This document shows, piece after piece, positions 1-13,808 of a stretch of DNA of 13,808 bases. How positions within the stretch are numbered: the stretch's first letter is position 1; each line of letters starts with the position of its first letter. The translations under genes and the position numbers were made by a program. The DNA comes from JBFLXN01 sp040755715 [NCBI: Candidatus Edwardsbacteria bacterium] (lineage in GTDB: Bacteria; Edwardsbacteria; AC1; JBFLXN01). Location of the stretch: contig JBFLXN010000063.1 in assembly GCA_040755715.1 (NCBI GenBank), forward strand, positions 1 to 13,808. Direction: 5' to 3'. A model generated the notes under the pieces. That model did not search any database, had not been told where the DNA came from, and saw only the letters and a program-made list of their open reading frames with translations.

Positions 1-78
1 TTTGATTAATTTTTTTTCATGATTAGATATTATACCGACTTTATCAGATTTTTCAAGTTTTTTAAAATATCTCATTGA

Positions 79-107
79 AATTTGAGCCGCTGAAAACTGC
101 TCAAATT
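79..107. repeat. 9-bp perfect inverted repeat upstream of the TPR gene
   Basis: AATTTGAGC (79-87) and GCTCAAATT (99-107) are exact reverse complements around an 11-nt spacer, ending just before the TTG start at 112. No T-tract follows on the + strand, so it is not a convincing terminator. It may be another small palindromic insertion or the scar of a rearrangement that cut off the 5' part of the TPR gene. The rest of 1-111 is AT-rich, with stops in all forward frames and no recognisable gene. Confidence 0.35.
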
Positions 108-111
108 CATT

Positions 112-744
112 TTGCATATAACCATTAGCGAATTACTCAAAGCAGAAAGTTATTTATTAAAGGCTGAAACTATTTTTAAAGAACTCGGGGATAAATACAC
201 ACTGATAGCAACATATCTTTGTTTATCAGAGCTTCAGATAAAAAAACTAGACGACAAACAATATGCAGAAATCAGCGAGAGAAAAACTGAGAAGGAAATA
301 GAGCAGGCATTAGCGTTCGCTGATAAAGCATTGAAACTCGCCGAGGAGATGGATTCAAAGTCAAGAAAGGCAGATTGTTATTTTATCTACGGGAAGATAT
401 TAAGGGATTTGAGAGTTGAAGAGTTAGAGAGTTTAGAAGCAAAAGAAAATGTTGATAAGTTGATACGGTTATATGCTGATATGGATTTTTCCTTATCATC
501 GTATAAGCATATCAACGTATCAGCATATTTTTTCAGAAAGGCAATTGAGACTTACCGCGAAATTAAGCAAAAGAAATCCCTGGCCGATTCTTATTTAGAA
601 TATGCAAAGATGTTAAAGCGTTCGGTAGAACAGGCATCCTTGCCTGTTCAGGAAACATCAGACTCATACTTTGAAAAGGCATTAGAGATTTACAAAGAAT
701 TAAAATTAGAACATAAAATCAAAGAGGTTGAAAAAGAATTGTAG
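112..744 (+). CDS. TPR-repeat protein, probably the C-terminal remnant of a larger protein
   Basis: This encodes 210 residues, nearly all helical. TPR-like pairs are visible at about residues 8-45 (around LLKAETIFKELGDKY), 67-101 (ALAFADKALKLAEE) and 135-170 (FRKAIETYREI), with a final helix near 186-200 (YFEKALEIYKELKLE). TPR arrays bind proteins; no catalytic domain is visible. The start is weak: TTG at 112, no clear ribosome binding site, and a TGA in frame at 91-93. The protein also begins in the middle of a TPR. In many bacteria such units form the tail of long TPR regulators or ATPases, so a 5'-truncated gene is likely (inference). A perfect palindrome at 628-649 is read in frame through the linker between TPRs. 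Confidence 0.6.
   Translation: MHITISELLKAESYLLKAETIFKELGDKYTLIATYLCLSELQIKKLDDKQYAEISERKTEKEIEQALAFADKALKLAEEMDSKSRKADCYFIYGKILRDLRVEELESLEAKENVDKLIRLYADMDFSLSSYKHINVSAYFFRKAIETYREIKQKKSLADSYLEYAKMLKRSVEQASLPVQETSDSYFEKALEIYKELKLEHKIKEVEKEL
628..649. repeat. Palindromic element inside the TPR coding region
   Basis: GAACAGGCA (628-636) and TGCCTGTTC (641-649) form a perfect 9-bp stem with a TCCT loop. It is translated in frame as part of the linker VEQASLPVQE between two TPR helices. It resembles the dispersed palindromes in the nearby spacers, so it may be a short mobile palindrome tolerated inside a gene. Confidence 0.6.
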
Positions 745-789
745 CCGGTGATTCTTGAGCACCGGTAATTCGTGGCTTAAAAAGCCACG
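745..789. repeat. Two adjacent hairpins in the TPR-ecfT spacer
   Basis: The first hairpin pairs CCGGTG (745-750) with CACCGG (760-765) and begins right after the TAG stop. The second pairs CGTGGCTT (771-778) with AAGCCACG (782-789) around an AAA loop, a perfect 8-bp stem. Neither is followed by a U-tract on the + strand, so they look like REP-type dispersed palindromes rather than classic terminators. They fill almost the whole 66-nt spacer. Confidence 0.6.
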
Positions 790-810
790 ACTACCAGAGA
801 AAACTACTAT

Positions 811-1563
811 ATGTCTTTCTTATACACTTCTCTTAGCAGTCCGATTCATCGGTTGGATGGACGCACGAAGTTTTTGAGTCTATTACTCCTCTTTCTTCTG
901 GCTCTGCCTTTCAATCATCCTTTAGCACTCTTTTTTCTTTTGTGCTTTGTAGCAGGAATTGCCTTTTTGAGCGGTTGTTTTATTCAAATAATCAAATTTG
1001 GGGGGTTGTTTTTGCTTCTATTTCTTTTCAGCGTTTTGCTCTGGCCAGTTTTTTTACGAACCGAAGGATGGCAAATTTCTGTGCAGTACGGAATTGCTAT
1101 GGGACTTCGCCTGTCAATGATGATTGCCTCAGGATTGATTTTTTTAGGAACAATCCGCATTGAAGAATTCACTGAAAGTCTGGAAAAGCTTGGCTTGCCC
1201 TTTGTCATGAGTTTTGCCTTAACTACTGCTTTTCGCCTTGTCCCTACTTTTGCCTCCACTACTTCTACTATTGTTCAGGCACAGAAGTCAAGAGGCTTAG
1301 ATTTGGAGAGTGGGAATTTTCTGAAGAGACTTCGCAGACACTTACCTCTATTGGTTCCTGTTCTCCTCTGCGCCGTGCGCCAGACTAACCTTTTAGCCAT
1401 GGCTTTAGAAGCCAAAGGATTTGGTAACAAAAAAAGAGTTACCTATTTTTCTTCAAAAATGAAATCTGTTGACTATTTCACTTTAGCGTTTCTTGTTTTG
1501 CTTTTGCTCTTCTGCCTTTTTCTGAGATTAAGAGGATATGGACAGATTCTTCCGAGAATTTAA
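811..1563 (+). CDS. ecfT: ECF transporter transmembrane component EcfT (CbiQ family)
   Basis: This is a 250-residue integral membrane protein. EcfT couples the ATPases of an energy-coupling-factor importer to a substrate-binding S component for vitamins or Ni/Co. The N-terminus PIHRLDGRTKFLSLL (11-25) is typical of CbiQ/EcfT. Hydrophobic segments lie near 21-35, 37-58, 63-82, 100-115 and 222-240. The cytoplasmic coupling region carries the two family motifs: SRG at 160-162, and AKGFG at 201-205, where the usual ARG has Lys for Arg. The ATG start has no strong Shine-Dalgarno sequence. No EcfA ATPase or S component is visible here, so it may act with subunits encoded elsewhere, and the substrate cannot be inferred. 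Confidence 0.88.
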   Translation: MSFLYTSLSSPIHRLDGRTKFLSLLLLFLLALPFNHPLALFFLLCFVAGIAFLSGCFIQIIKFGGLFLLLFLFSVLLWPVFLRTEGWQISVQYGIAMGLRLSMMIASGLIFLGTIRIEEFTESLEKLGLPFVMSFALTTAFRLVPTFASTTSTIVQAQKSRGLDLESGNFLKRLRRHLPLLVPVLLCAVRQTNLLAMALEAKGFGNKKRVTYFSSKMKSVDYFTLAFLVLLLLFCLFLRLRGYGQILPRI

Positions 1564-1564
1564 A

Positions 1565-1662
1565 TCCGCCTAAGGCGGACCACAGATGAGCACAGATTTT
1601 TTATCTGTGTTAATCTGTTCAGAAATCTGTGCTAATCTGTGTAGCCCGAGCGTAGCGAGGCT
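1565..1662. repeat. Palindromic word-repeat spacer between ecfT and rsmD
   Basis: Directly after the ecfT stop is the hairpin TCCGCC-TAA-GGCGGA (1565-1579). Then the word CACAGAT (1581-1587, 1591-1597) faces repeated ATCTGTG/AATCTGT words up to about 1642. The tightest stem is CACAGAT (1591-1597) with ATCTGTG (1603-1609) around a T5 loop. The block ends in AGCC...GGCT around a GAGCG-TA-GCGAG mirror repeat (1643-1662). The last part also supplies the GAGG ribosome binding site of rsmD. Confidence 0.6.
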
Positions 1663-1667
1663 TGAAA

Positions 1668-2258
1668 ATGCGTATCATTTCTGGTAATGCCCGTGGGCGA
1701 AAGATCAAAAGTGCGAAAGGTAAGCATCTGCGTCCGACTTCTGATTTAGTGAAGGGCGCAATCTTCAATATTATTGGTGAAAATGTAAAAAGTGCTTGTG
1801 TTTTAGATCTCTTTGCTGGCAGTGGAAGCTTAGGCTTAGAGGCACTCTCTCGTGGGGTAAATTTCAGCACTTTTGTAGAATCCTCCGCCACTTCCTGCAG
1901 GCTCATTCATCAGAATCTCAAATTATTGGGATTTGAAAGAAAAGCTAAAGTAATTAGAGGAGAAGTTTTTAGCCTACTCTCTCAGCTGGTTAGAAAAGGT
2001 TTTCAATATGACTTAATTTTCGCTGACCCCCCTTATCTTTCTGGTCTGGCCACGAAAGTTTTAAAAAGCCTAATGACACCGGCCTTGATAAAGGAAAAAG
2101 GACTCTTAATCATTCAGCATCATCAGAAAGAATCACTTTCTTGCGAAGAGGGAGAATTTTCTTTACTCAAATCCAAAAGATATGGCCTCACCGTAATTTC
2201 ATTTTATGCACCAAAACACCGAAGGCAGAAGACATCGGAGGTTAAATCAACAACCTGA
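1668..2258 (+). CDS. rsmD: 16S rRNA (guanine(966)-N2)-methyltransferase RsmD
   Basis: This encodes 196 residues, a normal RsmD length. RsmD uses S-adenosylmethionine to methylate G966 of 16S rRNA in the assembling 30S subunit. The N-terminal signature MRIISGNARGRKI is characteristic. SAM-binding motif I is DLFAGSGSLGLEAL (47-60), and the catalytic N-methyltransferase motif IV is DPPY (120-123). The ATG at 1668 is preferred over the in-frame TTG at 1662 because it matches the family N-terminus and has GAGG (1657-1660) 7 nt upstream. The coaD gene follows after a 166-nt repeat-filled spacer, and rsmD-coaD pairing is common in bacteria. Confidence 0.93.
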   Translation: MRIISGNARGRKIKSAKGKHLRPTSDLVKGAIFNIIGENVKSACVLDLFAGSGSLGLEALSRGVNFSTFVESSATSCRLIHQNLKLLGFERKAKVIRGEVFSLLSQLVRKGFQYDLIFADPPYLSGLATKVLKSLMTPALIKEKGLLIIQHHQKESLSCEEGEFSLLKSKRYGLTVISFYAPKHRRQKTSEVKSTT

Positions 2259-2311
2259 TTCTTAAACATTATGGTAATGTCTTAAGAAATTTAAAATTAG
2301 ATAGCAAGATA

Positions 2312-2381
2312 AACCACTGAAGTCACAGAATTCACTGAAAAGTTCAAAACCATCTCAGTGCCTTCAGTGTTTTCAGTGGTT
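2312..2381. repeat. Imperfect palindrome of CACTGAA/TTCAGTG words
   Basis: AACCACTGAA (2312-2321) pairs exactly with TTCAGTGGTT (2372-2381), and inside it CACTGAA (2333-2339) pairs with TTCAGTG (2363-2369). The right arm has three TCAGTG words. It lies between rsmD and coaD. It is not followed by a T-run, so it reads as an interspersed repeat rather than a standard terminator. Confidence 0.65.
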
Positions 2382-2424
2382 AAATTCAAAGAGTTCACAA
2401 TTCAGTCTTGAAAGGAGGTGCGGG

Positions 2425-2910
2425 ATGAAAATTGCTATTTATCCAGGAACATTTGACCCTATCACCAATGGGCATCTTGACCTAATTCACCGAAGCCTCA
2501 GACTCTTTGACCACTTAATTGTCGCCATCGCCCATCATCAAAAGAAAGTTCCATGGTTTACGATTGAGGAAAGAGTCAAAATGATTGAAAGGGCAGTGGC
2601 TAAATTAAAACGAGTGGAAGTTGACTATTTCAAGGGACTGCTGGTTGACTATGCTAATAAGAAAAAAGCAACGGTGATTATTAGAGGGCTAAGAGTAGTA
2701 ACTGATTTTGAGTATGAATTCCAGATGGCTTTAATGAACCGGAGACTGAATCCCCAAATAGAGACTGTCTTTATGATGCCTTCAGAAAAATACAGTTATC
2801 TCAATTCTGCTTTGGTGAAAGAAATAGTGTCTTTAGGTGGAAGTGTTAAAGAATTGGTGCCACCCTTGGTAGAGAAGAAATTGCAGGAAAAGTTATATAA
2901 AGTTAACTGA
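2425..2910 (+). CDS. coaD: Phosphopantetheine adenylyltransferase CoaD
   Basis: This encodes 161 residues, the usual size. CoaD transfers AMP from ATP to 4'-phosphopantetheine to give dephospho-CoA, the penultimate step of coenzyme A synthesis, in the cytosol. The nucleotidyltransferase signature is YPGTFDPITNGH (6-17), with the T/HxGH-type motif TNGH at 14-17. The family segments RGLR (87-90) and YEFQMALMNRRL (97-108) follow, and SALVKEI (128-134) occupies the place of the SSSxVKE/ISSTxxR loop. The start is secure: AAGGAGGTG (2412-2420) sits directly upstream of ATG 2425, the best ribosome binding site in this half of the window. Confidence 0.95.
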   Translation: MKIAIYPGTFDPITNGHLDLIHRSLRLFDHLIVAIAHHQKKVPWFTIEERVKMIERAVAKLKRVEVDYFKGLLVDYANKKKATVIIRGLRVVTDFEYEFQMALMNRRLNPQIETVFMMPSEKYSYLNSALVKEIVSLGGSVKELVPPLVEKKLQEKLYKVN

Positions 2911-2914
2911 AGAA

Positions 2915-3984
<1,070 letters not shown>

Positions 3985-4060
3985 TTTACCTGGTCTGTTG
4001 AGTTTACCTGGTTTATTGAGTTTAACCCAATAAACCCAAAAAACCCAACAAACACAAAAA
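3985..4060. repeat. Nested imperfect palindrome between obg and the HEAT gene
   Basis: GTTTATTG (4011-4018) pairs exactly with CAATAAAC (4028-4035). Outside it, TGTTGAGTTT (3996-4005) pairs with AAACCCAACA (4041-4050) at 9 of 10 positions. The arms are built from the repeated words GAGTTTACCTGGT and AACCCAA. It fills essentially the whole 78-nt spacer, so the HEAT gene has no recognisable Shine-Dalgarno sequence. Confidence 0.6.
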
Positions 4061-4062
4061 CA

Positions 4063-4599
4063 ATGTTGAACGAGAATCATCAAAAGATTACTGAAGCAAG
4101 TGAGCTTTTGAAAAGCAAGAATTTGACCAAACGGCTTTTGGCACTTGAGACGGTCAGTGAGATACCTATCAGAGAGACAGTAGCCCTTTTGATTCATTCT
4201 CTTCAAGATACAAGTTGGCATGTGAGAGAATGTGCGGCTAAAAGCATCTCTAAGATGGGGACGATGGCGGTCTTACCTTTGCTTCGCCTACTGAAAGAAG
4301 GAATCTGGTATACCCGAGTGGCGGCGGCTGAAGCTTTAGGAAAAATTGGCGACGAAAGAGCTATTCCATTTCTACTGGAAATGCTGGGGGACAAAAATAA
4401 AAGTGTTTGTAAAGCTGTCAGAGAAGCCTTGTTAGCAATCGGCAGTAAAGATAAGGAACCATTAGAGAAGCAGGAAGAGTGGTTAGGCAAATTGAGGCAG
4501 GATTGGCAAAGTCTGCCAGTCTCTGAAAAGGAGCAACCTGCAAAAATTTCACTTTGCCGAATAAAGAAATTACGCCACCTTTTGCGGGGAATTTTTTAA
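4063..4599 (+). CDS. Small HEAT-repeat protein
   Basis: This encodes 178 residues with three consecutive HEAT-type helical pairs at about 37-67 (TVALLIHSLQDTSWHVRECAAKSI), 68-98 (LPLLRLLKEG..VAAAEALGKIG) and 99-129 (AIPFLLEMLGDKNKSVCKAVREALLAIG). These match PBS-lyase/HEAT_2-like repeats, which are usually protein-binding scaffolds; no catalytic residues can be assigned. The C-terminal 50 residues are charged, then basic (RIKKLRHLLRGIF). No signal peptide is present, so it is probably cytosolic. It is the last gene of the housekeeping run and the next promoter begins 24 nt downstream. ATG 4063 is the only good start, with no Shine-Dalgarno sequence. The specific function is unknown. Confidence 0.75.
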   Translation: MLNENHQKITEASELLKSKNLTKRLLALETVSEIPIRETVALLIHSLQDTSWHVRECAAKSISKMGTMAVLPLLRLLKEGIWYTRVAAAEALGKIGDERAIPFLLEMLGDKNKSVCKAVREALLAIGSKDKEPLEKQEEWLGKLRQDWQSLPVSEKEQPAKISLCRIKKLRHLLRGIF

Positions 4600-4622
4600 A
4601 AATCTTTTTTTCTAAAAAAGTC

Positions 4623-4651
4623 TTGACAAAATATCTTTTAAGTTGTATAAT
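4623..4651 (+). promoter_or_regulatory. Consensus sigma70 promoter (TTGACA-N17-TATAAT)
   Basis: The -35 hexamer TTGACA is at 4623-4628 and the -10 hexamer TATAAT at 4646-4651, with exactly 17 nt between. Both match the sigma70 consensus perfectly. Transcription should start near 4658, about 435 nt upstream of propeller gene A. It lies 24 nt after the HEAT stop codon and just after an AT-only hairpin (4604-4620), so it marks the start of a new transcription unit. Confidence 0.8.
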
Positions 4652-4745
4652 TTATTGGTAGCGTTTCTAATCCTATTTTGCAGTTCTTAAGGAGCAGGCC
4701 TGACTGAAATCGCTCTTTATGGCGCTCTGTCAAGGAAAAAAGACT

Positions 4746-4833
4746 ACCACGGAAGCACGAAATTTAGGAAGCACAGAATTTAAAAAATTATTAAAATCTC
4801 TTCCGTGTCTCCGCCCTTCCGTGTTTCCGTGGT
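4746..4833. repeat. Palindromic repeat of CCACGGAA/TTCCGTGG words
   Basis: ACCACGGAAGCACG (4746-4759) pairs with CGTGTTTCCGTGGT (4820-4833) at 13 of 14 positions. The arms repeat the words GGAAGCAC on the left and TTCCGTGT on the right. It is the same kind of structure as the spacer repeats in the housekeeping half, here inserted in a 5' leader. Confidence 0.65.
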
Positions 4834-4859
4834 ATAATTTCCTATACGGTCAAGCAAAT

Positions 4860-4960
4860 AACGCTGGGATTACATCAGCGATTAAAACACCGATTACGCA
4901 GATTTCTATCGCTGTCATCGTATTCTTTTATCGTTGTAATCAATGCCAAGGTTATTTTGT
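4860..4960. repeat. Imperfect palindrome of CAGCGATTA/ATCGCTG words
   Basis: CAGCGAT (4876-4882) pairs with ATCGCTG (4908-4914). The words GATTAC (4868-4873, 4892-4897) and TCATCG, TATCG, GTAATC on the right arm extend a weaker complementarity. It is the second palindromic element within the leader of propeller gene A. Confidence 0.45.
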
Positions 4961-4987
4961 TAACAACGCATTATGACACTGATTTCA

Positions 4988-5077
4988 GACAGGACAAAAA
5001 GGGCGATTTAGCCAGACCTACTTTGAAACGGACAGCCTATCAAGTTAGGCAATAGCAGTAGGTCTTTTTGTTTTGTC
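4988..5077 (+). terminator. Structured 5' leader: terminator-like or riboswitch-like fold before gene A
   Basis: AGACCTAC (5014-5021) pairs exactly with GTAGGTCT (5058-5065), followed by T5 and then GTTTT, an intrinsic-terminator shape. Inside it is GCCTA-N6-TAGGC (5035-5050). The T-tract side can also pair with an upstream strand: GACAGGACAAAAAG (4988-5001) with CTTTTTGTTTTGTC (5064-5077), 14 pairs counting two G-U. That would enclose GGC-N6-GCC (5002-5013) and the other stem in a three-way junction. Two exclusive uses of the same strand just before a ribosome binding site suggest attenuation or ligand control. No known riboswitch consensus was recognised. Confidence 0.5.
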
Positions 5078-5093
5078 AAAGAGGAGATTAAAA

Positions 5094-5918
5094 ATGTTGA
5101 AAAAAGTAGGTTTGCTTTTATTAGCTCCTTTTTATTTCCTATTTCCCATTTTCCATTTATCTTTTGCCCAGACTGCTTGGCAAACCGACGGAGTGCCGAT
5201 TTGCACCTTTGGTGCTGACCAGATGTATCCGGTGATTGTATCGGATATAAAGGGTGGAGGAATAGTAATCTGGCAGGATTGGCGGAGCGGGAATTTGGAC
5301 ATTTATGCCCAGAGGGTAGATAGTGCAGGCAATAGGCTTTGGACCAACAATGGTGTGCCTTTAGCCGCCAGTGCTACTAATGAAAATGAGCCCAAGGCTG
5401 TGAGCGATATGCGTGGTGGTGCAATAGCGGTTTTTAACAAGGGTTCTTACAACATCTGGATTCAGAGGGTTGATAGTTCGGGCAATCCTTGCTGGGGAGT
5501 GAATGGGAAGGCTATGTGCGATAATGACAGTTTGCAGATGAGTTATAAAATTTGTTCGGATAGTGCTGGCGGGGCAATTATTGCGTGGGGCAATGCAGAT
5601 ACTTTTGAAACGGGCCTGGCTGACTGGGATGCCTATGCTCAAAGGATTGATTCTGCAGGAAATTTGTTATGGGGAGCTTCTGGAGTGGTAGTAGCGGGTG
5701 GGAGTGGAGACCAAGGCCCCAATGGAGTTGTTGAAGATATGTGTGGTGGGGTGACGATTTCTTTCGGTGTTGCTGGTCCATTTCCAGATGGTTACCTATA
5801 TGCTACTCGTTTGGACAAAGATGGCAATTTTTTGTGGGCTTCCCCAGCACCGGTCTGCACTATAGCAGGTGAAAAAGATGTAAGCATTATTTGCACCGAC
5901 GGTAGGGGGGGGGAATAA
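5094..5918 (+). CDS. T9SS-secreted beta-propeller-like protein A, N-terminal part (frame broken at G9)
   Basis: From ATG 5094 (GAGGAG at 5081-5086, 7 nt upstream) this frame gives 274 residues. A signal peptide covers about 1-26, ending in LSFAQ. About 4.5 repeats of 50-60 residues follow, each of the form W..(N/D)GVPVCT...SD..GGAIIAW.D.RSG..DIYAQRVDS.GN, as expected for propeller blades (inference). The frame stops at TAA 5916-5918 immediately after the G9 run, within GGG codons of repeat 5. The TTG at 5073 is not the likely start because it precedes the ribosome binding site and the signal peptide. If expressed as is, the product would lack the sorting domain. Substrate and role are unknown; cell-surface or secreted adhesion or binding is plausible. 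Confidence 0.75.
   Translation: MLKKVGLLLLAPFYFLFPIFHLSFAQTAWQTDGVPICTFGADQMYPVIVSDIKGGGIVIWQDWRSGNLDIYAQRVDSAGNRLWTNNGVPLAASATNENEPKAVSDMRGGAIAVFNKGSYNIWIQRVDSSGNPCWGVNGKAMCDNDSLQMSYKICSDSAGGAIIAWGNADTFETGLADWDAYAQRIDSAGNLLWGASGVVVAGGSGDQGPNGVVEDMCGGVTISFGVAGPFPDGYLYATRLDKDGNFLWASPAPVCTIAGEKDVSIICTDGRGGE
5304..5623 (+). repeat. 320-bp tract identical between genes A and B (copy A)
   Basis: Bases 5304-5623 match 7998-8317 with no difference that I can see (constant offset 2694). Substitutions resume at 5303/7997 and 5624/8318, and downstream blades diverge strongly. It encodes the end of blade 1, blade 2 and most of blade 3. Such a sharp-edged identical block inside diverged paralogs is the pattern left by gene conversion. 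Confidence 0.85.
5905..5913 (+). repeat. Poly-G run G9, candidate contingency tract of gene A
   Basis: Nine consecutive G encode the GGG glycine codons of the DGRGGGIIAW motif in repeat 5. With nine, the frame reads GAA TAA and stops; with ten, it continues into the next blade and on to the sorting domain. Runs of this length slip readily during replication. Confidence 0.7.
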
Positions 5919-6754
5919 TTGCATGGAAGGATAGACGCTCTGGCAGTTGGGATATTTATGCCCAGAGGGTAGATTCTTCTGGTGTAGTGAGATGGCAACT
6001 AAACGGTGTGCCGGTTTGCACGGCGGCATATAATCAAGAAGAGCCAGTTGTTACAAGCGATGGTGCTGGGGGGGGTGTAATTGCTTGGTATGATAATAGA
6101 GCATCTTTACCAAGCGCCGCAAACATATATGCTCAACGAGTAGATAGCACGGGAAATCCTGGCTGGAGTAATAATGGAAACCTAGTCTGTCTATTTGATA
6201 GTGTCCAGTGTTCCCCCTGCGCTACTTCTGATGGTCAGGGTGGTGCGATTGTAACTTGGTTTGACGGACGAAGTGGTTACAGTGACACCAGAAACATATT
6301 TGGGCAATGGATAGACAGCAGTGGCAATTGCCACTGGAGTGCTGGAGGACTTGCCGTTTGCACTGCACAACAATTGCAGTGGAATGATATTTACAATAGG
6401 CAAAACCAGATAATTTCTGACGGGACAGGTGGCGCAATTTTAGTCTGGCATGACTATCGGAATGGAGATGCGGATATCTACGCCCAGAGGCTTCATGGGT
6501 GGACGGGCGTGGAAGAAACTGCAGTTCATAGTTCGGAGTTCATAGTTCATAGTCTAAAAGTTTTGCCGAATCCGTTTTGTAATTTTGCCAGGGTGAGTGA
6601 TTTGCCAATGGGATTGGAAATAAAAATTTATGACATCACCGGCAGATTAGTGAAAAAAACTAAGGAGAGAATAATAGGGGAAAAACTTTCTTCCGGTGTC
6701 TACTTTATTAGAGTTGAAGGATACAAAACAACAAAAGTAGTGAAACTAAAATAA
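5915..6754 (+). CDS. T9SS-secreted beta-propeller-like protein A, C-terminal part with sorting domain
   Basis: This is the -1 continuation of the 5094 gene, with the first possible stand-alone start at GTG 5987. It holds the rest of blade 5 (IIAWKDRRSG..DIYAQRVDSSG) and blades 6-8 (GVPVCT..., W.D.RSG..). The last ~65 residues form a T9SS type A C-terminal domain: LPNPF, KIYDITGRLVKK, then SSGVYFIRVEGYKTTKVVKLK-like strands ending at the stop. With one G added at 5905-5913 the joined protein is 553 residues. A separate gene is unlikely, because 5987 lies mid-blade with no signal peptide or ribosome binding site. Blade 6 carries a further, in-frame G8 run at 6068-6075. The linker before LPNPF is built from heptamer repeats (6523-6550). 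Confidence 0.75.
   Translation: MIAWKDRRSGSWDIYAQRVDSSGVVRWQLNGVPVCTAAYNQEEPVVTSDGAGGGVIAWYDNRASLPSAANIYAQRVDSTGNPGWSNNGNLVCLFDSVQCSPCATSDGQGGAIVTWFDGRSGYSDTRNIFGQWIDSSGNCHWSAGGLAVCTAQQLQWNDIYNRQNQIISDGTGGAILVWHDYRNGDADIYAQRLHGWTGVEETAVHSSEFIVHSLKVLPNPFCNFARVSDLPMGLEIKIYDITGRLVKKTKERIIGEKLSSGVYFIRVEGYKTTKVVKLK
6523..6550 (+). repeat. Four 7-bp tandem repeats (AGTTCAT) in the linker of gene A
   Basis: The units are AGTTCAT, AGTTCGG, AGTTCAT and AGTTCAT, followed by a partial unit. They are translated as VHSSEFIVHS between the last blade and the sorting domain. The unit length is not a multiple of three, so gain or loss of one unit would shift the frame. Confidence 0.7.
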
Positions 6755-6758
6755 GGTG

Positions 6759-6788
6759 TTGACAAGATGTTTGAAAAACTGGTAAAAT
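6759..6788 (+). promoter_or_regulatory. Strong sigma70-like promoter (TTGACA-N18-TAAAAT)
   Basis: TTGACA is at 6759-6764 and TAAAAT at 6783-6788, with an 18-nt spacer, beginning 4 nt after the stop codon of gene A. It points towards the transposase and gene B. It may be the original promoter of gene B, now separated from it by the transposon and hairpin cluster (inference). It resembles the gene A promoter in sequence around the hexamers. Confidence 0.6.
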
Positions 6789-6842
6789 AGAATTAGGTAT
6801 GAATTTTCCTGACCCATCCACAGCGGGTTAAAAAAATAATAA

Positions 6843-6895
6843 ACCCCATTAGAGACTCCCTATTCGTTATACTCCATTTGTGTCTCTAACGGGGT
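6843..6895. repeat. Long hairpin upstream of the transposon
   Basis: ACCCCATTAGAGAC (6843-6856) pairs with GTCTCTAACGGGGT (6882-6895) at 13 of 14 positions around a 25-nt loop. The single mismatch is A-C on the + strand and becomes a G-U pair on the - strand transcript. It could stop transcripts or be a related REP-like unit. The rest of 6789-6933 shows no gene. Confidence 0.6.
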
Positions 6896-6933
6896 GAAAT
6901 ATTTATAGAGAGGAAGATTAAAATATAAGATAA

Positions 6934-7432
6934 ATCCCGTAGGGATGAAACAATAAAAAATATGGCAAATACCTACACACAAATCTATATCCATACCGTT
7001 TTTGCTGTTCAGGATAGGACATCGGTAATACAACAAACATGGAAGGAGCGTTTATATAAATACATCACAGGCATAATTCAAAATGAAGGGCATAAATTAA
7101 TTGCAATAAATGGGAGGCCCGATCATATACATATTTTTATTGGTATGAAACCACTTCAATCTATAGCGGCGTTAGTTCAAAAAATTAAGGCTAATTCTTC
7201 AAAATGGATAAATGAAAACAGATTATGCGTGGGGCGGTTTTCATGGCAGGAAGGCTATGGTGCATTTTCCTGCAGTCATTCTCAGATTGATTCTGTCGTG
7301 AAATATATCATGAATCAGGAGGTGCATCACAAAAAGGTGACATTTACGGAAGAATACCGAAGATTTTTAAAACTTTTTGATATAGAATATGATGCACGAT
7401 ATATTTTTGAAGATGTATCATCCCTACGGGAT
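6934..7432 (+). mobile_element. IS200/REP-associated Y1 transposon bounded by inverted hairpins
   Basis: The left end ATCCC-GTA-GGGAT (6934-6946) and the right end ATCCC-TAC-GGGAT (7420-7432) are each a 5-bp hairpin. As a pair, ATCCCGTAGGGATGA (6934-6948) and TCATCCCTACGGGAT (7418-7432) are exact 15-bp inverted repeats. The element is about 500 bp and contains only a Y1 transposase. IS200/IS605 ends carry subterminal hairpins, while mirror-image REP hairpins flanking the gene are typical of RAYT (TnpA-REP) loci, so a domesticated RAYT is as likely as an active insertion sequence. Confidence 0.75.
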
Positions 7433-7435
7433 TAA
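6962..7435 (+). CDS. tnpA: Y1 (HUH) transposase, IS200/REP-associated tyrosine transposase type
   Basis: This encodes 157 residues, matching Y1_Tnp/IS200-like enzymes that cut and rejoin single-stranded DNA at hairpins through a tyrosine intermediate. The HUH motif is H55-I-H57 within GRPDHIHIFIG. The catalytic tyrosine is Y115 in VVKYIMNQEVHHKK, with Q119 also conserved. The N-terminus TYTQIYIHTVFAVQDR is typical of the family. All key residues are present and the frame is intact. The last codons (SSLRD) lie inside the right-end hairpin, so coding and end sequence overlap. ATG 6962 has no clear Shine-Dalgarno sequence. The gene lies on the same strand as its neighbours, between the two propeller genes. 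Confidence 0.9.
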   Translation: MANTYTQIYIHTVFAVQDRTSVIQQTWKERLYKYITGIIQNEGHKLIAINGRPDHIHIFIGMKPLQSIAALVQKIKANSSKWINENRLCVGRFSWQEGYGAFSCSHSQIDSVVKYIMNQEVHHKKVTFTEEYRRFLKLFDIEYDARYIFEDVSSLRD

Positions 7436-7469
7436 AATTTTTGGGATGTATATTTGCTATAAACATTTC

Positions 7470-7557
7470 GTCCCTACAGGACTTATATCTGTTGCTTGAG
7501 AAAGTTCGTAATTGTGAAGTATTTGCGAAATTCTATAATATTTTGCTCCTACAGAGC
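7470..7557. repeat. REP-like hairpins GTCC-CTACA-GGAC and GCTC-CTACA-GAGC
   Basis: Two small hairpins lie at 7470-7482 and 7545-7557. Both have 4-bp stems of different sequence around the same CTACA loop, and both have the orientation of the transposon's right end. Together with the units at 7590-7773 and the two transposon ends they form one family with covarying stems. Confidence 0.65.
7512..7539 (+). promoter_or_regulatory. Possible promoter for gene B (TTGTGA-N16-TATAAT)
   Basis: A perfect -10 TATAAT (7534-7539) is preceded at 16 nt by the weak -35 match TTGTGA (7512-7517). It is about 255 nt upstream of gene B. The local DNA is AT-rich, so a chance match is quite possible. Confidence 0.3.
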
Positions 7558-7589
7558 TAAAAGATTCACGAAATTAGATAAAGGGGTTA

Positions 7590-7773
7590 GCCTCGTAGAG
7601 GCGTTCTGTTTGTAGAATGAAAATGGCCAAGCACCTATTGTTAAATTTATATTCAGATTGAATACGATGAAAAATATTTGTTTGAATGGATTAAATAATC
7701 AGGGCGCTCCTACGGAGCTAAGAAACATTTTTTGTAATTCAATTCTACAAACAGTTAGAGCTCCTACGGAGCT
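7590..7773. repeat. Inverted pair of REP-like hairpins with 13-bp arms (BIME-like or MITE-like)
   Basis: The left unit is hairpin GCCTC-GTA-GAGGC (7590-7602) followed by CTGTTTGTAGAAT (7606-7618). The right unit is ATTCTACAAACAG (7742-7754), its exact reverse complement, followed by hairpin AGCTCC-TAC-GGAGCT (7759-7773). The ~180-bp block is thus a mirror-image pair like a BIME. Another hairpin, GCTCC-TAC-GGAGC, sits inside at 7706-7718. No coding capacity is seen, and 7436-7793 as a whole contains no gene. Confidence 0.7.
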
Positions 7774-7793
7774 TAGAAAGAAGGAAAAATAAG

Positions 7794-8612
7794 ATGAGAA
7801 AAATAGTTTTGTTTTTTGTTTTTCTAATCACTAATTCTCTAATTTCTAATCTCTGTTTTGCTCAGGTTCAGTGGACAGCCGACGGAGTGCCGATTTGCAC
7901 CGCCGGTGGTGACCAGATGAATCCGGTGATTGTGCCGGATATGAAGGGCGGAGGGATAATTATCTGGCAGGATTGGCGGAGTGGGAATTTGGACATCTAT
8001 GCCCAGAGGGTAGATAGTGCAGGCAATAGGCTTTGGACCAACAATGGTGTGCCTTTAGCCGCCAGTGCTACTAATGAAAATGAGCCCAAGGCTGTGAGCG
8101 ATATGCGTGGTGGTGCAATAGCGGTTTTTAACAAGGGTTCTTACAACATCTGGATTCAGAGGGTTGATAGTTCGGGCAATCCTTGCTGGGGAGTGAATGG
8201 GAAGGCTATGTGCGATAATGACAGTTTGCAGATGAGTTATAAAATTTGTTCGGATAGTGCTGGCGGGGCAATTATTGCGTGGGGCAATGCAGATACTTTT
8301 GAAACGGGCCTGGCTGATTGGGATGTTTATGCTCAAAGGGTTGATTCTGCTGGTAATTTGCTATGGGGAGCTTCTGGAGTGCTGGTGGCTGGCGGCCCTA
8401 ATGCCCAATATGTGGAGGGTCCAATTGAAGATACTCAGTGCGGAGCGATAATTTTTTGGCGTACTACCCCAACGAGCTTTGATGTTAGTCTATATGCGGT
8501 GCGTTTGAATAAAAATGGAACTTTCGTTTGGCCATCATCCGTGCCGGTATGTACCCTTCCAGATGTAAGAGGTTTGGGGAGTATTACTACCGACAGCAAG
8601 GGGGGGGGGTAA
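7794..8612 (+). CDS. T9SS-secreted beta-propeller-like protein B, N-terminal part (frame broken at G10)
   Basis: From ATG 7794 (AAGGA at 7781-7785, 8 nt upstream) this frame gives 272 residues: a signal peptide of about 24 residues ending in CFAQ, then about 4.5 of the same W..DGVPICT...GGGIIIWQDWRSGNLDIYAQRVDS repeats as gene A. Blades 2-3 are identical to gene A at the DNA level. The frame ends at TAA 8610-8612 directly after a G10 run in blade 5, the same blade and motif that is broken in gene A. The two genes have the same total span (1661 nt). The leader of gene B is occupied by the transposase and REP-like hairpins. Confidence 0.75.
   Translation: MRKIVLFFVFLITNSLISNLCFAQVQWTADGVPICTAGGDQMNPVIVPDMKGGGIIIWQDWRSGNLDIYAQRVDSAGNRLWTNNGVPLAASATNENEPKAVSDMRGGAIAVFNKGSYNIWIQRVDSSGNPCWGVNGKAMCDNDSLQMSYKICSDSAGGAIIAWGNADTFETGLADWDVYAQRVDSAGNLLWGASGVLVAGGPNAQYVEGPIEDTQCGAIIFWRTTPTSFDVSLYAVRLNKNGTFVWPSSVPVCTLPDVRGLGSITTDSKGGG
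7998..8317 (+). repeat. 320-bp tract identical between genes A and B (copy B)
   Basis: This is the partner of 5304-5623, in the same orientation. Recombination between the two direct copies would delete or duplicate 2694 bp, including the transposase, and fuse the genes in frame. Confidence 0.85.
8600..8609 (+). repeat. Poly-G run G10, candidate contingency tract of gene B
   Basis: Ten consecutive G encode AAG GGG GGG GGG, followed by TAA. With eleven, the reading becomes KGGGVIAWYD and continues to the sorting domain. The position corresponds to the G9 run of gene A. Confidence 0.7.
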
Positions 8613-9454
8613 TTGCCTGGTATGACCTAAGGAACAGCGCAGTTACTAAAGGTGACATCTATGCCCAGCGGGTTGACAGTGCCGGTAATGTGCTGTGGCA
8701 ATTAAACGGAGTGCCGGTGTGCACCGTGGCACAGACTCAAGAGCAAGTCGCTATCGCATCTGATGAAAGTGGTGGAGCAATTATGGCTTGGTATGATGTA
8801 AGAGGGGTGGAGGGGGTTCAAGGAAAGATTTATGCACAAAAGATAGATTCTACAGGAACATCACAGTGGACACTAAATGGTGTAGCCGTTTGCACGGCAG
8901 ACAGTCCAAGAGCTGCGCCCTGCCTTGTGAGCGATGGTTTGGGTGGTGCTATTATTTCCTGGATTGATATGCGCGACTGGGAAAATGACATCTATGCTCA
9001 GTGGTTAGATAGTTTAGGAAATCCTCAGTGGATAATTGATGGCATCCCTGTTTGTGTTGCTCCTGGAAGCCAAAACAATGATTGGTATAACCGTTCTAAT
9101 CATATCATCAGTGATGGGAAAGGTGGAGCAATTGTAGTCTGGCATGATACCAGGTCTGGAGTTGATGTTGACATTTATGCTCAAAGATTGAGAGGTCCTG
9201 AGAATGGAATAACTGAGTCTATCTCGGCTAGTGAATTCCAAAGAAATAATAAGCTTATGATACGGCCAAATCCGTTTAAGCACTATACCGAGATACACAA
9301 TTTAAAAGTTGGGTCAGAGATTAAGATTTATAATATTCTCGGCCAGTTAGTTGAAAAAAGTAAGAATCGTATAGTAGGTAAAAATCTTTCTTCCGGAATT
9401 TATTTGCTCATTGCGGAAAGTTATAAACCAATTAAAATAGTAAAACTCAAATAA
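8609..9454 (+). CDS. T9SS-secreted beta-propeller-like protein B, C-terminal part with sorting domain
   Basis: This is the -1 continuation of the 7794 gene; the frame is open back to a TTG at 8528, but upstream of the G-run it is not homologous to a blade. It contains blade 5 (VIAWYDLRNS..GDIYAQRVDS) and blades 6-8, ending in the blade 8 motif VVWHDTRSG. A T9SS type A sorting domain follows: IRPNPF, EIKIYNILGQLVEK, then SSGIYLLIAESYKPIKIVKLK-like strands at the C-terminus. With one added G the joined protein is 553 residues, the same as A. The peptidase gene follows 17 nt after the stop, so the two are probably co-transcribed. Confidence 0.75.
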   Translation, partial: VIAWYDLRNSAVTKGDIYAQRVDSAGNVLWQLNGVPVCTVAQTQEQVAIASDESGGAIMAWYDVRGVEGVQGKIYAQKIDSTGTSQWTLNGVAVCTADSPRAAPCLVSDGLGGAIISWIDMRDWENDIYAQWLDSLGNPQWIIDGIPVCVAPGSQNNDWYNRSNHIISDGKGGAIVVWHDTRSGVDVDIYAQRLRGPENGITESISASEFQRNNKLMIRPNPFKHYTEIHNLKVGSEIKIYNILGQLVEKSKNRIVGKNLSSGIYLLIAESYKPIKIVKLK

Positions 9455-9471
9455 AAAAGGAGGTTCCAAAG

Positions 9472-12400
9472 ATGCCTTGGAGAAATCTCTTCTTCAGCAC
9501 AGCGGTCCTTTTGGGACTGCTTGTAGGGTTTGCTTTTGCAGACCCCGGAACAAAGGTTGTGCATCCCCAAACCGAGCTTTCAACTAACAAAATTACGGTT
9601 GAAGGTGTGGAATATGACCAGGTGAATCTACCAAGATTGCTTTCTACTGTGACCCCGGGCGAACCGCAACTACCAATGGAATTGGTCTATTTAGTAATTC
9701 CCAAAGATAAAAAAGTTGATGGGATAAATATGGTTTCCGCAATCTCTGAACCATTAGACGGAAGTTTCTATGTTTACCCAAGCCAGCCGGGTATACCCAT
9801 CGGTAGCGAAATTCCGCCATTTACTCCGCCAAATCCGGAGATTTATAACTCCAGTGAGCCTTATCCAGGCAGATTGGTGGAGATAACCGGAGATGGTTAC
9901 CTCGGTGGCTATCACATCGTCAGCCTCTTAGTCTATCCTGTTCAGTATCTGCCTGCGGAGAGAAAATTAGTGCTTTATACCAGCATTGATTTTGTCCTTC
10001 AAACCAGTCTGGGTGTTGATGGGTCGGTGCTACGACAGAGAATTACCGAAAAAGGAGCGAAACTTTATGAGGAGATGGTGAGAAAATTAGTGGCAAATCC
10101 GGAAGATATACAGGTTCAAAGTTCAAAGTTTAAAGTTCAAGGTTCAAAAATGAGTGAAAGGGGCATTGTGGCTGAACCGATTAAGATAACCGCATTGCCT
10201 TCGGAACAAAGTAGTCCGGTGGAATGTGCCATTATTACCTCAGAGGCTTTAAAATCTGAATTTGAGAGATTGGCAGATTGGAAGACGAAGAAGGGTGTGC
10301 CGACTGTGGTAAAGACCGTGGAATGGATTTATCAGAACTATTCTGGATGTGATGGGGCCGAGAAGGTGAGAAATTTTATCAAGGATGCCTATTCCTACTG
10401 GGGCACATTGTGGGTGGAATTGGCGGGGGATACGCAGATAGTCCCGTATAGAGAGGCCTATACCCTAATGCAAATGGGTAATTTCTTACCGTCTGACCTA
10501 TATTTTTCAGACTTAGATAGAAATTGGAATGCGAACGGAAATGCCATCTTTGGCGAAGTTGCAGACCTGGTTGATATGTATCCTGATGTCTTTGTCGCTC
10601 GTGCTTCGGTGGATAACCTCTCCGAAGCCCAGACACTGGTCAACAAGGTCATTGATTACGAGACCACGCCACCAATAGACTACCAGACCAGAATGCTCTT
10701 CATCGGGGCAGATTTGGACGGAGGAACCCATTCCGGACAGGCAAAGGACAGCATAGATTGGTGGTATGTGCCTCTCCGATTTGACCCAATCACCAAGTTG
10801 TATGCGACGAATTTACCACCTGCTCCTGCTTTAAATCGAACTAATGTCATTTCAGCCCTCAACTCAGGCTACGGCATTGTCAATCATTCTGACCATTCTG
10901 GGAAATATGCTTTGGGGACAGGCTCTATAACTAATGGCGGCTATATTTATAGGGATGATGTTGAGGGTCTGACCAATGGAGGAAGGCAGTCTATCTTTTA
11001 TTCCATAGGTTGTTCACCCGGCGCTTTTGACTATGACTGCATTGCAGAGCATCTCGTCACTAATCCGGCTGGCGGGGCGGTAGCCTTCATCGGGAATTCT
11101 CGCTACGGGTGGTATTACCCCGGCTCGCCCTCAAGAGGACCATCTGACCTCTATGACCAACAATTCTTCCGTGCACTTCTGGAGAGCAATTTTTATCAAT
11201 TAGGGCTCGCACACGGTGATGCTAAAATGGTTCTGATAGGAGCTTGTTGCTATGATAATGCAGAGCGATGGTGCCAGTTTGACCTCAACGCCTTCGGCGA
11301 CCCGGAGATGCCTATTTGGACAGATATACCAAAGACATTCTACTATGTTGACTACCCTACTAATATCACCATTGGACCTACTTCTTTTAAGGTTACTGTT
11401 TATGATGAAGGATTGCCAAAAGAAGGGGCTTTGGTGTGTCTACAGAAAGGCACTGAAGCTTATGCCTACGGACTTACAGATGCCAATGGCCAGATAACTT
11501 TTGATTATACACCGGAGACAACTGGCGAGGTAAATATCACTGTGACTGCTCAGAATTATCTGCCCTACCAGGGTACCTGCACGGTAACGCCTGCTTCGGG
11601 CGCCTATGTTTGCTATGAAAGCCACCAATTAAATGATGCCGAAGAATACACTACCCACGGAAATGGAGATGGTATAGCTAATCCCGGCGAAAGCGTTGGC
11701 ATGTATGTAACACTAAAAAACACCGGAACGGCTTCAACAACTCTTATCTCTTCTATAGAAATTACTACTACCGACCCTCACATTAGTCCAAGCAGTTTTC
11801 TAATTTGCTTTAGAGCCTTCATTCCGCCAGGCACGAGCTCTCGCAGCCTAAAACAAGGGGTGTTCACCGTTTCACCTTCCTGCCCCGATTACCGTCAGGT
11901 AGTATTTCATGTTAAAGTGCCCGCCACCAGCCCCACATGGACAGATAGCTTCATAGTTACGGTCAGGGCAGATTCTTTAGTTCACAGCGGGCATAAGGCA
12001 GATGGGTTTTATATCTATCCTGAAATTACAAACTATGGAGGCGGCTCTGCAAAGAATGTTGTAGGTGTTCTTCGTGCAGGAAGTGATATTGTGGTTGTTA
12101 TGGATAGTATCTCTGTCTTTGGTGAGATAAAAGCCTCTTCAACCAAGCTCAATGAAACAGATGGATTTAGCTGGAGATGGATAGACCCTTCTGTTGTTGA
12201 CCCGCCGCCGGCATTTACAATAGTAATGCGAGATGCATATAACCGGGAGTGGATACACAATTTCGCAATTGAGCATCCAGGAGCCCCAATAGAACTTACT
12301 CTTACGCCTGGACAAAAAATGATGGAATTGCGATGGAATGCGGTTTCGGATGCGGCCGGCTACAATGTCTATCGCAGTCTTGCTCAGGGGGGACCGTATA

Positions 12401-13808
12401 CAAGAGCGAATCCTCATTTAGTGAGGGGAGCCTCTTACTATCAGGATGCAAGCCTTACCCCTGATACTCGCTACTACTATGTTGTTACTGCTGTGGACAC
12501 TTCAGCCAATGAGAGTGTGTATTCCAATGAGGCTTATGATAAGACCAATCCACCGTATCAGAGTGGTTGGCCAGTGAGCGTGGGAATTGACGGAATTCAA
12601 TGGTCTTCAGCCGCGGTGGGAGACCTGAAAGGAGATGGGAATTTAGTTACCGCACTTTGCGGTACCGATGGGAAAGTCTATCTCTGGGATAAGAACGGCG
12701 TCTCGCTTCCTGGCTGGCCCAAGACAATCGGATGGAAGATAGGAAGTTCCCCGGCTCTGGCAGACCTTGATGGAGACGGCGAGTTAGAGATTATTGTGAG
12801 TCGCCAGAAGGCGGTTTATGCCTGGAATCCTGATGGTTCAGGACTTCCGGGTTGGTCAATAGCTACGGGAGGAGATTGTTCTCCCCCTACAATTGCTGAC
12901 ATTGACTGCGATGGGCATTTGGAGGTGATTGTGGGGGGCACTGACGGCAAGATTTACGCCTGGCACTATGATGGAAACGCAGTTGTAGGCTGGCCGGTTA
13001 GCGGGGTTGGACCCGGGCATTGCACCCCGGCTGTGGGAAACTTAGACGATGACCCAGAACTTGAAGTAGTCATTGGACGCTGGACAACTGACGGACACGT
13101 CTATGCCTGGAATCATGACGGAACATTACTTAATGGTTGGCCGCAGACTACAGGCGGAGTAGTCCACTCCTCGCCAGCACTGGGGGATATTGACAATGAT
13201 GGGGATTTAGAGATAGTCGTCGGCACGATAGAAGATGATATACCACCGAGGGAAAGTAAGGTATATGTCTGGCACCATGATGGGACTTTGCTTAGTGGCT
13301 GGCCCAAATTAGTCAATGGCTTTGTCTGGAGTTCTCCAGCCTTAGCCGATTTGGATAGAGATGGTGATTTAGAAATAGTTGTCGGGACAGAAGGTAGCTC
13401 GCTCTATGCCTTTCAGCACGATGGAACTTCTTTACCGGGATGGCCAGTAAATGTGGGGGGGGCAGTTCGTGGTTCACCAATTGTCGGGGACATAGATGGC
13501 GACGGCTCTCTTGAAATCGTAGTGGGGACTGATGCCGGACAGGTGGTGGGCTATCATACTAATGGCACAAAAGTGGAGGGCTCTCCCCTTCGGATAGGTG
13601 ACCGCACATATTCTACCCCAGCCCTTACTGACTTAGATAGAGACGGAGATACAGAACTGATCCTCGGTGACTTTGGCTGTAAGGTCCATACCTGGGACCT
13701 TTCTGCAACATACGATGCCAAGAATATTGAATGGGGGATGTTCCATCACGACATCTATCATACCGGAAATTACCACTTTGTTCCTGGACAACTTACTTCT
13801 TATTCTTC
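9472..13808 (+). CDS. Gingipain-type C25 cysteine peptidase with FN3 and FG-GAP repeats (3' end beyond window)
   Basis: The frame is open for 1445 codons from ATG 9472 (GGAGG at 9459-9463, 8 nt upstream) to the window edge. Order: signal peptide 1-23 (cut after AFA); a C25-propeptide-like region to about 210; a heptamer-encoded linker (214-226); the caspase-like C25 peptidase at about 240-620, with likely catalytic His475 in NHSDHSG and Cys514 in IGCSPGAF. Next come Ig-like domains (about 624-940) and an FN3 domain (about 944-1022, ELRWNAVSDAAGYNVYR). Eight FG-GAP/VCBS-like units (about 1024-1430) follow, with Asp-rich loops such as DLDGDGELEI, probably Ca2+-binding. The final HHDIYHTGNY motif usually precedes a T9SS sorting domain, which presumably lies just past the window. 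Predicted role: secreted or surface-anchored proteolysis. Confidence 0.88.
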   Translation, partial: MPWRNLFFSTAVLLGLLVGFAFADPGTKVVHPQTELSTNKITVEGVEYDQVNLPRLLSTVTPGEPQLPMELVYLVIPKDKKVDGINMVSAISEPLDGSFYVYPSQPGIPIGSEIPPFTPPNPEIYNSSEPYPGRLVEITGDGYLGGYHIVSLLVYPVQYLPAERKLVLYTSIDFVLQTSLGVDGSVLRQRITEKGAKLYEEMVRKLVANPEDIQVQSSKFKVQGSKMSERGIVAEPIKITALPSEQSSPVECAIITSEALKSEFERLADWKTKKGVPTVVKTVEWIYQNYSGCDGAEKVRNFIKDAYSYWGTLWVELAGDTQIVPYREAYTLMQMGNFLPSDLYFSDLDRNWNANGNAIFGEVADLVDMYPDVFVARASVDNLSEAQTLVNKVIDYETTPPIDYQTRMLFIGADLDGGTHSGQAKDSIDWWYVPLRFDPITKLYATNLPPAPALNRTNVISALNSGYGIVNHSDHSGKYALGTGSITNGGYIYRDDVEGLTNGGRQSIFYSIGCSPGAFDYDCIAEHLVTNPAGGAVAFIGNSRYGWYYPGSPSRGPSDLYDQQFFRALLESNFYQLGLAHGDAKMVLIGACCYDNAERWCQFDLNAFGDPEMPIWTDIPKTFYYVDYPTNITIGPTSFKVTVYDEGLPKEGALVCLQKGTEAYAYGLTDANGQITFDYTPETTGEVNITVTAQNYLPYQGTCTVTPASGAYVCYESHQLNDAEEYTTHGNGDGIANPGESVGMYVTLKNTGTASTTLISSIEITTTDPHISPSSFLICFRAFIPPGTSSRSLKQGVFTVSPSCPDYRQVVFHVKVPATSPTWTDSFIVTVRADSLVHSGHKADGFYIYPEITNYGGGSAKNVVGVLRAGSDIVVVMDSISVFGEIKASSTKLNETDGFSWRWIDPSVVDPPPAFTIVMRDAYNREWIHNFAIEHPGAPIELTLTPGQKMMELRWNAVSDAAGYNVYRSLAQGGPYTRANPHLVRGASYYQDASLTPDTRYYYVVTAVDTSANESVYSNEAYDKTNPPYQSGWPVSVGIDGIQWSSAAVGDLKGDGNLVTALCGTDGKVYLWDKNGVSLPGWPKTIGWKIGSSPALADLDGDGELEIIVSRQKAVYAWNPDGSGLPGWSIATGGDCSPPTIADIDCDGHLEVIVGGTDGKIYAWHYDGNAVVGWPVSGVGPGHCTPAVGNLDDDPELEVVIGRWTTDGHVYAWNHDGTLLNGWPQTTGGVVHSSPALGDIDNDGDLEIVVGTIEDDIPPRESKVYVWHHDGTLLSGWPKLVNGFVWSSPALADLDRDGDLEIVVGTEGSSLYAFQHDGTSLPGWPVNVGGAVRGSPIVGDIDGDGSLEIVVGTDAGQVVGYHTNGTKVEGSPLRIGDRTYSTPALTDLDRDGDTELILGDFGCKVHTWDLSATYDAKNIEWGMFHHDIYHTGNYHFVPGQLTSYS
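10113..10147 (+). repeat. Five 7-bp tandem repeats (AGTTCAA-like) in the peptidase linker
   Basis: The units GGTTCAA, AGTTCAA, AGTTTAA, AGTTCAA and GGTTCAA encode the linker between propeptide and catalytic domain (about residues 214-226, QVQSSKFKVQGSK). The unit differs by one or two bases from the AGTTCAT unit in gene A. A one-unit change would shift the frame. Confidence 0.7.

Follow-up and report, generated by a model that had tools for sequence, protein, structure and literature searches.

Architecture of the locus

The window (the whole 13,808-nucleotide stretch that we analysed) carries two paralogous genes, A and B, each encoding a propeller-type protein that ends in a T9SS type A sorting domain, and each broken at a long poly-G tract (Table 1). 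Genes including coaD, obgE and one for a HEAT repeat protein precede A, and a transposase gene separates A from B. Beyond B lies a long open reading frame (ORF) with C25-peptidase and FG-GAP assignments, whose match to PorU is weak (76.2 bits; cut-off, 420). The remaining genes include a CbiQ-type transporter, a TPR-like protein and what we take, from its translation, to be an rsmD-like methylase. Identity of the Obg protein reaches at most 57% in the 14 genomes tested.

Table 1 Features of the window.
Feature	Position	Strand	Remarks
TPR-like protein gene			Pfam match below cut-off
CbiQ-type transporter gene			Domain match
coaD, obgE and HEAT repeat protein genes			Ahead of gene A
Gene A	5094–6754	+	Propeller-type protein with T9SS type A sorting domain, broken at G tract
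Start-codon frame of A as assembled	5094–5918	+	274 aa; four blade units and start of fifth; TAA 5916–5918
320-nt block of A	5304–5623	+	Identical to B 7998–8317
G9 tract of A	5905–5913	+	Blade 5
Continuing frame of A	5906–6754	+	Remainder of blade 5, blades 6–8, sorting domain
Predicted RNA stem-loop after A tract	5918–5988	+	z −3.25; 1 of 200 shuffles as good
G8 tract of A	6068–6075	+	In frame, blade 6, equivalent glycine turn; GGG GGG GGT
Sorting domain (Por_Secre_tail) of A	6563–6745	+	PF18962 and TIGR04183
IS200-like Y1 transposase gene	6962–7435		PF01797; between A and B
Gene B	7794–9454	+	Paralogue of A, likewise broken at its G tract
320-nt block of B	7998–8317	+	Copy of the A block
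G10 tract of B	8600–8609	+	Blade 5, site homologous to A tract; then TAA 8610–8612
Sorting domain (Por_Secre_tail) of B	9266–9424	+	PF18962 and TIGR04183
C25-peptidase/FG-GAP ORF			Long; after gene B; runs off window edge

Several smaller elements accompany these genes. A perfect TTGACA-17-TATAAT promoter-like site (4623–4651) lies about 440 bases upstream of A, one of 21 such sites found where 11.9 are expected. Directly 3′ of A is an imperfect 23-nt inverted repeat (6834–6904, 83%) whose loop is 25 nt long. The IS200-like transposase gene is flanked by small ATCCC-TA-GGGAT-type palindromes (6934–6946 and 7420–7432), and more, resembling CTCC-TACGG-AG, can be picked out by eye at 7470–7790; transposase and palindromes together look like a REP-associated transposase unit. 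Two tandem repeats are coding: AGTTCAT (4.4 copies, 6523–6553) in the linker of A, giving an HSSEFIVHS-like stretch, and GTTCAAA (five copies, 10114–10148) in the C25 ORF, giving an SSKFKVQ-like stretch. There are no Rfam matches at gathering scores.

Two propeller genes interrupted at the same blade

A preliminary description of this DNA held that the ATG frame of A closes at its G9 tract after some 4.5 blades, and that an adjacent frame supplies the rest. This is borne out: counted by their D..GG motif, four complete blade units and the start of a fifth precede a stop immediately beyond the tract, and the next frame resumes the same blade, adds three more and finishes in a sorting domain scoring above both cut-offs (PF18962, 30.5 bits against 27; TIGR04183, 33.7 against 23). 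Adding one G, as had been proposed, joins the halves into 553 residues with eight blade units, and the two frames connect solely at tract lengths of 3n+1. By eye, the N terminus is signal-peptide-like. Reinitiation past the stop was considered and rejected, the ATG at 5923 sitting by eye in the third frame. Earlier it was also claimed that equivalent glycines elsewhere in the protein use mixed codons; this holds in part, the exception being the in-frame G8 of blade 6.

Gene B has the same lesion, which the earlier finding on A did not mention. Its eight blade units are placed as in A (one has CG for GG), its G10 tract occupies the homologous site in blade 5, and a stop codon again follows directly. 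The B frames connect solely at tract lengths of 3n+2, and its sorting domain likewise exceeds both cut-offs (PF18962, 30.2 bits against 27; TIGR04183, 27.4 against 23). Read across their tracts, A and B share 64% identity. Neither contains an in-frame stop besides those at the tracts, so the further disabling mutations that might have marked A as defunct were not found, and both retain ribosome-binding-like sequences. In each gene, then, tract length sets the frame of a sequence that is otherwise intact.

Both proteins resemble T9SS type A cargo in carrying a C-terminal PF18962, TIGR04183 domain, and differ from it in that the domain lies in a different frame from the start codon. The propeller model TIGR04275 (beta_prop_Msarc) hits A on both sides of its tract and B upstream of its own (lowest E 4.8e-11); among the matches listed there is none to the later part of B. 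The best score, 42.2 bits, compares with a curated cut-off of 85, making A and B relatives of this repeat and not filed members. There are no sequence matches in the PDB at E ≤ 0.1. Structure models of the two halves are poor (pLDDT 58.5 and 46.5); that of the C-terminal half gives weak Foldseek matches to propeller enzymes, at a model quality too low for these to count as evidence.

Descent and constraint of the tracts

A and B have diverged outside a 320-nt block in which they are identical, a pattern that would most simply reflect recent gene conversion, or else recent copying. The tracts lie in sequence of a different character. Synonymous differences between A and B are near saturation on either side of them (pS 0.68 over 23 codons before, 0.79 over 30 after), and the two tracts start at different codon positions and end in different last codons; it is unlikely, then, that the tract region was copied recently. 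Nor are the tracts simply one same sequence, since their in-frame length classes differ. Either they were retained while their flanks turned over, or they have two origins, and under both histories selection for the repeat would be likelier than drift. Gene conversion confined to a single blade turn may be an alternative source of the shared tract.

Downstream of the tract the comparison of A with B gives pN 0.34 against pS 0.76, with no stops, and the frame there has remained constrained. This bears on recent pseudogenisation, according to which A and B would be decaying genes whose G tracts were the first parts to break. Both copies are indeed off in the assembled sequence, and a transposase gene sits between them. 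Set against this, each gene has a single break, located at its tract, and keeps its ribosome-binding-like sequence along with the downstream constraint, making decay of the pair improbable.

Tract lengths against chance

Long G runs are concentrated in the window. Overlapping matches to G8 number seven, compared with a mean of 0.63 and a maximum of six over 200 dinucleotide shuffles. One G9 and one G10 fall within 13.8 kb; by comparison, exact G9 runs amount to 87 in about 120 Mb (0.73 per Mb, with rounded genome sizes summed) across 32 genomes with related propellers. The C25 ORF contributes a fourth long run, a G8 within its open frame.

We fixed the residues (three glycines per tract) and redrew codons from window usage in 4,000 trials; GGG makes up 19% of Gly codons outside the tracts in the ten genes. 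A run of at least 9 anywhere in A arises with P = 0.05 and one of at least 10 in B with P = 0.007. The two together, anywhere in the genes, appeared in 1 of the 4,000 trials, and the observed lengths at both homologous blade sites in none; multiplying the analytic probabilities for in-frame lengths gives 2.7 × 10−5. Three or more runs of at least 8 in A plus B occurred in 0.18% of trials. Taken alone the A tract is weakly unusual, and it is the pair that stands out. Pure coding mononucleotide tracts longer than chance, as in contingency loci, are hence clear for the pair and weak for A. The original proposal of poly-G contingency in A fares accordingly: its anatomy fits and the B tract strengthens it, while the A tract by itself carries little statistical weight.

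The ten genes (12.1 kb) contain 29 coding homopolymers of at least 6 bases, of which just the two of at least 9 break a frame; the sequence is not, on this count, generally error-ridden. The same figures frame the main rival explanation, a consensus artefact in which A and B are intact in the cell and each long G tract was called one base short. Breaks confined to the two longest coding homopolymers, G9 and G10, would suit such an undercall, as would the constraint on the downstream frames. What gives it its standing is the shared direction of the two misses: an undercall always predicts it, programmed −1 frameshifting predicts it too, and for two independent tracts equally likely to be in any of the three frames a miss by the same step would be expected two times in nine. 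The other 27 homopolymers (6 to 8 bases, two G8 among them) nevertheless lie in uninterrupted frames. Moreover, miscalled tracts would in truth be even longer and still unusual, so that an undercall would remove the evidence for an off state and leave the repeat. We regard the artefact as unlikely, if a rival to be taken seriously; programmed frameshifting and recent decay are weaker.

Distant relatives lack the tract

A scan of 395 genomes sampled from one phylum (at most five candidates scored per genome) gave 31 with a match at E ≤ 1e-15. Forty regions drawn from it, representing some of these 31 genomes, together with one further locus, make up the 41 distinct relative regions considered here (52 loci scanned, less 11 duplicates). 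The best long segments of the relatives are below 47% identity. No G or C run of at least 8 occurs inside the A- or B-matched part of any of the 41; in one region a run of 7 falls within the matched part, and in one a G8 lies outside it. A search of the 32 genomes with related propellers for a G run of at least 8 close before a blade motif, using a narrow I-A-W motif and then a wider one (some relatives have I-T-W, for example L039), likewise found none. The family as a whole does not conserve the tract. Comparison with related genomes had been suggested as a check; it could be made as far as these relatives allow, and they are too distant to speak to variation within a species.

Other searches gave distant matches or none. 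Scanning genome contigs with generic blade patterns returned 16 loci (best E 3e-34, at 32% identity), none exceeding 35% best-segment identity. Three protein scans found no relatives in viral contigs; of the 45 viral stretches picked out by a DNA pattern of tract plus blade, tblastn aligned none to A or B at E ≤ 1. Plasmids have no match to the portion of B after its tract. In another phylum, E ≤ 0.001 is reached in 8 of 59 genomes, one of them being G001; the best match after that of G001 has E 1.9e-17. G001, a metagenome-assembled genome named Thermodesulfobacteriota, carries a propeller gene (L001) on a small contig (QNAY01000252.1) and has no match to PF18962; the gene would reflect either transfer or a misbinned contig.

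Frames were also followed through the relatives. In 40 of the 41 regions no single gene changes frame; two of these have matches in two frames, which proved to belong to neighbouring genes. The distant relative L039 (positions 1487–1500, contig 78 of genome G334) shifts frame inside the gene at a similar glycine turn, with no G or C run of at least 6.

These data weigh on a second rival, programmed −1 frameshifting (or slippage during transcription of the G tract), by which a single genotype would yield short and full-length products in a fixed ratio. An in-frame G GGG GGG heptamer is present in each tract, each gene needs a −1 shift, and in both the stop comes directly after. A few bases downstream of the A tract, moreover, a strong stem-loop is predicted (MFE −28.6). 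Its counterpart is missing from B, where the sequence after the tract folds no better than expected (z −0.52; wider fold, z 0.57), so a stimulatory structure is not common to the two homologues. Related propellers in the 41 regions dispense with both tract and shift, the sole exception having no G run, and a half-propeller has no evident use. We consider programmed slippage very improbable, more so even than decay.

A candidate pair of poly-G switches

We favour slipped-strand poly-G phase variation of two putative surface-protein paralogues, at a probability of roughly 60%. The blade 5 tracts would be hypermutable repeats at which replication slippage flips each gene reversibly on or off. An in-frame length would give the complete propeller, some 553 residues long, together with its sorting domain, to be secreted and attached to the surface. 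Any other length would lead to an early stop, here directly past the tract, and a half-propeller; this would keep the signal-like segment seen by eye and probably reach the periplasm but, having no sorting domain, would not be displayed. The assembled sequence would thus have caught both genes in the off state. A deletion bias at in-frame lengths would leave both one base short, as seen.

Poly-G contingency tracts in Campylobacter jejuni and Neisseria meningitidis are about 8–11 bases long, and tracts as long as those of A and B are established sites of slippage in both genera. Such genes, HmbR and HpuAB for example (PMC3786947, PMC4965091), are like A and B in having a poly-G tract within the reading frame, with length setting frame; they are surface-related, as A and B putatively are. 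A and B differ from them as propellers with a T9SS sorting domain, as paired paralogues whose tracts share one blade turn, and in being known from one consensus only. In meningococcus, according to PMC4085013, the OFF-to-ON frequency climbs by about four orders of magnitude between G5 and G10, with low values at G11 and G13, so that a long tract is by itself no guarantee of fast switching; the paper also cites, for C. jejuni, an insertion bias at G8–9 and a deletion bias at G10–11. The mid-gene position of the A tract counts against a switch, the emphasis of a general survey being on poly-A and poly-T near 5′ ends (PMC2831843). Bordetella pertussis (PMC1891110) offers another parallel: there too, tracts were picked by length beyond chance, and several were polymorphic, three varying within single cultures. 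That variation was genotyped, unlike the single consensus available for A and B.

A more elaborate proposal treats A and B, as tandem genes, as a small device for antigen diversity, with two separate poly-G switches of different in-frame classes giving four surface states, and with gene conversion of the N-terminal blades, as the 320-nt block might suggest, changing what each state presents. We offer this tentatively and think it rather unlikely.

Implications

As a paired poly-G contingency locus, A and B are a well-supported candidate, in which the genes are new, the lineage is possibly new and the mechanism is already known. A literature search (titles and abstract openings among the matches listed) returned no report of T9SS cargo switched by poly-G tracts. 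Poly-G contingency loci are familiar chiefly from host-associated pathogens. Should the undercall be true, the locus would warn that false truncated genes arise at long G tracts in assembled genomes. If the switch is real and the bacterium environmental, it would suggest that pressure from phages or grazers, or surface attachment, favours poly-G switching outside pathogens.
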